From an uncultured Pseudomonadota bacterium (GTDB taxonomy: Bacteria; Pseudomonadota; Gammaproteobacteria; Ga0077536): a stretch of 64,000 nt of DNA. A model generated the notes under the pieces. That model did no database searches. It was not told where the DNA came from and saw only the letters and a list, made by a program, of their open reading frames with translations. This document shows, piece by piece, positions 1-64,000 of this stretch. The stretch's first letter is position 1; every line of letters begins with the position of its first letter. The stretch spans positions 1 to 64,000 of the forward strand of contig CAIKBL010000069.1 in assembly GCA_903825645.1 (NCBI GenBank). The letters run 5' to 3'. A program made the position numbers and the translations under genes.

Positions 1-542
1 GAAAGACTGTCGAATCCCAATCGCCGGGTGCATTCGAGCATCAGGTCGGAGCCAAACAGCTGGTCACCCAATTCGCCGGTAAGCACCACCTCGTCAAACA
101 AGCCAGCCTTGCCGACAGTGCGCTGCACAGTCAGCTTGCCGGCAATCTGCGTGTGATAGAAGGCCGGGTTCTCCATGATGCTGTGACTGGAGAGAAACAC
201 GGTCAGCCGGTCATGCTCATGGACAGGAAGTGCCTTGAGCAAAGCGACCAGCGTCACGGTCGAATCGATTCCGCCCGACCACATGATGTGCAAGTGCGGA
301 TTGGCGGCGAGCAGTTCCTGCGCGCGGGCATCACAGCAGTCAGCGAAGGAAACTCCATGTCTGCCAGCCAGGCTCGCCGGATTTGGCATGGGACAGCAGG
401 CAGCAAAGCGCAGCAAATCAGGTTTGATGGCCAGCCGCGAAGTGGTGACAACGCCCCCAAGGACCTGACGCAGTCCACTGGCCAGTGAATGGCCCGCCAC
501 CAGATTGCGTGCCACCAGCAATTGAGTCGGCAGTTCAGTCAT
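1..542 (-). CDS. Phage-borne asparagine-synthase-like PP-loop protein (partial, runs off the left edge)
   Basis: An open frame starts at ATG 542 and stays open to base 1, so about 180 N-terminal residues are visible and the C-terminus lies outside the window. Residues 89-95 read SGGIDST, the PP-loop that binds ATP pyrophosphate in N-type ATP pyrophosphatases. Residues 156-164 read GELGDQLFG, resembling the GE.ADELFGG segment of the asparagine synthetase C-terminal domain. I infer an ATP-dependent adenylating or amidating enzyme; the substrate is unknown. No glutaminase domain with an N-terminal Cys2 is present, so a true AsnB is unlikely. The start overlaps the end of the upstream 197-residue gene by 8 bp, which places it in the phage tail operon. 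Confidence 0.75.
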   Translation of the reverse strand, partial: MTELPTQLLVARNLVAGHSLASGLRQVLGGVVTTSRLAIKPDLLRFAACCPMPNPASLAGRHGVSFADCCDARAQELLAANPHLHIMWSGGIDSTVTLVALLKALPVHEHDRLTVFLSSHSIMENPAFYHTQIAGKLTVQRTVGKAGLFDEVVLTGELGDQLFGSDLMLECTRRLGFDSL

Positions 543-1128
543 GGCAGCCATACCTCACGAACAGTGAATCGAGGTCGTGGTGATCGCGCGTGGCGCTTAC
601 CTGCGCGAGTGCCTGGAGCCGCCGCACCTCGGATTGCACCAGCGCATCCTGCCGGTCGGCGAACTCAATGCGCACGCGATCTGCTGCTGCGGCAAGTGTC
701 GTGTTCGAGGCCTGCGCCAGTGCGTTCAGCAGCGGAAGCGCTTCTGAATCCTTGCTCGTTTCCAGACGCTGACATTCGACATAGGCCAGGTCGAGCAAGC
801 GATCCTGAAGCGGCAATGCGCCCGGAGCATGGGTCGCACGCTGAGCACGCAAGGCCGCATGCACGCGGTCCATCAACAGAAGTCGCCGGTAGTGGAAGCG
901 GTAGTCCTCCGTATCCGGCGCGGCTGCTTCCGCCACCCCATCACGCAATCGATACCGATAGGGCTTGCGGTAGTTGAAATCGTCTGGCACTTCGCCCCAG
1001 TAATGGAACGGCTCGTAGCGCTCGTCGAGCTCGCGAGCAAGATGCTGCCGGTCGAGATCGACGTAGTTGATGACATAAACGATGACGCCGGTCGGCATGA
1101 AAGCCAGCCCGGCCATTTGTACATACAT
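535..1128 (-). CDS. Phage tail-operon protein of unknown function
   Basis: This 197-residue protein is not recognised. It has an N-terminal hydrophobic stretch, a middle part rich in Tyr, Arg and Asp, and a C-terminal half with predicted helices rich in Ala, Leu and Gln. A strong ribosome binding site (AAAGGAGT) lies 5 nt before the ATG. The gene begins 15 bp after the tail-fibre stop codon and overlaps the following PP-loop gene by 8 bp, so all three are co-transcribed. Its place just behind a tail fibre suggests a tail-fibre assembly or chaperone role, but this is inferred from position only. Confidence 0.7.
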   Translation of the reverse strand: MYVQMAGLAFMPTGVIVYVINYVDLDRQHLARELDERYEPFHYWGEVPDDFNYRKPYRYRLRDGVAEAAAPDTEDYRFHYRRLLLMDRVHAALRAQRATHAPGALPLQDRLLDLAYVECQRLETSKDSEALPLLNALAQASNTTLAAAADRVRIEFADRQDALVQSEVRRLQALAQVSATRDHHDLDSLFVRYGCHD

Positions 1129-1143
1129 GAATGACTCCTTTGA

Positions 1144-1330
1144 TCAACCACCGGGTGGCGGGGGTGGAGGCGGCGGTGGCGGTGGCGGAACCGGCGGAGG
1201 TGGTGGTGGCGGAGGCGGCGGTACCGGCACAGGTGGCGGCGGTGGTGGTGGAACCGGCACGGGTGGTGGCGGCGGTGGTGGCACCGGTGTTGGGGTCGGA
1301 GCCGGCGTCGGTGCCGGTGCTGGTGGTTGG
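1144..1330. repeat. GGT/GGC low-complexity tract encoding polyproline
   Basis: The plus strand is an almost pure series of GGT, GGC, GGA and GGG triplets broken by ACC-GG units. On the minus strand it encodes Pro runs separated by Val-Pro-Val. The triplet periodicity and the varied third bases show selection or expansion at the protein level. Translation of such Pro runs in bacteria would depend on EF-P. Confidence 0.85.
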
Positions 1331-1643
1331 TAGGCCGCCAGCGCAGACGCAATCGCCACGTTGACCATGTTTTGAATGGTCGGCAGCTCTGCGGCAATCG
1401 CCGCGCGAATCAATGCCTCTACGGCCAGCGTGAGCTGGTTAAGGCTGTTGCGATCCGGCGCGAGGCCGCCCGCGACAATGGCGTTGCGAATCTCTTCGCT
1501 GATCTGAAAGAACCAGTAATCCCCGGGTGTGGTGGCCGGTGTATTGGTCGCCGGGTTGCCTCGGTCGGGTAACCAATGGACGGATTGCTTGGCACGGCAG
1601 GTGGCGTTTGGGCAGCATTGGCTTCCCATACTCGGTTGTCCAT
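1144..1643 (-). pseudogene. Phage tail-fibre-like protein with polyproline C-terminus, frameshifted
   Basis: Translation from ATG 1643 (preceded by TAGGAG) gives MDNRVWEANAAQ and then ...SIGYPTE before falling into a wrong frame. A second frame resumes as GNPATNTPATTPGDYWFFQ, continues with a helical segment and ends in runs of 7 to 12 prolines, stopping at 1144. The two parts join into one plausible Mu-like tail-fibre N-terminus if a single G is restored at 1559-1560, where the minus strand reads GAGGCAAC instead of GAGGGCAAC. Either a real one-base deletion inactivated the gene or this is a sequence error. It lies between the DUF2313 gene and the 197-residue gene, the usual tail-fibre position. 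A normal globular receptor-binding C-terminus is absent. Confidence 0.65.
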
Positions 1644-1662
1644 GAAATCTCCTACAGTTCGT

Positions 1663-2292
1663 TCACGTATAGCTAAACAGCAAGGTGGTGTGCGCGGGCT
1701 TGATGCGTCGCATGACGCACTCAAGCAAGGTGTTGCCCCAGGCAGCCAGCGGATCGGATACGCGACCGTTGACGGTGAGCGTGGTTTTCGTGTCCCCCAC
1801 GGGCGTGGTGATCGTCCAAACGTAAATCCAGCCGTTATTGGCCAGCGGGTTGTTCACCGGCGAGATGACGGTGTCGACTTCTTTCCAACCCTCAGTGATC
1901 GCGATGGCAAAACCCATCGCCCGCGCCACGGCGATGAAATAGGCACGTGACTGACCGCCAACCTGCACGAGTTTGGAAACCAGTGCGGCTTGCAGTTGCG
2001 GCTGCATCTGTTGGCCGCCAAGCGCAATCACACACGGATCTGGTAGGCCTGCGACGCGCTCCCAGTCGGCGAACAGTTCAGATGTCGTGCGCGGATCGGC
2101 CTCCTCGATGAGTTGCCACGCGCGCGTATCCAGCCGCGCCAGTTCCTGCGCAAGCCCCGTAAACAAACGGGTAATGCCCGCATCAGGGTCATCGGTCCAT
2201 GCAGGCCCGTAGGGCAGCAACTGCTGCAACAACGTCTGATAGTCGGTCGCCGCCAGCGGCTTGCTAACCTGGTTGGTCACCGCCGAGCTCAT
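1663..2292 (-). CDS. DUF2313 (YmfQ / Mu gp48-like) phage tail protein
   Basis: This protein of about 209 residues has the typical YmfQ/Mu gp48 pattern: an early LLQQLLPYGPAW segment, then a run containing DPRT...LFADWERVAGLPDPC, and a C-terminal region ending in the conserved KPAHTTLLFSY. Members are baseplate or tail-tip proteins encoded directly after baseplate J. The frame is open to 2388, but the upstream J gene ends at 2301, so ATG 2292 (or GTG 2310, overlapping the J stop) is more plausible than the longest start. It is followed by the tail-fibre gene, the order seen in Mu-like phages. Confidence 0.8.
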   Translation of the reverse strand: MSSAVTNQVSKPLAATDYQTLLQQLLPYGPAWTDDPDAGITRLFTGLAQELARLDTRAWQLIEEADPRTTSELFADWERVAGLPDPCVIALGGQQMQPQLQAALVSKLVQVGGQSRAYFIAVARAMGFAIAITEGWKEVDTVISPVNNPLANNGWIYVWTITTPVGDTKTTLTVNGRVSDPLAAWGNTLLECVMRRIKPAHTTLLFSYT

Positions 2293-2300
2293 TGGCGTGT

Positions 2301-3248
2301 TTACAGCCACGTCACGCTCCCCATGACCGGGATCTGGCCGGCGGACATGACGATGTTGGCAGCAGGCGTTATCAGGACGTAGTCCCACTCTCCAGCCGCA
2401 GCCGAGATGGCCGACCGCATATGCGAGAGCAGGATCGTGCCCCCGGGCTGCCCCTCGCGTGCCAGCAGATCAGCCAGTTCAGCCGTGACCGCTCTTTGTT
2501 CGGCCAGGGTATCGGGGCTCAATCCCTCAACTGTGAAATTGACTGGCACTGCGACAGGCGCGTAGACGGTCACATGGGCTGTCACCGGGCGCAGGCCATC
2601 GATGAAATTCGCTATTGCCGCAATCTGTGCTGCAGTCGGCAGGATTGCGGCGCCGATGCCATTGCCGTCGCACACAAAGGCAACGCCGACGGCGCCCTGG
2701 CCGAATTGTTCCGGCACACACCATGCCCTGGTGGCTCCACCGCCCGGGGCAGCCAAGGTCCATTGCACGTAGTCGTTGGCATCTCCACCCTGGGGCGGCT
2801 GTTGAATGCGATTGAGCAAGCGCGCACGCAGGCTGTCGTCTGATTCGAGATCGCTGCCACCCGAAAGCGGCCCGAGCGTGGCAGCTGTCTGCACGCCGAG
2901 AATGGGCGTGACCAGATTGACGGTTTGGTTGGCGTAGCCATTACCGGTAGCGGCAGGAGTGACGGCGGCAACGGATGCTGTGGCAAGATTTCCAGAAACC
3001 GTGATGTCGGTCGTGGTTTGAAACTGCGTGCCATCAAGCGTCTGCACCAGGGTGCCAGCCGGGATGTCGGCAGCACCGGGCGTCACCGTGAAGGCAATGC
3101 TGCCCGTGGCAGGTGTGGCGACCAGTCGCTGCACACCCCAGACGGATGCCCAGCGCTCCAGAAACTCGGCTTCGGCGGTGTCAATGATGATCTGGCGACT
3201 GATCCATTCGATGAAGCCGTACAGGCCATGTGCAACAGCAGTTTCCAA
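2301..3248 (-). CDS. Baseplate J/gp47 family protein, N-terminally truncated
   Basis: The 315-residue frame matches the baseplate J family: an AHGLYGFIEW segment near the start, a central GSDLESDDSLRARLLNRIQ, and a C-terminal domain before DUF2313. Intact members have about 40-50 more residues before the AHGLYG segment. Here the frame is closed by TAA immediately before the TTG at 3248, so the N-terminus is missing and the gene is probably non-functional. The break lies about 220 bp from the 3' end of ssrA, a common phage integration site. I read it as the edge of a decayed prophage. Confidence 0.8.
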   Translation of the reverse strand: METAVAHGLYGFIEWISRQIIIDTAEAEFLERWASVWGVQRLVATPATGSIAFTVTPGAADIPAGTLVQTLDGTQFQTTTDITVSGNLATASVAAVTPAATGNGYANQTVNLVTPILGVQTAATLGPLSGGSDLESDDSLRARLLNRIQQPPQGGDANDYVQWTLAAPGGGATRAWCVPEQFGQGAVGVAFVCDGNGIGAAILPTAAQIAAIANFIDGLRPVTAHVTVYAPVAVPVNFTVEGLSPDTLAEQRAVTAELADLLAREGQPGGTILLSHMRSAISAAAGEWDYVLITPAANIVMSAGQIPVMGSVTWL

Positions 3249-3426
3249 TTACAACCCATAAGGCGCAAACCCGTATGATTACTGGATGCGGTGTCAAAAG
3301 CGCTCGCGAGGCAAACAGAGAAAACCGCGAGCAGAGAGACCGCCAACGTGCAAAAACTTGCTTGGTAGCGCAGGTGACGCGCGCGAGGCAATGGCCGGAA
3401 ACCGCCCCAACACTGGGGCTTCGAGC

Positions 3427-3457
3427 AAAAAAAATCCCAACCGATAAGAGTTGAGAT
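3427..3457 (-). terminator. Rho-independent terminator of ssrA
   Basis: On the minus strand ATCTCAAC pairs with GTTGGGAT (8 bp, one G-U) around an 8-nt loop, followed by a run of Ts. It starts 10 nt after the tmRNA CCA end. Confidence 0.85.
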
Positions 3458-3466
3458 TTCAAATAA

Positions 3467-3825
3467 TGGTGGAGGCGGCGGGAATCGAACCCGCGTCCGC
3501 AAGCCCTCTGCCGTCGGTTCTACATGTGTATCCGGTCTATTGTTTTAACCGTGCGCCACCCGACAGGCAGGGAAAACGCACAGCGAGCCCGTGAGTTTTA
3601 GCGAGTTGGCGCCGGGCACGCCGCGTCGCGATCCGGTGAGATATGACGCCCGAAACCTGAACGCACCAGCACGGCTTCAGTCGGACGGCACCCTACTGGG
3701 TTTTAAGCAGCGAGTGCGTAGTTGTCGTCGTTGGCAACTAATAGATTGCAGATGGATTTACGAGGTAACTGCGCCTCGACATGCCCCTTCGGTTTCGCGA
3801 CCCACGTCGAATCCAAGTCGCCCCC
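3467..3825 (-). ncRNA. ssrA: tmRNA (SsrA)
   Basis: The 5' end reads GGGGGCGACTTGGATTCGAC and the 3' end closes a tRNA-like acceptor ending in CCA at 3467, with GGTTCGATTCCCGCC as the T arm. The internal reading frame (3703-3735) encodes the tag ANDDNYALAA followed by TAA. Length is about 359 nt, normal for a one-piece tmRNA. It rescues stalled ribosomes and tags the incomplete peptide for proteolysis. The 3' end faces a prophage remnant, as often occurs because phages integrate at ssrA. Confidence 0.97.
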
Positions 3826-3838
3826 AAAGTCAGCGGTC

Positions 3839-3868
3839 AGCATACGCGCATCGACTGGTTCAGCGCAA
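3839..3868 (-). promoter_or_regulatory. Probable sigma-70 promoter of ssrA
   Basis: On the minus strand TTGCGC (3868-3863) and TATGCT (3844-3839) are separated by 18 bp. The -10 ends 13 nt before the tmRNA 5' end, slightly long but acceptable. Confidence 0.5.
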
Positions 3869-4690
3869 CGCGAAACCTCACGAACTGTTGAATACGGTCG
3901 CGTGTCCGGATAAAAAAACAAGTCGATGAACGATTCGAAGGCGATAGATTATTGCCATAATCACCGCGTATGCGACCGGTGACGCGCGGACCCCGAAAAA
4001 ATGTGTAAGCGGCCTCGAACATGGCGCAGCCGACGGCGGTAAAGACAGGCACGACAGCCGCCTCGGCGAGGCATCTTTTTCTCCGAGCTGCGCGGCTTTT
4101 TGCGAAGAGCAAGTCATTACGGGCGAGGATTCTCCGCCGCCGTTCGCTGAATGGTATAGCGATGGGCCTCAGCGGCGTCGCAATGAATGCGGACTCATCG
4201 CCCTGATCCTTAAGCGATCTTTTTTGGCCACACGACTTCGATGATCGAGACCCGTCGCTGTGCTAAAAAGCAGGCGTGCATGGGGATCTCGTTATCGATT
4301 TTCTTTGACTGTGAAAGCTCAATTCGGAAGTTGTCCGCACCGGTCAGGACGCCGGAGACACCATGTTTTACGTCCCGATTTGGTTGTCTGAACCCCACGG
4401 ACTGCGCGCCGCCTGAACTGGCGATGTCAGACCGTCAGCGGAAGCCGGCACCCCCGTCTTGCCTGAGATCGCCTCATCGTCGTCTTACGACTTCTCTCGA
4501 AGCGGTGGAACCCACAAAAGAGGCGCGGCGTTTCTATTCGATTTCGCTAAAGGAAGACAGAGAGGCGAGGTTGTGGGTTCCCGCGCGATTGGTTTTAGGG
4601 AAGGCAGGACGTTTTGACTACGTTTTGGCGCCCTCCTGTGCGATTTGTGCGCAGCGCGATATTGTTCGTCCTTCCGCCGGTCCCGAAGAG
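3869..4690. other. About 0.8 kb without a convincing gene between ssrA and 6S RNA
   Basis: Frames here are short and lack a recognisable family. The best candidate is a 62-residue minus-strand frame at 4210-4398 (…ACFLAQRRVSIIEVVWPKK), which ends cleanly but has no known homologue I can name. A perfect 11-bp inverted repeat, GGAACCCACAA at 4507-4517 and its complement at 4571-4581, encloses 53 nt. The fau (ygfA) gene that follows 6S RNA in many gammaproteobacteria is not here. Confidence 0.5.
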
Positions 4691-4717
4691 CCGGTGATCC
4701 TGAAGATCCCTCACCGG
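4691..4717 (-). terminator. Hairpin behind 6S RNA
   Basis: CCGGTGA at 4691-4697 pairs with TCACCGG at 4711-4717, 8 nt after the 6S RNA 3' end. There is no T-run, so a processing or Rho-linked role is as likely as intrinsic termination. Confidence 0.4.
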
Positions 4718-4724
4718 AGGGAGA

Positions 4725-4911
4725 GGTGTTCTCCGCAATGCCGCTGCAGGCCGTAATCTTGAACCAAAGGCTCAAGATGGGGACTTCTCGGAGTGAATCA
4801 GGCTTCCCGCTGACGCGGGCATGCACAACATCACTGCCAGATCGGTCCCGAGTGGTAGCAAATATAGGCTCAAGGATCTCGAACCCGCTGGCAAACACCA
4901 CAGAGAACACC
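4725..4911 (-). ncRNA. ssrS: 6S RNA (SsrS)
   Basis: On the minus strand the ends pair as GGTGTTCTC with GAGAACACC, and the 3' arm contains the conserved CTTGAGCCTTTGGTTCAAG hairpin followed by a GCCTGCAGCGGCA segment, as in E. coli 6S RNA. The 187-nt length matches the family (184 nt in E. coli). 6S RNA mimics an open promoter and sequesters sigma-70 RNA polymerase in stationary phase. It lies directly downstream of zapA, the classical gammaproteobacterial location, with its own TATAAT box about 18 bp upstream. Confidence 0.92.
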
Positions 4912-4928
4912 AAACTCAAAGCGTCAAA

Positions 4929-4934
4929 ATTATA
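4929..4934 (-). promoter_or_regulatory. -10 box of the ssrS promoter
   Basis: A perfect TATAAT on the minus strand (4934-4929) lies between zapA and 6S RNA. No good -35 is visible 17 bp upstream. Expected transcription start is near 4921, a few bases before the paired 5' end. Confidence 0.6.
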
Positions 4935-4957
4935 CCCATGGCGATGGCTATGCGCGC

Positions 4958-5311
4958 CTACTCGACCTCAACCATCTTCGCCGCTGAAGGCGCAGCCGGA
5001 AGTTCGTAGAGTTTGCCACGCGCAAGTGCTGATTTTATTTTGGACTGAATCCGTTCGATTCCCGCGCCTACCTCAGTGCCCACCGCGTCATTCTTGCGCC
5101 GATAATCCAGATATTCGTGCGCTATGTTCAAGGCAGCCATGACCGATACTCTTTCGCTACCGATCACTTTTCCACTGTCGCGTTGCTCGCGTAGCTTATT
5201 GTTCAGGAATTCGACGGAGGCAAAAAGTGCTTCACGCTCATCCTCCGCGCACCCAACCACGTAGTCTTTGTCCATGATCGTGACGGTTATCGGTTTGACT
5301 GGCGCATTCAT
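4958..5311 (-). CDS. zapA: Cell division protein ZapA
   Basis: This 117-residue protein opens with PITVTIMDKDYVVGC and continues with EFLNNKLREQRDSGKVIGSE...ALNIAHEYLD, the ZapA signature. It contains an N-terminal alpha/beta domain and a long C-terminal helix that forms a coiled-coil tetramer. ZapA bundles FtsZ filaments at midcell. It follows the TIGR02449 coiled-coil gene by 8 bp and precedes 6S RNA, an arrangement conserved in gammaproteobacteria. Length is slightly above the E. coli protein (109 residues) because of a short C-terminal tail. Confidence 0.95.
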   Translation of the reverse strand: MNAPVKPITVTIMDKDYVVGCAEDEREALFASVEFLNNKLREQRDSGKVIGSERVSVMAALNIAHEYLDYRRKNDAVGTEVGAGIERIQSKIKSALARGKLYELPAAPSAAKMVEVE

Positions 5312-5319
5312 GATGGGGC

Positions 5320-5541
5320 TTAACGTGATTCCATGGCTTTCAGTCTTGCGATCATCGCTTCGACTCGGCTTCGGGCCTGTTCCGTCTTATCGATCAGCGT
5401 CGCGCGCTCCGCGGCCAACACCGTTTGTTGGCTGCGCAGGGCCTCATTTTCGTTCGCGAGAGTCTCCACCGTACGGATCAACTCATCGACGCGCGCTTCA
5501 AGCGAGGCAATATCAAGATGGTCTTTATGCAACTCGGGCAT
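5320..5541 (-). CDS. ZapB-like coiled-coil protein (TIGR02449 family)
   Basis: A 73-residue protein that is almost entirely heptad coiled coil: LEARVDELIRTVETLANENE followed by further Leu, Ile and Ala heptads and ending in RLKAMESR. The length and position immediately before zapA match the TIGR02449 family, which is thought to act in divisome organisation like ZapB. It is the first gene of a two-gene operon driven by the promoter at 5583-5611. Confidence 0.85.
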   Translation of the reverse strand: MPELHKDHLDIASLEARVDELIRTVETLANENEALRSQQTVLAAERATLIDKTEQARSRVEAMIARLKAMESR

Positions 5542-5582
5542 GGTCCGACAGCTATGTTTATGCGCTTGCGCGCGCTGTAGGC

Positions 5583-5611
5583 AATATAGAGCCGCCCCCG
5601 GAAGTGGTCAA
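5583..5611 (-). promoter_or_regulatory. Sigma-70 promoter of the zapB-like/zapA operon
   Basis: Minus-strand TTGACC (5611-5606) and TATATT (5588-5583) are separated by exactly 17 bp. The -10 ends 41 nt before the ATG at 5541. Confidence 0.75.
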
Positions 5612-5736
5612 CCGCGCGACGCCAAGATGGGCGGCATTGTCGCGCATTTGCCACAATACATCTGCCAAGTGTGGCTTCCTGTCGGTTCCTTGCTCGTGGG
5701 ATAATTAACGCACTTTCGACACGGCAGAAATGATAC

Positions 5737-6303
5737 ATGATCCAGATCTCCTCTCGCACTTTCTACACATCAGTTTCCACTGCCCTTGGCCGGCTCGACA
5801 GCGATGTAGATCCCGCGGAATGTCACGGGATGTTGTGCGGCCTCCTCTGCAGCCCGGAGGGCTTCGAGACGGGCACGTGGTTACAGCATTTGACGGGTTA
5901 CTCGGAAGGCTCGGTCACTGAGTTACCGACGGGTGATCCGCTCAATGAACTGCTCCGAAACACCTTGAAGGGCATCGATTCACAAGAATTTGGGTTTGAA
6001 CTGTTACTGCCGGATGATGACGAACCGCTGATGGTGCGTACAGACGCCCTTGGCGGCTGGTGCCGCGGTTTTCTGTCGGGCTTCGGCATTTCTCGGGGGG
6101 CAGCCGCCACCAGCGCTGAGAGCCAGGAGTTTCTTGGCGATATCTACCAAATAAGCCGGGTTGATCCAAACGATAATGAGGACGAAGTGAGCGAAAGCGC
6201 GTTTCAGGAGATCGTTGAGTACGCCCGCATGGGCGCTATTCTCTTGCGGGAGGAAAACCGGCAAGTGACGGCGGACGTTTTTGATCCCGCCCGCCTGCAT
6301 TAG
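5737..6303 (+). CDS. ygfB: UPF0149 family protein YgfB
   Basis: A 188-residue member of the YgfB/YecA family, with CHGMLCGLLC near residues 29-38 and GWCRGFLSGF near 105-114, both hallmarks of the fold. The biochemical role is poorly defined; in Pseudomonas YgfB has been linked to control of ampDh3 and beta-lactam resistance. It is the first gene of the operon that continues with pepP, ubiH, ubiI and purC. A GATAAT box at 5700-5705 may be its promoter. Confidence 0.9.
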   Translation: MIQISSRTFYTSVSTALGRLDSDVDPAECHGMLCGLLCSPEGFETGTWLQHLTGYSEGSVTELPTGDPLNELLRNTLKGIDSQEFGFELLLPDDDEPLMVRTDALGGWCRGFLSGFGISRGAAATSAESQEFLGDIYQISRVDPNDNEDEVSESAFQEIVEYARMGAILLREENRQVTADVFDPARLH

Positions 6304-6316
6304 TCCGCCATCCCGC

Positions 6317-7636
6317 ATGGATAAAAAAGAATTCGCCCGTCGTCGTAAGCGCTTGATGGATATGGTGAACCACGGTGGCATCGCCATTCAGCCCACGGCC
6401 CCGGAACGCATTCGTAACCGAGATATTTATTATCCTTTTCGGCCGGACAGTGATTTTTTCTATCTAACGGGCTTTCCGGAGCCAGAAGCCGTTCTGGTGT
6501 TGGTTCCCGATCGCCCGCAGGGCGAGTGTGTGCTGTTCTGTCGGGAAAAAAATGCGGAAGCAGAGACATGGCACGGCACGCGTCATGGCCTCGAAGGCGC
6601 CTGCGAGTTGTACGGAGCGGATGACGCGTTCCCCATTTCTGACATGGATGACATTTTGCCCGGTCTGCTCGAGAACCGCGGCCGTATCTATTACACCATG
6701 GGACGCTACCAGGACTTTGATCAAAGACTGGTCGGCTGGCTGAACCAGATCTCGAACAAGAGTCGGGCCGGCGTGCATGCGCCGGACCAGTTCAATTCCC
6801 TTGCACATTATGTGCACGAGATGCGGCTCTATAAGAGTCGCGAAGAAATTAAAACGATGCGCCGCTCCGCCCAGATCGCGTCCGCCGGGCATCGTCGCGC
6901 CATGCAGATCTGTCAGCCCGGCTTGTATGAATATCAAATCGAAGCGGAACTGCTCCATAGTTTCGTGCAACAAGGTGCACGCTCGCCCGCTTATCCCTGC
7001 ATTGTGGGCGGGGGAGCCAACAGTTGCATTCTCCACTACACGGAAAATAACGATTTATTGCGCGATGGCGACTTACTCCTGGTCGACGCGGGAGCGGAAC
7101 TTGAAAACTACGCCAGCGATGTTTCGCGCACCTATCCCGTGAACGGCCGTTTCACGCCTGAGCAGCGCGCGATTTATGAGATTGTATTAGAAGCGCAGTT
7201 TGCCGCGATTGCGGCCGTGCGCCCCGGTAACAGTTGGAATGATCCCCACGAGGCGGCTGTCGAAGTCATCACGAAGGGACTGGTCGATGTCGGGATTCTC
7301 AAGGGTCGGTGGCGCACCATGCTGCGGGACGAAGCCTATCGACCCTATTACATGCACCGGACTAGTCATTGGCTTGGCATGGATGTCCACGATGTGGGGG
7401 AGTACAAAGTCGGGGATGAGTGGCGGATGTTCGAGCCGGGGATGGTCACCACAGTGGAGCCGGGTCTTTACCTGTCACCCGCGCTGAAGGGACTTGCCAA
7501 GCGCTGGTGGAATATCGGCATCCGTATTGAAGACGATGTTCTGGTGACGGCGGATGGACACGAGGTGCTGAGCGCGGGCGCACCGAAGACCGTCGAGGAT
7601 ATTGAAATGACGATGCGGCAGGCCGGGCGGGCGTGA
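6317..7636 (+). CDS. pepP: Xaa-Pro aminopeptidase (aminopeptidase P)
   Basis: A 439-residue M24B metallopeptidase that removes N-terminal residues linked to proline. The N-terminal creatinase-like domain contains YPFRPDSDFFYLTGF, and the C-terminal pita-bread domain contains LLVDAGAE...SDVSRTYPV, HRTSHWLGMDVHDVG and TTVEPGLY, which supply the Asp, Asp, His, Glu and Glu ligands of the two Mn ions. The frame is open from 6281, but ATG 6317, after the ygfB stop at 6303, matches the E. coli N-terminus. Its stop overlaps the GTG start of ubiH by 4 bp. Confidence 0.96.
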   Translation: MDKKEFARRRKRLMDMVNHGGIAIQPTAPERIRNRDIYYPFRPDSDFFYLTGFPEPEAVLVLVPDRPQGECVLFCREKNAEAETWHGTRHGLEGACELYGADDAFPISDMDDILPGLLENRGRIYYTMGRYQDFDQRLVGWLNQISNKSRAGVHAPDQFNSLAHYVHEMRLYKSREEIKTMRRSAQIASAGHRRAMQICQPGLYEYQIEAELLHSFVQQGARSPAYPCIVGGGANSCILHYTENNDLLRDGDLLLVDAGAELENYASDVSRTYPVNGRFTPEQRAIYEIVLEAQFAAIAAVRPGNSWNDPHEAAVEVITKGLVDVGILKGRWRTMLRDEAYRPYYMHRTSHWLGMDVHDVGEYKVGDEWRMFEPGMVTTVEPGLYLSPALKGLAKRWWNIGIRIEDDVLVTADGHEVLSAGAPKTVEDIEMTMRQAGRA

Positions 7637-8829
7637 GCGCGTCGCCTGATTTCGATGTCGTTATCGTAGGCGCTGGCCTCGTCGGCGCCGCGCTCGCGCT
7701 TGGCTTGGCCCGCGTGGGGTTCAGGATTCTCCTCGCCGACAAAGCCGCGCCCCCTGCGGAGATGTCGGGCGATGGCCGGGGTCTGGCTCTGGCGCACAGT
7801 TCTGTCGCCGTGCTGGAGGGGCTCGACATTTGGTCGTCGCTACAGCCAGTGGCGTATCCGGTTAAGCACATTCATGTGTCCCAGCAGGGACATTTCGGTG
7901 CACTGCGGTTGAATCATCGCGCGCTGGCGGTGTCCGCCCTAGGCTTCGTGTGCCCGGCGAGTACCTTGCAGCGGGCGCTCTCCAAGGCCTTGACTGGGGC
8001 TGCCGAGATTACGATTGCTTGGGCGACCACGCTGCCGGGTTGGCAACAGACCGGATCTACGCTCACGCTTAAGTTAAGTTCGGCTGAGGGAACGTCGGAA
8101 ACCACCACCCGTCTTCTGGTCGGCGCCGACGGGACCGATTCTTCTGTACGTGAATGGGCGGGGATCCCGGTACGCCGCCGCAACTATGGGCAGACGGCTA
8201 TCGTGGCCGCTGTTGAAGTCGCTAGACCTCGCCCCCATACGGCGTTCGAGCGCTTTACCACGAGTGGACCGCTTGCCCTGTTGCCGCTCGGCGGGTCGCG
8301 TCATGTTTTGGTACGCACAGCCCCTACGGACGAGGTTACCGCTTTGCTGGCGCTGCCGGATGTCGCCTACCTAAAGGACACCGAACACCGCCTAGGTGGG
8401 ATCGTCGGCACGCTTACCCATTTGGGGCCACGACGTCCCCACCCGCTTGTGTTGCAGGTCGCGCAGCGTCTGTGCGACGCGCGATGTCTGTTGATCGGCA
8501 ATGCGGCGAATACCCTGCATCCGAATGGGGCACAGGGTCTCAATCTTGGACTACGGGATGTGGCCGCGCTGCGTGATGTGCTCGCGCTTGTGGCGCGTAC
8601 CGGGGGTGATCCGGGCAACCCGGAGATCCTTCAACGTTATGAAGAACGCCGCCTCCGCGACCACCAGATAACGAGGTGTATCACCGATAGCCTAGCGCAG
8701 ACCTTCGCCATCGGGTCTCCCGTGATTGGTGGACTTCGCGCGTTGGCGCTGGTCGGGGCGGACAGGATGCCCTGGCTGAAACGCCTGGCGCTTCGGCGGC
8801 TGGCGCTGGGTGAGGGGCACCTCGGATGA
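7633..8829 (+). CDS. ubiH: 2-octaprenyl-6-methoxyphenol hydroxylase UbiH
   Basis: A 398-residue class A flavoprotein monooxygenase that hydroxylates C1 of the ubiquinone precursor ring. It has the FAD dinucleotide fold GAGLVG at residues 13-18, the VSQQGHFGALRL segment typical of UbiH, the DG motif at VGADGTDSSVR, and LIGNAANTLHPNGAQGLNLGLRD, where the GNAA variant replacing GDAA is characteristic of UbiH. The GTG start overlaps the pepP stop and the UGA overlaps the ubiI ATG, so translation is coupled. Confidence 0.93.
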   Translation: MSASPDFDVVIVGAGLVGAALALGLARVGFRILLADKAAPPAEMSGDGRGLALAHSSVAVLEGLDIWSSLQPVAYPVKHIHVSQQGHFGALRLNHRALAVSALGFVCPASTLQRALSKALTGAAEITIAWATTLPGWQQTGSTLTLKLSSAEGTSETTTRLLVGADGTDSSVREWAGIPVRRRNYGQTAIVAAVEVARPRPHTAFERFTTSGPLALLPLGGSRHVLVRTAPTDEVTALLALPDVAYLKDTEHRLGGIVGTLTHLGPRRPHPLVLQVAQRLCDARCLLIGNAANTLHPNGAQGLNLGLRDVAALRDVLALVARTGGDPGNPEILQRYEERRLRDHQITRCITDSLAQTFAIGSPVIGGLRALALVGADRMPWLKRLALRRLALGEGHLG

Positions 8830-10052
8830 AGCCCGCCGTCCCCGGTACAACAGTGGCCATTGTGGGTAGTGGGGTGGTGGGCATGGTGACGGCCCTCCTG
8901 CTGGCCGATGCGGGAGTGTCAGTCGTCCTCATTGACTCCGTGACGCAGTCGCAGACACGGAACGAACCCTTCGATTTGCGGACCTATGCCTTAACGCCGG
9001 CGGTCCGTCGTGTCCTTGCCCATTGCGGTGTGTGGGATGGGCTTGATCTCTCACGGATCTCGACCTTCGAAGCCATCGAGATTTGGGATGGTCTGGGCAC
9101 GGGGCGCGTACGTTTTGATACGCGGCCTCCCTTGGCCTATTTGGTAGAAGCCACCAACTTGATTGCGGCCTGCCAGGCAGCGCTTGTGCGTCGAGCGCGC
9201 ATCAGCGATCTCGCCGGACAGGTCAGTGCGATCATGAGCGATGAGCGTCACTGCCTGCTCACGCTAGTTGATGGGCGCGCCCTGCAGGCTTCTGTGGCGC
9301 TGGCTTGCGATGGTGGCGATTCAACAGTGCGCAGGCTATGCGGTATTGAAAGTGAGGAGCTGGATTTCCGGCAGCACGCCATTGTCGCGAACGTTGAAAC
9401 CGCAGCCCCTCATGGTGCTGTCGCACGGCAATGTTTTCTCCCTAGTGGACCCTTAGCTTTATTACCGCTACCGACCCCTTGCGCGGCGGCCGTGGTGTGG
9501 ACGACGACGCCGGACGAAGCCACGTGGGCGCTGCAATGTAGCGATGACGCGTTCTGCGCACGTCTCAGTACTGCGCTCAAGGGTCGGTTTGGACCTATCC
9601 TTGCGACGAGCGCGCGGGCGCGCTTTCCGCTCCGCCGTCACCATGCCCGACAATACGCACAGGGCCGAATCGCGCTGGTCGGTGATGCGGCGCATGTTAT
9701 CCATCCGCTTGCGGGACAAGGGTTAAATCTCGGTCTGCTCGACGCCGCGATGGTGGCAGAGGTCCTGACCGCCCGAGGGCTCGGCTCGGTGCGGCACCCC
9801 CAATCGGCTTTGCAGCGTTATGCGCGTGCGCGACGCGGCGAGAACCTGCTTATGCTTACTATCACTGAGCAAATCAACAAGCTGTTTGCCCACACGCATC
9901 CAGCCTGCGTCGGGCTGCGTAGCCTCGGGCTTGACTTGACGCAGCGCTTTCAACCACTGCGGCAGCGGTTAGCCGCTCACGCGACAGGTGAGCGAGGAGT
10001 GCTGCCGCGCATCGCTAGATGTTTTGTTTCCGCAACCGAGGAAATCTCATGA
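8826..10052 (+). CDS. ubiI: UbiI/VisC-type FAD-dependent ubiquinone hydroxylase
   Basis: A 408-residue paralogue of UbiH with GSGVVG at the N-terminus, the second FAD motif [21 protein letters not shown], and the [11 protein letters not shown] motif. By position after ubiH, as in the E. coli pepP-ubiH-ubiI operon, it most likely hydroxylates C5 of the ubiquinone precursor. A UbiF-like (C6) or broad UbiL/UbiM-like specificity cannot be excluded from sequence alone. ATGA overlaps link it to ubiH upstream and purC downstream. Confidence 0.85.
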
Positions 10053-10960
10053 TCACGCTCGACCCGAAGGTATTCGAAAGGGGGCTGTTCGAATCCAACC
10101 TCACCAGTCTTCCCTTGCTGGCGCGCGGCAAAGTGCGGGATATCTACGCAATCGGCAATGACCATCTGTTGCTCGTCGCGACTGATCGGTTATCTGCCTT
10201 CGATGTGGTGCTGCCGGATCCGATTCCCGGCAAGGGCGCTATTTTAACGGCGCTCTCCAATTTCTGGTTTGACCGTTTTCGTCATCTTGTTCCCAATCAT
10301 CTGGCGACGCTGCCGCTCGAAGAGGTGTTGCCGAACCCCGAGGAGCGTGCACAAGTCGTAGGGCGAGCGGTGGTCGTTCGTCGGCTTGAACCGTTGCGTA
10401 TCGAGGCGGTGGTGCGCGGATATCTGATTGGATCGGGCTGGAAAGAATATCAGCAGACGGGCATGGTGTGCGGAATATCCCTGCCACCTGGTCTGGCGCA
10501 GGCGTCGAAGTTATCCGAACCTATCTTTACCCCTGCAACGAAAGCAGAGGCTGGACTCCACGACGAGAATATCGACTATGTCACCGCGGTCGGCATCGTT
10601 GGCGAAGCCCACGCCGCCGAGGTCCGACGTCTTGCGCTGACGCTCTACGCAGAGGCGGCTAGATACGCTTTGTCGCGCGGCATCATCATCGCCGATACCA
10701 AATTCGAATTTGGCACGGATTCCACGGGACAGATCGTGCTCATCGATGAAGCGCTGACGCCAGATTCGTCGCGGTTTTGGCCGGCTTCCCAGTATCGGGT
10801 GGGCGGCAGTCCACCCAGCTTTGACAAACAGTTCGTGCGTGATTACCTAGAGACCCTGATTTGGGACAAGCAACCGCCGGGTCCCCATTTACCCCCAGCA
10901 ATCATCGAGCAGACGGCAGGCAAGTATTTGGAAGCCTTGAACAGTCTGACTGCGTCGTAG
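10049..10960 (+). CDS. purC: Phosphoribosylaminoimidazole-succinocarboxamide synthase (SAICAR synthase)
   Basis: A 303-residue enzyme of the longer PurC type, joining CAIR and aspartate with ATP in purine synthesis. Characteristic segments are [30 protein letters not shown], the [20 protein letters not shown] strand, and IADTKFEFG...[15 protein letters not shown] near the C-terminus. The ATG at 10049, preceded by GAGGAA, overlaps the ubiI stop by 4 bp and is preferred to the longer frame from 10019. Its presence at the end of the ubi operon is a local arrangement rather than a functional link. Confidence 0.95.
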
Positions 10961-11005
10961 TCGTAGCGCCACGTCGGGAATTTGCTGGGCGCAGACTACA
11001 TCGTG

Positions 11006-12673
11006 TCAACTTTCCCGGTAGAAGAGCAAGACCAGGCCAATGGCAGCAAACGCCACGGGCCAAAAATAACCGGCGCGTTCTCGAATAGGCGACTCCGTTC
11101 GGAGCTCTAGCCAGCGTGCGCAGCCCGCAGCGATCCCGAGCAGACCAATCGGGATGTGACTCATTTCAATCAGCAGCGCTTCTTGAATATTTTCGAGCAC
11201 ATGGCTGTGGGTAAACATGAGGATCCCACCCAGCAGGTTGGTCAACGGAAACACGTAAGCGGCGCGAGTCCCGGCCAGACTACCCGCCCTCACCCGCCAT
11301 TCGAAAATCCCGAATACCATGACAAGCAGCGCCATGAACCGATGCTGGAGGATGCTCGGGTCCCGGAAGGATTCGAAAAAACCAATGGAGCCCAGCGGCC
11401 ACGTCTCCGGATCTGAGCGAATCGCTATAAAAATACCGAGCGCCACGAACATCACCGGCCAGTGTCGCGCCCACCGCAGGCCTGCAAAGCGCGCCAGCAT
11501 CGCGAAGATGCCGATGGTAAGCACAAATACGCCCGACCAATTGTGGTTGTATTCGGACCACGCGAGATCTGCGGCGGACCGATCGAAAATAAAGCCTGCA
11601 CCTGGGACAAAGGTGCGGACTGCCTGTTCGCGGGCGTCAGCTGCGAGAGACTCAATTCGAACGCGCTCCGTCTCATACCAGAGCGCCGAGTGCTCTGGAC
11701 TAATCAATCGGGGCGTCTTCACCGTCAGTACGCGCTCGACAATCGTCGCCCAGGCGACGCGGTCGAGCGGAAGATCGACCGCAGGCGGTAGCGACGTAAG
11801 GGAGCCTGCAACAAAAAAAACACCAATCCCGATGGCCAGTTCTACTTCAACGAAACGATGGGTGCGCAGCGTTGCATGGGTAGACGACGCCATGCGGCGC
11901 ACGGCCTGATAGTTTCCCGCGCCGAAGCCAATGAGTGCGAGGAACAGGATCGCCTTAGTCGCGGTCATCAAACCATAGGCGGTGCCGTAGATTGCCTCAG
12001 GCACCCCTATGTAGGCGACATACTTCGCGGTCGCGGAAAAAAAAAGGGCACTCACAGACCAGACGCAAAGATGGGAATAGCGGTGCGCAATTTCGGCACG
12101 GACAGGGCCCGGGATCGTCGCGGCAAGAACGATGAGAAACGACGGCAAACCGCCTATCCAGACGGCCCCGCCTATCTGATGAAGCGTCGATACCCCAAGC
12201 AGCCAAAGACGCCCATCAAGTCGACCCATCGCATGGGTGGTGGCGACGATGCTGCCGATGAGTGTTGCCGCCGCGAGCCATTCAAGCCATCTCCCAGTGG
12301 AAAGACGAGGAGCCGTTCGCCGCGAATCTAGAGCGAGGATCGTTGCGGCAATACAAGAAACAACGTCGGCAACCATGAAGGGCGCCGAGATCGCGGTCGT
12401 CCATGGAACCTCGATGGTCGTCACCAGAATCAGCAAGTCCAGACTTCCGGCAAGAAACATGACGGCAATCAACGCAAGCGCAGTTCGATAATTCAGTTCT
12501 GCCAAGCGCGCAACGACGTCATCGGTTTGTGCCGCATCGAGACGCGATCCGACGGCCACCTGCCGAAACACGAATCCGCCCACCGATCCGGCCGTCAGGA
12601 CGAGCGCGAGTCCACGCAGGATGACGGTCAAAAACCCAAATAAATCTACCAGCAAGGTCATCGTTGCATTCAT
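11006..12673 (-). CDS. copD: CopD family copper resistance membrane protein
   Basis: A 555-residue polytopic inner-membrane protein with about 12-14 hydrophobic segments spread over the whole length. The middle part, with LHQIGGAVWIGGLPSFLIVLA, matches the CopD core, in which His residues near the periplasmic face are thought to bind copper. CopD acts with CopC in copper uptake into the cytoplasm. It overlaps copC by 4 bp (ATGA). It is longer than stand-alone CopD (about 300 residues), carrying an additional C-terminal membrane region. Confidence 0.85.
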   Translation of the reverse strand: MNATMTLLVDLFGFLTVILRGLALVLTAGSVGGFVFRQVAVGSRLDAAQTDDVVARLAELNYRTALALIAVMFLAGSLDLLILVTTIEVPWTTAISAPFMVADVVSCIAATILALDSRRTAPRLSTGRWLEWLAAATLIGSIVATTHAMGRLDGRLWLLGVSTLHQIGGAVWIGGLPSFLIVLAATIPGPVRAEIAHRYSHLCVWSVSALFFSATAKYVAYIGVPEAIYGTAYGLMTATKAILFLALIGFGAGNYQAVRRMASSTHATLRTHRFVEVELAIGIGVFFVAGSLTSLPPAVDLPLDRVAWATIVERVLTVKTPRLISPEHSALWYETERVRIESLAADAREQAVRTFVPGAGFIFDRSAADLAWSEYNHNWSGVFVLTIGIFAMLARFAGLRWARHWPVMFVALGIFIAIRSDPETWPLGSIGFFESFRDPSILQHRFMALLVMVFGIFEWRVRAGSLAGTRAAYVFPLTNLLGGILMFTHSHVLENIQEALLIEMSHIPIGLLGIAAGCARWLELRTESPIRERAGYFWPVAFAAIGLVLLFYRES

Positions 12674-13044
12674 GGCTGCGCACGTACCTTGAACTTCAGC
12701 CGGCCGCGGGTAATGTGGCCATCAGTACTCAGAACATACCACTCGAGGAGATGGTCGCCAGGCGTCAGATCCGTGGCCGTTGCCTGTATCCGGTTAGGTG
12801 CGGCGTTCGGATTGATCGCTAGGGTTTGTGAAAGATGCTTCGCGTCAAACACCGCGAGCCGAGAACGGCCGATGTCGATGCGGCTATTAAACTTAAGGTC
12901 AATGGACAGGCGGGTACCGATGATTTCTGCATTAGCCATGGGTGTGGTCTCGATGGCGATGGCGTGCGCGTGCACGCCTGTGGACACCAATGGACCGACG
13001 ACCAGAACGCTAAGAACGAACAGATTTTTTAAAAGTGCCGACAT
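12670..13044 (-). CDS. copC: CopC periplasmic copper-binding protein
   Basis: A 124-residue protein with a signal peptide cleaved after VHA, leaving a mature N-terminus HAIAIETTP. The N-terminal His, an Asp and a C-terminal His in STDGHITRGRLKFKV form the high-affinity Cu(II) site of the CopC family. The fold is a small beta-barrel. No Met-rich Cu(I) loop is seen, so it is a Cu(II)-only type. It lies 9 bp after hpnN and overlaps copD. Confidence 0.9.
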   Translation of the reverse strand: MSALLKNLFVLSVLVVGPLVSTGVHAHAIAIETTPMANAEIIGTRLSIDLKFNSRIDIGRSRLAVFDAKHLSQTLAINPNAAPNRIQATATDLTPGDHLLEWYVLSTDGHITRGRLKFKVRAQP

Positions 13045-13053
13045 AAAAGGTAA

Positions 13054-15684
13054 CTAGCGTTTCCCCCGGTGAAAATTTTCATGGAAGGCCATCAGGGCGG
13101 GCAACACAATCAGCGCGCATAGAATCGCATAGGACAGAGAAACGCTGATCAGGATCCCCATCCCGGCCATGCCTGGGTGCTTCGAAATGCCGAGCACGCC
13201 GAAAGAGGCGATGGCGGCCATTCCACTAAATAAAATCGCGCGTGGGGTACTGCTGGAGAGCAACCCGCTGACGTCGGCGGCACCATTTTTGCGTACGACT
13301 AGATAGGCACCATAGGCGTTGTTGAGACCGATCAGTAGCGGTAGTGCGATGATGTTAGCAAAATTAAATGGGGCGCCGAACAAGGCCGCGGTGGCAACGG
13401 TGAGCAGTAGCGCCAGTACCAGCGGAGCGGCGACCAGCAGGGCATCAATAATCCCATGCAGCACGAGCAAATGAAGGATGAGTGTCAGAAGCAGAGCCCA
13501 TAAGGACGCCGACAGGCATGCGTGAATCACGGCCCGGCTGCCCTCGTAGAGTTCGACAGGCACGCCGCTTGCGCCGTGATCAACCTGTTGCACGGCGTGG
13601 ACGAAAGCGGCCATTGCTACATTATCATTTAGGTCAGTCTTCGGCATGATCTGAATGCGGGCACGACCGTCCACCGTCACGTATTCCGCACGAAGAGATG
13701 AGGGCAGGGTCTCCAGGGTCACGTGAGACGCTTCCAGTGCGCGGCTCAATTGGTGCAGCGTCGCGGTCAGATCTCCAATCAACTGGATACGCAGGCTCTC
13801 GACTTGGGCTTCCAGCCCCTCCGGCCGTGCTTCAAGCGCACTAACTAAATACTGCAGGCGAGCGGCGCTTGCGGCGAGCGCGGGACTCCAAGTGTCGCCG
13901 GCAGGCGGCGCGCGCAGGCGCCCGGCAAATTCGCGGAGACTTTTCGCCTCCGCGGCTGCGTCCACCGGTGCTCTGTGCGGTCCGGGATCAAGCGCGCCGG
14001 TGAGCGCGAGCTGAAGACCTTCAATAATCGCTAGTTTTTCCTCTTGTGCCTCAGGGACAAAACTGGACAAGGTGAGGGCCTTGTCCACGTCCGGGAGTGC
14101 GCGCAACCGTGCCGCAATGCGATCTGCTTCTGCCAGTGAAGCGGTCAAGATTTGGATAGTGTAAGGCGAGCTGTCGGGATCTGCGGCAAGGGCACGGAAA
14201 GCGACGACGCCGTCGGTATGGCCATCTTTGAGGTTCAGTGGGTTCAGATCAAAATGTGCGGAAGGCACCAAGCAACCGCAGGCGATGGTGAGGATGAGGG
14301 TCACGACCAGAATTGCACGCGAGTGGCGATTAATCCAGATCTGCAGCCATGCGGACCCGGTCGGCTGTACCGCGCGTTTTTGCGGTACAGACAAGAAGCG
14401 CAACAGGGCGGGGAGAATGGTGATATTCGCAAACCAGGCAATCAGCATGCTGAACCCTGAAATTATCCCCAGCTGGGCGAGGCCGCGATAGGCCGTCGGC
14501 ACGAAGGCTAGAAAACTTAAAGCGGCGCCAACGGCGGCCAGTGCGAGCGCACCGCCGGCCTGTTTTGCGGCGAGGATAAGGGCTGGTTCCCGCAGTGTCC
14601 CCCGGTCTAGTTCTTCTAAGTAACGCATGGTGTATTGGATACCGAAATCAACACCCATGCCGATGAAGAGCACGGCAAAGCAGACCGAAATGACATTGAG
14701 CGCGCCGACCGCAAAGGTCGCGAATGCAGCCGTCCAGATCAAGCCGCAGGCAAGTGTGATGAGCACACCGGCAACCAGCGAGAGCGATCGCAACCCGAAG
14801 GCCAGAACAACGGCGACGCCTGCGAATGACAGCAAAGTCGTCACCTTCGCATCTTCCGCGACGGTCACTAATTCTTCCATGTCCATGACCGCCGCGCCGG
14901 TCAGGCGGAACTTTGCCTCGGGGAACTGCGGCGCCATGGTCGCGAGTAACTTGCGCAGTGCCTCAATTGCCGGTGCCGCCGGTTGGACGTCATGAGGGTC
15001 TAGGGTCGGCGTCATCAGGACGAAGGCACGATGGTGGGACGGCTTGCCTGTCGTTTCGAACAACTCGTCCTGCCAATGAATCGCGTCCCGTTTTCCTGCC
15101 AGAGTGCGTTCAAAGGCCATGCTTACCCGTTCGAAGATACGGGTGAGCATGGCTTGCTCGTGGCTGTCGGCAGCTCGGTCCAGTCCTCGTCCGAGCGTGG
15201 AGAACAGCCCATGTAGCGTCGGATCATTAGCCAGTGCTCCCAGCAGCGGTTCGGCTGCCTGAAGCCGCTCATCAAGTTTCGCCAAGTCACCTGTGTCGAG
15301 ATAAAGTAGCCCGTGATTGGCGAAAAACGTTTCGTTACCGGGCCGGATCACCGCGGTGGCAATATCGCCCCGACTGCGTAGGGCTTTCGTGAGCGCTTCT
15401 GCTGCCCCATTCGCCGCCGCCGTGGTGCCCTCCGTGAACACGACGACATCGCCAGGTTGCTCGGGAAACGCGGCGCGGTAATGTCGGCCGGCCACCAGAT
15501 GCGGCAGCGCCGGGTCGATCATGTTGCTCATGTCGGTATCGATCACGAGCGACTGAGTCGTGTAGGTTAACGCACCGCCCGTGAGGAATAACGCCATCAA
15601 AAGCGTAGCTGCGGCGTGGCGTACAGACCAGGCCACGATGGCCGCAGTCGCGCGGCCCGGCAGTGTGCGGAGATCTGCGATCAT
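13054..15684 (-). CDS. hpnN: Hopanoid-associated RND transporter HpnN
   Basis: An 876-residue RND/MMPL-type transporter with an N-terminal TM helix, a large periplasmic loop, a block of about five TM helices (VVLAFGLRSLSLVAGVLITL, GMGVDFGIQYTMRYLEE), a second periplasmic loop and a second block (IIALPLLIGLNNAYGAYLV). The NHGLLYLDTGDL segment and total length fit the HpnN family, which moves hopanoids to the outer membrane. No other hpn or shc genes are visible nearby. copC and copD follow closely on the same strand. Confidence 0.85.
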   Translation of the reverse strand: MIADLRTLPGRATAAIVAWSVRHAAATLLMALFLTGGALTYTTQSLVIDTDMSNMIDPALPHLVAGRHYRAAFPEQPGDVVVFTEGTTAAANGAAEALTKALRSRGDIATAVIRPGNETFFANHGLLYLDTGDLAKLDERLQAAEPLLGALANDPTLHGLFSTLGRGLDRAADSHEQAMLTRIFERVSMAFERTLAGKRDAIHWQDELFETTGKPSHHRAFVLMTPTLDPHDVQPAAPAIEALRKLLATMAPQFPEAKFRLTGAAVMDMEELVTVAEDAKVTTLLSFAGVAVVLAFGLRSLSLVAGVLITLACGLIWTAAFATFAVGALNVISVCFAVLFIGMGVDFGIQYTMRYLEELDRGTLREPALILAAKQAGGALALAAVGAALSFLAFVPTAYRGLAQLGIISGFSMLIAWFANITILPALLRFLSVPQKRAVQPTGSAWLQIWINRHSRAILVVTLILTIACGCLVPSAHFDLNPLNLKDGHTDGVVAFRALAADPDSSPYTIQILTASLAEADRIAARLRALPDVDKALTLSSFVPEAQEEKLAIIEGLQLALTGALDPGPHRAPVDAAAEAKSLREFAGRLRAPPAGDTWSPALAASAARLQYLVSALEARPEGLEAQVESLRIQLIGDLTATLHQLSRALEASHVTLETLPSSLRAEYVTVDGRARIQIMPKTDLNDNVAMAAFVHAVQQVDHGASGVPVELYEGSRAVIHACLSASLWALLLTLILHLLVLHGIIDALLVAAPLVLALLLTVATAALFGAPFNFANIIALPLLIGLNNAYGAYLVVRKNGAADVSGLLSSSTPRAILFSGMAAIASFGVLGISKHPGMAGMGILISVSLSYAILCALIVLPALMAFHENFHRGKR

Positions 15685-15896
15685 TAGGTGGCGCGCGTTC
15701 CGAGGATTGCGTATGGTCGAGCGGATGGACTGCCGGCTATCTGGCCGGCGCGGACAGGATACGCAAATCAGGTCTCGTTTTCATCAATTTCAGGTCGTTT
15801 TGTGCGAGCGATCCATGCCCTACCCATTGTGGTGTGAGCGATAATGTCTAGTCAATCCGTCAGTTATGTGCTGGTGTCATCGAAAGAGGTTCAGGC

Positions 15897-16772
15897 GTGA
15901 GTGTAATTTCTCCCGTCGCGTCCAGCGACGAGCGATTGTTCGGCGTTTGTCTGCTCGCCACGGACCGATCGTTATCCCCTGTGGTGCTCGCAAGAGAAGT
16001 CGAGTCGCGTGGTTTCGATATGTTGTTTTTACCCGAAAACAGCCATATTCCATTGAAACGCAATAAGGAGTGGCCATACGCGGAGGCTTTGCTCGATCCT
16101 CTATCCCGACTTTACGATCCGTTTGTCGCCTTAAGTGGGGCGGCGGCAGTGACTACGCGCCTACTTCTAGGGTTTGCAGTTTGTCTGATGACACACCGGG
16201 ATCCGATCAATACCGCCAAGGCGGTCGCCTCTCTGGATTTGCTTTCCGGCGGGCGGGTCATTCTCGGCGTTGCGGGCGGCGCGCTCGACGAAGCGATGCG
16301 CAACCACGGCGCGCTATTTAAGCAGCGTTGGCAGATTGTGCGTGAACGTACGTTGGCCATGAAGACCATCTGGCGTGATGAGCTAGCCGAGTTTCATGGG
16401 GAATTTGTGAATTTTGATCCGATGTGGTCTTTCCCCAAGCCCGTGCAGGCGGGTGGCCCCCCCATTTGGATCGGTTCTAACTCCAAATGGGTCCCCGAAC
16501 GTGTTGCGGATTATGCGGACGGTTGGATCGTCTACAACGGTCGTTACGAGGGTGATGCCGTGCATGATTTGCAGCGGGCGTGCGACAAGAGTGGTCGAAA
16601 TTTCGCCGACGTTACGTTAACCCTGATGGACGCGCCTTGGGATGCCGGGGAGGCTGCGGGATTTTTAGCGCAAGGATTCTCTAAATTGATTTTTCTCGTG
16701 CCGCCTGACAGCGGGAGTATCGAGGCTTCGCTTGATCGGCTTGCCCGGATCGTTACCCAGCTTCGTGGCTGA
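15897..16772 (+). CDS. LLM-class flavin-dependent oxidoreductase (TIGR03619-like)
   Basis: A 291-residue bacterial luciferase-like TIM-barrel protein, with DMLFLPENSHIP, TRLLLGFAVCLMTHRDPI and a central LDLLSGGRVILGVAGG, the family's most conserved motif. WIGSNSKWVPERVADYADGWI fits the F420/FMN-binding C-terminal half. The GTG start is preceded by AAGAGG. Whether it uses FMN or F420 cannot be told; F420 is uncommon in gammaproteobacteria, so FMN is more likely. It stands alone between hpnN and a convergent methyltransferase. Confidence 0.85.
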   Translation: MSVISPVASSDERLFGVCLLATDRSLSPVVLAREVESRGFDMLFLPENSHIPLKRNKEWPYAEALLDPLSRLYDPFVALSGAAAVTTRLLLGFAVCLMTHRDPINTAKAVASLDLLSGGRVILGVAGGALDEAMRNHGALFKQRWQIVRERTLAMKTIWRDELAEFHGEFVNFDPMWSFPKPVQAGGPPIWIGSNSKWVPERVADYADGWIVYNGRYEGDAVHDLQRACDKSGRNFADVTLTLMDAPWDAGEAAGFLAQGFSKLIFLVPPDSGSIEASLDRLARIVTQLRG

Positions 16773-16792
16773 TGATTGGCGCGCCGGTCCAT

Positions 16793-17398
16793 TCAAGGAT
16801 CATTGAAAGCGACCCCTTCGCAAACGCAACCGAGCGCGCGCGGCAGGCGGATGAGATATCCGCATTCCAGGTGTTTGAGGCTGAAGCCGCCGGTGACAAT
16901 TTCGCCGTCAATGTCCTGTAGTGGCTGGCGAGCGCCGCTGAGGACGCGCAGCAACGGGGCGCACCTTCGTTGCCAGCGCGCGACGCTCGCGTCCGGACTG
17001 CGTCCAAATTCGAGAAACAACAGCCGGCCGCCAGGTTTCAGCACCCGTTTGATCTCGCGCAGTGTCTGCGCCAGATTGTTTGCCGCCGCGAGTGCGAAGG
17101 TGCTGACCACCGTGTCATAGGCATGATTTTTCAATGGAAACGCATTCAGGTAGCCCGATCGACGGTCCACCGGAAAGGGCAGTTGACGGCTGGACCGACG
17201 TGTCCCCTGCGGCACGGCGCGGATGGCGGTCAGGGAAGTCAGGGAGGTGATGCTGCGCGGATAGAGAAATAAATTGGCGCCGTTCTCGCCGCCGAGTTCG
17301 AGGACATGGCCGAGGGCCGCTTCCGCTACGCGTTGTCGCATGATGCCGACGTCGCTTATCCGCTCTTTGAAGTCGATTAGACGCGGGAAAACCATCAT
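16793..17398 (-). CDS. Class I SAM-dependent methyltransferase, divergent
   Basis: A 201-residue methyltransferase-like protein. Motif I is VLELGGENGANLFLYP, where the usual GxGxG is altered to GGENG. Post-motif segments YDTVVSTFALAAANNLAQTL, LREIKRVLKPGGRLLFLEFG and a C-terminal Cys/Gly-rich tail resemble the UbiE or PMT-like small methyltransferases. The sequence between motif I and the YDTVV strand is shortened and rich in Ser, Thr and Arg. Substrate unknown; reduced SAM binding is possible. Confidence 0.7.
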   Translation of the reverse strand: MMVFPRLIDFKERISDVGIMRQRVAEAALGHVLELGGENGANLFLYPRSITSLTSLTAIRAVPQGTRRSSRQLPFPVDRRSGYLNAFPLKNHAYDTVVSTFALAAANNLAQTLREIKRVLKPGGRLLFLEFGRSPDASVARWQRRCAPLLRVLSGARQPLQDIDGEIVTGGFSLKHLECGYLIRLPRALGCVCEGVAFNDP

Positions 17399-17426
17399 CC
17401 GCGAGTTCTAGGGCGCGAGGTTTGGG

Positions 17427-18569
17427 TCATTGCCTGGATGGCGCGGGCGACATCAATTCCGGCATCGGCACGCCCGCCTCACGGTAAATGCCTTCCAGTT
17501 GTTGCTGTGCGCCGGCATGGCCTTGGCGGGCTGCGGCCCGGTACCAGGTGATCGCTTCAGCCTCGTCTGCCGGCGTGCTGGGACTGCCCCGCCGGTAGGT
17601 TTCTCCCAGCGTATATTGCGCTTCGGCAACCCCGCCTTTCGCGGCCCGTTTCAACCACATCAGCGCCTCGGCGCTGTCCTCCGGAAGGGTGGTCTTGAGA
17701 ACGTGGGAGAGCAGAAATTGCGCCTCTGCGTTGCCTTTGCCCGCCAGTCTCTCTAGGCCGCGCTTCCCTTCACCGACTCTGCCTTCGGCGAGCGCCTGCT
17801 TGAGCTCGGCCAGTGTCGGGGTGCTCTCCTGACTTGCTGCAACCGATGTCGGTTGCGCCGGGACCGCGGTGACAGTTTCGGCCGGCGTTTGTTCCGACAG
17901 CGCCTGCTGCGCGTCGGGTGCGTGGTCAATCGCAACGCCATGCGCACGGGCAGCATCGGCGGCGCGCCACTCATCGTCAGAGTAAGCCGACGGAACCGTT
18001 CCGACCAAGGGTACGCTCGGGGGGGTGGGCTCGGCGTCGCCGGCCGGCGTCGTCGGCGTTAAGTTCGGGGGGGTGGCGGCGCCGATCGCGTCGCCGCCCG
18101 GCGGGCGCGGGCCGGGGGGTACTATGCCGGCGGTGCGATAGAATTGGTCCACATTTTTTTGTGCCAGCACATGCCCTTGCGCGGCGGCTTGTCGATAGTA
18201 GGTGAAAGCCCAATCGTTATCCTGGGGAACCCCTTCTCCCATCAAATACAGGTTACCGAGATTGAATTCTGCGTCCGCGCTGCCATGCGTCGCCGCTTCC
18301 GTGAAATAAGCGACGGCGCGAGCTAGGTCGCGCGGAACACCCTGTCCTTCTTGGTAGAGCGCACCCAAGCGGACCATCGCCGCCACATCACCGGCCTCGG
18401 CGAGCGTCCGGAACATTGAAATGGCGTTAGCGGAATCTCCCCGCTTAAGTGTCTCTTCCGCCTCCTGCACACTCGTGGCCCACGCAACCCCGCCACTGAG
18501 GACAAACAGCAACAAGATCCCGCCGGTGATCAGCAAAAAATCGGAGATTTCGGAAAATGAGTGCTTCAA
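17427..18569 (-). CDS. Sel1-repeat (TPR-like) protein, membrane-anchored or secreted
   Basis: A 380-residue protein with a TM or uncleaved signal helix at residues 12-31, then Sel1 repeats (AAMVRLGALYQEGQGVPRDL, ADAEFNLGNLYLMGEGVPQD), a Pro/Thr/Ala-rich linker at about 145-250, and two or three further repeats (AEAQYTLGETYRRGSPSTPA). Sel1 repeats form a superhelical scaffold for protein contacts in the periplasm. Specific partners are unknown. The linker is likely disordered. Confidence 0.85.
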   Translation of the reverse strand: MKHSFSEISDFLLITGGILLLFVLSGGVAWATSVQEAEETLKRGDSANAISMFRTLAEAGDVAAMVRLGALYQEGQGVPRDLARAVAYFTEAATHGSADAEFNLGNLYLMGEGVPQDNDWAFTYYRQAAAQGHVLAQKNVDQFYRTAGIVPPGPRPPGGDAIGAATPPNLTPTTPAGDAEPTPPSVPLVGTVPSAYSDDEWRAADAARAHGVAIDHAPDAQQALSEQTPAETVTAVPAQPTSVAASQESTPTLAELKQALAEGRVGEGKRGLERLAGKGNAEAQFLLSHVLKTTLPEDSAEALMWLKRAAKGGVAEAQYTLGETYRRGSPSTPADEAEAITWYRAAARQGHAGAQQQLEGIYREAGVPMPELMSPAPSRQ

Positions 18570-18719
18570 GGATGCAACTTAATGGGTGCACCTGATGCGG
18601 TACACGGCGGCGCGATTATAGGGAGAGATTGTGATTAGCGCCAAGCCGATGCTGGCAGCGATCGATAGCGACCCCGGAACTGCCCGTGATTCGGTCGATC
18701 GGCGATGTGCGCGGCCGTC

Positions 18720-19235
18720 TTAGGGCTTGGGCGTTAGCGCGCGCCCCATTTTTGACCAGCCGCCCTGCCTAAGCTGGTACGGGCCACCGGAGTCGTCTGA
18801 AAGTGGTAAAGCCCACAGATGATGATCCTTCACGACGTAGCGGTACGCTCCACCCTCAGCGGCAGCTAACGCCGGTACCTTCACCGGCTGCAGCAGGCTA
18901 CCGTTCCAGGACAACAGCCGCACGGCGGCCGGATTGGTCGCGTCCGCGCCGACGCTGATCACCAGCAGGGGCTTAGGTGCAATGGCGATGGGGTCCCACC
19001 AACACGCCTCGAGGATCCGGGTCTCCGTCATAAAGAGCCGACTGAGCGTTCCTTGATGGTCACTGAGGGTGATCGCGAGGCCGGGTTCCAAAGTCCCGTC
19101 ATCGGACTCTACCTGAACTTGGATATGCAGCGCACCGTCGTCAATCTGGCAGGGCGCTGGGGCTTCTGCAGCGCCGCAAATACCTCCGAACAGGCTCAAT
19201 GCGATGACAAGAATCCATTCAAAAAAAAAGGTCAT
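18720..19235 (-). CDS. Secreted protein of unknown function
   Basis: A 171-residue protein beginning MTFFFEWILVIALSLFGG with a signal peptide cleaved near CGAAEA. The mature part is mostly predicted beta strand with a single Cys pair (Cys early in the mature region and ACWWDP mid-protein). The ATG at 19235 is preceded by AAGGAA, better than the longer frame from 19283. No family recognised. It lies upstream of groESL on the opposite strand and the two share an intergenic region containing CIRCE. Confidence 0.7.
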   Translation of the reverse strand: MTFFFEWILVIALSLFGGICGAAEAPAPCQIDDGALHIQVQVESDDGTLEPGLAITLSDHQGTLSRLFMTETRILEACWWDPIAIAPKPLLVISVGADATNPAAVRLLSWNGSLLQPVKVPALAAAEGGAYRYVVKDHHLWALPLSDDSGGPYQLRQGGWSKMGRALTPKP

Positions 19236-19293
19236 TCTTTTGATTTCCTTAAGTGGCGCGGGATGCCCCAACCCTTCCAGCACCGCGGGCGGC

Positions 19294-19319
19294 CTTGAAT
19301 TTCGCTAACCCAGCCCCTA
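19294..19319 (+). promoter_or_regulatory. Sigma-32-like heat-shock promoter of groESL
   Basis: CTTGAA at 19294-19299 and CCCCTA at 19314-19319 are 14 bp apart, close to the sigma-32 pattern CTTGAA-N13/14-CCCCAT. It sits directly before the CIRCE operator. Confidence 0.55.
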
Positions 19320-19322
19320 CTA

Positions 19323-19349
19323 TTAGCACTACTCGCTATCGAGTGCTAA
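19323..19349 (+). promoter_or_regulatory. CIRCE operator (HrcA binding site)
   Basis: TTAGCACT is followed by a spacer and then GAGTGCTAA: a 9-9-9 inverted repeat with a single deviation from the CIRCE consensus (A for C at 19331). HrcA represses groESL through this site when not heat-stressed. It lies 53 bp before groES. Confidence 0.93.
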
Positions 19350-19401
19350 TACGGTGCTAGTTAGCATTTTACCCAAAGTGTTCAGAAGGAGAGACTAAAT
19401 C

Positions 19402-19695
19402 ATGGCCAACAAAATCCGCCCATTGCACGATCGCGTGCTGATCAAGCGCTTGGAAGAGGACAAGATGTCCCCAGGTGGCATCGTGATCCCCGATTCCGCG
19501 GCCGAGAAGCCGATTCGCGGCGAAGTGGTAGGCGTCGGCACCGGCAAGGTTCTGGAAAACGGGCAGGTTCGCGCGGTTGACGTCAAAGTCGGCGATACCG
19601 TGCTGTTCGGCAAGTACTCCGGCACGGAAGTCAAAGTCGACGGCGTCGAGCTGGTCGTTATGCGCGAAGACGACATCATGGCAGTTCTCGGCTAA
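19402..19695 (+). CDS. groES: Co-chaperonin GroES
   Basis: A 97-residue Hsp10 with [12 protein letters not shown], the mobile-loop region [19 protein letters not shown] and the closing [20 protein letters not shown]. It caps GroEL rings in ATP-driven folding of cytosolic proteins. An AAGGAGAG site precedes the ATG. It is transcribed with groEL from the CIRCE-controlled heat-shock promoter. Confidence 0.98.
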
Positions 19696-19723
19696 GCCGG
19701 TGTCACACAGTTTCAATTGCTAA

Positions 19724-21376
<1,653 letters not shown>

Positions 21377-21398
21377 TCGCGGTTACGTCAAGTTCTGC

Positions 21399-21427
21399 GA
21401 AAACCCCGCTTCGGCGGGGTTTTCTTT
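21399..21427 (+). terminator. Rho-independent terminator of groESL
   Basis: AAAACCCCGC-TTCG-GCGGGGTTTT, a perfect stem with a UUCG tetraloop followed by a T-rich tract. Confidence 0.95.
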
Positions 21428-22004
21428 TAGTGCATCCGGCAAAATTTTTAGCCCAGCGGTGGAAGCCTCGCGACGCGGGGAAAAGCGTCAGGGCGTCATC
21501 TTATGATAGTCCTAGCACGGTTGAACAACGCCGCGTGTCGGCGCCAGATATTTTCCATCATCGACAAAGTCATCCGATTTTCAAAGCGGGGTCATGGCGG
21601 ACCCTCGTAGCATATTGACCTTCAAAATCGCCGATAACAATATCCCCGGAGTGTGTTGTAGCCAGTTTCAAAACTTACGGTTGCGGCATGTTTTGGCTTG
21701 ACCGCGCGACAGCGCCCGGGCAGCCGCCCACAATATGTAACACAGATGATCTCTGCCGGCCTTCGAGCCGGTTTGTTTTTGAGTGATGGGAACAGGCATC
21801 TTCCGGCGGGTGAAAGTCCCCTCTCCCCACATCAATCGCATCCCGAGTGACGGGTGATCCGGCGCCCGAAAGACAAAACCTCACCGAGGCGACGATGTTG
21901 AGCGCCTCCCTAGCTTCGGATCCTGCGCCGGCCACTTCAGCCACCGTTCAAAAAGCCGATATATTTTTCGAATGCGTCGTGATCACACAACGGAGGTGGA
22001 CGCC
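21428..22004. other. Non-coding stretch between groEL and the 22005 gene, possible small RNA
   Basis: No convincing gene is present. A TTGACC at 21615 with a weak -10 (CAATAT at 21638) lies about 110-140 bp upstream of a terminator-like hairpin at 21755-21781. This layout would fit a small RNA of roughly 130 nt on the plus strand, but no family is recognised. Confidence 0.3.
21755..21781 (+). terminator. Orphan Rho-independent terminator
   Basis: CCGGC (21756-21760), loop CTTCGA, GCCGG (21767-21771), followed by TTTGTTTTT. No coding gene ends just upstream. Confidence 0.7.
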
Positions 22005-22628
22005 ATGTCGACGAATGCTTCGATCGTGACCAACGTGAACATCCACGATTATTTCCACGCGCAGATTGAATCCAGTCTGTCACACCAGCACGTCCCGCTG
22101 GGGGTCTCCGCGGTTGATTATCTAACCCGTCTGCTTGCGGATTTTTCGAACCCGCATCAATTATTCCAGCAGACACCGGAGGGTCTTGATTTCAAGCCGC
22201 TCGCCCTCCACTACGCGGATGCGGTACATGCCGATGGTCCACGCCAGAGAAATTTGGCCTTGAAACGTCTCGGCGACATAGCGCTTTTTATTTCCGGTAT
22301 GTTTGCTGGTAGTCTCGCTCGAAAGGTTGTCGACGTCGATTACTATGCGGCGATGGGGAGTGCGGCTTATCGCGACCTGCATGGGATTCTCTCGACGCAC
22401 TTCGGCGATCCGGCGATATCGTCGCCCTTCGCTGAGCTTGCTGGAAAATTTCTGGTACTGGTCGACGTCTTTGCGGAAGTCGCCGAAGCGTCTCATCTGG
22501 GCTCTCGGCACGATGTTTTGCGCAACTACGAGATATGGTTACGAACTGACAGTCCTCGCGCGCTGCGGAAGTTACAGTGTCAGGGAATCGTGCCAGCGCG
22601 GGCAAATGTGAGTCTGGTACGGCACTGA
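22005..22628 (+). CDS. Hypothetical protein, mostly helical
   Basis: A 207-residue protein starting MSTNASIVTNVNIHDYFHAQ; GGAGGTGG lies 6 nt before ATG 22005 and decides the start over 21972. It has no signal peptide or TM helix. Central segments LKRLGDIALFISGMFAGSLARK and VDYYAAMGSAAYRDLHGIL suggest an alpha-helical bundle. No family or catalytic motif is recognised. The gene is a single transcription unit. Confidence 0.75.
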   Translation: MSTNASIVTNVNIHDYFHAQIESSLSHQHVPLGVSAVDYLTRLLADFSNPHQLFQQTPEGLDFKPLALHYADAVHADGPRQRNLALKRLGDIALFISGMFAGSLARKVVDVDYYAAMGSAAYRDLHGILSTHFGDPAISSPFAELAGKFLVLVDVFAEVAEASHLGSRHDVLRNYEIWLRTDSPRALRKLQCQGIVPARANVSLVRH

Positions 22629-22884
22629 TTCTAGGGTGAACCTGCTTTCCCGCGTAGACTTTGGCGCGATCGGCGCAAAGCCGCCTCGCCTAGGGGAATA
22701 CTGACGGTTCCGATCGGCGATGCCAACGTAATGAGGGTATTATTCGAGGCCGTCACCGTTTTTTCTGAGGGGAATTTGGCAGTAAGCGTGCTGTTTTAGC
22801 GGGAATTGTCAGGCGACGGCTCTTGCGCTCATTGCGGGGCCGTTGAGCTTTTCCAGCGTATTACAGACGTTCTATCGGCACGAT

Positions 22885-23223
22885 TCAATCGGTAATCTTC
22901 TTGCTGAAGTGCGGCAATGACGACTTGTCTCCCGCCTGCATGTAGCGCGGCTCGTCGCCGGTGCGGGTAACATTTTCGTAGACTCCGTCGCCACGCTTGA
23001 CGAGTTTCGTAAAACCTAAATTTTTCAGATTCGAATTTGCGACCGGAATTGAGATGTTAGGCACGGACAGCACCTTGCGTACGGCGGCTAGAAATTCGGT
23101 TTCTCCCAGCGACACCTGTGCGGCGTAACAGACCTCACCCCAGGTCGATAGGACCGTTTCCATGTCGTGTTTGACGGCCACTGTCTTTCCGTTTTCCTCG
23201 CAAAAATAATCGTAGACGGGCAT
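22885..23223 (-). CDS. FmdB-like N-terminal domain protein without a full zinc ribbon
   Basis: A 112-residue protein opening MPVYDYFCEENGKTVAVKHD and continuing METVLSTWGEVCYAAQVSLG, similar to the start of FmdB-family regulatory proteins. The two CxxC knuckles of the usual zinc ribbon are absent; only two Cys are present (residues 8 and 32). The C-terminal half, with VPNISIPVANSNLKNLGFTKLVKRGDGVYEN, is reminiscent of FmdB tails. Function unknown; zinc binding is doubtful. Confidence 0.7.
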   Translation of the reverse strand: MPVYDYFCEENGKTVAVKHDMETVLSTWGEVCYAAQVSLGETEFLAAVRKVLSVPNISIPVANSNLKNLGFTKLVKRGDGVYENVTRTGDEPRYMQAGDKSSLPHFSKKITD

Positions 23224-23351
23224 CAGCTGTCCTTATTTGAATTGGCGGACCCGGCACGGTCTCAAGCGTCGGCGCCCGCGGAAAACTGCTCCTGAATCGT
23301 CGGATCGCAGTATAATCGTCGAACATTCATTTCGTTAAGCGGGGGATCCCC

Positions 23352-24122
23352 ATGCTTGAAATTCATCAATTGTCGGTGTTGAGCGATAACTACGTTTATT
23401 TGGTCCGGGATTCTGTCACCGGGCAGACCGGAGCTGTCGATCCGGCAATGGCTGAGCCGGTGTTGGCCGCATTGAAGCGCCTTGACTGGACGCTCTCCTT
23501 CATTATCAATACACATCATCATCCTGATCACGTGGGCGGTAATGACGCGCTTGTGCGAGAGACCGGGTGCCAAGTTGTGGGGCCACGTGCAGACGCGGCG
23601 CGGATCCCCGGTATAACCCTTGAAGTGGGTGACGGCGATGAGTTCGCGCTGGGAGAAGCCAAGGCCCAGGTATTCGATGTACCTGGCCATACCCGGGGGC
23701 ACATCGCCTACTGGTTCCGTGACGCCGCCGCGCTGTTTTGCGGCGATACGCTTTTTGCGCTCGGTTGCGGGCGGCTATTTGAGGGAACCCCCGCGCAGAT
23801 GTGGCACTCCCTTTCAAAGTTAAAGGTCCTCCCACCTGAGACCCGAATCTATTGTGCGCATGAATACACGCAGTCTAACGGCCGCTTTGCCCTCTCGGTC
23901 GAGCCCGCCAATTCGCGGCTGGTAGCGCGAATGCAGCGCGTGGACGAGCTGCGGGCCGCAGGTCAGCCGACGGTCCCTTCGACGCTCGAAGAGGAAATGG
24001 CCACGAATCCATTTTTGCGGCCGGACAGTCTCGAGATCCAGCACACCTTGGGGCTCCCTGGTGCGGCCTTGGTCGATGTGTTCGGCGCCACACGTGCACT
24101 TAAGGACAATTTTCGCAGCTAA
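23352..24122 (+). CDS. gloB: Hydroxyacylglutathione hydrolase (glyoxalase II)
   Basis: A 256-residue metallo-beta-lactamase fold enzyme that hydrolyses S-lactoylglutathione to D-lactate and glutathione. The metal motif THHHPDH is at residues 54-60, with further ligands in PGHTRGHIAYW and FCGDTLFALGCGRLFEGT, and the substrate-binding YCAHEYTQSN follows. Length and C-terminal helical domain fit GloB. GGGGGATCC precedes the ATG. It depends on glutathione, which the gshA product in this window helps make. Confidence 0.95.
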   Translation: MLEIHQLSVLSDNYVYLVRDSVTGQTGAVDPAMAEPVLAALKRLDWTLSFIINTHHHPDHVGGNDALVRETGCQVVGPRADAARIPGITLEVGDGDEFALGEAKAQVFDVPGHTRGHIAYWFRDAAALFCGDTLFALGCGRLFEGTPAQMWHSLSKLKVLPPETRIYCAHEYTQSNGRFALSVEPANSRLVARMQRVDELRAAGQPTVPSTLEEEMATNPFLRPDSLEIQHTLGLPGAALVDVFGATRALKDNFRS

Positions 24123-24157
24123 TATTGACGCGTCCGGTCGGCGCTGTCGACGCGAGC

Positions 24158-25795
24158 TCAAGCAACGGCGACAGCTCGCGGCCCCCCAAAAAGGGGCTGA
24201 TTGGGTGCGAGTGCCCGTCCCATCCGGACGACGCGCCGCCACTCTTCGTTGGATAGCTCGTTACGGCCGTTGTGATGGATGTCTTCAGCGAGCGCGGTGA
24301 ACTCATCGGCGCGCTCGGTGATGTAGTACACCTGACTCAACCGCAGCTTGGCGAGAACGTTCTGGGGCGAGACGGCGATTACCCGTTGTAACAGACGCTC
24401 AGCCTGCTCGTAGCGGCCATGTGCAATACTCGTATCGATGTAGTCCAGCGTACTGTCGAGTGAGGGCATTAATGACGCGACCGTCGGAGCGGCCTCCAGT
24501 ACGTCTTCTGTCGGATTATCGTCGCCGCTGACCACGGCGCTGGCGGCGGTATTTTTCGCCAGGGAGAGCCTTTTCCCATCGGTCATATGGCGTATCGCCT
24601 TAGCCGTGATGGCTGCCGTGCGATTAACGATCTGCTCCGGGGCTTCCGCCGCCGTAGCGGGTCGGCTGAAAATGGACCGGCGGCGCAGCAAGTATTGCCA
24701 CAGGCCGAATGCAGCGGTCCCCGCCATCAACAGCAGCAGCGTGAACCACAACCCATTGCCCGTATTTTTGGGGACCTCAGCTGACATCACCGGGGCTGTC
24801 CTCGGCGCGGGTAAATCTGCCATAGGTGTCACCGTCGGTGTGTTGGAGACTAGGTTGCTGGCTATGGAGGAGGCGACGGTCGGCGTTATCGGGAGCGCGG
24901 GACGGGCCGCCATTTCCTCGCCGACGATCATGGCGACCGGGGGACTGTCGGTCCCGGCGCTATAACGGGCCCGTATGGCGGCGTACTTGGCGCTTAGCAT
25001 CGTCAGCTTTTTCGTCAGCGCTGGATCCCGGCGTGAGATGATTGGGGCTTGGGCGCGGGTCTCCGTCTGGACCGGGGGCGGTGCGCTTGTCGGGGCAGTG
25101 AGGAGGCTAGCCGTCTCGGTGAGCTTACGGTTCATCCCGGCGGGCAGACGCAGGAGTGCACCTATCCGGATCCGATTGATATCACCGTTGTCGAAGGCTT
25201 CGGGATTGGCGGCATAGAGCACCCGCATCGTGGCGTCGATCGTCCCACGACTGGCGCTCATGCGTTTGGCGATGGTCCATAGCGACTCGCCATGTCGTAC
25301 GGGACCATAAACCGGCCCTGTCGGCAGCGGTACCGCGTGCACGCGCCGGTCAACCGCCGGCCGCGAACGGCGGCCAAGATGGTGTGGTGGCGCAGCGGGT
25401 ACGCGGGGGGTGGCTGGGGTGAATAAATAGGTTCGTGACAGCGACAACTCCCCGAGTGTGGCCCGAAGCCGGAAGCTGAATTCGGGTGACGCAAGAGGGA
25501 AACGGGATTTAAGGTGAACCACCGAACGACCATCGGTCAGATGTTCGAATCTGGCTTGGATGCCCCCCAGCGAGATTTCGGGAAGTCGCCGGCTGGGATC
25601 AAACAGATCCGGCAATAGGGCTATCTGGAACGGATCTGCCCGCTCGTTCTGGGCCATGTAGAGCTCAACGGTAGCATCTAGGGCCTCGCCAGGCCCTGAA
25701 TAGACCGCTAGCTGGCCGAGGCTGAAGGCGCTGGCCATCGCCGGCAACGCGACCAGCAGAATCGAAGGTGAGAGACGTTCAATCGAGATTATCAT
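24158..25795 (-). CDS. FimV-like LysM/TPR inner-membrane protein
   Basis: A 545-residue protein with an N-terminal signal or TM segment, a FimV N-terminal domain (SLGQLAVYSGPGEALDATVELY), a LysM-type peptidoglycan-binding motif around residues 165-220 (YGPVRHGESLWTIAKRM...LYAANPEAF), a Pro/Thr-rich linker, one TM helix near 350-370 and a cytoplasmic TPR-like domain at the C-terminus (YIDTSIAHGRYEQAERLL). FimV proteins organise polar complexes and type IV pili. It is shorter than Pseudomonas FimV (about 900 residues), so a truncated or paralogous form is likely. Confidence 0.85.
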   Translation of the reverse strand: MIISIERLSPSILLVALPAMASAFSLGQLAVYSGPGEALDATVELYMAQNERADPFQIALLPDLFDPSRRLPEISLGGIQARFEHLTDGRSVVHLKSRFPLASPEFSFRLRATLGELSLSRTYLFTPATPRVPAAPPHHLGRRSRPAVDRRVHAVPLPTGPVYGPVRHGESLWTIAKRMSASRGTIDATMRVLYAANPEAFDNGDINRIRIGALLRLPAGMNRKLTETASLLTAPTSAPPPVQTETRAQAPIISRRDPALTKKLTMLSAKYAAIRARYSAGTDSPPVAMIVGEEMAARPALPITPTVASSIASNLVSNTPTVTPMADLPAPRTAPVMSAEVPKNTGNGLWFTLLLLMAGTAAFGLWQYLLRRRSIFSRPATAAEAPEQIVNRTAAITAKAIRHMTDGKRLSLAKNTAASAVVSGDDNPTEDVLEAAPTVASLMPSLDSTLDYIDTSIAHGRYEQAERLLQRVIAVSPQNVLAKLRLSQVYYITERADEFTALAEDIHHNGRNELSNEEWRRVVRMGRALAPNQPLFGGPRAVAVA

Positions 25796-25884
25796 AATGA
25801 TGTTCCATCACCCCGGAGCAACTATGGGGCATGCGATCGATATCGACACCTGCGGCAAAAAACTTCAGTCGATTAGCGTACAAA

Positions 25885-26502
25885 ATGAAGAACCCGACCT
25901 CTCCAGAACGTTTCGATGGGCGCTTTTTCTCCCGATTTTACTATTCGGCGCGCACGCGGGTCGCCGCGCCCATCGATTACCTGCACCGGGCGCGGCTTTT
26001 GGCCGCCTATACAGATATCTACCCGCTCAGGGTTCGCCGTATCCTCGATGCAGGCGCTGGGGCGGGTTATTTCCTGCGGGCACTGGACGCTGTGTTCCCA
26101 GGATCACGCGGTGAGGGCATTGAGGTTAGTCGCTACGCGTGTGACCGTTATGGTTGGACGGAGGCTTCCATTGCGACGTTCATCGCCAAGAAGCCCTACG
26201 ATCTCGTGGTCTGTCATGATGTGCTGCAGTATCTGCCGCGGGCTGCTGCCGCTGCCGCCTTGTGCAACTTCGGCGCGCTGTGCTGCGGGCTACTGTATTT
26301 TACTGTGCTGACGCGAGAGGACTGGGCCCTTAATTGCGATCCCGTGCGCACCGATCGAGACGTCTATCTGCGCAGCGCGCGCTGGTATCGGCGATATTTA
26401 CAGACGCATTTTCGTCAACTGGGTGCCGGGGTATACCTGGCGCGTAGCGCGCCGGCGACGGTCTTCGCGCTGGACGAGCTCGCCCGAACACCCAGGCTTT
26501 AG
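25885..26502 (+). CDS. Class I SAM-dependent methyltransferase
   Basis: A protein of about 205 residues with motif I ILDAGAGAGYF, followed by EGIEVSRYACDRYGW (acidic loop), YDLVVCHDVLQYLPRAAA (motif IV/post) and a C-terminal aromatic-rich segment with DVYLRSARWYRRYL. The frame is open from 25831; ATG 25885 keeps the homologous region while avoiding the overlap with the divergent FimV-like promoter region, but neither start has a strong ribosome binding site. Substrate unknown. Confidence 0.75.
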   Translation: MKNPTSPERFDGRFFSRFYYSARTRVAAPIDYLHRARLLAAYTDIYPLRVRRILDAGAGAGYFLRALDAVFPGSRGEGIEVSRYACDRYGWTEASIATFIAKKPYDLVVCHDVLQYLPRAAAAAALCNFGALCCGLLYFTVLTREDWALNCDPVRTDRDVYLRSARWYRRYLQTHFRQLGAGVYLARSAPATVFALDELARTPRL

Positions 26503-26528
26503 GGGCGGGCGCCCGCAAAACGGCGCAC

Positions 26529-28097
26529 CTATCCTGCGAAATAGCGAGCCAGATAGTCTTCGAAACTGAGATCTTCGTCTGCTTCTAGCGCGCGCTGTTG
26601 GTTGCGCGAATCTTCAGCGAGGGTTCGGAATTCCTTTGCCACCACGGGGGTCGGTGGGTGCGCCCGGAAATGTGCGGCGTGTTCTTCTGACAGGTCGAGC
26701 GCAAAATCATGGAAGGGTTGCTTCGACGCACGCATGCGCTGCAGTATCTGCGCGGAAGGTAGCAACGTCGGCTCCGCCAAGGCGGTCCGCTGGCTGTCGA
26801 GGGCCTCGCGGTATGGCGTGCCGCTGCTGGCCTGATCTAGGATGTCGCAAATGGGTGCCATCGCGTTGAAAATTTCGATAGCCCAATCGACGACAGCTAC
26901 CCGTTTCCCCTGCTGAATGAGGCGCAAACCGGGTTCGCGCCCACGAAGTGCAATAGTCAGCTCGTTGTATTCAATCGCCCACTGCTCTTCTGGCTCAATG
27001 GGCGGGCTATCGGCGAGGAGGCATAGCAGCAGAAACGCCTCCAGAAAATGCATGTGGGATACCGATACTCCGCTGGGGCTGAAAGCAAAGACGTCGAGCG
27101 CCCGCATTTCAACGTATTCGATGCCGCGTTCCCTTAGCGCCGTGGACGGCTTTTCACCCGAACGTGTCGTGCGTTTCGGGCGCATATAGCTATAGAACTC
27201 GTTTTCGAGCTGCAGGACGTTGGTATTCAGCTGAACGCGATGTTCGCCGTCATACAGGCCGATAACTTCGTATTCCGGATAAGGTGTCGCGATCGCTCTG
27301 GCAAGACTCGCCACATAATTATCGAGATTGTCATAGGACATCTGCAGGGCAGCTTGATTCTTGTTTTTATAGCCGATGTCACTCATCCGCAAGGAAGTAG
27401 CATGCGGCAGATAGTGGGTGTGCGCATCGAAGGCTTTAAAGCGCGCCGTGCGCCCTGCTAGAAATGAGCTCCCCACCACTGGGCTGGTGCCGAAAAGGAG
27501 TGGGACTAACCAACCGAGACGGCGAAAATTCCGAATAAGACCGAAATAACTTTTGTCGACAAAATGCCGTTGGCTGTCCGGGTTCTTCTCGAGTGCTTGA
27601 TACTGCGGCCAAAACGCGTCCGGTAGCGAATAATTGAAATGCACGCCCGCAATGGCTTGCATGCGCCGCCCATATCGATAATCGAGGCCTACCCGGTATA
27701 CATGTTTCATGCGCCCAATATTGGAACGCCCAAATTGCGCAATGGGGACCTCGAGATCATCTCGAATGGCGCAGGGCATGCTTGCGCACCACAACAATTC
27801 ATCCATGGTCAGTTCCTGATAAATGAACTGATGGATGTGATGCAAGAAGTCGGCAACTTCCTGATTGGTCGTGAGTGGCGGGGTGATGAACTCCGGTAAC
27901 GCCTCTGAATAATCCGTGGTGATATAAGGATGTGTCAGCGCTGAGCCCCATGCTTGTGGATGGGGCGTGGTTGTCAGTCGGCCCTCTCGGGTAATTCTCA
28001 GGCTCTCCTTCTCCAATCCGCGTTTGCCGCCCGCCAGCGTGTTAGCGCAGCCGACGGCATGCATGCGATTTAAGCGATCGAAAGCGAGTTCGTACAC
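26529..28097 (-). CDS. gshA: Glutamate-cysteine ligase
   Basis: A 522-residue GshA of the gammaproteobacterial type, joining L-Glu and L-Cys with ATP as the first step of glutathione synthesis. Diagnostic segments are GGKRGLEKESLRI, ITTDYSEALPEFITPP, NYSLPDAFWPQ and YVEMRALDVFAFSPSGVS. Length matches E. coli GshA (518). It is a single gene; gshB is not in the window. Confidence 0.96.
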   Translation of the reverse strand: MYELAFDRLNRMHAVGCANTLAGGKRGLEKESLRITREGRLTTTPHPQAWGSALTHPYITTDYSEALPEFITPPLTTNQEVADFLHHIHQFIYQELTMDELLWCASMPCAIRDDLEVPIAQFGRSNIGRMKHVYRVGLDYRYGRRMQAIAGVHFNYSLPDAFWPQYQALEKNPDSQRHFVDKSYFGLIRNFRRLGWLVPLLFGTSPVVGSSFLAGRTARFKAFDAHTHYLPHATSLRMSDIGYKNKNQAALQMSYDNLDNYVASLARAIATPYPEYEVIGLYDGEHRVQLNTNVLQLENEFYSYMRPKRTTRSGEKPSTALRERGIEYVEMRALDVFAFSPSGVSVSHMHFLEAFLLLCLLADSPPIEPEEQWAIEYNELTIALRGREPGLRLIQQGKRVAVVDWAIEIFNAMAPICDILDQASSGTPYREALDSQRTALAEPTLLPSAQILQRMRASKQPFHDFALDLSEEHAAHFRAHPPTPVVAKEFRTLAEDSRNQQRALEADEDLSFEDYLARYFAG

Positions 28098-28363
28098 GAA
28101 GGCTCCTTGTCAGCGGCCAGCAGATGACAACACCGAAGGTTAACACAACCATTCAACAACGCCGCTGGCGTGGGCTGGCTCTTTAGCTTTGTCGCGTTAT
28201 TCCGTCAATCTGAATAGGCAGGGTGCCGATAGGGCATCCCCCGCAGAAAATCGCTAGACACACCCAGAAAGTGCGTCGCGCCCCATTGAAAATCTTGAGC
28301 CGCTTGTGAAATAACCAAGCCTTCACGGCGAGTGCCGCCGGCTTACGTCAGTCGGCCCGGATC

Positions 28364-29848
28364 CTAACTCGGATTTCCAATGTCGAGCCCACGCTCCGCC
28401 ATCGCCACCGCCCGGAACATCGCGCGACCCTTAGTGAGAGTTTCTTCCCATTCAAGCTCAGGCACCGAGTCCGCCACCACGCCCGCGCCGGCCTGAATGT
28501 ACAGACGATGATCCTTGATTACTGCCGTGCGGATAGCGATCGCCGTATCCATATTGCCGTTCCAGGAGATATAACCGACCGCCCCGCCATAGATGCCGCG
28601 CCTGACGGGTTCTATTTCGTCGATTATTTCCATGGCGCGAATTTTAGGCGCACCTGACAACGTTCCCACTGGCAGCGTCGCGCGCAGGACGTCAATGGCG
28701 TCAAGACCCTCAGTCAATGTCCCCTCGACGTTGGAAGAAATATGCATGACATGTGAGTAGCGTTCGATAACCAATTGCTCTGTTACGCGGACGCTGCCCG
28801 GCTTCGAGACCCGGCCGACGTCGTTGCGGCCCAAATCGATCAGCATCACGTGCTCCGCGACTTCCTTCGGATCCGCCAGCAATTCTGCTTCGAGCGCTTT
28901 GTCCTCCGCCTCTGTAGCACCCCGCCGTCGCGTGCCGGCCAGCGGGCGAGTCGTGACCGTCCTGCCGTCAAGACGCACTAAAATTTCGGGAGAAGAGCCG
29001 ACGATCTGGAAGTCTTCTAAATCAATGAAATAAAGATAGGGCGAGGGATTCAGGTGGCGCAGCGCACGGTAGACATTAATCGGCTGGGCCTGCAGCGCTA
29101 CCGACATTCGCTGGGAGGGAACGACCTGAAAAACATCCCCTTCGATGATGTAATTTTTGATCCGCGTCACTGCCCGCTTGAAATCTTCTGCTCCGAACTC
29201 CGAAACGAAGTCGGTTTCAGACACCGCGCTATGTTGGGGCTGCGCAGGCATGACCAGCGGTTGCCTGAGTTTTTTCTCGAGTGCGGCCAAGCGGGTTTCG
29301 GCATGCGCGAGTGCGACCGGAGAGCGCGGATCAATTTCGCAAACTATTTGCATATCGCCGCTTAGGTTGTCGAACACCACGTATTCGTCGGCGACCATGA
29401 GCAGGATATCTGGGGTTCCGAGACGATCGGGGGGTGCACCCACCTGCAGTTTTGGCTCTACATGGCGGGCAGTGTCATAACTGAAATAGCCCACCAGACC
29501 CCCGCTGAAGCGAGATACAGGTAAGGTCGGGGCACGGGTGCGGGCAAGAAACTCGCGCACAAACACGAAGGGATCTCGATCCTCGTAATGCTCAACTACA
29601 TGACCCGCCTGCAGGACGTCGATCTCAGCACCGCGTGCGCGTAGGACAGTACGTGCGGGCAGCCCGATAATGGAGTAGCGACCCCATTTTTCGCCCCCCT
29701 CGACCGACTCCAGCAGATAGCTGTAGGGTCCGGCAGCCAGTTTTAAATAAACACTGAGTGGCGTATCCAGATCCGCGAGGACACGGCGCACGATGGGGAC
29801 CCGGGTATAGCCTTGCGCGGCGAAGGCCTGAAGTTCGGATGGTGTCAT
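28364..29848 (-). CDS. trpE: Anthranilate synthase component I
   Basis: A 494-residue chorismate-utilising enzyme producing anthranilate with the TrpG glutaminase subunit. The feedback-binding LLES motif is at residues 45-48 (tryptophan inhibition). C-terminal catalytic segments include [55 protein letters not shown] and [17 protein letters not shown]. trpG, trpD and trpC are not present, at least within 28 kb on either side. No leader peptide rich in Trp codons is evident upstream. Confidence 0.95.
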
Positions 29849-29898
29849 GAGGTTTGCGGGCCCGCACCAAGCGCAGGCCGAGTCGAGTGTGGGGTGGC

Positions 29899-29927
29899 AG
29901 GGTAGATCGGTTCGTTAGGTGTGGCAA
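29899..29927 (-). promoter_or_regulatory. Probable sigma-70 promoter of trpE
   Basis: Minus-strand TTGCCA (29927-29922) and TACCCT (29904-29899) are 17 bp apart; the -10 ends 50 nt before the trpE ATG. Confidence 0.5.
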
Positions 29928-30048
29928 CTGCTTTACGTTGACGAAACTTCCGCGCACCAGCGCGCGCTGGACGCTTTTTTCTCACTCGGCCGGGGCTGGC
30001 AGACGCGGGGCACTGGTCGCGCGCCTACTCGCTCCGGCGGACGGTTGA

Positions 30049-31755
30049 TCAGGTGCGACGTGCCAGTGGGCCACGGGCCAGACGTCCTGGGAGTGCGCCC
30101 GTGGGGCGATCGCCTTCCAGCATCACCTGACCGTTCACGACGGTGTAGGGGATCCCGACCGATTTTTGAAGCAGACGCGTGGCGCCCGCGGGCAGATCAT
30201 GGACCACTTGGGGCATGAGTGGGGCGACGGTGGTTGGGTCTATTACCAATAAATCGGCATTCATCCCCTCTCTGATGAGGCCGCGATCATGCAAGCCCCA
30301 GGCCGTAGCGGTATCGTAAGTGACTAGGCGGACGGCTTGTTCGAAGGTAAAGGCCTGTTTGTCCCGCACCCAGTGGCTGAGCAGATGGGTTTGCAGCGAG
30401 GAATCCATGATTTGGGCGACATGCGCACCCGAGTCGGAGAACGTCACCACGCTGCGGGGATGACGCATCATTTCGAGTGCGTGATCCTGATCTTCATTGG
30501 CAAGCGGTTGTCTGAAAAAAGCTTTGAAGTCGCGCTCGAGGGCGACGTCGATCATCGCCTCGGCCGGATGGACACCGCGCTTGGCGGCGAATTCATCCAT
30601 TCGCTCTTCCTGTCCAATATCATTCATCAGCCAAACCCAATTCCATTCCGGAGGCCGCGCTTCTGCGCCGACAACCTGAGGGCCGTCGTAAGGGCGGGAG
30701 GCGACTTCCACGAGATGGCGTTTTACGGCGGGATCGCGGAGCAGGATTTTCTGCTCAGCCAGTGGCTTCGCCCGTAGCTCTCGCCAGCCCTCCCAATTAT
30801 CGAAAGCGGTGTGTGTCTCGAATGACATCAGCGTCGACAGGGCTCGACTATGGCATTGCACAAAAATTCGGCCGCCAAGCTGGGCGGCGCGGTTGGCAAC
30901 TTCATAGAAGGGACGCCACACGTCGGGGGCCAGCCGGGTCGAGAACATGCCGTAGGTCAGCGGCCGCCCGGATTCTACGGCTAACTGTGTCAAGCGATCG
31001 AAATACTCTTGCTGCCGTTCAGGTTTGCGCCCGGGTGCTTCACTCGCAATTTCGAAGATCCCCGCGCCCGTTTCACCCATGGCATTGACCAGCGCCCGGA
31101 CCTCGCTCCAATCCGCAATTCGGCTGGCAACCGGGCGATCATCGGAGGTCAGATGGTTGTAGGTCCGCGAGGTCGAAAAACCGATTGCGCCCGCCTTCAC
31201 TGCTTCGCGCACTTCGTGTTGCATACGCTTCATTTCGTCTTGCGTCGCCTGTTCCGAGAAGGCTCGCTCTCCCATCACATAAGTGCGCAACGCGGAGTGT
31301 CCGAGGTAACCGCCGTAATTAATCCCTTTCGGCAAGCCATCAATGACATCTAAAAACTGCGGGAAGGTTTCCCAATTCCACTCAATACCCGCAAGCATCG
31401 ATTCTCGTGACAAGTCTTCCGCGCGTTCCAAATTGCGAAAAACAAAATCGGCTTCGGTTTTGGCACAAGGCGCGAGCGTGAAGCCGCAATTTCCCATGAT
31501 GACGGTGGTGACCCCGTGGTAGCACGAAGAGGATCCAATAGGGTCCCAGAAAATCTGGGCGTCCATGTGCGTGTGTCCGTCCACGAAGCCGGGCGTGACG
31601 GCGTGGCCTTCGGCGTCAATGACGCGCGCCCCTGGCGCTCTGATACGTCCGATCGACGCGATCTTGTCGCCCACGATCCCGATGTCGGCCGGATAGGCCG
31701 GTGCACCGGAACCATCCACCACCATGCCATTTTTGATTACTAAGTCGTATTGCAT
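30049..31755 (-). CDS. N-acyl-D-amino-acid deacylase-family amidohydrolase
   Basis: A 568-residue metal-dependent amidohydrolase with HTH at residues 61-63 and the metal-ligand Cys in TVIMGNCGFTLAPC (about residue 90), hallmarks of the D-aminoacylase subgroup. Later motifs FVQCHSRALS, RSVVTFSDSGAHV and a C-terminal beta-sandwich return segment (GMNADLLVIDP) complete the fold. ATG 31755, preceded by TAAGGAATG, is preferred over a frame open to 32178, which would overlap the divergent gene. Substrate unknown; members near degradative genes often act on cyclic amides or lactam-like compounds rather than D-amino acids. It is divergent from the next amidohydrolase. Confidence 0.85.
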   Translation of the reverse strand: MQYDLVIKNGMVVDGSGAPAYPADIGIVGDKIASIGRIRAPGARVIDAEGHAVTPGFVDGHTHMDAQIFWDPIGSSSCYHGVTTVIMGNCGFTLAPCAKTEADFVFRNLERAEDLSRESMLAGIEWNWETFPQFLDVIDGLPKGINYGGYLGHSALRTYVMGERAFSEQATQDEMKRMQHEVREAVKAGAIGFSTSRTYNHLTSDDRPVASRIADWSEVRALVNAMGETGAGIFEIASEAPGRKPERQQEYFDRLTQLAVESGRPLTYGMFSTRLAPDVWRPFYEVANRAAQLGGRIFVQCHSRALSTLMSFETHTAFDNWEGWRELRAKPLAEQKILLRDPAVKRHLVEVASRPYDGPQVVGAEARPPEWNWVWLMNDIGQEERMDEFAAKRGVHPAEAMIDVALERDFKAFFRQPLANEDQDHALEMMRHPRSVVTFSDSGAHVAQIMDSSLQTHLLSHWVRDKQAFTFEQAVRLVTYDTATAWGLHDRGLIREGMNADLLVIDPTTVAPLMPQVVHDLPAGATRLLQKSVGIPYTVVNGQVMLEGDRPTGALPGRLARGPLARRT

Positions 31756-31947
31756 TGCGGCATTCCTTATCGCTGACAGACAGCTAAGCGTAGCAACTCT
31801 GCAGGTCCCGGCCAATCGGCAGAATTCCCTCGGTTCCGCTGGCTCGTCGGATCGTTTATCGTCTGGGTCGATGGTCGCCAACACCGTGCGTGCCGCACGA
31901 AACCGGGCGCGAAGGGCTAAAATTTTTCGAGAGGCAGGAGTCACGCC

Positions 31948-33102
31948 ATGCAGTCTTACTCCATTATCGACGTCGATACCCATATTACCGAGGTGGCTGA
32001 CTTGTGGACGAGTCGTGTGCCGGCCCGTTTCCGGGACGCCGTGCCGCGGATTGAAATCGACGCGTCGGGCAAACAATGGTGGTGGCTGGGGAGCAACCGG
32101 CTTCTTCCGATTGGATTGACAGCCACGGCCGGTGCGGGCGATTTCAAGCATGCGCCGAAGACCTATGCGGACATGCACCCGGGTGCGTTTGATGCCCGCG
32201 CTCGACTCAGTTACATGGATGACATGGGAATTTGGGCGATGGTGCTCTATCCCAACGTGGGCGGTTTCGGTGCGCAGGAGTTTCTCCGCTTAGGCGATCC
32301 CGAGCTGATGTTGACCTGTGTCCAGGTTTATAACGATTGGCAGACCGAGTGGGCCTCGGCGGCGCCCGAGCGTCTTCTGCCGATTATTTCCCTCCCTTTC
32401 TGGGATGTGCCCGCCGCCGTGCGGGAGATCCGGCGCTGCGCGGCGATGGGGCATCGCGGTATTTTGTTCACCGGCGAACCGCAGTCGTTTGGTCAACCGA
32501 TCCTCGGCGACCATCATTGGGATCCGCTTTGGGAAGTCGCCGTCGAGCTGGATCTGCCTATCAGTTTTCACATCGGCTCGGGCAACATGGAGGGCGGACT
32601 GCGGCGGGACAAACTGAAAGCCTATGGACGCATGGCGGCTTTCGCCGAGCGCTCAGTGGATTTGTTCATGGACAATGGCCGGCAGCTTTGCGATCTGCTC
32701 ATGTCAGGCGTACTGGCGCGTTATCCGACCATCAAGTTTGTCTCGGTCGAGTCTGGCATCGGTTGGGTCCCTTTTGTGCTTGAAGCGCTGGATTATCAAT
32801 TCCAAGGGAACCGCGTCGTGGAGGATCGACCAGAGTTCGACCGACTGCCCTCGGCCTACTTCGCGCGCAATGTCTATGCCTGCTACTGGTTCGAGCAAAC
32901 CGCGCCGCGTCGCCTGCTCGACAAGGTCGGTATCGACAACATCCTTTTTGAAACCGACTTTCCACACCCGACCTCACTCTACGGTACCGAGGTCCAGGCC
33001 CGCATTGACGGTGGTTTGGGCGATTGCGACGCGGAATCTCGTTACAAAATCCTCTGGGGTAATGCCCAAAAACTGTACAAAGTGGCGGCTCCGCCACAAT
33101 AA
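31948..33102 (+). CDS. Amidohydrolase 2 (ACMSD-like TIM-barrel) family protein
   Basis: A 384-residue protein beginning with SIIDVDTHI (Asp10 and His12 as metal ligands), with SFHIGSGN in the middle and NILFETDFPHPTSLYG near the end, matching amidohydrolase-2/ACMSD-like decarboxylases and hydrolases. It precedes the OCH-like crotonase by 30 bp and is probably co-transcribed with it. Related proteins act as hydrolases or nonoxidative decarboxylases in aromatic and alicyclic degradation; the reaction here is not determined. Confidence 0.85.
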   Translation: MQSYSIIDVDTHITEVADLWTSRVPARFRDAVPRIEIDASGKQWWWLGSNRLLPIGLTATAGAGDFKHAPKTYADMHPGAFDARARLSYMDDMGIWAMVLYPNVGGFGAQEFLRLGDPELMLTCVQVYNDWQTEWASAAPERLLPIISLPFWDVPAAVREIRRCAAMGHRGILFTGEPQSFGQPILGDHHWDPLWEVAVELDLPISFHIGSGNMEGGLRRDKLKAYGRMAAFAERSVDLFMDNGRQLCDLLMSGVLARYPTIKFVSVESGIGWVPFVLEALDYQFQGNRVVEDRPEFDRLPSAYFARNVYACYWFEQTAPRRLLDKVGIDNILFETDFPHPTSLYGTEVQARIDGGLGDCDAESRYKILWGNAQKLYKVAAPPQ

Positions 33103-33132
33103 CCCCCCGATTAGCCGACAGGAGTCCCAGAC

Positions 33133-33921
33133 ATGCTAGTTCCTCAGCTTGACGAGTACGCCAAGAAGTATCAGCACATCAAGTTTCATCGTGAAAACGG
33201 CATTCTGCAGGTCACGATGCATACCGACAACGCGGATCTGACCTGGGGCTTCGCCCCTCATCAAGAACTTGGCTATTGCTTTGGCGATATCGGGGCAGAT
33301 CCCGAAAACAAGGTCATCATCTTCACGGGCTCTGGGGAGACCTTTATTCACAAGGAAGATCTCGGTGGCGGTGGCGTGGATGCGAAGACGTGGGCGGAAC
33401 ACGTCCTGCCCGATGCCAAACGCCTGCTGATGAATCTGCTCGAGATTCAGGCACCTATGATCGCGGCGGTGAATGGCCCGGCGACAGTGCACGCAGAGCT
33501 CGCACTACTCTGCGATATCGTTCTTGCTGCCGACCATAGTGTTTTTCAGGATGCTCCCCATTTTCCGAGTGGTCTCGTCCCAGGGGACGGCGTCCACGTG
33601 GTGTGGTCGATGTTACTGGGGTTGAATCGCGGTCGTTACTTCCTGTTGACGGGACAAGAACTGTCAGCCACCGAAGCGTTAGCGCTTGGGGTGGTTAATG
33701 AAGTGATGCCGCAGGCGGCGCTGCTGACACGGGCTTGGGAACTCGCCCGTCTCATCCGGGCCCGGCCGGCACTGACCGTGCGCCTCACACGCGAGGCGAT
33801 GCTGATGCAGGTCAAACGTGCAATGCTCGATCAGCTTCCTTACGGCCTCGCGCTCGAGGGACTCGCCGCCTGTGATTACTGGCCAACCACCTTTGCGGCA
33901 AGCAATATCGCGAAGCGCTGA
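33133..33921 (+). CDS. 6-oxocamphor hydrolase-like crotonase (beta-diketone C-C hydrolase)
   Basis: A 262-residue crotonase-superfamily protein very close in motif order to Rhodococcus 6-oxocamphor hydrolase: Trp38, His120 (NGPATVHAE), His143 (APHFPSG) and Asp152 ([10 protein letters not shown]) line up with that enzyme's W40, H122, H145 and D154, each offset by two. The loop with the CoA-hydratase oxyanion-hole Glu pair is replaced, so a carbon-carbon hydrolase of a cyclic 1,3-diketone (retro-Claisen) is more likely than an enoyl-CoA hydratase. This assignment rests on recalled family sequence, not a search. GGAGTCCC precedes the ATG. Confidence 0.8.
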
Positions 33922-34223
33922 TCTTCAGTTGTGCCGGCGAGACGGGCCGCGTTGCCCGTAGTCGGCGCGGTCCAGACTTCCCCAAAAATCACGCCGATCC
34001 GCGTGCCTAGGGGGGGGCTGGGCGGTGCGCCCACCTTGGCGTAAACGAGTCCTTCGTGTCGCGCGAACCGAAACCCTCGGTTTGTCTTTTTTTCGGCCCT
34101 AGAAGGGGCGCTATTGAGCATCCGATTGCGCTCGTCGCCACCCTGCCCGGGACCGTCTCGCGGATCAGTGCAAATTTTTGGAGGCCCAGCACAACACCGC
34201 CGCTCGGGCGCCGCCTGAAGAAC
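33922..34223. other. Gene-free 300 bp between convergent genes
   Basis: Short overlapping minus-strand frames at 33876-34225 have no recognisable family. The region separates the OCH-like gene (plus) from the Baeyer-Villiger gene (minus) and ends in a bidirectional terminator. Confidence 0.4.
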
Positions 34224-34248
34224 AAAAGGCCCGATTTTCGAGCCTTTT
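34224..34248. terminator. Bidirectional terminator between OCH-like and BVMO genes
   Basis: AAAAGGC (34224-34230) pairs with GCCTTTT (34242-34248) with an inner CGA-TTT-TCG stem and one internal mismatch. T-runs are present on both strands. Confidence 0.75.
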
Positions 34249-34283
34249 GACGATTTGGCAGTGCGGGCTGTACGCGCCGCCGG

Positions 34284-35909
34284 CTAGGGGGTGAGTGCGA
34301 AACCCTCGTAACCGTTGGCGGCCACCGCGCGACATTTCTCTACGTACGGCGGGACTCCGATGTAGGGCATGAACAGACGTGGTTTCCCGGGGATGTTCGC
34401 GCCGAGGTACCAAGAATTGCAATGGGGATAGAGAGTCGTGTGGGCGACGGCGTTGACATGTTCGACCCAAGCGTCCTCGGCGGCCGGCAGCGCTTCGATG
34501 AAGCGATGTTGGCTGGCTTCTACATGAACGATGCAGTCGGTGATCCATTCCACATGCTGTTCGATGGTCGGTAACATGTTCGACAATACCGACGGACTGC
34601 CCGGACCGCTGATGGTAAACAAGTTGGGAAATCCGGCGGTGGCGAGCCCGAGATACATGCGAGGTCCCGCCTGCCATTTCTCCTTCAGGGCAAGCCCCTG
34701 ACGGCCACGGATATCGATTTTATCCAACGCACCAGTCATTGCGTCAAAGCCGGTGGCGAACACCAAACAGTCGAACTGATAAGCGGTGTCTCCCGCGTGT
34801 AACCCCGCGGCAGTGATTTCCCGGATTGGAGCCGCGTTGACATCTACAAGCGTTACATTGGTTCGGTTGAAGGTCTCGTAGTAATTCGTGTCGAGACACA
34901 GGCGTTTGCACCCCACCACTTGTCGCGGGACGAGCGTCTCTGCCACGACCGGATCTTTAACGATGGTGCGAATTTTATTTCGGATGAACTCGGCGGCCAG
35001 TTCGTTAGCGGCCGAATCCGTTAGCAAGTCGCCGAAGGCTGCAAGAAAACCCAGGGTGCCCCGCTGCCAGCGGGCTTCGAATTCCCGCTCGCGCTCCGCC
35101 GCGGGACTCGTCAGAGCAGAGTCGGTCCGCTGTTGAAAATCGACACCGAAAGGTTGCTGCCAGTTATGCGCCCGCATGGCGGCGTAATCTGCTTTAATTC
35201 GGGCCTCTTGCGCCGCCTCGAGCGGGGCGTTTCGCGCTGGGATCGAATAGGTGGCGGTCCGTTGAAAGACTGTCAGGTGTGCCGCCTGTTCGGCGATAAG
35301 GGGGATCGATTGCAGGGCGGATGATCCAGTTCCGATGATGCCGACCCGTCGCCCGGTAAAATCAACCCCGGCGTGGGGCCAGTGGCCGGTATGGTAGGTC
35401 GGACCCGAAAAACGCGCCACGCCGGGAATAGCGGGCATATTGGCACTGGAGAGGCAGCCGGTTGCCATGATGCAATAGCGCGCGGTCAACTCGGCTCCGG
35501 GCTCAACATTGATGTGCCACCGACCGGTCTCTTCATCGAAGCGGGCTGCGGTGACGCGCGTGTTGAACGTAATATCGCGCAGCAAATCGAAGCGCTCGGC
35601 AACATGGTTCACGTAACGCAGAATTTCAGGTTGCGTGGCGTAACGTTCACTCCAATGCCACTCCTGTTGCAGCTCGGCAGAGAATTGGTAGGAGTACTCC
35701 ATGCTGACCACATCACACCGTGCACCGGGATAGCGATTCCAGTACCAAGTTCCCCCGGGACCACTCCCCGCCTCGATGATCCGCGCCCGAAGACCCAGTT
35801 GGCGTAGCTTGTGGAGCATATATAGTCCGGCAAATCCGGACCCGACGATGATGGCGTCGAACGCCGTCGGTGTTTCTTGCGATGTCCCGTGATCAAGTGT
35901 GTCCAACAT
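34284..35909 (-). CDS. Baeyer-Villiger-type flavin monooxygenase
   Basis: A 541-residue class B flavoprotein. Rossmann FAD motif GSGFAG lies near residue 23, the NADPH motif GTGSSA near 192, and the Baeyer-Villiger fingerprint FSGPTYHTGHWP at residues 167-178 (FxGxxxHxxxWP) is intact. Such enzymes insert an oxygen next to a ketone to give an ester or lactone. It is closest in layout to cyclohexanone and cycloketone monooxygenases. It is divergent from the PQQ dehydrogenase at 36087, a pairing that suggests alcohol to ketone to lactone oxidation. Confidence 0.9.
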   Translation of the reverse strand: MLDTLDHGTSQETPTAFDAIIVGSGFAGLYMLHKLRQLGLRARIIEAGSGPGGTWYWNRYPGARCDVVSMEYSYQFSAELQQEWHWSERYATQPEILRYVNHVAERFDLLRDITFNTRVTAARFDEETGRWHINVEPGAELTARYCIMATGCLSSANMPAIPGVARFSGPTYHTGHWPHAGVDFTGRRVGIIGTGSSALQSIPLIAEQAAHLTVFQRTATYSIPARNAPLEAAQEARIKADYAAMRAHNWQQPFGVDFQQRTDSALTSPAAEREREFEARWQRGTLGFLAAFGDLLTDSAANELAAEFIRNKIRTIVKDPVVAETLVPRQVVGCKRLCLDTNYYETFNRTNVTLVDVNAAPIREITAAGLHAGDTAYQFDCLVFATGFDAMTGALDKIDIRGRQGLALKEKWQAGPRMYLGLATAGFPNLFTISGPGSPSVLSNMLPTIEQHVEWITDCIVHVEASQHRFIEALPAAEDAWVEHVNAVAHTTLYPHCNSWYLGANIPGKPRLFMPYIGVPPYVEKCRAVAANGYEGFALTP

Positions 35910-36086
35910 GATTTACTCCCTTCATTTGTTTCACGGGGCCGCACCAAGTGCCGGTCACCTTCTCTAAACCCATAAGGATAACGGTTCTACGCGTTTTCGG
36001 TGAGTCCGGATAGCTAGAGTTGCAGACCCGAATCGAATTACACTCCGGGACCGAGCGAGAGAACCGACAGGGATAAAGGGGAAATC

Positions 36087-37769
36087 ATGCGTTTGAACAG
36101 TTATCACGCGGCGCTGCTGTGCGCCTTACAGGTCGGTGCCGTACTGGCGGTCGATGCGCCGATGAGTCCGGTAACACAGCCGATGCTCACCAAGGGCAAT
36201 GAAAACACGGCGACCTGGCCGGTCTATGGCGGCACGTACGCTAACTGGCGTTATAGCACGCTGACCGATATTAATCGCAAAAATGTCAATAAGTTGCGAC
36301 CCGCGTGGATTTTCCAGCCCGGCGTGATAGGACAGTTCGAGAACTCTCCGGTGATCGTGGATGGCGTCATGTACGTGACCGCTGCCTACAACAATCTCTA
36401 CGCGCTGAACGCCACTACTGGCGAGATGCTCTGGCACTACGAGCATCAGATGCCGAGCAACATCCAAATTTGCTGTGGACCGACGAATCGGGGCGTGGCG
36501 GTGAGCGGCAACGCCGTCATCATGGGGACGCTCGATGCGCATCTGATAGCGTTCAATCGCGCGACAGGCAAAATCCTCTGGAATACCAAGATGGACGATT
36601 ATGCCAAGGGCTACAGCGTCACCGCTGCCCCGCTCGTTATTGACGGCAAGGTCATTCTTGGCGTCGCGGGTGGTGAATACGGGGCGCGAGGCTTCATTGA
36701 TGCCTATGACGTGGCGACCGGCAAGCAGGTGTGGCGACGCTATACGATTCCGACAACCGGTGAGAAAGGGGTGGAAACCTGGGCAGGGGATTCCTACAAG
36801 ACCGGCGGTGGGCCACCCTGGACGACCGGGACGTACGATCCGACGTTGCACCTGCTCTATTGGACGGTCGGAAATCCGTCTCCGGACTGGAACGGCGATC
36901 CGCGGGGAGGCGACAACCTGTATTCGAACTCGGTACTGGCACTGAATCCCGATAATGGCGAGATGAAGTGGTACTTCCAGTTCACGCCGCATGATGTTTG
37001 GGACTATGACGGGAATACCGGCATGTTCCTGGTCGATACCGTCTATGACGGTAAGCCGATCCGTGCGCTTGCGCAGCCGAATCGTAATGGTTTCCTCTAT
37101 GTGCTCGACGCCAAAACGGGCAAGTTTTTGCACGGGGCGCAGTACACGGATCGATTGAATTGGGCGAAGGGCCTGGATGCCAATGGGCGGCCGATTTTCG
37201 ATCCCAAATTTGTGCCGATGGCGAATGGCAATCCCGATTACATCTGTCCGGGTAACGTTGGCGGCCAGAATGGCTCCTATACGGCAGCTTACAGTCCGAA
37301 GACCAAAATGGCCTATGTGCCGGTCATCGAAAGCTGCGCGAAGATGGAAAAACAGACGGCGGTGTTCGTCAGCGGCACGCCCTTCTGGGGCGGCGGCCCG
37401 GGCGAGACCGAGGGTCAGGTCGGTACGGCCTACGGGCACTTTTCGGCGATCGATATCACCACGGGCAAGACAAAGTGGAGCAAGAAAGACAAGTGGCCGA
37501 TGGTCGGTGGCACCCTGGCCACCGCCGGAGGGGTAGTTTTTACCGGGACGCAAAGCGGGCACGCTGTTGCTTTTGACGACATGACTGGCAAGGAGCTTTG
37601 GCGCTTCCAAACCGGTGCCATGGTGCGCGGGCAACCCGTGACGTACAAAATCGGCAGCACCCAATATGTGGCCGTGCCGAGCGGTGGTGGCGGCATCGCC
37701 GTCGCAATCATCGGACAGAACCCCAAGATCACCTTGGGCAGCACGCTTGTGGTCTTCGCGCTCCCGTGA
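36087..37769 (+). CDS. PQQ-dependent alcohol dehydrogenase, probably lanthanide-dependent
   Basis: A 560-residue eight-bladed quinoprotein with a signal peptide (ALLCALQVGAVLAVDAP) and repeated tryptophan-docking motifs (ATTGEMLW, ATGKILW, ATGKQVW, DMTGKELW). The adjacent Cys129-Cys130 pair (QICCGPTNRG) is the disulphide stacked on PQQ. Asp306 is the catalytic base in HDVWDYDGN, and Asp308, two residues later, is the extra ligand characteristic of lanthanide-dependent dehydrogenases (XoxF, PedH); calcium types have Ala or Ser there. It is periplasmic. A cytochrome partner is not encoded alongside; a MxaJ/XoxJ-like protein overlaps its stop. Substrate may be a secondary or cyclic alcohol. Confidence 0.9.
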   Translation: MRLNSYHAALLCALQVGAVLAVDAPMSPVTQPMLTKGNENTATWPVYGGTYANWRYSTLTDINRKNVNKLRPAWIFQPGVIGQFENSPVIVDGVMYVTAAYNNLYALNATTGEMLWHYEHQMPSNIQICCGPTNRGVAVSGNAVIMGTLDAHLIAFNRATGKILWNTKMDDYAKGYSVTAAPLVIDGKVILGVAGGEYGARGFIDAYDVATGKQVWRRYTIPTTGEKGVETWAGDSYKTGGGPPWTTGTYDPTLHLLYWTVGNPSPDWNGDPRGGDNLYSNSVLALNPDNGEMKWYFQFTPHDVWDYDGNTGMFLVDTVYDGKPIRALAQPNRNGFLYVLDAKTGKFLHGAQYTDRLNWAKGLDANGRPIFDPKFVPMANGNPDYICPGNVGGQNGSYTAAYSPKTKMAYVPVIESCAKMEKQTAVFVSGTPFWGGGPGETEGQVGTAYGHFSAIDITTGKTKWSKKDKWPMVGGTLATAGGVVFTGTQSGHAVAFDDMTGKELWRFQTGAMVRGQPVTYKIGSTQYVAVPSGGGGIAVAIIGQNPKITLGSTLVVFALP

Positions 37770-38614
37770 ACGTTCAATCCGGTGTGATACGGCGCCTCTC
37801 GGGGCGCCTTGCCGCGGCAGGTACGTTACTGCTGGCGGTTTGTTCGCAGGCCTCGGCGGCGCCCGAATTGCGGGTTTGCTTACTTGCCCATAGCCCGCCC
37901 TATGCCTCGCGCGACGAGGACAAGGGCTTTGATCTGGACGTGGCGCGCGAGGTGGCGACCAAGCTGGGTCGATCCTTGCAGCCGGTCTGGACCGATAATC
38001 CCGTTGCCATTCAGGAAATCGAGGACAGTAATATCCCGCTCCGCCGATTGACGAAGGGGGCGTGTGACGCCATTTTGAGTGTGCCAAGTCCTGCCAAGGA
38101 TACGCTCAAGGAGTACCCTGCTCTCGCGCTTGGCGCGCCCTATTACGGCGCTGCGTTTGAACTCATCGGCGTGGCCGGTACGCCGCCGTATCTCAAAGAT
38201 CTGCATGAAAAACAGGTCGCTATTCAGGCCCAGACGATCGCGAGTTTTGCGATCGCGATCTTGCAAGGGAAGCAGCGCACCTATTTTTCGCCACGTGCGG
38301 CCCTTGAGGGGGTTCAGCGCGGAGAGGCGGCCGCAGGCTTGTTGTGGGGACCCACGGCCGGTTGGGAGCTGCAGCAGTCGCCGAAGCTGGCGCTCGAGAT
38401 TGCTAAGGGTTACGAGCCGCCCCCGGCGCTAGCGTGGAATCTTTGTGTGGCGACGAGAGACAAAGACGCAGCACTTCGTGAGGCACTCGACGGTGTGCTC
38501 CGGGAAATGACCGCGGCTGGACGGCTCCAGGCGCTGGCAGCACGGTATGGGATGCCGTGGCATGCGCCATTCGCCACGACCTACAGTCTCACTGAAATTA
38601 ATAAGCTGCGTTAA
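37766..38614 (+). CDS. Periplasmic binding protein of MxaJ/XoxJ type
   Basis: A 282-residue SBP_bac_3-like protein with a signal peptide (AAAGTLLLAVCSQASA) and two lobes ending with GMPWHAPFATTYSLTEINKLR. The GTG at 37766 overlaps the stop of the PQQ dehydrogenase by 4 bp (GTGA), indicating translational coupling. Genes in this position beside PQQ dehydrogenases are MxaJ/XoxJ homologues, needed for dehydrogenase maturation or activation. No ABC permease or ATPase gene is nearby, so a transport role is unlikely. Confidence 0.8.
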   Translation: MNVQSGVIRRLSGRLAAAGTLLLAVCSQASAAPELRVCLLAHSPPYASRDEDKGFDLDVAREVATKLGRSLQPVWTDNPVAIQEIEDSNIPLRRLTKGACDAILSVPSPAKDTLKEYPALALGAPYYGAAFELIGVAGTPPYLKDLHEKQVAIQAQTIASFAIAILQGKQRTYFSPRAALEGVQRGEAAAGLLWGPTAGWELQQSPKLALEIAKGYEPPPALAWNLCVATRDKDAALREALDGVLREMTAAGRLQALAARYGMPWHAPFATTYSLTEINKLR

Positions 38615-38616
38615 AG

Positions 38617-38654
38617 AGCTGCTCTCTGGCGGCGCAGGTCGCCAGAGAGCAGCT
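38617..38654. terminator. 15-bp hairpin between convergent genes
   Basis: AGCTGCTCTCTGGCG (38617-38631) pairs perfectly with its complement at 38640-38654 around an 8-nt loop. It can terminate both the PQQ operon and the alpha/beta hydrolase gene, although T-runs are short. Confidence 0.75.
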
Positions 38655-38680
38655 TAATGTTGCGCACCGCCAAGCGGTGT

Positions 38681-39475
38681 TTAGGCAAACTGGGCGAGGA
38701 ACCCGCGCAAATCGCGATTGAAGTCTGACGGTTTTTCAAGCTGGCAGAAGTGCCCGACGTCAGCGTAGATCTTTATTTTCGCGTTGGGGATATGGTCGGC
38801 GAGTATCTGGTTAAGCGCCACGGTCGTTGCGCCATCTTCGGTGCCTGCGATGATCAGCGTCGGCTGCTGGATGTCCTTCAGCCGGTCGGTGATGTTCCAG
38901 TTGAACGGGCCCTGTGGATCCGTCGCGCTCGCAAAGAAAACCTGTTCGCTGAAGTTTGTCGGGGTCCGAAAGCAGCCTTCCAAGAAGGCAAGAACCTCGG
39001 GTCGTTCGGCTTTGGTTTTAGCTGCGACGGACGCGTTGAGTAGACCGCCAAAAACCGCTCGCCAATCCTTCTGCATCGCTTCTGCCGCTGCGGGATCCAT
39101 CGTGGCGGCCATGTTGGTCGCACTGCTGAGGATCAGATTGCCCAGCACTCTTTGCGGGTAATCCAGGCTGGTTTGCATTGCAATCATCCCACCGATTGAG
39201 TTCCCGACGAGCACGGCACGCTCGATTCCGGCATCATCGAGAATGGCCGCAACGTCTGCCGCATTTTCGCTGATCGCGTAGCCGCTGGCAGGTTTGTCGG
39301 ACAACCCGTGGCCTCGGTGATCGACCACCAGACAGCGGTGCGTTTGTGAAAATTCAAACAGCTGGTTGGACCAGATGTAGCGGTTGGTTGTCCACGGATG
39401 GAGAAAGACGATCGGCAAACCTTGGCCGAAACTTTCGTAATAGACGTTGACACCTTTGCGATGGATGGTGGGCAT
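38681..39475 (-). CDS. Alpha/beta-fold hydrolase
   Basis: A 264-residue hydrolase with the nucleophile elbow GNSIGG (Ser93), Asp214 in IIAGTEDGATT and His242 in DVGHFCQLE. The FLHPWTTNRYIW segment holds the oxyanion region (HPW). It resembles 3-oxoadipate enol-lactonase and related ester or lactone hydrolases. In this island it is the natural candidate to open a lactone formed by the Baeyer-Villiger enzyme. It is divergent from the thioredoxin-fold gene. Confidence 0.85.
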   Translation of the reverse strand: MPTIHRKGVNVYYESFGQGLPIVFLHPWTTNRYIWSNQLFEFSQTHRCLVVDHRGHGLSDKPASGYAISENAADVAAILDDAGIERAVLVGNSIGGMIAMQTSLDYPQRVLGNLILSSATNMAATMDPAAAEAMQKDWRAVFGGLLNASVAAKTKAERPEVLAFLEGCFRTPTNFSEQVFFASATDPQGPFNWNITDRLKDIQQPTLIIAGTEDGATTVALNQILADHIPNAKIKIYADVGHFCQLEKPSDFNRDLRGFLAQFA

Positions 39476-39605
39476 GGCAGATTAACCTCTTAACAGGATT
39501 AGATTGAACAGGCGTCTCCGATGATAACGGACATCACCCCGCCTGAAACAGGTGGCCCCTAACTCTGGCTATACTGTGCGCAAGCCCGTAGATGAGGAAT
39601 CAACG

Positions 39606-41045
39606 ATGTCGATTTCCCCGGAACTGTCTGACGGCCTGGTCGCCGTGGTCAAGCAAGACTGTCCCACTTGTCTTTTGGTGGACCCGGTCCTGCAAGAAAT
39701 AGAGCGTGCGGGGCTTGGGCTCACCGTGTGTGTCCAGGATGATCTGGATTTTTCGAAGGCGACGCGCATCCTTGATGATCGCAATCTGGAACATTCTTTT
39801 GGCCTAGGCATCGAAACTGTCCCTACCCTGCTTCGAATGGCGGCAGGTCGTGAGGTGGGTCGTGTCGTCGGCTGGGACCGCAAGGCATGGGCGGCGCTTT
39901 GCGGTATGGCGACGTTAGGCGAGGGTCTTCCCGCGTATCGACCTGGGTGCGGATCGAAATCTGTAGAGCCCGGGATTGTTGAGCAACTGGCCGTTCGTTT
40001 CGGCGATGTGGGGATGCAGGCACGTCGGATAGCGGTACCACCCCTCGAGGACGACATCGAACTTTGTTTCGACCGTGGCTGGAGCGATGGCTTGCCGCTG
40101 GTCCCGCCTACCGAAGTACGGGTCTATCGCATGCTGCAGGGGACGCGCCGGCCACCCGGCGAAATTCTCGGACTCGTGCCGCCCAACTTGTCGCCCTGCA
40201 CCATTGAAAAAGTCGCCATCAATGCGGTGATGGCGGGCTGCAAGCCCGAATATCTTCCCGTTGTGATCGGCGCCGTTGAGGCGGCGCTCGATCCCGTTTT
40301 TTGCCTGCACGGGTTGCTTGCCACGACTTGGTTTTCCGCCCCCATGATCATTGTTAACGGACCTGTGCGGGAGCGCATTGGCATGAATTGGCGCGGGAAT
40401 GTGCTCGGCCAGGGTAATCGCGCGAACGCGACCATCGGCCGCGCCCTGCAATTGGTGGTCCGTAATGTCGGTGGTGGTCGTCCCCAAGAGGCGGACCAGT
40501 CAACCTTCGGAACCCCCGCTAAATACACCTTTTGTTTTGCCGAGGATGAGGCGACCTCGTGGGAGACACTGGCCGAAACGCGCGGTTTCGACCGGGCGCA
40601 ATCCTGTGTGACCCTCTTCAGCGCAGATGGCCCGCTCGGCTGTGCCGATCAGAAATCCCGCGAGCCTGCAGCGCTGATCTATTCCTTGGCCGGGAGCTTA
40701 CGAGCGGTGACGCATGTCGACGTGGCCAATGCGGCCGATGCGGTGGTCGTCATCGGCCCTGAGCACGGCCGCGTTTTCGATGCGGCGGGTTGGCGAAAGG
40801 AAGAGGTTCTCCAGGCCTTGCATTCAGCGCTGCACATCGCGGGTGTCGATCTGGGCATGGGCACGGATGCTGCGGCGCCAGTCGTGCAGGCGGGCGCCAA
40901 AAGCACACGACCGAAATTCAGACCCGAGGGGTTGACACTGGTCCGCGCAGGCGGCGAGGCCGGTCTTTTTTCCGCTATCATTCCGGGATGGTTGATGAAG
41001 GGATCGCTTGGTACAGATCCCGTCAGCAAGGAGATTACGCCATGA
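39606..41045 (+). CDS. Thioredoxin-fold protein paired with the UGSC selenoprotein
   Basis: A 479-residue protein with an N-terminal thioredoxin-like domain (CPTC at residues 18-21 counted from ATG 39606; cis-Pro in TVPTLLR) and a large C-terminal domain of unknown fold containing GWSDGLPLVPPTE, NRANATIGRAL and FSADGPLGCADQKS. ATG 39606, preceded by GAGGAATC, is preferred to the longer frame from 39552. Its stop codon overlaps the start of the selenoprotein (ATGA), so the two are translated together. I infer that it reduces, or works in a complex with, the selenoprotein. No cofactor-binding motif is recognised in the C-terminal domain. Confidence 0.8.
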   Translation: MSISPELSDGLVAVVKQDCPTCLLVDPVLQEIERAGLGLTVCVQDDLDFSKATRILDDRNLEHSFGLGIETVPTLLRMAAGREVGRVVGWDRKAWAALCGMATLGEGLPAYRPGCGSKSVEPGIVEQLAVRFGDVGMQARRIAVPPLEDDIELCFDRGWSDGLPLVPPTEVRVYRMLQGTRRPPGEILGLVPPNLSPCTIEKVAINAVMAGCKPEYLPVVIGAVEAALDPVFCLHGLLATTWFSAPMIIVNGPVRERIGMNWRGNVLGQGNRANATIGRALQLVVRNVGGGRPQEADQSTFGTPAKYTFCFAEDEATSWETLAETRGFDRAQSCVTLFSADGPLGCADQKSREPAALIYSLAGSLRAVTHVDVANAADAVVVIGPEHGRVFDAAGWRKEEVLQALHSALHIAGVDLGMGTDAAAPVVQAGAKSTRPKFRPEGLTLVRAGGEAGLFSAIIPGWLMKGSLGTDPVSKEITP

Positions 41046-41560
41046 CTTCAATTTTACTCGATCCGACGGGGGAGCTTGACCCAGTCAAAAGGTTGCCACG
41101 GCGTAAGCCGGCAAGCCTCGCCAATCTGACGGTGGCACTGCTCGATATATCAAAGTCGCGAGGAGACGTGTTCCTGAATCGTCTCGATGAGCTGTTTAAA
41201 GCGCAGGGCATTCGGACCCGACGCTATAAGAAACCGACCTTTACGCGCCCTGCGCCGGTTGCGTTGCTGCAGGCAATCGCTAGCCAATGCGATGTGGTGG
41301 TGGAAGGGCTGGCCGACTGAGGCTCTTGTACGTCGTGCAGTTTGCATGACATCAAGGAGCTCGACAGTCGCGGAATCCCGGGCGGTTTTGTCGCCTCTGA
41401 TGTTTTCCGCACGGCCGCGCAGTCGCAGGGGGACGCCTTTGGTTTTCATCCTGATGCCCTGTTCGTCGCACATCCCATCCAAGATCGCACCGACGCGGAG
41501 CTCTGCAGACTCGCGGAAAACGCCTTCGAGGCCGTTCGGGCGCTGGTTTGTACGGAGTGA
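41042..41560 (+). CDS. UGSC-family selenoprotein (in-frame UGA read as selenocysteine)
   Basis: ATG 41042 opens a frame that meets UGA at 41318-41320 after 92 codons, then continues without another stop to UGA 41558-41560, giving 172 residues with selenocysteine at position 93. The residues around it read EGLAD-U-GSCTSCSLHD: the UGSC motif for which the family is named, followed by a CxxC. The downstream 79 residues (IPGGFVASDVF, FGFHPDALFVAHPIQD, LAENAFEAV) are clearly coding and lack their own ribosome binding site. A SECIS-like hairpin sits at 41332-41350. The family is known mainly from marine and environmental selenoproteomes; the reaction is unknown, probably thiol or selenol redox. A Sec-insertion system must be encoded elsewhere. 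Confidence 0.88.
41332..41350 (+). promoter_or_regulatory. Bacterial SECIS element
   Basis: GTCGTGCA (41332-41339) pairs with TGCATGAC (41343-41350) over 8 bp with one G-U, leaving the apical loop GUU. The loop starts 20 nt after the UGA codon. Bacterial SECIS elements need a stem-loop with a G in the first two loop positions about 16-37 nt after UGA, so this fits well. Confidence 0.75.
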
Positions 41561-42003
41561 TTTCCGGAGGTTAAGGGGTGAGAAGCCCTGCCGTGGCTGG
41601 GCTTATTGGCCCAGCGCGATGTTGACCCGGCCAGTATCGCGTGTGCTGTGCCGTTCACAGCCACGCGATCCCACGATTCGGACCGAGAGATGATTTGCGC
41701 ATGATCGCGACGGCATCGGAATCTCCTTGCCGTCGCCTATGGATTTCTTCATAAATTCAGCTTTGCCGGGTGCCATTCGGCTCCCCGCGATGTCGGCGTA
41801 GGCGCCGTGCGCGGACCGCACGTCACGTTGACAATCTCAGAGCAAACGCGAGCGCGCCGGTTCGTCGTAGCGGATACAGGTGATTCCCCCGCGTCAGCCG
41901 TGTAGGATTTCAGTGCGCCGCGCGCGCATCTCTACAGGGTGCCATGCGCTGAGGACCCACCCTATACTCGAAGATTGTCCCGTTCGTTTTAAAAGGAACC
42001 TGC
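41561..42003. other. 440 bp with no convincing gene
   Basis: A minus-strand frame at 41603-41821 (ending …DTGRVNIALGQ) is open but has an interrupted upstream reading and no recognised family; it may be a gene remnant. No promoter for the CoA-transferase is obvious. Confidence 0.35.
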
Positions 42004-43263
42004 ATGACAGCCACTGCGTCGCCGATAAAAAAAATGCTTTCCAATGTGAAGGTACTCGATTTCACCCAGTGGCTTGCCGGCCCTGCCGCGACCCGGCTGT
42101 TCGCCGATTTCGGTGCAGAAGTCATCAAAATCGAACGCACTCCAGATGGGGACAATGGGCGCAAGATTCATTTTGTCGCACCGGGGATCAGTGGATTTTT
42201 TCTCGCGGCCTGCGCCGGCAAGAAGAGCCTGGCCGTGGAATTTCGGAGTGACCAAGGGCGCGCGCTCATCCACGAACTGGTTCGTCAGACGGACGTTGTC
42301 ATCGAAAACTATAGCCCCGGAGTGATGGCTAAATACGGATTCGATTACGCGACCCTCAAGGAAATTAATCCCAAGCTCATCATGTGTTCGATTTCGGGTT
42401 TCGGCCAGGAGGGGCCATACGCCAATTTTACGAGCTTCGACATCATCGCCCAGGCGCAAAGCGGGGTGATGTCAATGACGGGTGATCCGGATGGCCCTCC
42501 CCAGTATGTCGGTAATTATTTCGGGGATCCGAATGCCGGCGTTCACGCTGCCGTCGCGATTTGCGCCGCGCTTTATCACCGTGCGTTACATGGTGAAGGA
42601 CAATACATTGATGTCTCACAGCTGGAGTCACTGGTTTATCTCGACTACATCAATTTCCCCCTTTCCATGATGACGGGCGGTCGTTTGACTCCGAAGCGCT
42701 TTGGCGGCGATTTTTTCTCGATCTGTCCCTACGGTGTTTATCGTTCTAAGGAAGGCTATATCGTTTTCGCGGTTGCCGAACATCAGTGGGGCCAATTAGT
42801 TCGCGCCATGGGTATGCCAGAATTGGAGACAGATGAGCGATATGCGACTCAGGTGGCGCGATGTGCCCGCCGTCCCGAGGTGCGCGCCTATATTGAGGCG
42901 TGGTTACAGACTTTTCCGGACGATGCCACCCCGCTTCGCCTGCTCGCGGAAGCGCGAGTTCCTTCCGCTCCAATCCTTGATATCGATCAGGTGCCGGAAC
43001 ATCCACAAATCAAGGCACGTCATCTTTTCCAAGACTTGCCACACCCCGAACTCGGTACGACCCCGGTCGCGCGTTCCCCTTTCCAGCTCTCGTCGATGGA
43101 GATGTCGATCCCCTTCCGGGCGCCCTATCTCGGTGAGCACAACGAGGAGATCCTGCAAGAGCGCCTAGGCTTCAGCTCGACGAAGCTTGCGGCACTCTAT
43201 GCCGAAGGGGTGATCGTCCAGGATAAACAGGTCAAGGTTCTCCGCGACGCGGGAAAACTCTGA
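42004..43263 (+). CDS. Class III CoA-transferase (CaiB/BaiF family)
   Basis: A 419-residue protein with LDFTQWLAGPAATRLFADFGAEVIKIE at the N-terminus and the catalytic Asp175 in NYFGDPNAGVHAAVAI, matching formyl-CoA transferase-like CaiB/BaiF enzymes that move CoA between carboxylic acids. AAAGGAACC precedes the ATG. In the island it would activate the acid released after ring opening. The true CoA donor and acceptor are unknown. Confidence 0.9.
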   Translation: MTATASPIKKMLSNVKVLDFTQWLAGPAATRLFADFGAEVIKIERTPDGDNGRKIHFVAPGISGFFLAACAGKKSLAVEFRSDQGRALIHELVRQTDVVIENYSPGVMAKYGFDYATLKEINPKLIMCSISGFGQEGPYANFTSFDIIAQAQSGVMSMTGDPDGPPQYVGNYFGDPNAGVHAAVAICAALYHRALHGEGQYIDVSQLESLVYLDYINFPLSMMTGGRLTPKRFGGDFFSICPYGVYRSKEGYIVFAVAEHQWGQLVRAMGMPELETDERYATQVARCARRPEVRAYIEAWLQTFPDDATPLRLLAEARVPSAPILDIDQVPEHPQIKARHLFQDLPHPELGTTPVARSPFQLSSMEMSIPFRAPYLGEHNEEILQERLGFSSTKLAALYAEGVIVQDKQVKVLRDAGKL

Positions 43264-43349
43264 CCGGGTGCTGAATGCCGGGAGAGCCAGCGCTTGCCGA
43301 TTTGCAGCCCGCTATTCTATTTTTCGACGCAGGCGCGATGGTGGGCGCC

Positions 43350-43826
43350 TTACCGACGGGGCGATATGGGCGGACGGGTAAGGGCGGACATCGCAGTTGC
43401 CAGCGTGGTTCGTAAGGGGTATTGGGCGCGGTCCGATTTCAGCTCAACGGAATGACCATCCGGATCTAGCACATAGACCGAAGTGCCGAAACCGGTCGCG
43501 CCATAAAGCTCAACGGGCCCAAAGGTAATGGTCACGTCGTGGGCGCGCAGATGCGTTTCGACGGGCGCCAAATCGCCTAGCAGGAGAAAACAAACATGGT
43601 CGAGACCGCGTGTCGCGGGCGTGGCAAGCACGGTGCCGGCGGGCAACACCTGCAGATCAAGCAGATGACGCCCACAACGGAGCTGATAAATCCCCGCATC
43701 CTCGATGACCCGTTCGAGAACCATGCCGAGAATTCGGGTGTAAAAATCAAGGCTGCGGGAGATATCGGTGACTTTGAGCACGACATGATCGAGGCCATGA
43801 TACGTAATGGGACAGGTCAGCGACAT
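43350..43826 (-). CDS. VOC-family (glyoxalase/extradiol dioxygenase-like) protein
   Basis: A 158-residue vicinal-oxygen-chelate protein with two beta-alpha-beta modules: GLDHVVLKVTDISRSLDFYTRILGM, then GLDHVCFLLLGD, and the closing YVLDPDGHSVELKS. His14, the second DH and the Glu in VELKS are probable metal ligands. ATG 43826 is preferred to 43844. It could be a glyoxalase, fosfomycin-resistance-like protein or ring-cleavage dioxygenase; being in a catabolic island favours a degradative role but does not prove it. Confidence 0.8.
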   Translation of the reverse strand: MSLTCPITYHGLDHVVLKVTDISRSLDFYTRILGMVLERVIEDAGIYQLRCGRHLLDLQVLPAGTVLATPATRGLDHVCFLLLGDLAPVETHLRAHDVTITFGPVELYGATGFGTSVYVLDPDGHSVELKSDRAQYPLRTTLATAMSALTRPPISPRR

Positions 43827-43943
43827 GTGGTGTTCCTCGGGCAACGTAGTGTGTGATGCTACGAATTATCGGACAGAGGCTCAATAGGCAACAGCTTCCG
43901 CTATGCTAGCGCCGTGTTCCTTGGCGTAAGAATAAACTGGCCG

Positions 43944-45089
43944 ATGTCTGAACCTAACGTCACTGCGGCGCCCCTGGTCCTCCATGTCTTGCATCATCTG
44001 CGGATGGGCGGGATGGAGAATGGGCTGATAAACCTCATCAACCATATGGCACCCAACCGTTACCGGCACGCGATCGTGTGCATTGAAGACTATTCAGATT
44101 TTCGCGAGCGCATCCAGCGACCGGGCGTCGAGATCTACCCGTTACATCGCGCGCGATATGGCGTCTGGCATGTTCGTCGCCAGATCTATCAGTTGTGCCG
44201 GCAACTACGGCCGGCCTTGATTCACACGCGTAATCAATCAGGGTTAGATGCCCTGCTCCCTGCGCGTCTTGCGGGGATCCCTTGCGTGCACAGTGAGCAC
44301 GGCTGGGATGTCGATAATCTCAATGGCCATCGATGGAAACCGTTGCTACTGCGCCGTGTTCATCGTCCCTTGGTTAAGACTTACATCACGGTATCCAAAC
44401 ACCTAGAGCAATTTTTGGTCGAGGGTGTCGGTGTCCCCCCGGGGCGCATCACGCAGATTTACAATGGCGTCGACGTGGCGCGATTCGCGCCCAGCGCCGC
44501 GGCTGCGGACAATCTCCTGCCGGCAGATTTCAGTGTGGCGGGACGGTTTGTTATCGGCACGGTGGGCCGTGTCGAGGCTGTGAAGGATCAAGCGACGCTA
44601 TTGCGAGCCTTCGCCCATGTTTGCGGCCAACAGCCGGAAAGCCGGTTGGTCATCGCGGGGGACGGTCCGTTGCTGGCGGCGCTCAAGAACTTGGCTGCGA
44701 GTCTTGGCATTGCGGAGAAAACGGTTTTTCTCGGGGCGAGCGAGCGCGTTCCGGAAATCCTTCAACGGCTCGATGTCTTTGTATTGCCGTCCTTGAACGA
44801 AGGTATTTCGAACACCATTCTGGAATCGCTGGCGACCGCCTTGCCGGTAGTCGCAACCGCTGTCGGTGGCAATGGCGAGCTCGTCGAAGATCGTGTCAAT
44901 GGCCGATTATTTGCGAGCGGTGAAGATCGTGTCCTGGCTGACATCCTTCTGGAATACGCCCAATATTCTGCGCTGCGGGTACAACACGGCGCGGCCGCGC
45001 GGGCCATCGCGGTGGCGCGTTTTAGCCTCGCCGCCATGACGAACGGCTACGCTGCGGTTTATGACCAAGTACTGCAGCTGCGCCGTTAA
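43944..45089 (+). CDS. GT4 glycosyltransferase (TIGR03088-like, PEP-CTERM/EpsH1 type)
   Basis: A 381-residue GT-B glycosyltransferase. The N-terminal half has VLHVLHHLRMGGMENGLINLINHM and YRHAIVCIEDYSDFRERI, characteristic of the PEP-CTERM/EpsH1-associated family; the C-terminal half has IGTVGRVEAVKDQATLLRAF, AGDGPLL and LPSLNEGISNTILESLATALPVVAT, the GT4 nucleotide-sugar site with an E(x)nE-like motif. It probably adds a sugar to an exopolysaccharide precursor. No exosortase gene is in the window. ATG 43944 is preferred to GTG 43914. Confidence 0.85.
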   Translation: MSEPNVTAAPLVLHVLHHLRMGGMENGLINLINHMAPNRYRHAIVCIEDYSDFRERIQRPGVEIYPLHRARYGVWHVRRQIYQLCRQLRPALIHTRNQSGLDALLPARLAGIPCVHSEHGWDVDNLNGHRWKPLLLRRVHRPLVKTYITVSKHLEQFLVEGVGVPPGRITQIYNGVDVARFAPSAAAADNLLPADFSVAGRFVIGTVGRVEAVKDQATLLRAFAHVCGQQPESRLVIAGDGPLLAALKNLAASLGIAEKTVFLGASERVPEILQRLDVFVLPSLNEGISNTILESLATALPVVATAVGGNGELVEDRVNGRLFASGEDRVLADILLEYAQYSALRVQHGAAARAIAVARFSLAAMTNGYAAVYDQVLQLRR

Positions 45090-47107
45090 GCGCGATTAAG
45101 GCGAGGGGGTACGCGCCGCGGTCGGAAACGCTTAACGGCACTTTCCAAGAGATCGGCTGCAATGCGGGTATTGCCATAGCGGAGTGTGGCGTAGAGTCGG
45201 GTAATATAGTTCACGGGGTCCATCAGATCCGGGCGGATGGCGATAATTCTTTGCGCGTAGGCAAGCGCGCCTTCCTGAGGTGCCCGAGGTAAGCCGATTC
45301 GTGCGAGCTTACGGCAAAACAACGCGTAGTGGCGAACGAGCGGATCTGTGGGGGCTCGGCTCCGTAGTGTGGCGATACCCATCAGCCCCACGATTCCGCA
45401 AACGCTTAACAGCAGCGATAGCGCCAGCACCTGCAAATTTGCCGTTTGAAAGCCTAAGTGTTGAATCAGCGCCAACTGACGTTGGCCGGAATACCCCAGC
45501 ACCCAGCGTGACCACTGATAATTGACCGCGTCCCAGAGGTCTGTCGCCTCACGCCACGCGCGTAGTGCGTCGGCATTGTGTTCGATCATCGGTAAAGCGG
45601 TTCGGGGATCGGCAATCGCATTAATGCCAAGGGAAAGCCGTCCCGGCGCAACGACCGAGGTAGGGTCCACTCGGGTCCAGCCTTGTCGTGGCAAATATAC
45701 TTCTGCCCATGCGTGAGCGTCACGCTGACGGATGACGAAGTGTCCGCTTATTTCATTGAAATCGCCGCCCTGATAGCCCGTGACCACCCGGGCCGGGACG
45801 CCCGCCGATCGCATCAGCACGACAAAGCTCGCGGCGAAATGTTCGCAGAAACCGGCGCGTGACCGAAATAGAAAATCGTCAATCGGATCGCCGATGGGGG
45901 CCGGTGGTAACAAGGTGTATACAAACCCGTTATCACGCAGAAAATCGAGTGCGCCTGTGACGCTTGCGGCGGGATCTCCCCCCGACCTTTGCCAACTTTC
46001 GGCCAACGCGCGTGTTTTCGGATGGGCGTGCGGAGGCAGCGCAAGCGCGGCCGCATATTCCGCGTCACTCAGTTCGTTGAGGGCAACCGCGAGGGTTGAT
46101 CCGAGCGCGTAGCGTATCTGTTTTTTAACGGGCTGCGGCGCCCACAACGTCTGGTCCGGACCGAGATGACCGTTGTCGCCGACGTCGGTGACAGTGTCGA
46201 GGCCGAGGAGCCAGCGTTCGTTGGTCGGTTCGAGCAGCAACGCGTACCGATAGGTTACGCCAAGCCTGCGGACCGGGTGATTTGGCACACGCGACCCAAA
46301 ATCGTGGGTATGCCAAGAGCGTCCGTCGGTATCCCAGAGCACCGGCCCACGCCAGTAGCGATCTGCGGCGCGCGGCGGTGCCCCGTCAAATTCGACCTGG
46401 AAGGCGATCTCATCGGACAAGCCGAGCCGGGTAATCTCGCCGAGGGTCATATGATCACTGAGGCCTGTTGTATGGGTGAACGCATCCTGAGGCAGGCCCC
46501 ATAAAGGGCCCGGAATTCTTGGAAACAGGAGAAACGCAGTCACCATCACCGGCGTTGCTTGCAACATCATGCGCGCAGCAAGCCTGAGGCAGGCGCCAGT
46601 CGTGACCTGATCCCGCGGGGTGTTAAAGCGGATCAGGCCGCCCGTAATGACCGTCACCACGGCCAGTAGATAGAAGGCGCTCGGTACAGATTGCGCATAA
46701 AAAAAGTTGGTTAGAACGAGGAAATAGGCCAGAAAGGTGAGCACGTAAAAATCCCGTGTTCTCTCTAGTTCCAGAAACTTCAATCCCACCAGCGTGCTCA
46801 ATAGCGAGACGCCTGCGTCGCGACCGATCTGCCCGTGATGGGTCAGGTAGATCCCCCCAAAGGTCGCAAGCGCGAGACCCTGTTTCAGCCACCATAAGAG
46901 GCGATGCGTGCGGATCGGTAACGGTAAAACACCGTAAGCACCGAGCATTCGCCAAAGCGCGAGCGCGATAAAACAAATCCACATGGGTGGCGCAAAACGC
47001 ATGGCGTGTGGCGCCAGCGCGCTGCCGAGACCTGCGAGGCACCACCAACCGTGCTCTGGCGTGATGGGGGTCTTGCCTATGGTTATCGGATCAGACGAGA
47101 CTGTCAT
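45086..47107 (-). CDS. tgpA: TgpA-like membrane transglutaminase (DUF3488/DUF4129)
   Basis: A 673-residue inner-membrane protein with six or seven N-terminal TM helices, a periplasmic transglutaminase-like domain (Cys in SRAGFCEHFAASF, His in RDAHAWAEVYL, Asp in WTRVDPTS) and a C-terminal TM helix plus cytoplasmic DUF4129-like tail. This layout and the MoxR-DUF58-TgpA gene order match Pseudomonas TgpA, essential there for growth. It overlaps the DUF58 gene by 17 bp and ends 4 bp inside the convergent glycosyltransferase gene. Confidence 0.92.
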   Translation of the reverse strand: MTVSSDPITIGKTPITPEHGWWCLAGLGSALAPHAMRFAPPMWICFIALALWRMLGAYGVLPLPIRTHRLLWWLKQGLALATFGGIYLTHHGQIGRDAGVSLLSTLVGLKFLELERTRDFYVLTFLAYFLVLTNFFYAQSVPSAFYLLAVVTVITGGLIRFNTPRDQVTTGACLRLAARMMLQATPVMVTAFLLFPRIPGPLWGLPQDAFTHTTGLSDHMTLGEITRLGLSDEIAFQVEFDGAPPRAADRYWRGPVLWDTDGRSWHTHDFGSRVPNHPVRRLGVTYRYALLLEPTNERWLLGLDTVTDVGDNGHLGPDQTLWAPQPVKKQIRYALGSTLAVALNELSDAEYAAALALPPHAHPKTRALAESWQRSGGDPAASVTGALDFLRDNGFVYTLLPPAPIGDPIDDFLFRSRAGFCEHFAASFVVLMRSAGVPARVVTGYQGGDFNEISGHFVIRQRDAHAWAEVYLPRQGWTRVDPTSVVAPGRLSLGINAIADPRTALPMIEHNADALRAWREATDLWDAVNYQWSRWVLGYSGQRQLALIQHLGFQTANLQVLALSLLLSVCGIVGLMGIATLRSRAPTDPLVRHYALFCRKLARIGLPRAPQEGALAYAQRIIAIRPDLMDPVNYITRLYATLRYGNTRIAADLLESAVKRFRPRRVPPRLNRA

Positions 47108-48041
47108 AATAGGCCAGTAGCGTTAGGACTTTTTCACAATGCGTCCGACCCTGCCCGGTAGGCAGCGATTGGGTCGGCAGTTCAAGGGAATAGCACAGCC
47201 CCAACCGTTCTGCGCTAAGTGCCCATTGGGTGAGTTGGGATATTCGCGCTTCGCTATCGGATAGGGCGTGTGTCGCTGACCAGCGTAGCTGAATTTCGAC
47301 ACTTCCACTGTGGAATTTTTTGACTACAAGCGCGTCTTGCCGGGCCGTCGCCGGCCAGTGGATAGCCCGCAGGGGATCGCCGGGTCGATAGGGATCGAGA
47401 TTAACGAAATCATCTTGACCCGGGGTTTGACCAAGCCCTTTTTCCTCACCTTCGGCGAGGTGATGTGGTAGCGGCAGGGTCCCGGCCGGCCGAGGATAGA
47501 CGATGGTATGTGCGCTGGAATCGAAATACGCCCACGCGCGCACCAACCCGAGCGGGAAGCAGCTTTCGATGTGCAAGCGACCGAGGGTCAACGGGCCCCT
47601 GCGAGTCGTAGGCACCCGGAGTGCCACCGCCGACAGTGGTTTGAGTATCGGGACTTCAATCACGGCATCGAGGTGATTTCTCCGCCACCAGGCCCGGCGT
47701 GCGGGTGATAATCGGGCGAGTGTCACGCTATAGCGCGGACGCAACGCGTCACTCGAGACATGCACGACGAAGTTGGCGGGTGTTCCGGCGAAGGCGGGTT
47801 TATCGGTCACCCCGGAAAGGGCGAGTCCCTGTAGGTTGTGGCAGGTATGAATCAGGGTGACGAGGAGCAGCCCGCCCAGAAGGAAACATAAGAGGTAGGC
47901 GAGCGCATTATCATAATTGATCGCGCCAAGGAGGATCGCCGCGAGGAGGAGACAAAGCCCGCCGCCATAGCGCGTCGGCAGGATGTAAACCTGCCGCCAG
48001 GTCAGTGGTGCGGCGTCTTGGCTGTGCGCGGAAGAGGCCAT
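47091..48041 (-). CDS. DUF58 (von Willebrand-like) protein
   Basis: A 316-residue protein with two N-terminal TM helices (GGGLCLLLAAILLGAI, LLCFLLGGLLLVTLIH) and the conserved DUF58 motif YRPGDPLRAIHWPATARQDALVVKKF. DUF58 proteins accompany MoxR ATPases and are thought to present substrates to them, possibly in membrane-protein or cell-envelope assembly. It starts 24 bp after the MoxR gene. Confidence 0.9.
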   Translation of the reverse strand: MASSAHSQDAAPLTWRQVYILPTRYGGGLCLLLAAILLGAINYDNALAYLLCFLLGGLLLVTLIHTCHNLQGLALSGVTDKPAFAGTPANFVVHVSSDALRPRYSVTLARLSPARRAWWRRNHLDAVIEVPILKPLSAVALRVPTTRRGPLTLGRLHIESCFPLGLVRAWAYFDSSAHTIVYPRPAGTLPLPHHLAEGEEKGLGQTPGQDDFVNLDPYRPGDPLRAIHWPATARQDALVVKKFHSGSVEIQLRWSATHALSDSEARISQLTQWALSAERLGLCYSLELPTQSLPTGQGRTHCEKVLTLLAYYDSLV

Positions 48042-48065
48042 ACGTCAGTGCCGCCGCGTGGGGAC

Positions 48066-49022
48066 TCAGGGGATGGGCACAGAGGCAATCAGTCGGGCTA
48101 CCAGTTCGGTCGATGACAGGGCGGTGTCTCGCGGCGTTAGCCGATGACCGATGACGCTGGGTAGGACTGCCTGCAGATCTTCCGGTAGGCAATGACCGCG
48201 CCCGGCCAGGAGCGACCAAGTGCGCGCGGCTCGCAGCAAGGCGATCCCGGCTCGCGGGGATAGGCCATGGCGGATATCGGATGAGATCCGAGAGCGCGCC
48301 AGCAGGGCTTGGAGGTAATCAATCAGCGGATCGGCAACGTGCACCCGATCGACCGTCGCCTGCAATTGCCCGAAGGCCACGGCATCGAGGATCGGATTCA
48401 TGCTGACCAACATTTCTCGTCGTGCCCGGCCCTGCAGTAACTCACGCTCGGCCTGTGGTCCCGGATAATCGAGCGAAAGACGCATCAGAAAGCGGTCGAG
48501 CTGCGATTCCGGCAGCGGATAAGTGCCAATTTGTTCGAGCGGATTCTGGGTCGCGATTACAAAAAAAGGTTGGGGTAGCGGGTGGGTCGCGCCGTCCAAA
48601 GTGACTTGCCGCTCTTCCATCGCCTCCAGCAGGGCACTCTGTGCCCGCGGGGTGGCGCGATTGATTTCATCCGCGAGTAGGACCTGAGTGAAGATGGGGC
48701 CGCGATGAAGGGCGAATGCTTGAGTGTCTCGGTGATAAATAGACGCGCCGAGAATATCGGCAGGCAACATGTCGCTTGTGAATTGGAGGCGCTGAAAGTC
48801 GAGGCCCGAGAGACGGGCGAGCGTCTGTGCCAGTGTGGTCTTGCCGACGCCGGGTACATCTTCGAGTAGCAGATGGCCACCGGCGATAAGGCACGTGACG
48901 GCGAGTTTGATCACCTCGTGTTTGTCCAGTATCACCTGGCCGGCTGCCTCGAGCAGTCGGCTCAGGACAGTCTGTGCAGCGCCGCTTGAAATCGGTTCCA
49001 TCCCCATGCGTGTTTCCATCAC
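48066..49022 (-). CDS. MoxR-family AAA+ ATPase
   Basis: A 318-residue ATPase with Walker A EDVPGVGKTTLAQ, Walker B in LADEINRATPRAQSALLEAMEERQV, sensor 1 in FVIATQNP and arginine finger region QLDRFLMRLSLDYP. It is the first gene of the MoxR-DUF58-TgpA operon and probably acts as a chaperone or remodelling motor for it. Several ATGs occur at the N-terminus; the precise start is uncertain by a few residues. Confidence 0.93.
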   Translation of the reverse strand: MMETRMGMEPISSGAAQTVLSRLLEAAGQVILDKHEVIKLAVTCLIAGGHLLLEDVPGVGKTTLAQTLARLSGLDFQRLQFTSDMLPADILGASIYHRDTQAFALHRGPIFTQVLLADEINRATPRAQSALLEAMEERQVTLDGATHPLPQPFFVIATQNPLEQIGTYPLPESQLDRFLMRLSLDYPGPQAERELLQGRARREMLVSMNPILDAVAFGQLQATVDRVHVADPLIDYLQALLARSRISSDIRHGLSPRAGIALLRAARTWSLLAGRGHCLPEDLQAVLPSVIGHRLTPRDTALSSTELVARLIASVPIP

Positions 49023-49100
49023 TGCTGGTGTCGTCAGCTCGCGTAGGGTATCGGCATTAGGTGCTTAACCTGTTGACGAGTAGGTCGCCTGTGGCGTGCC

Positions 49101-50468
49101 TCAATCGCCCGCGATCGTCATTTCCGCCAGAAGGATGGAGCCGGTGCGAATCGTGCTGCGTAAGTCAAAATCACAGCCCGTTGCGACAATCTCGCGCAAC
49201 ATGTCGCGTAAATTGCCGGCGATCGTGATTTCCTCGACGGGAAAGGCCGGGAGGCCGTTTTCGACCCAGAACCCACTCGCGCCGCGCGAATAGTCGCCTG
49301 TCAGCAGGTTGGTTCCGTGACCCATCAAATCGGTGACGAGGAGTCCGGTGCCCATTTTGTGCAGCAGCGCGGCGAAATCTGCGCCCTGCTCGCTGACGAT
49401 CAAATTGTGCGCCCCGCCGGCGTTACCCGTTGGGACAAGGGCCAGCCGTCGAGCGCTGTAACTGTCGAGCAAATAACCGGTCAGAACGCCGTTGTCAACC
49501 AATCTTCTGTCGCGGGTCTGGGCGCCTTCCGCATCAAAGGGTGCGCTTCCCAAACCACGTGGAATGCGTGGCGCTTCGTCGATGGAGACAAATGACGGCA
49601 AGATCTGCGTGCCGGCGGCCCGCCGCAGGAAAGAGGTTTCGCGGTACAGGTTTCCCCCGGAAACCGCGGCGAGTAGATGTCCGATTAGCCCGATGGCCAA
49701 CCGAGCCTCAAATAACACGGGCGCCTTGCGTGTGGTGAGTTTGCGGGCACCCAGTCGCGCGACGGCCCGCGCGGCGGCTTGTCGACCGATCGTTTCTGGA
49801 TCGGTAAGCGTCGTCGGATCCCGCGCCGTGCTGTACCAGTACCCCCGCTGCATTGCGCCCGCGCGCGCGCCAACCGCGACGCAGTTAATGCTGTGACGGC
49901 TCGCCATGTAACCTGCCGCGAAACCTTCGCTGTTGGCGTAGGCTCGAACGCCTCGGTAGTGGCTCACGCCCGCCTCATCGATTTGTGTGATCTCAGTGTC
50001 TGCGGCCTGTGCCGCGTCAGCGCACCGCAAGGCGAGCGCAATGGCTTCCTCTGCGCGGATAGGCCAGGGATGATCCAGATCCAGATCCGGAATGTCTTTG
50101 GCCAGATATTGCGGATCGATCAATCCGGCGAACGGATCCGCCTCCGTAAACCGCGCGATCCGCGCTGCGGCTTTCACGGTCTCACTCAGGGATTCTGCAC
50201 TGAAATCGGTGGTGGAGGCATTTCCCTTACGCTGCCCATCGTAGACCGTAATGCCGAGTACCTTATCCCGGTGATGTTCAAGGGTTTCGACTTCCCGGTC
50301 TCGCACGCCGACCGAGAGGCCTTCTCCCGCACTCACGGCAGCGGCACTGGAAAGGCCCATGCGCTTGGCGATCGCGACCGCAGCGCTGGCAATATCGGCG
50401 GCATAGCCCGCCGCAAACAGAGGGTTGCTCACGCGCTTTATAGTCTCGCAGGGTATTTTCAGCCTCAT
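49101..50468 (-). CDS. pmbA: PmbA/TldE metalloprotease subunit
   Basis: A 455-residue member of the PmbA (TldE) family, which lacks the HExxH of its partner TldD and completes the TldD/TldE heterodimer that degrades small unfolded peptides (microcin maturation, CcdA turnover). Diagnostic segments are SAGEGLSVGVRDREVETLEHHRDK and a C-terminal LLVTDLMGHGTNLLTGDYSRGASGFWVENG. ATG 50468 is preferred to the frame start at 50522. tldD is not in the window. Confidence 0.93.
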   Translation of the reverse strand: MRLKIPCETIKRVSNPLFAAGYAADIASAAVAIAKRMGLSSAAAVSAGEGLSVGVRDREVETLEHHRDKVLGITVYDGQRKGNASTTDFSAESLSETVKAAARIARFTEADPFAGLIDPQYLAKDIPDLDLDHPWPIRAEEAIALALRCADAAQAADTEITQIDEAGVSHYRGVRAYANSEGFAAGYMASRHSINCVAVGARAGAMQRGYWYSTARDPTTLTDPETIGRQAAARAVARLGARKLTTRKAPVLFEARLAIGLIGHLLAAVSGGNLYRETSFLRRAAGTQILPSFVSIDEAPRIPRGLGSAPFDAEGAQTRDRRLVDNGVLTGYLLDSYSARRLALVPTGNAGGAHNLIVSEQGADFAALLHKMGTGLLVTDLMGHGTNLLTGDYSRGASGFWVENGLPAFPVEEITIAGNLRDMLREIVATGCDFDLRSTIRTGSILLAEMTIAGD

Positions 50469-50539
50469 TGTAACGGATCCCGGATACCGGACCAGCGAGA
50501 GAGCGGTGGACAGCGATCGCAACCTGTTAGAATTGTCCC

Positions 50540-52687
50540 ATGTCGATCGAAGTCGCTCTCGCTCGCCTCAATGAGGCGCAACAACAAGCCGTGACCACGG
50601 CTGCTAAACAGACGTTGGTGCTGGCGGGTGCGGGGAGTGGCAAGACCCGCGTGCTGGTGCACCGCATTGCTTGGTGCCTGTCCGAAGGACTCGCCTCCCC
50701 CACCGGGGTTCTCGGGGTCACTTTTACCAACAAGGCCGCGGCCGAGATGCGCGGACGTATCGAGGTTTTATTGGGGCGTCCCCTCGGCGGCATGTGGGTA
50801 GGTACTTTCCATGGCATCGCACATCGATTGCTGCGGACCCACTGGCGCGAGGCCCATCTCCCCGAGCAGTTCCAAATCATGGACGCCGAAGACCAACAGA
50901 AGGTCCTGAAACGCGTGATTCGTGGGCTTAACCTAGACAACGAACAATGGCCGGCGAAAGAAGCGCAATGGTTCATCAATGCGCGAAAGGATGAGGGCCA
51001 ACGACCGGATCAGGTAGACGATGGCGCCGATCCCGCCATCCGGACCATGATAGATATCTATCGCGCGTACGAAGAGGCGTGTGCGCGCGCAGGACTGGTG
51101 GATTTTGGCGAGTTGCTGCTACGTGGCTACGAGCTGTGGCGCGATAACGACGACCTATTGCGTCGCTATCGTGAGCGCTTTTTCCACGTCTTGGTGGACG
51201 AGTTTCAGGATACCAATGCCTTGCAGTACAAGTGGCTCAAGCTATTGGTCGCCGATCAGGCCAATTTTTTTGTGGTAGGTGACGACGACCAGTCGATCTA
51301 CAGCTGGCGCGGCGCACAGGTCGAGAATATGCAACGCTTTCGGCGCGATTATCCCCAGCACGAATTGATCAAGCTTGAGCAGAATTACCGCTCCACGGCG
51401 ACCATTCTCGACGCAGCCAACGCGCTGATCGCCAATAATACCGGCCGTCTCGGAAAAAAACTCTGGACGGATGGTGAGCGCGGCGAAGCTATCCGGCTAT
51501 ATACTGCCTACAACGATGTTGAAGAGGCGCGCTACTGCGTTGATCGCATTCGGCGCTTTCACGCGGAAGGCGATCGCTACGCGGACTCCGCCGTTCTCTA
51601 CCGCACCAGCGCGCAGTCTCGTGTGATGGAAGATGCTTTGCGCCAAGCGGATGTTCCCTATCGCGTCCACGGCGGGTTCAAGTTCTACGAACGCGCGGAA
51701 ATCAAGGATGCACTTGCCTATCTGCGCCTGGCGATGTTTCGCGATGCAGATCCCGCTTTTGAACGGGTCATTAACTTGCCCGTGCGCGGTATCGGAAATC
51801 GAACGGTCGACGAGATTCGGTTGGTTGCGCGACGCGAAAAAATCAGCCTGTGGGCGGCCGCCTATAGGCTGATTGAACACCACGAATTGGCCGCACGTGC
51901 GGCTAATATGGTCTTGGCGTTCTTGCACCTGATAGACACGCTGGCCGCGCGTATCGCCGGATTAGCGCTGGACGGCGTTCTCGAAACGGTTATCGAAACC
52001 AGCGATCTCGTCGCACATTACCGCAAGGAAAAAGGGGATCGGGGACTCGACCGCATCGACAACCTCAATGAGCTCGTGGCGGCGGCGCGCGATTTCGAGC
52101 CTGACGAAAATGAGACAGAGCTTCCCCTCGTTGCGGCGTTTCTCAGCCATGCGGCGCTGGAGGCCGGTGAAGGTCAGGCGGGTGAGTTCGAGGATTGCGT
52201 GCCGTTGATGACGCTACATGCGGCGAAAGGGCTCGAGTTTACGAACGTCTTTATGGTCGGACTTGAAGAGGGTCTGTTTCCGCATCAGCGTTCCAGTACC
52301 GATCCCGGCCAACTCGAAGAGGAGCGGCGCTTGTGCTATGTCGGTCTCACGCGCGCGCGCCGCCGACTGACGCTCTCTCATGCAGAATCTCGACGCCTAC
52401 ACGGCGCCGACTTTTACCCGCAAGCCTCGCGCTTCTTGCGCGAAGTGCCTCGCCAATTGTTGGAGGAAGTGCGGGTGGGCGGGGCGGCTTTGAGTGGCGG
52501 TGCACGCCTGATCGAAGAAACGAGCGGCTCAGGTCTGTTTTTGGGTCAGCGGGTCATGCATCGGACTTTCGGCGAAGGTATTGTGCTTCATCTGGAGGGG
52601 CGTGGCGCACACACTCGCGTACAGGTCAACTTTGAGGGCGGCGTGAAATGGCTGGTCGTCGCTTACGCGGGCTTGGCCGCACTCTGA
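50540..52687 (+). CDS. uvrD: DNA helicase II UvrD
   Basis: A 715-residue superfamily 1A 3'-5' helicase of mismatch and nucleotide-excision repair. Walker A is AGAGSGKTRVLVHR, motif Ia FTNKAAAEMRGRI, motif II VDEFQDTN, motif III VVGDDDQSIYSWRGA, and motif V/VI LMTLHAAKGLEF, CYVGLTRAR. The C-terminus GQRVMHRTFGEG...VKWL is the Tudor-like domain of UvrD rather than Rep. It is divergent from pmbA with 71 bp between starts. Confidence 0.95.
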   Translation: MSIEVALARLNEAQQQAVTTAAKQTLVLAGAGSGKTRVLVHRIAWCLSEGLASPTGVLGVTFTNKAAAEMRGRIEVLLGRPLGGMWVGTFHGIAHRLLRTHWREAHLPEQFQIMDAEDQQKVLKRVIRGLNLDNEQWPAKEAQWFINARKDEGQRPDQVDDGADPAIRTMIDIYRAYEEACARAGLVDFGELLLRGYELWRDNDDLLRRYRERFFHVLVDEFQDTNALQYKWLKLLVADQANFFVVGDDDQSIYSWRGAQVENMQRFRRDYPQHELIKLEQNYRSTATILDAANALIANNTGRLGKKLWTDGERGEAIRLYTAYNDVEEARYCVDRIRRFHAEGDRYADSAVLYRTSAQSRVMEDALRQADVPYRVHGGFKFYERAEIKDALAYLRLAMFRDADPAFERVINLPVRGIGNRTVDEIRLVARREKISLWAAAYRLIEHHELAARAANMVLAFLHLIDTLAARIAGLALDGVLETVIETSDLVAHYRKEKGDRGLDRIDNLNELVAAARDFEPDENETELPLVAAFLSHAALEAGEGQAGEFEDCVPLMTLHAAKGLEFTNVFMVGLEEGLFPHQRSSTDPGQLEEERRLCYVGLTRARRRLTLSHAESRRLHGADFYPQASRFLREVPRQLLEEVRVGGAALSGGARLIEETSGSGLFLGQRVMHRTFGEGIVLHLEGRGAHTRVQVNFEGGVKWLVVAYAGLAAL

Positions 52688-52708
52688 GACAACGGACTGA
52701 TTGAAACG

Positions 52709-52743
52709 GCCCCGACGTCCCGCGCCAAGGCAGGCGTCGGGGC
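52709..52743. terminator. Hairpin between uvrD and the cytochrome gene
   Basis: GCCCCGACG (52709-52717) pairs with CGTCGGGGC (52735-52743), 17-nt loop, between convergent genes. A T-rich tract follows at a distance on the plus strand. Confidence 0.6.
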
Positions 52744-52763
52744 GTTCCTATCGTTGTGACGTT

Positions 52764-53624
52764 TTATTTACTGTTCGAGGTCATGTAATCCACGGCGGCC
52801 TTGATGTCGGCGTCTGCCATGTCGGGGCGTCCACCTTTGGGCGGCATCAAGCCGACCTGCCCCATGAAGCCATTCAGGGCATGTTCGTGCAGAACATCCA
52901 GTCCTTTTGCGATGCGGGGGGCCCACGCGGCGGCGTCCCCGAACTTCGGCGCTCCGGCGGCGCCCGGGGTGTGACAAACGAAACAAACGGCGTCATAAAC
53001 CGCTTTGCCCTTGCCTGCATCGGCCACGGCGGGCGCCGTCGCAGGAGCCGACGACGATGCGGGGGGAGTAACGGGATCGTTGGCTTCTATAATCTTTTTG
53101 CCCTGAGCTGCCTGAACCATGTAATTGACGCCAGCTTTGATAGCGTCATCCGAAAGCGTCGGTGAGCCACCACGTGCGGGCATCATCCCGGCTTTGCCGT
53201 TGTAACCCTCCAAAGCATGCTTATGGAGGACAGCAATACCTTGCGCGATGCGGGGGGCCCACGCGGCGGCGTCTCCGAACTTCGGCGCGCCTGCGATACC
53301 TTGCGCATGACAGGCGAAACAAACTTGGTTGTAGGTCGCCTCGCCCGGGCTCTTGGCAACGGGTGTGGCGCTGGGCGCGGTGCCCGCACTTGGCGCGCTA
53401 CCGGCGAGGGTGATCGGTTTGCCTGTTGTGTTCAGCTGACCGACCGGCGCGAGTCGCTCGTCCATACTTTCGGCGTAGCTGTCCGGCGCTGGGCCAAAGA
53501 CACCGGTGACCACGCGCGCCAACACAATGATAATGACAAATATCGCGGTCAGGCCGCCCAAGACCAACGCGAAGTTGCGAACAAATACGGCGTCGTGCTG
53601 TGCATTGTCGTGCTCTGAACTCAT
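52764..53624 (-). CDS. Membrane-anchored di-haem cytochrome c5-type protein
   Basis: A 286-residue protein with one N-terminal TM helix (NFALVLGGLTAIFVIIIVLARV), a short linker, and two cytochrome c5-like domains, each with a haem site (CFACH and CFVCH) and the Met ligand in MMPARGG and LMPPKGG. The domains are close duplicates (GAPKFGDAAAWAPRIA is shared). It is likely a periplasmic electron carrier to a terminal oxidase. ATG 53624 is preferred to 53675 because MSSEHDNAQ precedes the TM helix directly. Confidence 0.88.
   Translation of the reverse strand: MSSEHDNAQHDAVFVRNFALVLGGLTAIFVIIIVLARVVTGVFGPAPDSYAESMDERLAPVGQLNTTGKPITLAGSAPSAGTAPSATPVAKSPGEATYNQVCFACHAQGIAGAPKFGDAAAWAPRIAQGIAVLHKHALEGYNGKAGMMPARGGSPTLSDDAIKAGVNYMVQAAQGKKIIEANDPVTPPASSSAPATAPAVADAGKGKAVYDAVCFVCHTPGAAGAPKFGDAAAWAPRIAKGLDVLHEHALNGFMGQVGLMPPKGGRPDMADADIKAAVDYMTSNSK
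52909..53288. repeat. 44-bp direct repeat from cytochrome domain duplication
   Basis: A 44-bp segment (52909-52952) recurs at 53245-53288 with a single mismatch, 336 bp apart, reflecting the duplicated domain in the gene above. The near identity at DNA level shows recent duplication or gene conversion. Confidence 0.85.
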
Positions 53625-53854
53625 CCCAGGAAACCCTCGTGCTGGTCGCCGCTTGGCTGGCGGCGAAAAAATCATTACCTACAGGCCCGTCGCGAAGTTT
53701 TGTGCCGCGATCGGGCCATATTATAGCGAATTTGCCGATCCATCATAGCGAAGACCCAGCACGCGCAATCCCAGATATGTCGCCCGGGCACTTTTGATCG
53801 GATAATGCACCACGTGGACCACTGTCGAATGCCCCGTCTAGAGAGGATCTCCGC

Positions 53855-54664
53855 TTGAATACACCCGGCAACATGCCCGATCGGCTTATCGCAGAAGAAC
53901 CTTACTACGAACCCAGTGGCGCCGAGATCGAGATCTTCGCCGCGGCCTACGGCAATCAACTCCCGATTTTGCTCAAGGGCCCGACAGGGTGCGGCAAGAC
54001 CCGTTTTGTCCACTATATGAGCTGGTATTTGAAACGCCCGCTGGTGACCGTTGCCTGCCACGATGATTTAACCGCCGCTGATCTAATCGGTCGTTATCTT
54101 GTGCGCGGAGGCGAAACTGAGTGGCTTGATGGGCCCCTGACCTATGCGGTTCGGCACGGTGCCATCTGTTATCTGGATGAAATAGTGGAGGCGCGTAAGG
54201 ATACCTCGGTGGTGATCCATCCGCTTTGCGACGATCGCCGGATTCTACCGGTCGACAAGCTTGGAGAATTGCTCCAGGTCCCGAAAGAATTTTCGCTGGT
54301 AGTCTCCTACAACCCAGGTTACCAGAGTGTTCTCAAAGATCTGAAACAAAGTACCCGCCAACGATTTGTGGCGCTAGAATTTGCCTACCCGTCAGCCGAG
54401 ATGGAACAAAAAATCGTTGTAAGCGAGTCTGGCGTGGACGCGGATACCGCACACAAGCTGATAAAATTCGGCGGACATACCCGTAATCTGAAGGGTAGCG
54501 GGCTTGATGAAGGGGCCAGCACACGCCTGCTGGTCAACGCCGCAAAGCTTATCGCTAGCGGTATTGCGCCGACGCTCGCGTGCGACACCGCTGTCGGCCA
54601 CGCCCTGACCGACGATGCAGAGCTACTGCAGGCGGTGCATGAGCTTGCCTCCGCGGTATTTTAG
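53855..54664 (+). CDS. cbbQ: CbbQ/NorQ-type AAA+ ATPase
   Basis: A 269-residue MoxR-class AAA+ protein with Walker A GPTGCGKT (residues 42-49), Walker B AICYLDEI, and [21 protein letters not shown], the hallmark of CbbQ/NirQ/NorQ. It pairs with CbbO downstream to form a Rubisco-activase or NO-reductase-activating complex. The TTG start is preceded by AGAGGATC with good spacing; ATG 53873 is the alternative. No cbbLS, norBC or nirS genes are in view, so the client is uncertain. Confidence 0.9.
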
Positions 54665-54693
54665 CGTTTCCCGCGGCGCTCCCGTACAAACCC

Positions 54694-56826
54694 ATGAGTG
54701 AGGGTGATCGCCAGGATCCCGCCCGCCGGATCTCCAGCGTGCTCGAAAACAGCTTCGCAGGCACGCTCGCCTTGTTACCGCGCGTCGCGGAAGTGCTGGT
54801 GGAGCTGGACGCGCTGGAGCCTGCGCAACAGCGTTTTGTTTTGTACTGGACCGACGTCATGGCCGCGGCGGGTGAAGAGCTCGCCGCCCAGTTTCTTAGT
54901 CATGTCCCGCTGGCCTTGCGTGATCTAGACGAGGCTGCGGCGGAGGCTTGGGTCGTAAAGGCGATGGACGTTTTTGACCGTCGCGGTCCCGGTTTCGCCA
55001 TCGAAGTACTGAATACTGTTCAAGTTTTCGCAACTGCGCGTGCTGCGCAGCAGTCGGGTTGTGATTTTGATCAGGTTGCGGGGTTGCTGCGTTATCTGGT
55101 GTGCGGTCTTGGCGGGCGAGGTCTGCAGATTGTCAGTGAGGCGATTGCCTACACCGATACGGAAAAAATCTTTTTGCCGCCGAGTCTAGGGCTGTTGGAA
55201 GGGCGCGCCGCCAACGCCTCGCTTTACAAATGTCTGGCGGCCTTCCTCTGGGCGCAAAATCGTTATGGCACTTGGCGATATCAGGTGCTTGAAGCCGCGA
55301 TGAGAACCTTGGACGAGGTAGAGACGTGGCCTATTTATCAGCGTCTCGAAAGCGTCCGTCTGCGGGCCTGCCTTGCGCGAGACCTGCCGGGCTTGCATCG
55401 TGAGATGGAGGCCATCGCCTACGGCGATGAAGCCGCGCGTCTGGCGTGGCAGGCGTTCGTTAAGCGGGTGGCCGTGCTCGAAGCGCCGCATGCGACTGCG
55501 CTTGACAGCCTTGCCCTGGTCTCGAGTTGCCGTGGTCAGCCCTTACCGCCACCACTGCGCTTCCAGGGCGAAATGTTTCCGGCCAAGGTGCGTGAAATTC
55601 TCTCACAGCGGATGTCGCGCGAGCGGGCAGCCCTCCAAAAGGCGCTCAATTCCCTGCAACGAGATCTGGAGCTACAGACGCCCGACGATCAGGCATCAGG
55701 AGCCGAAACCCCTAATCGCTTCACCGTTGGCAATGCCAACGATAAGACCCCGAATACCGAGCATTACGAGCTCAAATACAACGATCAGCAAGTGCCGATG
55801 GGACCCGAGCTCGAAGCGCTGTTGAATTCGATTCTGCAGGATTTGGGTGACATTGATGAGGATTACCTTAATCCGCACCCGATGCGCGATATCTACCCCG
55901 CCGAGCAAGAATCAAAACACGGGCCAGGAACGGAGCCCGAGGCGCTGCCGGGCGTACGCGTCGAGCTTTATCCCGAATGGGACTACACACGGCAGCGTTT
56001 CCGGGAAGATTTTTGTGCACTGACCGAGCAGGACGTGCCGTTCGGGAACGAAGACTTCGTGACACGGACACGCGAGAAATATCACGGATTGTCCAAGTCG
56101 ATCCAGCGCGTATTCGAGGCCATCTTGAGTGAAGCGCAGCGTCAGAAAAAGCAGCCGCATGGTGATGAGCTCGATCTCGATGCGTTGATCGAGGCACATG
56201 TCGATCGCCTTCAGGGCCGAGAGATGAGCGATCGACTCTATACGCATTTTCGAAAGGTCGGACGCAGTGTGGCGGTGATGTTCATGGTCGACATGAGCGG
56301 CTCCACCAAGGGTTGGGTCAATGATGCCGAACGGGAATCGTTGGTCCTGCTTTGCGAGGCCGTGGCGATGTTAGGGGATCAGTACGCGATCTACGGTTTT
56401 TCAGGACGCACGAACAAGCGCTGCGAAATCTACCGGATCAAGACATTCCGCGAGCCATACGACACAGAGGTCAAGCGGCGTATTAGTGGGATGGCGCCCA
56501 AAGCTTATACCCGCATGGGCGTTGCGATCCGACATTTGAGCAAAATGTTGAATACCGTTCAGGCCAAGACAAAGTTGTTGATCACGCTCTCGGACGGCAA
56601 ACCGGAAGACTACGGCAGCTATCGCGGACGCTACGGCATCGAGGATACCCGGCATGCGCTCCTTGAGGCCCGGAGAAGCGGAATACATCCCTTTTGCATC
56701 ACTATCGACAAGGAAGCCCAATCCTACCTCCCGCACATGTATGGGCCCTCGAGCTTTACGGTCGTCGACGAAGTCCAAAAACTCCCCTACAAAGTCGCCG
56801 ACATTTACCGGCGGCTCACGACCTGA
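54694..56826 (+). CDS. cbbO: CbbO/NorD-type VWA protein
   Basis: A 710-residue protein with an N-terminal helical domain (repeat-like), a low-complexity acidic linker near residues 330-370, and a C-terminal von Willebrand A domain with the MIDAS motif DMSGST near residue 532. It binds the CbbQ hexamer and recruits the client. It starts 29 bp after cbbQ. Length is typical of CbbO and close to NorD. Absence of a client gene nearby leaves the target open. Confidence 0.9.
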   Translation: MSEGDRQDPARRISSVLENSFAGTLALLPRVAEVLVELDALEPAQQRFVLYWTDVMAAAGEELAAQFLSHVPLALRDLDEAAAEAWVVKAMDVFDRRGPGFAIEVLNTVQVFATARAAQQSGCDFDQVAGLLRYLVCGLGGRGLQIVSEAIAYTDTEKIFLPPSLGLLEGRAANASLYKCLAAFLWAQNRYGTWRYQVLEAAMRTLDEVETWPIYQRLESVRLRACLARDLPGLHREMEAIAYGDEAARLAWQAFVKRVAVLEAPHATALDSLALVSSCRGQPLPPPLRFQGEMFPAKVREILSQRMSRERAALQKALNSLQRDLELQTPDDQASGAETPNRFTVGNANDKTPNTEHYELKYNDQQVPMGPELEALLNSILQDLGDIDEDYLNPHPMRDIYPAEQESKHGPGTEPEALPGVRVELYPEWDYTRQRFREDFCALTEQDVPFGNEDFVTRTREKYHGLSKSIQRVFEAILSEAQRQKKQPHGDELDLDALIEAHVDRLQGREMSDRLYTHFRKVGRSVAVMFMVDMSGSTKGWVNDAERESLVLLCEAVAMLGDQYAIYGFSGRTNKRCEIYRIKTFREPYDTEVKRRISGMAPKAYTRMGVAIRHLSKMLNTVQAKTKLLITLSDGKPEDYGSYRGRYGIEDTRHALLEARRSGIHPFCITIDKEAQSYLPHMYGPSSFTVVDEVQKLPYKVADIYRRLTT

Positions 56827-56861
56827 GTGGTCCGGCGATAGGCGCGCCGCTCGCTTTTGGC

Positions 56862-56867
56862 TAGAAT
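56862..56867 (+). promoter_or_regulatory. Possible -10 box of tRNA-Arg
   Basis: TAGAAT lies 17 bp before the tRNA. A clear -35 is not visible. Confidence 0.35.
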
Positions 56868-56883
56868 CGTCGCTTAACGCTAC

Positions 56884-56960
56884 GCGCCCGTAGCTCAGCT
56901 GGATAGAGTGCAGGCCTCCGAAGCCTGAGGTCACAGGTTCGAACCCTGTCGGGCGCGCCA
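56884..56960 (+). tRNA. tRNA-Arg (anticodon CCG)
   Basis: A 77-nt cloverleaf with 7-bp acceptor GCGCCCG/CGGGCGC, D arm AGCTCAGCTGG, anticodon stem CAGGC/GCCTG with loop CTCCGAA (anticodon CCG), T arm with GGTTCGAACC and encoded CCA at 56958-56960. It reads the CGG arginine codon. Phages often integrate into its 3' end; no integrase is visible here. Confidence 0.97.
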
Positions 56961-57285
56961 AAATAGATTACAAAAACAATAAATTAAAGAGATTTTTGAT
57001 AAAAAAACGACTACGATTTGCATGGTAGTGGCACGGCAGACAGAGCGAAAAGCCGTTGTGTCAGTGTTGAACAGCACAGTCTTTGAACCTGCATCTCAGC
57101 AACGTGTGCTAAAAGCACTCAGCGAATCGCTCAAGTCCCAAAGCGTTCAGGTCACTTTAGGTTCGATTCTTGCGACGCTTCAATGGATCAAGCACTACCC
57201 ATCGAAACGCCGTGCACTGCACCCACCGCAGTGCTGGGAAAACAGAAACGCCGAAGTCACGCCATCAGAAACGACGGCAGAGAAT
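56961..57285. other. AT-rich stretch after tRNA-Arg without a clear gene
   Basis: A 96-residue frame at 57022-57312 overlaps the GGDEF gene end and has no family; the first 50 bp are unusually AT-rich. Nothing certain is seen. Confidence 0.4.
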
Positions 57286-59049
57286 CTACGTATTCCTCGA
57301 GACTGCCTCTAGGGGTAGTCTCTCAGGTGTCTTGTTCCCGTCGTCGATACAACAGCGGTTGCGGCCCAAATTTTTGGCCCGATAGAGTGCGCGATCCGTG
57401 CGCTCAAATACGTCTTCTACTGTGTCGCCGTCTCGGAAGTGCGAAATGCCACAAGACACCGTGACCGGTACGGGCTCATCCTTAAAGCGAAATTGGCTCG
57501 ACCCAATGGCCGCGCGAAGCTTTTCGGCGACCCTGGCGGCACTCTCAATATCGACGTCCGGCATGACGAGAACGAACTCTTCGCCTCCGCAGCGACAAAT
57601 CAGATCGACACCGCGGATGTGTTTGCGCATCAGGCCCGCAACCGAGATAAGCACCTTGTCGCCGGTCGAGTGACCAAATTGGTCGTTGATGTTCTTGAAC
57701 AGATCCAGATCGAAAATCACCAGCGACAAATCACCGCCCGAGCGTGTCCAGTGCAGATACGCTTGCTGGATGCCCTCCATATAACCTAGGCGGTTATATG
57801 CGCCGGTGAGTGGATCAATCAGATTAAGACTGTGCTGCTCATCAAAATCGTTCTGCAGTTGGGCCATTTCGTGTTCTAGTTCGGACAGTCTTCGCAATGT
57901 TTCGGCAACGTGCACGCGTGCATCTTGTTGACGAACGCCCTCTGCTTTGACGTGCTGGTCGATCGAATCTTCGATTTTTACCAGTTGATCGGCCACGAAA
58001 AGCTTCAGTTCGTTGATTTCTTCTTCCTCAACTACGCGTTCCCGCATCTCTTTCATCTGTCCCTGGAGAGCGTGCTGCATCTCGACAGATTTTTTGACCG
58101 TATTTTCATGGGTGTAACCGCTGTGTCGTAGGTTCGTGCTGAGCTCTTCTACCCGCTGCACGATTCGTGCGAGAAATTCGCTCAGCTCCTTGAGTTCCCG
58201 TTCATATCCCAGACGCTGTGATTTCAAGCCGCCACCGAGCTGACGAGCGGCCACGACGAGATCCATTTCGTTCTCGGCGGCTTCAATTCGGCCACGGACA
58301 TTCTCGATTGAACGGTCGTGATGGTCCAGCGGCTCGATCGCTTTGAAGATTTCCGCTAATAGCCGGCGGCACAACGCCACGTTATCTGGTGGCAGTGAGG
58401 CGATTGTGTTTTGCAGCGCGAAAGACAACGCCGTGGCAGTCTCTTCTGCCAAATCAAGGCAGGCACGTTGAGTACGCGCCTCATCGAGGCGGTGACGGAG
58501 ATTCTGAACCGTACCCGCGAGCTGATTTTCTGTTTCCAACAGATGGAGTAACCGGGATAACGGCGCATTCCCGGAGCCGGTTTCACCCGGTTCGGGGATG
58601 ATTTCGCGGTCATGCAGCTGGTGATTGATGAGCTGGACGGATGCGCGGCTCAAGCGTTCGAGCTCGTCTTGGGTCCGGGCACCCGCTAGCCTAAGCTGAA
58701 GAGCCCGCCCTTGCGCGCCCGATTCCGGATCTAGTCGGATCTGGCCCAGAAAATTCGCTAATTGGCACGCAACGCCGGTGACATCCGGGGAACGTTGGGT
58801 GATTTCGGTGATCTGCTCGACCACTTCATCGATCAGCGTGAGTACCGCGATGCTTTTCGGGGCGGTTTTGATGGCCTGGCCGAGTCGCTTCAGGCGTGCA
58901 TCAAGACTAGGATCTTGTCCGCGAAATGAAAAAAGTAGTTTGACGAATGCGCGCTGCAAGCCCAGCCCTTGCCCAGGGTCGCCGGCCAGTCGCCCACGCT
59001 GGCCCTCGGGCTCATCGGCGCTGGTGGTCAGTGGCGTCACTCCAATCAT
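57286..59049 (-). CDS. GGDEF diguanylate cyclase with coiled-coil sensor region
   Basis: A 587-residue cytoplasmic protein with a long helical and coiled-coil N-terminal region (no TM helix) and a C-terminal GGDEF domain. The active-site signature is GGEEF, with the inhibitory I-site RGVD five residues before it, so it should make c-di-GMP and be feedback inhibited. DLDLFKNINDQFGHSTGDKVL supplies the Mg and substrate-binding residues. What activates it is unknown; the N-terminal region is not a known sensor. Confidence 0.93.
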   Translation of the reverse strand: MIGVTPLTTSADEPEGQRGRLAGDPGQGLGLQRAFVKLLFSFRGQDPSLDARLKRLGQAIKTAPKSIAVLTLIDEVVEQITEITQRSPDVTGVACQLANFLGQIRLDPESGAQGRALQLRLAGARTQDELERLSRASVQLINHQLHDREIIPEPGETGSGNAPLSRLLHLLETENQLAGTVQNLRHRLDEARTQRACLDLAEETATALSFALQNTIASLPPDNVALCRRLLAEIFKAIEPLDHHDRSIENVRGRIEAAENEMDLVVAARQLGGGLKSQRLGYERELKELSEFLARIVQRVEELSTNLRHSGYTHENTVKKSVEMQHALQGQMKEMRERVVEEEEINELKLFVADQLVKIEDSIDQHVKAEGVRQQDARVHVAETLRRLSELEHEMAQLQNDFDEQHSLNLIDPLTGAYNRLGYMEGIQQAYLHWTRSGGDLSLVIFDLDLFKNINDQFGHSTGDKVLISVAGLMRKHIRGVDLICRCGGEEFVLVMPDVDIESAARVAEKLRAAIGSSQFRFKDEPVPVTVSCGISHFRDGDTVEDVFERTDRALYRAKNLGRNRCCIDDGNKTPERLPLEAVSRNT

Positions 59050-59161
59050 TCGGCATGTACCTACGATGAATCAAAACGGGCTGTGTCGCCTTCGAAGCCT
59101 CGTCCGTCTGTTGCATCACGGAGACATGCCATGGGGCATGCCTGTTTGCGGGGGACTTCGG

Positions 59162-59782
59162 TTACCGGGCTCTCTCCCTAGCGACCAAGAAGTCGATAAC
59201 CTTTAGGACTTCGTCCGAGCCTCCAGCGAGCTGAGCACCGGTCCGATATTTGCCGTTGACAATGATGGAAGGCACGCCGGTAATTCCCGAATCGCGGGTG
59301 TAACGCATGGCTTGCTTGACCTTCCCATCAATACTGAAGCCGTTGTAAGCGGCCTTGAACTGCGCTTCATTGATTCCCTGGAGCACCGCAAATCGAACCA
59401 TCCCGGCCTCATCGGAGATTTGTTGTCCCTCCTCGTGCATGGCTTTAAATAGCGCTGGATGAAATGTTGACATGATCCCGAGCGCTTCTGCGGCATAAAA
59501 GGCGCGCGCATGCGGCACCCAATTTTCGGCAAACACCGCCGGTATGCGCCGGAATACCACGTCGGCAGGTTTTTGCTTTAGCCACTTGTTAATGATGGGT
59601 TCGAAATGGAAGCAATGCGGGCAGCCATACCAGAAAAGCTCTACGACTTCGACTTTGCCCGGTTTTTCTACGGGAATTGGCGTCACCAGAAGCTGGTAGT
59701 GCTTTCCCTCCTGATAGAGCTCTTCGCAAGAGGCGACGAGGGTAGCCAAAGACAACAGGCAGGCGACAATAAGGCGTGACAT
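59162..59782 (-). CDS. dsbA: Thiol:disulfide oxidoreductase DsbA
   Basis: A 206-residue periplasmic thioredoxin-fold protein with active-site CPHC (residues 54-57) and cis-Pro in GVPSIIV. It introduces disulphides into exported proteins and is reoxidised by DsbB. The leader ends in LVASC, which also fits a lipobox, so it may be membrane-anchored rather than freely soluble. It follows the cytochrome c4 gene by 27 bp, a common gammaproteobacterial pairing. Confidence 0.93.
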   Translation of the reverse strand: MSRLIVACLLSLATLVASCEELYQEGKHYQLLVTPIPVEKPGKVEVVELFWYGCPHCFHFEPIINKWLKQKPADVVFRRIPAVFAENWVPHARAFYAAEALGIMSTFHPALFKAMHEEGQQISDEAGMVRFAVLQGINEAQFKAAYNGFSIDGKVKQAMRYTRDSGITGVPSIIVNGKYRTGAQLAGGSDEVLKVIDFLVARERAR

Positions 59783-59809
59783 TAAGGTTTTCCTGAATCA
59801 GGACAGGGT

Positions 59810-60403
59810 TTAATGGAGACCTTCGATGAAGCGAGCGACGTTCTCCATTTCTTCGTTCGACAACCGCGCGGCGATGGTGCGCATGATGGCCTTTGGATCA
59901 GTCGCGCGCGCGCCGGATTTATAGGCCTGGAGTTGCAATATCGTGTATTTCGCGTGCTGACCTCGCAGCGCTGGGAAATTTGCCGGCGGATTTCCTGCCC
60001 CGTTGGGGGAATGACACGCCATGCAGGCGGGTACGCCTGTCACTTTGTTGCCCCCGCGATAAAGCGCGGCACCCGCTTGTGCACTGCTATCTACCGCGTT
60101 GATCTTGAGGGACTGGCCGGCAAAATAGTCCGCAATGTCGGCCATATCCCGGTCGTTTAGGGTGGCGGCCATGGCATTCATGCTGCTGTTCTTTCGTGCA
60201 CCGCTCTTGAATGCCTGCAGTTGCGCTACTATGTAGCCAGTATGTTGCCCGGCTAAGTTTGGCCATTCCGGGTTGATTACACTGTTCCCGTCTGCTCCAT
60301 GGCAAGCCGAGCATGTTATGGCCTTGGCCCGCCCGTCATCCGCCAGCACAGCACCGGCGGCGAAAACTAACCCTAAACACAGAAGCTTTTTGATTTGATT
60401 CAT
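59810..60403 (-). CDS. Cytochrome c4
   Basis: A 197-residue di-haem cytochrome with signal peptide (CLGLVFAAGAVLA) and CSACH (C31-H35) and CMACH haem sites; GPNLAG-like NLAGQH and ALRGQH segments precede the Met ligands. It is a periplasmic electron donor to cytochrome c oxidase. ATG 60403 is preferred to 60451. It forms an operon with dsbA. Confidence 0.93.
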   Translation of the reverse strand: MNQIKKLLCLGLVFAAGAVLADDGRAKAITCSACHGADGNSVINPEWPNLAGQHTGYIVAQLQAFKSGARKNSSMNAMAATLNDRDMADIADYFAGQSLKINAVDSSAQAGAALYRGGNKVTGVPACMACHSPNGAGNPPANFPALRGQHAKYTILQLQAYKSGARATDPKAIMRTIAARLSNEEMENVARFIEGLH

Positions 60404-60558
60404 CGACTGCTCATCTTTCGAAAAACCGGATCCGTTATAAGTAGCGGCCACCAGCGGAACTGCTCGCCGTCAGGCGCTAATATACCGCGAATAGCTGGGA
60501 TTTTCGTGTCCCGTTACCCTCAATCTGCTGTTCCTGTCAGTCCGGACGTATACCCCCT

Positions 60559-61197
60559 ATGAGTACAGTTCTTCCTGAGCACGGTTATTTCCGTCAGGCC
60601 TCCTTTTTGTTGAGTGTGCCGGAGGTTCACTTGCTGCCACCCGATACGGGCGCCGAAATTGCCGTCGTGGGGCGTTCGAACGTGGGCAAGTCTACCGTTC
60701 TGAATGCGCTTTGCGACCAGCAAGGGCTTGCGCGGACCAGTCGAACACCCGGACGTACGCAGCAAATCGTGGTGTTCGATTTGGCTCAAGGGCGTCGGCT
60801 ACTTGATTTGCCTGGCTTTGGTTACGCCGCGGTGCGTCGTACGCTGCGCGAACAATGGGGGGAAACGATCCCCCGTGTATTGAACGAGCGCCGCAGCCTC
60901 ATCGGTCTCTTACTGCTCGCCGACGCTCGCTTCCCGCTCAAACAAGAAGAACGTGACTTGCTCCAGTGGTGTGTGACGGAGCGGGTTCGAGTGCAAGTAG
61001 TGCTCAACAAGACAGACAAAGTGAACCGGCAAGTAGCCATACAGGCGCTTCGAGACGTCTCTACATTATTGGACGCGAGTCAATTAGATACCGTCCCGTT
61101 GCTCGTTTCTGCCACCGCGAAGAGCGGCATTGGCGAACTCCGTGGGCGTTTGCACGCCTGGTACGCCGACAGCTTAAAAGAAGGCCCCGGCTCTTGA
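60559..61197 (+). CDS. engB: Ribosome biogenesis GTPase YsxC/EngB
   Basis: A 212-residue TRAFAC GTPase with G1 GRSNVGKS (residues 38-45), G2 RTSRTPGRTQ, G3 DLPGFGYA and G4 NKTDKVN. It assists late 50S subunit assembly and is essential in many bacteria. It is divergent from cytochrome c4, a typical gammaproteobacterial arrangement. Length is normal. Confidence 0.95.
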   Translation: MSTVLPEHGYFRQASFLLSVPEVHLLPPDTGAEIAVVGRSNVGKSTVLNALCDQQGLARTSRTPGRTQQIVVFDLAQGRRLLDLPGFGYAAVRRTLREQWGETIPRVLNERRSLIGLLLLADARFPLKQEERDLLQWCVTERVRVQVVLNKTDKVNRQVAIQALRDVSTLLDASQLDTVPLLVSATAKSGIGELRGRLHAWYADSLKEGPGS

Positions 61198-61283
61198 TCA
61201 CAGGGGGCTGATCAGATCCCGGGGCCATGACGAGGCCGCGTTAAAGGACGCGGCCCGCAATTCCTGCCAGGGAGTGAGTTGAC

Positions 61284-61310
61284 AGGCCCGTTCGTCAAAC
61301 GAACGGGCCT
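61284..61310. terminator. 12-bp perfect hairpin behind engB
   Basis: AGGCCCGTTCGT (61284-61295) pairs with its complement at 61299-61310 around a CAA loop; no T-run follows on either strand. Confidence 0.6.
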
Positions 61311-61342
61311 GAATAGACTGACGGGGTTGTCGAAAGTTCCCG

Positions 61343-61365
61343 ACCGTGGGCGACGGGCCCACGGT
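61343..61365. terminator. Hairpin behind rpmE
   Basis: ACCGTGGGC (61343-61351) pairs with GCCCACGGT (61357-61365). It lies 6 bp after the rpmE stop and may terminate it, although a T-run is missing. Confidence 0.5.
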
Positions 61366-61371
61366 ATGCAC

Positions 61372-61575
61372 TCATACGCCGTATTTGCGCCGGAACTTGT
61401 CTACCCGACCTGCGGTGTCGGTTACTTTCTGATGTCCAGTGTAGAACGGGTGGCAGGCTGAGCACACATCGACGTTCAACGTTTCAGACTTCAACGTCGA
61501 GCGTGTTGCAAAAGTGTTGCCGCAGCTGCAAACCACATTGACGTCATTGTAAGCGGGATGGATGTCTGCTTTCAT
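61372..61575 (-). CDS. rpmE: Ribosomal protein L31 (zinc form)
   Basis: A 67-residue L31 of the zinc-binding C+ type, with cysteines at 16, 18, 38 and 41 (CSC and CSAC) and typical HPFYTGHQK and DKFRRKYG. It contacts both ribosomal subunits. Zinc-independent paralogue not in view. Confidence 0.96.
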
Positions 61576-61658
61576 AGGCTCCGCCGGCGGGCATTATACG
61601 TGGAACAAGGGCCGGCAATCCTAGCTGGCTGACCTCTTAAATTCAAGTCGTCCGAATT

Positions 61659-62012
61659 TCACTTCAGGCCGGGCGCCTGGGGGAATGCCACTACCTCGGC
61701 AGATTTCGGTCTCGCGAGTGGTTCGCGCCGGCCATGACCGAGCTCCTGTAACCGAGTGGCCAAGCCTTTTTCGCCGACGACGTTTTGCCACATGAGGTTA
61801 GAAATTTTAAGACAAGCCCCCAGCGGTGTTGTCGCGCGCTCGCGGATGGTCTCGATTTGCCATTGCAGTCCTTTCAGGCGGGGCTGTACGCTCAAGGGGG
61901 CGGACTCGATAAGGCTGTCCAGCATGAGCCTACGGGCTTCTTCAAAGGCGGGCGGATTTTCTTGTGCAAGCCGCGCCCAAGCATCAAATACGAATTCGTC
62001 TTCAGGTCCCAT
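61659..62012 (-). CDS. DUF3135 domain protein
   Basis: A 117-residue soluble protein with EFVFDAWARLAQENPPAFEEARRLMLDSLI near the N-terminus, the DUF3135 pattern, followed by a helical region (GLQWQIETIRERATTPLGACLK). Function unknown. The frame extends to GTG 62057; ATG 62012 is preferred weakly. It is a single gene. Confidence 0.8.
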   Translation of the reverse strand: MGPEDEFVFDAWARLAQENPPAFEEARRLMLDSLIESAPLSVQPRLKGLQWQIETIRERATTPLGACLKISNLMWQNVVGEKGLATRLQELGHGRREPLARPKSAEVVAFPQAPGLK

Positions 62013-62289
62013 GATGTGGGGCTTCACTTGTTGATTAACGCGCGCCTGATTCTGCACCTCTGCGGTCTCAACACCAAGTCCGTAAAAGTTAAATCTTTCC
62101 GACCGCTAGGAATGGGCCGCGGTCAGCTTAGGCCATAGTGTCCGGTCAAGGCGCTGCGCGTGCCGCGATAGGCTTACTACGAACCGATTTAAAGCGTATC
62201 GCCGGGCTCCGCCGGGGCATGACTGTTCGGCAGGTAGCCGCGAACCATCTGCCCACAAAGAGGCTAGCTGAACGACCCGTCACCGCTGT

Positions 62290-63033
62290 TCAGACGCGGA
62301 AACCGCCATGCCGGCGTCGGCTCTGGTAGTCCATGAGGTAAGCGCCGAAGCCGAATCCCACGAGTAGGGCGATGACAAGCCCGAGCAGCACGACGGGGCT
62401 CGAGCCTACGAACAGGGAAGTCGCTGACGCGGTGGTTCCCGCCTCTGCGGGACCGGTGCGCATTTCCAGCAGGGCGCGCTCCGCTTTTTCGAGCTTTTCG
62501 GTGAGCTTAAGGTTAGCGGCCTCCAACTCTGACGACACGGATGCTCGCGTGCTAGACGATGGCGTGGATTTGCGCAGTTTTTCGAGCGCGGTCTCCAATT
62601 CACTGGTTTTCAGTTTTTGGGTGGATAATTGGCCCTTCAAATCGGTATTTTCATTGGTCAGGGTATCTACCTTGCCGGTCGCTCCCGTGGCCTTGCTCTC
62701 TGGCGTTCCCAACGCCTTAATCCGATCGGCAAGTGCCTGCTTGTCTTGTTTCAGCTGCGCCAATTGTGCGGCCGCCGGCGGCTCCGTCATGAGATAGGCC
62801 GTGTCTACCCACCCTACGGCACCATTGGCATCCTTGACCTTCGCGACCTCCCCTTTACGCTCCATCACTTGTAGTTTGCTACCGGTTGGGAGCGCCTTGA
62901 CGATCGCGCTATTGAGATCTTCCTCTTGATGGATGCCCACAAGCAGGCGATCGATCACGAAGGCGGTTTCGGCGAGGGCCGGGGTGCTGGCGAATAATAT
63001 TGCGAGCAAAAACGGACGGGGGGAGATCTTCAT
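62290..63033 (-). CDS. TIGR04211-type SH3/coiled-coil membrane protein (YgiM-like)
   Basis: A 247-residue protein with a signal peptide (PFLLAILFASTPALA), an SH3-like domain (VIDRLLVGIHQEEDL...VGWVDTAYLMTEP), a coiled coil (residues about 90-195) and one C-terminal TM helix (VVLLGLVIALLVGFGFGAYL) followed by a basic tail. The layout is that of YgiM and TIGR04211 proteins, tail-anchored in the inner membrane with the SH3 domain in the periplasm. The frame is open to 63180, but ATG 63033 begins at the signal peptide. Confidence 0.88.
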   Translation of the reverse strand: MKISPRPFLLAILFASTPALAETAFVIDRLLVGIHQEEDLNSAIVKALPTGSKLQVMERKGEVAKVKDANGAVGWVDTAYLMTEPPAAAQLAQLKQDKQALADRIKALGTPESKATGATGKVDTLTNENTDLKGQLSTQKLKTSELETALEKLRKSTPSSSTRASVSSELEAANLKLTEKLEKAERALLEMRTGPAEAGTTASATSLFVGSSPVVLLGLVIALLVGFGFGAYLMDYQSRRRHGGFRV

Positions 63034-63095
63034 GGCTGCAAGTTGTAATCCGAATCGGGGCGGGCGTCCAGTACGGCGCAATCCGGGGGGCTGAG

Positions 63096-64000
63096 CTATC
63101 CTCCATGCCGGGATAGGCGTAAAACCAGGCAAGAAAGTAGACACACACTCCCTACGAAAATGACTAATCCGAGCGCACAAGCGAAAAGGCGAGCCCGTGT
63201 TTCAAGTGCATCCTCAGTGCCCGCCGAGAGCAGGAACGGCCGCTGATGATCTCTTGAGTCGATGAGGGTGTCCACGGCCGGGGGGAGCTTGTCGGTCGCG
63301 GCGACTTCCTGCTCTGCGGCACGACGCGCAGCCGCCCATTCGATTTCATCGATGACGCCATCTCTATTCGCGTCAAAACGGTTTTTCAGGCTGACTTGAT
63401 CCTGCTTCCATTCATGTAGCAAGGCGGCGACATCTTGGTTGACGGCATCCGAATTGGCTCCAGCCATCGACCTAAATTGGCCTAATGCGACTAAAGGGGC
63501 CCCGATGGCAATGCGCTCTTCTGAATAGCGATATTGACGCCCGAAGCCCGCTAGTCCCAACCACCGGACCCAATTTGCCGGGCGATTGATTCCTCCCGGT
63601 AGCGGGGAATCACCGTACCAGTGGTCGTGAGCCGAAGGGGTGACATGCGCCCCTTCGGGATCGACGACACAAGATCCTGTGCCATCCCTAAGCGCGAACA
63701 GATGTTCACTGATTCCTTTGTCAATGGTATGCCAGTTGCGGTCGCTACGACCCCGGGAAAAACTATTTTCGCGACATTCGACCTGGTAACGGAACCACAC
63801 ACAAGGTAGGCCAGAAAGTGTCGCATAAATCGGATCGCCCGGGAGCAAAGCGGCATATCCCTGCATTTCCACGTAGCCTTGGGCGGCTGAACGGATTTTG
63901 GAGGTCGCCGTATTGGCCATCAGCCGTTGGTAGCGAAACTGGCGTGCGGCCTCATTGAGAAGGAGCAACAACGCCGCGAAAAATAATGCTGCTGCGCCCC
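63096..64000 (-). CDS. GIDE-domain membrane protein with EF-hand motif (partial, runs off the right edge)
   Basis: At least 301 residues are visible, continuing past the window edge with an N-terminal TM helix (GAAALFFAALLLLLNEAAR). The middle shows GYVEMQGYAALLPGDPIYA and LPCVWFRYQVECRENSF, the GIDE domain pattern. Residues near 205 read DANRDGVIDEIEW, a canonical EF-hand calcium loop. A C-terminal TM helix follows (LFACALGLVIFVGSVCLLSCLV). The GIDE domain is known from mitochondrial MUL1; no RING is present here. The gene is convergent with none and reads toward the SH3 membrane protein gene. Function unknown. Confidence 0.75.
   Translation of the reverse strand, partial: GAAALFFAALLLLLNEAARQFRYQRLMANTATSKIRSAAQGYVEMQGYAALLPGDPIYATLSGLPCVWFRYQVECRENSFSRGRSDRNWHTIDKGISEHLFALRDGTGSCVVDPEGAHVTPSAHDHWYGDSPLPGGINRPANWVRWLGLAGFGRQYRYSEERIAIGAPLVALGQFRSMAGANSDAVNQDVAALLHEWKQDQVSLKNRFDANRDGVIDEIEWAAARRAAEQEVAATDKLPPAVDTLIDSRDHQRPFLLSAGTEDALETRARLFACALGLVIFVGSVCLLSCLVLRLSRHGG

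Follow-up and report, generated by a model that had tools for sequence, protein, structure and literature searches.

The window analysed here, a stretch of 64,000 nucleotides from an uncultured gammaproteobacterium, carries two overlapping genes on its forward strand. The first, which we call the partner gene (39552-41045), encodes a thioredoxin-like N-terminal domain followed by a partner domain. The second (41042-41560) is a UGSC selenoprotein gene, whose ATG overlaps the stop codon of the partner (ATGA) and which has the sequence AAGGAG 8 bases upstream of that ATG, at 41028-41033. The pair is flanked by an alpha/beta hydrolase gene on the reverse strand (38681-39475) and a CoA-transferase family III gene on the forward strand (42004-43263), neither of which was shown to belong to the system.

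Reading frame, recoded UGA and SECIS hairpin

The UGSC frame consists of the ATG at 41042, 91 codons, a UGA at 41318-41320, 79 codons and a stop codon at 41558-41560. Standard gene callers stop at this UGA and report a 92-residue protein, as the initial annotation had stated, and its proposal that the frame is read through the UGA as selenocysteine (Sec) gave the translation that it had claimed, namely 172 residues in which the UGA is residue 93 and opens the motif UGSCTSC (UxxCxxC) within the peptide EGLADUGSCTSCSLHD. The assignment to the UGSC family was likewise borne out, with a score of 115.9 bits against Pfam PF24696 (cut-off 25) in a profile search. Against NCBIfam NF041046 (UGSC_fam), and with Cys typed in place of Sec, the window protein scored 123 bits, just below (by 2 bits) the cut-off of 125. 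It shares motif, length and Sec/Cys exchange with this already known family, of which it is a new member; in its own subfamily the upstream partner bears a thioredoxin-like domain.

Homologues lacking any residue at the UGA position had been named as evidence that would speak against selenocysteine. We found Cys or UGA at this position: Cys in relatives from loci that were gathered using a Cys pattern, and UGA in 14 orthologues close to the window gene. Of 278 related genomes surveyed, 32 were positive, and their UGSC matches contained an in-frame TGA. Among the 14 orthologues pN/pS was ∼0.2-0.4 both before and after the UGA, indicating equal purifying selection on both sides. The open frame of 79 codons downstream of the UGA was present as described, but by itself is weak evidence because the DNA is GC-rich; the homology is strong evidence. 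The accompanying statement that this downstream part has no start of its own does not hold literally, since a TTG lies in frame at 41342. This codon falls inside the hairpin described below and has no visible ribosome-binding site, and homologues are one continuous protein across the region. No relative was detected in the viral contigs searched.

The hairpin (41332-41350, forward strand) reads GTCGTGCA-GTT-TGCATGAC, and its coordinates agree with those given initially. Its 8-bp stem has a 5' arm at 41332-41339, which starts at the 12th base past the UGA, and a 3' arm at 41343-41350, with the loop GUU at 41340-41342 (+20); a lower stem pairs 41321-41327 with 41355-41361. Of sequences recoded at random with synonymous codons, 2.5% had all 8 pairs and 0.3% a folding energy no higher than that of the natural sequence, and the hairpin is therefore beyond what chance would be expected to give. 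Seven to eight of the 8 pairs are retained in 24 distinct Sec genes; Cys homologues encoding nearly the same peptide retain 4-7 (mean 5.6). Pair 7 is C-G in some Sec genes and G-C in others, alongside replacement of the second downstream Cys by Trp, an exchange that rests on few independent events. The Ser codon of the loop is AGT in all Sec genes and a different codon in Cys genes.

Absence of selB and tRNA-Sec, the other observation named as speaking against recoding, was not what we found: the genome, which is 99.5% complete, holds selA, selB, tRNA-Sec (selC) and selD. The tRNA-Sec and selB genes are directly adjacent on the contig of the window; selA lies a short way upstream of them, and another contig holds selD. 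The same genome has a second UGSC selenoprotein gene (C69:107908-108411; L013, about 3776-4425, minus strand) of a different subfamily (UGSCTSW), which is ∼6 kb from selA-selB-selC and is adjoined by its own partner gene. Because the machinery genes, the Cys/UGA homologues, selection, hairpin conservation and the recoding test all agree, we read UGA 41318 as Sec; the sequence evidence confirms 41042-41560 as a genuine UGSC selenoprotein gene, which would be decoded at a bacterial SECIS by the usual SelA/B/C/D machinery.

Among 96 UGSC proteins placed in a tree, the window protein falls within a Sec clade from its own bacterial family, whose sister clade carries Cys and comes from Alphaproteobacteria, Burkholderiales, Gammaproteobacteria and Bacteroidota. 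The deeper branching order is unsure because the branches are long. Some UGSC homologues belong to Methanobacteriaceae. UGA-type and Cys-type UGSC genes were observed together on one Myxococcales contig (L069). One genome of the same family as the window (G403, 62% complete) contains 12 UGSC genes (e.g. L170, L171), and an in-frame TGA is present in every one. Those that were read, four in number, are all fusions with the partner domain, and at least three of them begin with signal-peptide-like stretches, which suggests that they may be exported selenoproteins. Another homologue (L172, G277:C6) has Cys at the usual site and a later in-frame TGA. We considered and dropped a relocated Sec in this genome, as the copy with the second in-frame UGA appears frameshifted; it is probably decayed or a sequencing error.

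The partner gene and the genomic neighbourhood

The thioredoxin-like domain of the partner contains CPTC at 39660-39671, the partner domain spans ∼40044-41042, and an alternative ATG start is present at 39606. The partner protein had no match in the copies of Pfam or NCBIfam that were searched, and therefore none to PF09338 (GrdE/PrdA-type family). In a separate PF09338 search of five UGSC genomes there was also no match, and the controls gave none either. Of 86 loci, 85 have a relative of the main partner domain next to UGSC; 22 loci encode UGSC and partner fused into one protein, and 26, including the window, have the thioredoxin-like N-terminal domain on the partner. The partner gene of UGSC is thus near-obligate. 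Conserved features of the partner are a CxxC (CPTC in the window) and a VPT motif in the thioredoxin-like domain and a PGCGSK motif, and the partner domain has near-invariant residues, among them Cys230, Asn292, Arg297, Asp315 and His405 as numbered from the GTG at 39552. The domain was found in both bacteria and archaea.

The initial annotation regarded the location of the gene in a catabolic island as informative. This view fared poorly: the island says little about function, since its synteny is mostly absent in relatives. The partner-UGSC pair is always retained in relatives of the window genome, but its flanks match as a block only in one (G398, where the alpha/beta hydrolase also lies beside the pair), and in the other relatives unrelated genes such as lptD and rlmL adjoin it. 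The unit is therefore the pair and not the island. A CoA-transferase III gene is near UGSC in 19 loci, but we discounted these neighbours because the family has 26-28 matches in the window genome.

In 11 loci from several subfamilies a thioredoxin reductase gene (CxxC motif) lies no more than 8 kb from UGSC, against ∼0.6 expected if such genes occur, at a rough estimate, twice per 5 Mb. Since near relatives are among these loci, they represent about seven independent cases. The reductase is fused to thioredoxin in two loci. Five candidates were tested against TIGR01292, and L052, L033, L064 and L092 exceeded its cut-off, with the partial L030 below it. The window locus and most other loci have no thioredoxin reductase nearby. 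The informative context of UGSC is its partner, the thioredoxin domain and thioredoxin reductase.

Related operons also contain DctA (C4-dicarboxylate symporter), TctC (tripartite tricarboxylate receptors), GntR regulators, TRAP and short-chain fatty acid transporters, BKACE (beta-keto acid cleavage enzyme), 3-hydroxyacyl-CoA dehydrogenase and MmgE/PrpD, the figures for such neighbours being descriptive counts without a genome-wide background. These neighbours fit the import of organic acids and their CoA-linked breakdown, but they are variable and therefore no substrate can be named. BKACE and 3-hydroxyacyl-CoA dehydrogenase were seen near UGSC in L036, L038, L039, L040, L047 and L094 (Bacteroidota and a Bacillota genome), and four Bacteroidota loci carrying these genes also have a relative of aconitase X.

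Predicted fold and remote homology

UGSC has been listed among thioredoxin-fold redox proteins (PMC2398784, PMC13188914), and a thioredoxin order of elements was put forward for it in 2008 (PMC2398784). The AF2 model of the window protein (pLDDT 92) is built of five beta/alpha units in alternation, the Sec sitting where the third helix begins, and does not follow the thioredoxin order beta-alpha-beta-alpha-beta-beta-alpha; the predicted fold thus contradicts the published assumption. The best structural matches of the model were to common flavodoxin-like and Rossmann-like folds. As the flavodoxin-like fold is common, the fold by itself is uninformative. Foldseek and VIA searches with a fused model gave matches mostly on the UGSC half, and a PDB sequence search returned nothing convincing for UGSC, the partner or the PrdB-like proteins considered below.

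Profile comparison was more revealing. The UGSC profile aligned with the C-terminal Sec domain of clostridial GrdB at a probability of 95.8% (hhalign, E 6.7e-9), the two Sec residues coinciding, as do both Cys of UxxCxxC. Masking the motif left a probability of 75-86%, against 17-26% for the best of 38 decoy families in the same set-up. Comparison with PrdB-like selenoproteins from the bacterial family of the window gave 67-80%, where the best decoy reached 17% with a 17-sequence alignment (A6) and 35% with a 67-sequence alignment (A2), and reversed sequences 0.1%. UGSC showed no profile similarity to the thioredoxin-like domain (0.3%), and the partner showed none detectable to GrdE (0.2%) or to GrdB. 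At the profile-profile level, UGSC is therefore a distant homologue of the Sec domain of GrdB and PrdB, of glycine reductase and D-proline reductase respectively. PrdB-like selenoproteins themselves (L140-L169; UPxC, mostly UGA) occur frequently among members of the bacterial family to which the window belongs, and none was found in the window genome.

The likeness to GrdB (glycine/sarcosine/betaine reductase, PF07355) extends to UxxCxxC with Sec, a similar profile around and after it, and a link to thioredoxin. In contrast to GrdB, UGSC is one short domain, has a partner that is not GrdE-like and occurs also in non-clostridial bacteria and haloarchaea; the window UGSC has no direct match to PF07355 or TIGR04483, and PF07355 had no match anywhere in the window genome. 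PrdB (D-proline reductase, TIGR04483) and the PrdB-like proteins share with UGSC the Sec in register, UxxC and a similar profile, but PrdB differs in its flanking sequence, and the UGSC partner has no PF09338 match. A UGSC/Unknown_1 fusion, in which UGSC is joined to a domain of unknown function, is described in the GOS survey (PMC2398784). What the present analysis adds is the partner gene, the link to thioredoxin and the relationship to GrdB, none of which we found stated in the literature searched.

Proposed role of the pair

We suggest that UGSC and the adjacent partner most likely form a reductase of two subunits. In this scheme the partner would hold a small organic-acid or acyl substrate in position, and attack on the substrate by the selenolate of the UGSC Sec would reductively break a carbon-heteroatom bond. 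The Sec would thereby become oxidised and pair with Cys96 (or Cys99), the CPTC thioredoxin-like domain fused to the partner would re-reduce it, and the reducing power would come from NADPH through thioredoxin reductase. Here we infer that the two proteins form a complex, that the chemistry is nucleophilic and reductive, which path the electrons take and what class of substrate is used; biochemical data on UGSC were not found in the literature searched. The most likely role is that of a selenol reductase that acts on a small organic acid and is driven by thioredoxin, its chemistry and substrate being inferred. To the joint reading, that of a genuine UGSC selenoprotein, distantly homologous to GrdB/PrdB, which acts with its partner as a thioredoxin-driven two-subunit reductase, we assign a probability of about 0.5. 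GrdB-like proteins have been tied to fluoroacetate reduction (PMC10838667), which suggests by analogy that this kind of protein can take substrates other than amino acids. Against the joint reading, the partner lacks similarity to GrdE, though GrdE is the glycine reductase subunit that is paired with GrdB.

UGSC might instead be a general thiol-selenol peroxidase or disulfide reductase with an antioxidant role, and the partner a regulator or scaffold. UxxC, the thioredoxin fusion and the thioredoxin reductase neighbours would suit any thioredoxin-fed redox enzyme, and the published grouping with thioredoxin-fold redox proteins (PMC2398784, PMC13188914) points the same way. We nevertheless consider this unlikely, given a predicted fold that is not thioredoxin-like, the lack of profile similarity to the thioredoxin-like domain, the near-obligate partner, and the acid transporters and CoA enzymes in several related operons. 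Somewhat more doubtful is that the partner catalyses alone and UGSC is a redox carrier or a selenium/thiol transfer subunit, comparable to GrdA in glycine reductase. UGSC is indeed small, and the partner is large with its near-invariant residues, but the similarity is to GrdB, the substrate-binding subunit (in a comparison that did not include GrdA), and in the subfamily of the window the partner already has the carrier, thioredoxin, fused to it.

An Mmp7-like reading of UGSC, with a metal, is improbable. The top VIA-align match of the UGSC model was 8s7v_H (Z 12.3, rmsd 2.8, 129 residues), which from its chain size we take to be Mmp7, and the Methanobacteriaceae homologues would agree with such a reading, but a de novo protein reached Z 11.0 and many unrelated Rossmann-like folds 9-10, so that the arrangement is a common one. 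That UGA 41318 is a true stop, leaving a 92-residue fragment or reflecting a sequencing error, is what standard gene callers imply, but is very improbable and already contradicted by the UGA in 14 orthologues, the equal selection on its two sides, the retained SECIS and the full Sec machinery.

Returning to the two-subunit reductase, we propose tentatively that UGSC and its partner may constitute a separate, widespread class of thioredoxin-driven reductases that combines a GrdB-type Sec/Cys domain with an unrelated substrate subunit. As part of the same possible extension, the class would be found in many bacteria and haloarchaea, beyond the amino-acid-fermenting anaerobes. The locus is an example of a gene that standard annotation would truncate. 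Taken together, the partner gene, the link to thioredoxin and the domain of GrdB type would turn a protein of unknown function into a two-protein system that is open to expression and assay. With the GrdB-type reading its function becomes testable, and Cys-type operons, such as those of Methylobacterium and Bradyrhizobium, permit such tests without selenium.
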